DNA from: Globomyces pollinis-pini
Taxonomy: Eukaryota > Chytridiomycota > Chytridiomycetes > Rhizophydiales > Globomycetaceae
Direction of reading: 5' to 3'
Length of the DNA: 12,428 nucleotides
Assembly (NCBI GenBank): GCA_025399215.1
Contig: MU621518.1
Coordinates: forward strand, 1 to 12,428
Below are positions 1 to 12,428 of the stretch, piece after piece (the stretch's first letter is position 1; every line of letters starts with the position of its first letter). The position numbers and the translations under genes were made by a program. The notes beneath the pieces are model-generated. The model was given only the letters and a program-made list of their open reading frames with translations. It had not been told where the DNA came from and searched no databases.

Positions 1-642
1 AACCGACCTGGAGTGTTTGCCTTGACGTATGATGATGGTGTATTCAACTATACCAATCAATTACTCGATATCTTGGAAGCTAACAATGTACCAGCTACTT
101 TCTTCATCAATGCCTTCAATTGGGGAGATATTACCGTTGAACCATACAAATCCGTCTTCAAACGATTATATAATTCCAAGCATCAATTGGCCAGTCACAC
201 TTATGATCATTTAGATCTCAATACTGCCACTAACGATCAACTTTGGGCACAAATGTACCGAAACGATTATGCATTCAAAGAATTAGTTGGTGTCCGACCT
301 ATCTATATGAGACCTCCATATGGAAGTGTCAACCAAAACACATTAACGGCATTAAACAGTTGGGGATACAAAGCCATCTGGATGAATATTGATTCATCTG
401 ATGTGGATCATCCAGCTGATCCAAATGCAGTTGAACTTAGTAAACAGAGTTATGATGTTACTATTATCAAAGGAGATCCAACCAAAGACTCATACATTTC
501 CTTACAACATGATACTTTGATCGAAACTGCAATTGATTGGACGAAAACCTTAATTCCATATGTTAGATCAAAAGGATATCAATTTGTAACTGTTGGTGAC
601 TGTTTAGGTGAACCAAACAAAAATCAATGGTATCGAGCTTAA
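1..642 (+). CDS. CDA: Chitin deacetylase (carbohydrate esterase family 4), 5' partial
   Basis: This is the C-terminal 213 residues of a polysaccharide deacetylase that removes N-acetyl groups from chitin to give chitosan, normally at the cell wall or outside the cell. The frame is open from base 1, so the start and any signal peptide lie upstream. All five NodB/CE4 motifs are visible. Motif 1 is TYDDG (25-39), with the catalytic-base and metal-binding aspartates. Motif 2 is SHTYDH (193-210), with both metal histidines. Motif 3 is RPPYG (310-324). Motif 4 is DSSD (391-402), where families usually show a tryptophan after the last D and this protein has V. Motif 5 is LQHD (502-513). Motif 1 ends in V instead of the usual P. 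The protein stops right after a CLGE...WYR ending typical of the Mucor-like group, so it has no Ser/Thr-rich tail or GPI signal and is probably soluble and secreted. Chitin as substrate is inferred from family resemblance. Confidence 0.9.
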   Translation, partial: NRPGVFALTYDDGVFNYTNQLLDILEANNVPATFFINAFNWGDITVEPYKSVFKRLYNSKHQLASHTYDHLDLNTATNDQLWAQMYRNDYAFKELVGVRPIYMRPPYGSVNQNTLTALNSWGYKAIWMNIDSSDVDHPADPNAVELSKQSYDVTIIKGDPTKDSYISLQHDTLIETAIDWTKTLIPYVRSKGYQFVTVGDCLGEPNKNQWYRA

Positions 643-663
643 TTTTCAATCTTGAATTAAAAC

Positions 664-669
664 AATAAA
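664..669 (+). terminator. AATAAA polyadenylation signal of the chitin deacetylase gene
   Basis: A canonical AATAAA lies 22 nt after the deacetylase stop codon. The next gene converges from the right with its stop at 763, so the two 3' ends are only about 120 nt apart and their untranslated regions probably overlap. Confidence 0.55.
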
Positions 670-762
670 GTATTGATTTAGAAAAAATAGGTTTAAAGCT
701 ACAATTTAAATTGCAAACATAAACATGCTTTATATTTCATTGAGTTTAGTACTAAAGAGTCT

Positions 763-1790
763 TTATCCAATGATAGCAGCCATCGAGAACTTGACTCTTC
801 TCATTCCCTTGTTATGGTTTGGAGTGTACGGTGTTTGAATGGCCAATTTTGTATCATGGTAGAAGAAACTAAACACTAGAGCAACCAAAACGGAATAAAT
901 ACTAGAAGATACATTCAAAGTTGCATTTGGAGTCACGTCAGCGGTCTAATGGTAGATTATTAGTATCAAAATATTTACGATTGCGCTTTGAGGGAGTTGG
1001 TTATTTGCAACTCCAATTATGAACATGAAGAACATGGCCACAAAGGATAACACTCCAGTTGATATTGGATTACTATATAGTAACCAAGTTGGAAGTGAGA
1101 TTTTGTTTTCATCTTGAAGTTTACGCAAGTACTGAGCAGTCTTAAACATGTTAGAATTCAAATGTAATGGAATACCGAAAAAGTAGCATACATATAAACT
1201 AACAATTCAAAGAATAGTGCGTATATTTGATAGATTCCAAATGAATTGATTTCCATTCCAAATGCTATGGTCAGGTAGGATTCATTTACCATGGAACAGG
1301 AATGGCATAACAATTCGCGTGAAAACCAAAAAATAAGAAATGACTACTCGTACATCCAATCTATTTTCATCAGTTACAGCTTTTGGAGTGATGATCAATC
1401 CATTGGTTCGAATCAACACAACTACAGGTAAAAAAATATTAGTGCTTACTAATGACAGTGAAAATATGTGACAATTCAGTCAACCAGTTGGCAAGAATCA
1501 AAAAGAGTACACTTCCGACTGCACCAGTTGTGGTATCACCTTGATGGTAATCCAAACCAAAAAATATAGCCTTCAAAATTTCATTCAATAATTTAATGCA
1601 TAATGTAGTTATGATACTGATTTGAATATTCTGTTCACCTCTTGACAAGGACATATCACGTATTAACCATACTAATCTACCAGATACGAATATCTGAAGT
1701 ATTAATGAAAATCTGAATATTTACTGGTAGTACTAGTAAAATGATTGCTGATAGAATAGAAATAACAAATGGTCCAGAAGATTCGATCAT
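763..1790 (-). CDS. Seven-transmembrane protein, GPCR-like topology, family not recognised
   Basis: Reading from ATG at 1790, I join exons 1790-1725, 1693-1450, 1421-1290, 1264-1176, 1140-979 and 945-763, giving 291 residues. The five introns are 31, 28, 25, 35 and 33 nt, all GT-AG, several with a CTAAT or CTAAC branch-like site. The product has seven hydrophobic spans at about residues 6-27, 45-66, 79-108, 126-148, 156-178, 203-222 and 240-261. Loops after spans 1, 3 and 5 and the C-tail carry the basic residues. The loop between spans 6 and 7 has two N-glycosylation sequons (NAT at 237, NVS at 242). This fits an extracellular N-terminus and cytoplasmic C-tail, as in G-protein-coupled receptors. 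I see no diagnostic family motif, so a receptor role is inference from topology only; a transporter or RTA1-like protein is possible. It converges on the chitin deacetylase gene. Confidence 0.65.
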
Positions 1791-2338
1791 TTTGTAAGTA
1801 TCTGCTTAATTTGATTTCAAATGGTCAAGTTTATTTTTTCTTATTTATGTTTATGTTGATTTGTTTAACTCGAAGGTGGGGGGTTTTATTATCACTTCCA
1901 CTTTGCTAAAATTGGTTTGGTGGTTTAAAATTATTATAGTAGAAATACAGTTATTTTTATTGGTTTGATTTTACCAGACAAATTTTTTGTACCGAAATTT
2001 TGAATGGGTATCCAACAATCCCATTCATAACAAAAAAGTTTATGATATAAACATATATGATTCTTAATTGCTGTTTTTTAAATTGATTATGAGATTAACT
2101 TTCTTTGGACACGTAACTGATTTGGTGGGTGGTAACTGGTAATTGATCATGGTGATGATGACCCAAGAAAAAGAGGCAGTCCATGTACCAATCTATCATC
2201 CATTCACATATTTTTGGATTCAAGTATTTAGCAGTGGCTGGTTTAATAATAATTCAATTTATTCGCAGGTCAAAAGTCAACTCTGGTACCATGTGAGAAT
2301 CAAATCCTGCATATTTTTTACGTTTATTCTTTGAAAGA
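1791..2338. other. Intergenic spacer between divergent genes
   Basis: This 548-nt AT-rich stretch separates the starts of the seven-transmembrane gene (-) and the zinc-ribbon gene (+) and should hold both promoters. I see no convincing coding sequence. There is an 8-bp perfect hairpin (TGAATGGG at 2001-2008 with CCCATTCA at 2020-2027, 11-nt loop) and a G-run near 1877. Neither has an assigned role. Confidence 0.6.
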
Positions 2339-2707
2339 ATGGACATTCAGATCAGATGCCAAGACTGCAATGAAGAATTCCCATTCACTGCTGGACAACA
2401 GTACTTTTATCAAAGTAGAGGATTTACAAACCCAAAGAGATGTCCTAGATGTAAGTCTGCCAAAAAGAAACTTCATCAAAATATTTCAGATGGGTTTAAA
2501 AATCATCGTGTTAGTGCTGTTCCAAAGAATGCTGTTATCTGTGCTTGGTGTGGTAATCCTTGTCATTCAGAATTGCATTGTCGATGGAAAGAAAGGGCAA
2601 CTTGTAGTCATTGTGGAAGGATTGGATATCCAACTAGCGTGGGAATGGCTAGAGGTATCCGTACAAATTCAGTCGAAATGGCCTGCAAATGCAATGCATT
2701 GATTTGA
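2339..2707 (+). CDS. Small double zinc-ribbon protein
   Basis: This is an intact, intronless 122-residue protein. The N-terminal half matches the 'probable zinc ribbon' (zf-trcl) family pattern: CxxC at residues 7 and 10, then the characteristic EFxFTAGQQxFYxxxGFxNPKRC stretch, then CxxC at 35 and 38. The second half has a separate ribbon-like set, CAWCG (68, 71) and CSHCG (89, 92), with extra cysteines at 75, 81, 116 and 118. Basic residues (KSAKKK at 39-44) follow the first ribbon. It is therefore probably a nucleic-acid- or protein-binding zinc protein, but its partner and process are unknown. The ATG at 2339 is chosen because the ribbon starts six residues later and the frame has no better start. 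It converges on AFG2 with 77 nt between stop codons. Confidence 0.8.
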   Translation: MDIQIRCQDCNEEFPFTAGQQYFYQSRGFTNPKRCPRCKSAKKKLHQNISDGFKNHRVSAVPKNAVICAWCGNPCHSELHCRWKERATCSHCGRIGYPTSVGMARGIRTNSVEMACKCNALI

Positions 2708-2716
2708 TTTGAATCA

Positions 2717-2722
2717 AATAAA
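2717..2722 (+). terminator. AATAAA polyadenylation signal of the zinc-ribbon gene
   Basis: A canonical AATAAA lies 10 nt after the stop codon at 2705-2707, inside the 77-nt gap to the converging AFG2 gene. On the other strand an AATAAA (2786-2781) overlaps the AFG2 stop codon itself. Confidence 0.5.
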
Positions 2723-2784
2723 AAAACCTTAAACTTATGTTTCCCAATACACTGTTCTAATTTAAAATAAATATTATGTATTTA

Positions 2785-5606
<2,822 letters not shown>

Positions 5607-5747
5607 CTTTGTTTTTGAATGGTGAAATTTAACTCCATCCAAATCCACTTCATCTATCTTTGAACTAGTCTCGTAAAATATGAAGGAAGAAAATAAAGTT
5701 GTATGAATCTGTTATATGTAATTCATTGATAATTTAACCGTGTATTA

Positions 5748-5882
5748 TTTAATGGACGTTTGAATTCATTTGATTTAACGTGTAATTGAAACTGGATTAA
5801 CTCAATGAAAACTTGAATTGGTGGATACTTTGTAAATATCATATCTTCAATATGATACTTTCACCAAACAACGTCCATTAAA
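5748..5882. repeat. 135-bp segment bounded by 13-bp perfect inverted repeats (possible miniature element)
   Basis: TTTAATGGACGTT at 5748-5760 is matched by AACGTCCATTAAA at 5870-5882. Inside is a second small palindrome, TATCATAT (5837-5844) and ATATGATA (5850-5857), with a 5-nt loop. There is no coding sequence and no convincing target-site duplication, so a solo miniature inverted-repeat element is only one reading. A paired protein-binding site upstream of AFG2 is another. Confidence 0.35.
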
Positions 5883-5905
5883 ACAGTGTTCACTAAAAAA
5901 CGTAT

Positions 5906-5911
5906 TTTATT
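5906..5911 (-). terminator. AATAAA polyadenylation signal of the Rab11 gene
   Basis: On the minus strand AATAAA follows the Rab11 stop codon (5931-5929) by 17 nt. The spacing is normal for a fungal polyadenylation element. Confidence 0.5.
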
Positions 5912-5928
5912 GAGCCGAGTTCCTATTT

Positions 5929-7015
5929 TTAACAACAACCACCTGCTGCTTTCTTTTTGTTATCAGTTGGCGCGATATTGATAGACTGTCCACCTCCAAC
6001 TTTTTTATTTGCACCTCCTTCATTCTCCAGTGCTTTGCTAGAAACAACCTTGTAAATTTCTATACTTGGTTAACGATAGATAACGTTACCTCCTAAAATA
6101 TTTTGGAAACTTGTTTCTACGTTGGTTGCTTCCAAAGCTGATGTTTCGATAAAAGAAATAGATTGCGAAGCTATCATAAATACTAATTAAAATCCAGTTA
6201 CTTGCAAATTCCTTAGCTTCTTCTGTTGGTACTGCTCGAAGGTGATTTAAATCACATTTATTTCCAACAAGCATAATCACAATATTAGCATCAGCATGAT
6301 CGCGTAATTCCTTTAACCATCTTTCTACACTTTCAAATGTTTTTTGTTGAGAAATGTCATAAACCAATAAAGCACCCACAGCACCTCTGTAATATCTGGA
6401 AAAGGTTAGAAATGAAATACAATAAAAAATTCCAATGAATAATTTGTGATGACAAATTTGTTTGCAAGTTCCAATCATCACATATGACTAGAAACAAAGC
6501 CTACAAGAGAGTCACATGTACAAAACAGATTAATTGTATATCGATGATAAGAAAAGTAACATACGCACTAGTAATTGCTCTGTAACGTTCTTGACCAGCA
6601 GTATCCTATGATAAGAGGAGCAAAAGTTACCCAAATCTGAGCCTTAATTGTTTTGCTATCCACTTGAATAGAACGAGTAGCGAATTCAACACCAATAGTA
6701 GATTTTGAGTCCATATTGAATTCATTTCTTGTGAATCGAGCCAATAAATTTGATTTACCGACACCAGAATCACCAATCAAAACCACTAAAAAGAGTTAAT
6801 AATAAATAACGACGATTAATGATAATAAAAAGATCAATAATATAAGCAATAGATAAATAGTTAAAACCGGTTAGAAATGAAAGTGATAAAATCAGTTATC
6901 AACAGGGGACAAGGAGTGATAATCGGGAACAACACGCATAAGGATATAAGAATCAAACCAATATCAATGAGTATCTCCTACCTTTGAATAAAAAATCGTA
7001 TTCTTCGTTTGCCAT
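5929..7015 (-). CDS. RAB11: Rab11/Ypt31-family small GTPase
   Basis: Six exons (7015-6982, 6785-6631, 6605-6565, 6395-6202, 6170-6090, 6059-5929) give 211 residues, close to the usual length of about 216. GTP-binding motifs are intact: GDSGVGKSN (16-24), switch [19 protein letters not shown] (64-69), NKCD (122-125) and ETSAL (150-154). GKSNLLxRFTRNEF and the effector region are the Rab11 signature within the Rab family. The C-terminal Gly-Gly-Cys-Cys is the double-geranylgeranylation site that anchors the protein to membranes. In fungi this GTPase controls late-Golgi exit, endosome recycling and secretion to the growing tip. Introns are 196, 25, 169, 31 and 30 nt; the first and third are far longer than any other intron here. 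The gene precedes AFG2 in the same direction and diverges from UTP14. Confidence 0.96.
6396..6564 (-). other. Unusually long third intron of Rab11
   Basis: This 169-nt intron has a GTATGT donor and a TCTAAC branch-like site just before the CCAG acceptor. It contains an 8-bp inverted repeat (TGTGATGA 6445-6452, TCATCACA 6475-6482). No complete snoRNA signature was found: the UGAUGA match lacks a following CUGA box. Confidence 0.75.
6786..6981 (-). other. Long first intron of Rab11
   Basis: This 196-nt intron (GTAGGA donor, TTTTTAG acceptor) interrupts the gene after codon 11 plus one base. It is the longest intron in the window. A long first intron near the promoter can carry regulatory sites, but none is recognisable here. 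Confidence 0.8.
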
Positions 7016-7319
7016 TTAGAAAGAAAGAAGCAAGAGGACGCCACGAACAAATTCACACAATGCCATCATCCTCCACTAGATAACACTAAAGCAAATTAGA
7101 TATTTGTAAATATTTAATATTCATACAACTACTGTTGTTGAAAAGTCTTATTTCTAATAAGGTCTATAACGTGTTGTGTATAGTATCAGTACAATAAATA
7201 TACTATTATGAGTATTCTTTAGTTGGTATTTTTATTAGAATTTTTGTTAATAGTATTCCATTCTATTGATTTGATAATTCATATTTTTTTTTTTTTTTTT
7301 TGAATTCAAATTTAGATTC
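7016..7319. promoter_or_regulatory. Shared divergent spacer of Rab11 and UTP14, with an 18-T run
   Basis: Rab11 starts leftward at 7015 and UTP14 rightward at 7320, so both promoters must fit in these 304 nt unless they extend into the genes. A homopolymer of 18 T (7284-7301) lies 18 nt before the UTP14 ATG. Poly(dA:dT) tracts exclude nucleosomes in fungal promoters. That role here is inference, and no specific factor site is recognised. Confidence 0.5.
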
Positions 7320-10285
7320 ATGGGAAAAAGAATCAATAAATCTTTGTTGGATGTCTATGACGCCCAAGACAATGGTGACCAATCAAAAAAACTATTGGCT
7401 AGGAGAGGTGGTGGTGGTGGACATGATGGTAGAAACTTGGATTGGAATGTAGACAATTTTGATTTTGATATTGATAACATTGACTCGGATGATGATGAAG
7501 AAATTTCAGAAGATGGTGCTTTTAATGAAGAGGATGAAGAACGTTATGGACTATTTTTTACAAATAACAAATTTAAGAAACCTGTTGAAGAATCTGAACA
7601 GGAGGAAAGTTTTGATGAAGATGATGATGATGAGTTCATGGACATCTCTGAAATGTTAAATGATGAACCAAAACCTGTGGTAGCTAAAACCACCAAACAG
7701 TCTACAAAAGAAACTTCAAAAAAATTCTCTCTTTTACTTCCTAAAGAGAATGATTTATCTGCATCAGAATCGGATGCTATAGTAGAAGAATTTTCTGATG
7801 AAGACGAGAGTGATGATGACCAAGTGGATGTATCTGGGTTAATTGACAAACTTGGCACAAAGGAATCTCTAAATAAGAAAAGAAAACGACTACAGGAGAG
7901 AACAGAAGCGTTTGAGGAGTCGGAATATATGCCCTCAAAAGCTGAGCTAACTGGAAGAAAGAAATTGGCTTTAACGGATTTAGTGGGTGTCGTTGCAGAA
8001 GAAACAGGCTTTGGTGAACTCAAAAGTCAATTGGGAGTTCTGCGGAAACATGCTGCAGCCCCTATCAGTGTTCCATTAGTTCCTAGAATGCAAGAAAAAC
8101 TGAATAGAGCAGCTGCTAGAGAAGAAACTGAAAAAGATGTGTCAAAATGGAATCCAATTGTACGTCAAAATCGACAAGCTGAACAGTTATCTTTCCCCAT
8201 GAATGTACCTGCTCCTAAAAACATAACCAGTGGTGCTCTTGTAGGGAATTTTCAGGTAACATTATTGGGTTTATTCACACATAGCCATTTAATGATATGG
8301 AAATAGAGATTAACAATATGCTGGAGCAGTCTGGACTTACAGAGAAAAAATTAAAAGAGACAGAAGAGTTGGAATTGAAAAAGTTGTCAAAAGCTGAAGT
8401 ACGAGTGTTATTGAATTTAATCATTAGGTTATTGAAAGACAACAGCATTTAGCTAAAATGAGATCACTTATGTTTTTCAAAGAGCAAAAGCAGAAACAAA
8501 TTGCAAAGATTAAAAGTAAAACGTACAGAAAGATTGCAAATAAGGCTGCTGAAAAGAATAAAATGTCACTGGAAGAATTGCATCAACTGGATCCAGATTT
8601 GGCACGTCAAGAAAAAGAAAAACTGGAATTTGATCGTGCTAAAGAGCGAATGACTTTGAAACACAAGAATACAAGTAAATGGGCGAAGCGAATGATTGGT
8701 CGTCAAAGAGAAGAAGGAACCGAGGTAATTCAAGTATACTTATGCAATTAAAGGGTCAAAAAGCTCTCTTGAATCAATTAAAACGTGGAGAACAACTGAA
8801 ACGAAAAATTGAAGGGTTTGATTCAGATGAATCAGAATACAACGCGACAGATGATGAAGAAAATGCTTTGGGAGATGGAATAAATCATTTAAAAAAACTT
8901 GAAGAAGATATTCAAGAATCCGAAGAACCTACAAAAGGAATATTTGCAATGAAATTCATGAAAAAAGGTCTAGAGCAACAAAAGAAAGAGAGTGCATTGG
9001 CAATCGAAGAAGCAAAACGTGAAATACAAAGTTACGAAAGTGGTGACTACACTTTAACAGAGCCAGAAACCAAAGTAAATACTCATGGCCGACACGTATT
9101 TAACCAATCACAAAAAATTCGTCCAAAAGTAACAAATCAAGTGTCTGACGTATCCGAATTTCAAGACACACAAGAATTTAACGTCAAATCTTCAGGGTCA
9201 CTGAATATACATACGAATACTAGTCAGCCACTGTTCCAAGTAGAATCGTTTGACGATGATGCTGAGATTTCAAACAGTAAATCTATTTCTACACATAATG
9301 TCAACAAAACCAAGATAGCCGAGGTACCAGAAGTGCAAGAAATACCCAAAGAGTCCCTTGAAACTGAGGATGTGATTGTCAAAGAAATTACAAAACCAAA
9401 GAAGATCAAAAAATCAAAACTTCGAAAACAAATGGAAAAGAAAGAAGAACCAGTGGAAACCAATGATGTTGAAAATCCTTGGTTGATTGGAGACGGTTCC
9501 ACGGCAGTAAAGAAGTCTATAGTAGTTTCACATAAATCACACGAACGAATGGGTAAATCTGAAAAGTCATTAGCCAAACTTTTAAATGAGAAGAAAAAAG
9601 TACTTACATCAAATGATGCAGAAGAAGATGAAGAATGGATCGTTCAAGCACCAGCCGTAGAATCTAACGTAGATGGAAATGAAACACAAACAAAGAAACA
9701 AAAGAAAAAGGCAAAGAAGACTAAAAATGTCAATGGGGATGATGAAATTGCACATGTGGATGATTTAGATACAATGGACATTATGCAAATGGCTTTTGCA
9801 AATGATGATGTTGGCAAAGTAATATTTTAAAAACAATTAAATTTTTAGGATTTTCAAATTGAAAAAGAAAAATTGGCCAAGATTGAAACAGGAGTCGTTG
9901 AAGAATCTGTTTTGCCTGGTTGGGGTGGTTGGAGTGGACCTGGAATGAATCAAAAACCCAAAGTGAAGAAAGTAAAGAAATCTGGAGGAGTTGCATTAAG
10001 TAAACGTAAAGATAAAAATTTACAAAATGTCATCATCAATGAAAAAAGACAGAAAAAGGTAACTAACTTATTGAAAAAATTGATAATCATTAGGTATCTA
10101 AATACTATCAAAAACAATTACCACATGGATTTGATAATGCAACCCAATATGAACGTACCATGAATACACCATTAGGTAAAGAATGGAATACACCAAGTTC
10201 GTTTAATAGTCTTGTCAAACCAAAGATTGTGACTCGTATGGGTGCTGTCATTCATCCACTCAAGTATACAAGTAAACCAAAATAA
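7320..10285 (+). CDS. UTP14: UTP14, SSU processome component
   Basis: Six exons (7320-8255, 8285-8398, 8428-8724, 8754-9818, 9849-10058, 10094-10285) encode 937 residues, slightly longer than yeast Utp14 (about 900). UTP14 belongs to the nucleolar small-subunit processome, where it binds U3-associated pre-rRNA and activates the helicase Dhr1 for 40S maturation. Acidic, low-complexity blocks fill the first 180 residues. Conserved parts follow: the PLVPRMQEKLNRAA to NRQAEQLSFP block near 255-295, KIKSKTYRKI (377-386), the LPGWGGWSG motif (826-834) and a C-terminal NVIINEKRQKK to EWNTPSSF block. All five introns (29, 29, 29, 30, 35 nt) are phase 0. A long antisense frame over the acidic part is only a composition shadow. 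The charged region at 450-800 is poorly conserved, as usual for the family. Confidence 0.95.
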
Positions 10286-10340
10286 GATTACAATTATTCT
10301 AATGAATCATTTTAATATTTAAAAAGACTTGTAGTTTCTT

Positions 10341-10346
10341 AATAAA
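10341..10346 (+). terminator. AATAAA polyadenylation signal of UTP14
   Basis: AATAAA occurs 55 nt after the UTP14 stop codon (10283-10285). It is the only canonical match before the repeat-rich region begins. Confidence 0.5.
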
Positions 10347-10409
10347 CAATATATAAAAAGGAAACTGATATTTACGCACGGTTTTCTTATGATATATTCA
10401 TTTTCCAAT

Positions 10410-10481
10410 GAGGATGGGTTAGAAGAGGAATCTGATAATGGGTTAGAGGACTCGTCTGATGATGAGTTAGAAGATACAAAT
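10410..10481 (+). repeat. Three degenerate 24-nt tandem units coding an acidic peptide
   Basis: Units at 10410-10433, 10434-10457 and 10458-10481 each read roughly (E/D)(D/N)(G/E)LE followed by acidic or polar residues. They lie in a small open frame (ATG 10389, stop 10488-10490, 33 residues). The frame is too short and too low in complexity to call as a gene. It ends where the FAR1-like frame begins and may be the acidic leader of the same decayed gene. Confidence 0.5.
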
Positions 10482-10680
10482 CTATTATAAGGATGAATGG
10501 GTTAACCTTACCACTAAAACAAGCAGGGTCGGACGTGTAGCCCTAAAATGCGATAGAGGTGGAGTTTACAAAAGTACACGTAAACAAGGTAGAAATAGCT
10601 CATCCAAACTAGCTGCATGTCCATTCGAAATTGTTTTACTGTTATTGGGCATTGTGTATTTCCGTCAGGTCGAAATGTGA
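10471..10680 (+). pseudogene. FAR1-type (WRKY-GCM1 fold) zinc-domain relic, likely from a MULE transposase gene
   Basis: The frame from 10471 to the stop at 10678-10680 reads KDEW, then VALKCDRGGVYK, a basic segment with SSSKL, then AACPFEI. The spacing CDRGG...CPF is the hallmark of the FAR1 DNA-binding domain found at the N-terminus of MULE-type transposases and their domesticated relatives. These are common in Mucoromycota genomes. No ATG lies in this frame, the upstream acidic repeat is in another frame, and after CPFEI the frame drifts into unrelated hydrophobic residues and a stop. The distal zinc-binding residues and any transposase core are missing. It is read as a decayed fragment. 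A very short unrecognised intron could also explain the frame change. Confidence 0.5.
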
Positions 10681-11115
10681 CGATATTTTCATTCATTATT
10701 GTTTAAAACAATAAGACCTTATTGCCTTTGCTCCTATCGGCAGTAGTACATATTACTGAATGATACCAGTTATCTTAACCAAAATTATGTCCAAATTATG
10801 TCCAAAGTCACTCAAAACATGAAGGTATCGAAGATAGCCATTTGTGTTAAAAAACTGTGAACAGACTTTATCTTGTAGAAAGTCTAGGATACTTCGTGTT
10901 AGACTCTAGCATCTTGGCCAATATCAATGATACCAGGTAAACATATCGGAGATTAGCAATATAGCTATCAGCATAGCAATGCCATACTAATGAAAACACT
11001 TGAATGATACCAGTTTTGTTAATCGATGATTATTGCTATAAATATTTAACAATTTATAATATATAACTTAGATATTTATACTAACACTAGAAGGAATTGC
11101 TAAATTATATCACAT

Positions 11116-12428
11116 TTAATTAATGGACAATTTCTTTAAAGCAGGAAAATCAGCCCACAAATCATCAATGAGAATGACCCGGTCATGAATTTTTTTTGGT
11201 TTACCTACACAACTACCTGGTATAATCCAATACACTTCCAAGCGTTTCTCCTCCGATCTACTAAAGCAAAAATTCAACCATCGTTTACAGTTTTTGCTCG
11301 CTCCATCAATCTTGGGATGACTTGTAAATGGGTTCTTAACTGTTACTTGAAACGCCATCAACTCTAAATCATGATGATTCCAAATGAAATAATCCAAACC
11401 CGGATAGTTTGAAGATTTGGGAACAAACAATGTTGTCACCCGTCGGTTAAACAAGTGATTTGGGGGTAGTTCGCTTCCAGAGAAATAAATAATGTCTTTG
11501 ATTTCCAACATCTTTTGAACAGGTTTAACAGTTGAAAGACCCGCATTTGTAGTTTTGTATGATTTAAATGAAAATCTTTGTGAAAGCTCCACCATGGTTA
11601 TTATATACTTTTCAACGATCCTTCCCTTCGTATCATTTGTGTAATCTCCTTCAAAAACAAGCTCCGCAGCCATTCCAAGAGGAGTCACAAGACCTCGCCC
11701 ATGGTAAGTGATTAATGCTTCTCGAGCAACAGGATTCAAAGCAGTAATAATATAAGTCTTATCGATACATAAAACAATATCAAAAAGCTGTTGGTCCATT
11801 CCAGTCATAGTTTTTGGTGGAGATAATCCAAGAGCCATGCGAGAGATACATTCCTTGAGGTTGAGTTTCTTTTCATCCGAAAGTTTGTCACAAAATATTC
11901 CATGCCTTATGGCCATCTCGTTCACTCGATTTTGACGATAAAGCAATGTTTTTTTAATCAACGTCTTTTTAGGTTGCTTCCACAACAAATCCAGTTCATA
12001 TGGAACACCACCAGTCCAGAACAAAGCATCAACCGCTTCTTCGGATTTATGATTGACTTTTCCAACATTTTCAAGTCGGTAATGGTCACACCATACCTTG
12101 AATTCATCGTCATCAAATCGGTGGCTTGAGATATCATGAGTGTGCCAACCTGCCATTTCTGTAGGATATCCTTCGTTATTGGCAGATGCTGAAATAACCA
12201 TCTTGATGTTTCGGCCCCGATGTGTAGAAAAGTAGTCGATGAGGTTGAAAGGAAACTGTTCCACCACAACTGAACGAGCATAAAAAGCGTTGTGTTGGTC
12301 ACAAATTACAATCCATTGAAGCTTCTTCAGTTGAATATAACCAATTAGAGACTCCATCATCATCGTCATCATCTTTTCTTCCTTGTCGCTTCCAGTAACT
12401 GCTTGACACCATTCTACGATAGACTTTG
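11116..12428 (-). CDS. Crinkler (CRN)-type P-loop NTPase-nuclease protein, 5' partial
   Basis: The frame is open to the right edge, so the N-terminus (any CRN header and Walker A) lies outside; 436 residues are visible. An NTPase portion shows the Walker-B-like WIVICDQHN (Asp codon 12300-12298), the sensor-like ISASANN (from about 12195) and TGGVPYEL (from about 12015), as in the STAND-like ATPases of CRN/RHS proteins. The C-terminus looks like their restriction-endonuclease-fold domain: LDYFIW, then an FQVTV strand (Gln codon 11349-11347), then SHP, then a final ILIDDLW. Such proteins are host-directed effectors in some pathogens, but are also widespread in free-living and symbiotic fungi, where conflict or genome-defence roles have been proposed. 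No secretion signal can be judged. No intron is visible in 1.3 kb, unlike most neighbours. Family assignment rests on motif recognition only. Confidence 0.7.
   Translation of the reverse strand, partial: KSIVEWCQAVTGSDKEEKMMTMMMESLIGYIQLKKLQWIVICDQHNAFYARSVVVEQFPFNLIDYFSTHRGRNIKMVISASANNEGYPTEMAGWHTHDISSHRFDDDEFKVWCDHYRLENVGKVNHKSEEAVDALFWTGGVPYELDLLWKQPKKTLIKKTLLYRQNRVNEMAIRHGIFCDKLSDEKKLNLKECISRMALGLSPPKTMTGMDQQLFDIVLCIDKTYIITALNPVAREALITYHGRGLVTPLGMAAELVFEGDYTNDTKGRIVEKYIITMVELSQRFSFKSYKTTNAGLSTVKPVQKMLEIKDIIYFSGSELPPNHLFNRRVTTLFVPKSSNYPGLDYFIWNHHDLELMAFQVTVKNPFTSHPKIDGASKNCKRWLNFCFSRSEEKRLEVYWIIPGSCVGKPKKIHDRVILIDDLWADFPALKKLSIN

Follow-up and report, generated by a model that had tools for sequence, protein, structure and literature searches.

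Introns of 24-36 nt with little G at +5 in the chytrid fungus Globomyces pollinis-pini

Introduction

Ultra-short introns with GTA..TAG ends are already known in ciliates. In the available text of the two studies concerned, the introns of Paramecium tetraurelia have a mode of 25 bp and those of Nyctotherus ovalis measure 21-29 nt (PMC2633312, PMC5014332). The introns of the fungus Cryptococcus neoformans, with a mean of 63 bp, are called relatively short in the consulted part of PMC8476143, and the 5' splice sites that S. pombe and S. cerevisiae use are given as GUAAGU and GUAUGU in the corresponding part of PMC8163875. No report of introns as short as those of the ciliates was found for a fungus in the literature searched, most of which was not full text.

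The G at position +5 of the 5' splice site (+5G) pairs with C4 of U1 and with the C of the ACAGA box of U6. The roles of the LUC7 classes and of METTL16 are taken here from the available portion of PMC11732430, in which the LUC7L3 type is tied to U5-class 5' splice sites and +5G is part of the U6-class signal.

The window analyzed here is a whole stretch of 12,428 nucleotides (contig MU621518.1). Its source is Globomyces pollinis-pini (Chytridiomycota, Rhizophydiales), an early-diverging fungus, as follows from a deposited AFG2 protein that is letter-identical to our spliced product over 17 junctions. The genome paper is reportedly Amses et al. 2022.

Sample and Intron Sets

The genome sample comprised 242 kb of 18.5 Mb. 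The control gene finder had a flat length prior and GT..AG as its only motif, and was rerun with 11 other dinucleotide pairs; outside the window, GT-AG ends are thus a requirement of the model, tested against those pairs. Signals were counted in a better-supported set of 64 short introns in 10 genes, which includes the five 7TM introns and one tubulin intron without homology support. For SEC18, AFG3, PEX6, and chorismate synthase, junctions were required to lie inside an aligned stretch, with gaps not checked one by one. Three PEX6 junctions and one AFG3 junction lying beyond the alignments were left out, as were two AFG3 and two SEC18 predictions adjoining zero-length exons.

Results

Introns of the Window

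The first-pass annotation had placed 32 GT-AG introns in four genes, 30 of them 25-40 nt long with a median of 29, and independent gene models recovered the same picture: GT-AG ends in 32/32, distributed as 5 in 7TM, 17 in AFG2, 5 in Rab11, and 5 in UTP14. The spread of the shortest introns over three genes was likewise borne out, the three 25-nt introns lying one each in 7TM, AFG2, and Rab11, and the two introns above 40 nt (196 and 169 nt) both belong to Rab11. By length modulo 3, the 30 short introns divide into 9, 10, and 11, a count of lengths alone, and the predictor is biased against stop-free 3n introns.

The 7TM introns come from the gene model, those of AFG2 from the gene model and an alignment of relatives, those of Rab11 from the gene model and the Rab11A alignment (for the 169-nt intron, the Rab11A alignment and a comparison of acceptors), and those of UTP14 from the gene model and the Utp14 alignment.

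763..1790, minus strand: 7TM-like membrane protein gene, 291 aa, 6 exons (gene model)
946..978, minus strand: 7TM intron, 33 nt
1141..1175, minus strand: 7TM intron, 35 nt
1265..1289, minus strand: 7TM intron, 25 nt
1422..1449, minus strand: 7TM intron, 28 nt
1694..1724, minus strand: 7TM intron, 31 nt
2785..5606, minus strand: AFG2/SPATA5 (AAA ATPase) gene, 18 exons (gene model, deposited protein, alignments)
3133..3166, minus strand: AFG2 intron, 34 nt
3317..3343, minus strand: AFG2 intron, 27 nt
3377..3403, minus strand: AFG2 intron, 27 nt
3461..3488, minus strand: AFG2 intron, 28 nt
3567..3593, minus strand: AFG2 intron, 27 nt
3660..3688, minus strand: AFG2 intron, 29 nt
3785..3816, minus strand: AFG2 intron, 32 nt
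3963..3992, minus strand: AFG2 intron, 30 nt
4163..4195, minus strand: AFG2 intron, 33 nt
4351..4384, minus strand: AFG2 intron, 34 nt
4475..4507, minus strand: AFG2 intron, 33 nt
4620..4645, minus strand: AFG2 intron, 26 nt
4689..4717, minus strand: AFG2 intron, 29 nt
4842..4867, minus strand: AFG2 intron, 26 nt, in a variable loop of the relatives
5014..5039, minus strand: AFG2 intron, 26 nt
5217..5241, minus strand: AFG2 intron, 25 nt, single gap in one relative
5285..5324, minus strand: AFG2 intron, 40 nt, in a variable loop of the relatives
5929..7015, minus strand: Rab11 GTPase gene, 211 aa, 6 exons (gene model, Rab11A alignment; end coordinate derived from lengths)
6060..6089, minus strand: Rab11 intron, 30 nt
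6171..6201, minus strand: Rab11 intron, 31 nt
6396..6564, minus strand: Rab11 long intron, 169 nt, +5G present
6606..6630, minus strand: Rab11 intron, 25 nt
6786..6981, minus strand: Rab11 long intron, 196 nt, +5G present
7320..10285, plus strand: UTP14 gene, 937 aa, 6 exons (gene model, Pfam, solved-structure alignment)
8256..8284, plus strand: UTP14 intron, 29 nt
8399..8427, plus strand: UTP14 intron, 29 nt
8725..8753, plus strand: UTP14 intron, 29 nt
9819..9848, plus strand: UTP14 intron, 30 nt
10059..10093, plus strand: UTP14 intron, 35 nt

The deposited AFG2 protein (P0001) has 710 residues letter-identical within the spliced product and spans 17/17 junctions, of which 14 are gap-free in all six aligned relatives, one shows a single gap in just one of them, and two lie in variable loops. 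A 19-nt AFG2 candidate was dropped in favor of a 34-nt intron, which agrees with the deposited protein. The Rab11 product aligns with Rab11A without gaps from residue 3 to about 189; a 178-nt version of one long intron, ending at a downstream AG, was rejected, and the upstream CAG (169 nt) preserves YYRG. The alignment to solved Utp14 (entry 6ke6) is locally free of gaps at each of the five UTP14 junctions. Because the 7TM product has no Pfam match, 7TM is the weakest of the four genes, its introns being drawn solely from reading frame and splice grammar.

Short Introns beyond the Window

Of the 252 introns that gene finding with GT-AG placed in the 242-kb sample, 118 measured 24-36 nt, versus 18-42 for the 11 control pairs, a comparison tilted somewhat toward GT-AG, since GT-AG predictions had served to train the codon table. 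Expectation-maximization (EM) with a flat length prior gave 581 introns with a mode of 29 nt (n = 50) and a sharp lower edge (n = 4 at 23 nt, 7 at 24 nt, and 26 at 25 nt), and introns of 15-23 nt were rare (18/581). The length class seen in the window therefore extends beyond it: a single narrow class, comparable with the roughly 20-35 nt of ciliate-type ultra-short introns, is found across the sample, together with a few longer introns such as the two in Rab11, and the same short class occurs in housekeeping genes on other contigs. Alignments to solved homologues were obtained for spliced SEC18, chorismate synthase, AFG3, PEX6, Rab11, and UTP14 and for the AAA part of spliced AFG2. Predicted coding sequence carries 3.8 short introns in each kb.

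The gene finder also fused Rab11, AFG2, and their flanks, cut a 21-nt piece wrongly from Rab11, and removed 72 nt of LUC7 coding sequence that the deposited LUC7 retains; such fusions also distort the predicted number of introns per gene. Predicted introns over about 60 nt are probably gene-finder errors for the most part.

Splice Signals

In the set of 64, A occupies +3 in 57 introns and TAG ends 55, so that GTA...TAG is the main signal, as in the ciliate type; the last exon base is G in 35/64, and G occupies +5 in only 7/64. Recognizable signal is limited to the last exon G followed by GTA(A/T), to TAG, and to a degenerate TRAY. At the 5' splice site, G at +5 is thus close to background, with 0.03 bits of information at that position, and this is a new observation here. 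Without the five 7TM introns the count is 6/59. Among predicted introns +5G is more frequent (19% of 403 introns; 23/118 in another set), so that some preference for it may persist. No trade-off between -1G and +5G was seen among the 64 introns (Fisher p 0.69), and +5G across five length bins of predictions (0.21, 0.18, 0.19, 0.13, and 0.30) has no clear trend. Both long Rab11 introns carry +5G (n = 2 only). The near-loss of +5G was not among the remarks of the first-pass annotation.

Intron interiors in the 64-intron analysis are 79% A+T. As to the branch-like site near the acceptor that had been noted in many window introns, it is real but weak: TRAY occurs in 290/403 predicted introns versus a mean of 203 in shuffles, often 6-11 nt ahead of the last G, and is degenerate and missing from the remainder.

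Splicing Machinery

Examination of the U2 and U2AF components, as had been proposed, found them conventional. The U2 snRNA is complete (135 bits) and contains the branch-binding GUAGUA, to which TRAY is degenerately complementary, as in U2-type introns. Genes for U2AF65 and METTL16 are present and conventional, the best matches of the latter being U6 A43 methyltransferases. Rfam searches and five sequence patterns gave no convincing U1 or U6 snRNA gene in the accessible parts of the genome, the family search being one that scores few candidates. The U1-like pattern is at chance level (7 matches versus 10 for the reversed control), and one match, L043, which lacks the expected 5' end and any Rfam match, was judged to be chance. 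The U6 gene may hold an intron.

A Pfam LUC7 search found one LUC7 locus in the Globomyces genome. The deposited protein (P0121) is 100% identical across the 278-residue query, with the same junctions, and lies on the LUC7L3 side of the split with support of 100/99 in an unrooted tree of 33 hand-chosen rows. The LUC7L3 type is common to other Rhizophydiales; it was found in Batrachochytrium, Homolaphlyctis, Boothiomyces, and Gorgonomyces, the LUC7L/L2 type in Spizellomyces, Clydaea, and Lobulomyces, and both in Zopfochytrium. As to a second LUC7, no row named as Globomyces or other Rhizophydiales appeared among the 120 of 2003 matches listed, many of which are nameless, and the assembly is perhaps incomplete.

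Discussion

We consider the Globomyces introns to be genuine U2-type spliceosomal introns, reduced to a class of 24-36 nt that carries minimal signals (probability about 0.92). That the frame breaks stem instead from errors of assembly or from pseudogene lesions, with the short introns arising as an artefact of forced frames, is very improbable. Short introns can be invented, as the 18-42 obtained with control dinucleotide pairs and the 72 nt wrongly excised from LUC7 illustrate; however, the GT-AG excess over those pairs at 24-36 nt, the prevalence of TAG (55/64) and +3A (57/64), the identity with the deposited AFG2 and LUC7 proteins, and the same class in housekeeping genes of other contigs all argue against it. 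Minor introns of the U12 type have the donor motif ATATCC and the branch motif TTCCTTAAC. Neither was seen in the 32 window introns and 60 listed predicted introns, and with GTA..TAG ends and a degenerate branch site, an origin as shortened U12 introns or another non-U2 class is hardly credible.

A different question is why the 5' splice sites of these real introns are weak. It is fairly probable that they result simply from AT-rich drift, the genome being compact, with LUC7 irrelevant: intron interiors are 79% A+T, -1G is not strengthened, and the introns of Paramecium and Nyctotherus likewise retain mainly GTA...TAG, as far as the available text describes them (PMC2633312, PMC5014332). Against this, the same drift has left +3A and TAG strong, yet almost no information remains at +5, so that the loss there is position-specific. 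A tentative and rather doubtful alternative is that Rhizophydialean chytrids lost LUC7L/L2 and kept LUC7L3 and that, in Globomyces at least, +5G sites then nearly vanished, leaving a fungal spliceosome for which GTA, TAG, and spacing suffice to read introns of 24-36 nt. With -1G in 35/64, the exon side shows no unusual strength, so that these counts give no sign of U5-class compensation.

For the U2-type introns that we favor, splicing would proceed by intron definition. U1 would pair with the last exon G, the adjoining GTA(A/T), and little more, and U2 would pair with a branch site very near the AG. U2AF may be unable to bind in its usual way, since little or no polypyrimidine tract would fit between the two, and the fixed short spacing may itself be part of the recognition signal. 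Less certainly, loss of +5G might be tolerated because the only remaining LUC7 is of the LUC7L3 type, which may act in support of 5' splice sites of the exon-side (U5) class and not of the U6 class. That the spliceosome works near the minimum intron length, as first proposed for the window, can fairly be inferred from these sequences, given the spliceosomal type of the introns, their recurrence over the sampled loci, and the sharp lower edge of their lengths.

These introns resemble the ultra-short introns of ciliates in their narrow length class and AT-richness, and GTA...TAG is the conserved signal in Nyctotherus as well. They differ in occurring in a fungus, with a mode of 29 and a last exon base of G in 35/64, and in the enrichment of TRAY over shuffles, whereas no branch-like site was found in Nyctotherus according to the available text (PMC2633312, PMC5014332). 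The unusual lineage suspected from the window proved to be an early-diverging fungus, and its introns lie far under the 63-bp mean of Cryptococcus neoformans, at less than half that length, with little +5G. Like Cryptococcus, Globomyces is an intron-rich fungus: its 3.8 short introns per kb stand beside the 3.93 per kb that two Chytridiomycota average in Table 1, in the consulted part of PMC8476143. As in the LUC7 and U6-class cases described in the available portion of PMC11732430, the base nearly lost is of the U6 class and the LUC7 kept is U5-linked; unlike those cases, where it is +4 or the usage of sites that shifts, +5 in Globomyces is almost informationless.

A flagellated fungus thus joins the ciliates in having introns about as short as is physically possible, although its genes are rich in introns and U2AF65 and METTL16 have been retained. 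Comparison among chytrids could test the minimum distance between branch point and acceptor and whether +5G can be lost once one LUC7 class is gone. If loss of LUC7L/L2 did lead to loss of +5G, these fungi would provide a natural experiment on the functions of the LUC7 paralogues and of +5G.

Exonic GTA...TAG pairs at 24-36 nt are depleted relative to synonymous shuffles (ratio 0.65). Avoidance tied to intron spacing was rejected as the reason, since depletion is similar at 37-49 nt (0.66) and extends to five longer bins (0.73-0.81).

Introns of the Window and Their Support

The first-pass annotation had found four genes of the window to share 32 GT-AG introns and had suggested a spliceosome operating close to its lower length limit. 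The new gene models return the same total (five in the 7TM gene, 17 in AFG2, five in Rab11, and five in UTP14), with 30 of the 32 at 25–40 nt, as had been claimed, and a median of 29 nt. The 25-nt introns number three, one each in 7TM, AFG2, and Rab11. The two remaining introns, of 196 and 169 nt, both lie in Rab11; a 178-nt alternative for the latter was dropped, as it costs three conserved residues.

Spliced AFG2 is matched best by a deposited protein of Globomyces pollinis-pini, a chytrid placed in the Rhizophydiales; the 710 residues of that protein are letter-identical within the spliced product and span all 17 junctions; earlier annotators had therefore used the same junctions. Against six relatives, 14 of these junctions are gap-free throughout, another is interrupted by one gap in just one of the six, and the last two fall in variable loops. 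Query residues 204–770 align to solved AFG2 homolog A with a few short gaps, and the N-terminal part aligns weakly. Spliced Rab11 is gap-free against its solved homologue up to about residue 189, and the UTP14 junctions are locally gap-free against theirs, the Pfam Utp14 match covering residues 174–932. Because a Pfam search of the 7TM product gave no match, the 7TM introns are the least secure of the set. The window also holds the following:

1–642, gene for a chitin deacetylase-like polysaccharide deacetylase, truncated at the contig end; 13–642 is open and intronless
2339–2707, intronless open frame with a treble-clef zinc finger (zf_Tbcl, PF13451)
11116–12372, minus strand, 418-aa open frame, no Pfam match

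Short Introns Beyond the Window

A gene finder that scored codon usage alone, asked nothing of a splice site but GT..AG, and weighted all intron lengths from 15 to 400 nt equally was applied to the window and 29 other loci of the Globomyces genome (242 kb out of 18.5 Mb), and its first pass gave 229 introns with lengths peaking at 26–32 nt. With a retrained codon table, 118 of 252 introns fell at 24–36 nt, compared with 18–42 (totals of 174–252) for 11 control dinucleotide pairs, a comparison mildly biased by the shared table having been trained on GT-AG predictions. When donor and acceptor profiles were learned and lengths kept flat, 581 introns were predicted, peaking at 25–34 nt (mode 29), with a lower edge of four introns at 23 nt, seven at 24 nt, and 26 at 25 nt. 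A mild preference for 20–45 nt yielded 555 introns of that length in 89 predicted genes, some of whose models are fusions. This density, 3.8 per kb of predicted coding sequence, is near the mean of 3.93 introns per kb given for two Chytridiomycota in Table 1 of PMC8476143.

Splice-Site and Branch-Site Anatomy

Anatomy was read from 66 introns of ten genes, 64 of them short. Those of AFG2 and LUC7 are backed by identity with deposited proteins, and those of Rab11, UTP14, SEC18, chorismate synthase, AFG3, and PEX6 by their position inside alignments to solved homologues; the single tubulin alpha intron and the five 7TM introns have the gene model as their sole basis. Among the short introns, +3 is A in 57/64, +4 is mostly A (35) or T (24), the end is TAG in 55, and the last exon base (-1) is G in 35. 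Position +5 is G in just 7/64, which is background, since intron interiors contain 10% G; its information content is 0.03 bits, vs. 1.07 at +3 and 0.91 at -3. The share is higher in the wider predicted set (19% of 403 introns) and in the motif-free set (23/118), so that a residual preference for +5G is possible. Both long Rab11 introns (window 6396–6564, GTATG; 6786–6981, GTAGG) carry +5G, as few short introns do.

The degenerate branch-like motif TRAY occurs in 290 of the 403 predicted introns, against a shuffle mean of 203, and in 208 of these 290 the candidate branch A lies 6–11 nt upstream of the last G, leaving little space for a polypyrimidine tract before the acceptor. From this anatomy we infer that splicing would proceed by intron definition with minimal signals. 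In the SEC18 gene (L008, another locus of the genome, 1977–2042), the 66 nt removed between exons can be read as two abutting GT-AG introns, of 35 and 31 nt, with zero exon between them; this may be one intron of 66 nt or a twin intron.

Similar introns are described for Paramecium (mode 25 bp; PMC5014332) and Nyctotherus (21–29 nt, GTA...TAG; PMC2633312), and section 14 of PMC8476143 already terms a fungal mean of 63 bp relatively short. Among the papers listed by our literature searches, none was found that reports intron lengths for Globomyces or its relatives. The ultra-short introns described here are of that known kind, but in a fungus and with +5 specifically weakened.

LUC7 Type and the Scarcity of +5G

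One LUC7 locus was found in the Globomyces genome. An unrooted tree of 33 LUC7 proteins chosen from the matches is split in two (100/99), and 7/7 of its Rhizophydiales fall on the LUC7L3 side. Judged by this split, the Globomyces protein is of the LUC7L3 type. A LUC7L/L2-type chytrid query returned Lobulomyces, Spizellomyces, Geranomyces, Synchytrium, and others, and no named Rhizophydiales among the 120 of 2003 matches listed. Among named chytrid matches (loci L030–L032 and proteins P0121–P0358), Rhizophydiales have the LUC7L3 type, Spizellomyces, Clydaea, and Lobulomyces the LUC7L/L2 type, and Zopfochytrium both; within these matches the types look reciprocally distributed.

According to the review PMC11732430, LUC7L/L2 support 5' splice sites that pair strongly with the U6 ACAGA box, and LUC7L3 supports those whose exon side pairs strongly with U5 loop 1, roles with which a genome having LUC7L3 alone and little +5G is consistent. 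A link between the two, drawn from one species, is nonetheless doubtful: -1G is not raised in the short introns, and -1 and +5 show no trade-off in the 64-intron set, both of which count against it. Simple AT-rich erosion ranks higher as the cause of the scarce +5G, with a probability of about 0.6.

Other Spliceosomal Components

U1 and U6 snRNA genes were sought in the Globomyces genome and neither was found; a genome-wide search for the U6 core (tolerating up to three mismatches over 25 or 20 bases, or two over 19) likewise found none, and U6 may be intron-split, divergent, missing, or outside the searched sequence. METTL16 is present and matches U6 A43 methyltransferases best. On homology grounds a U2AF65 gene is also present: its exons match TIGR01642 one by one, none reaching the whole-protein cut-off, and in the spliced product both RRM1-RRM2 and the C-terminal domain match solved U2AF65. 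U2 snRNA is complete, with the branch-binding GUAGUA intact, and its gene is adjoined by what appears by eye to be a leucine-rich-repeat-like protein with short regular repeats (1798–2856 of L009, a further locus of the genome).
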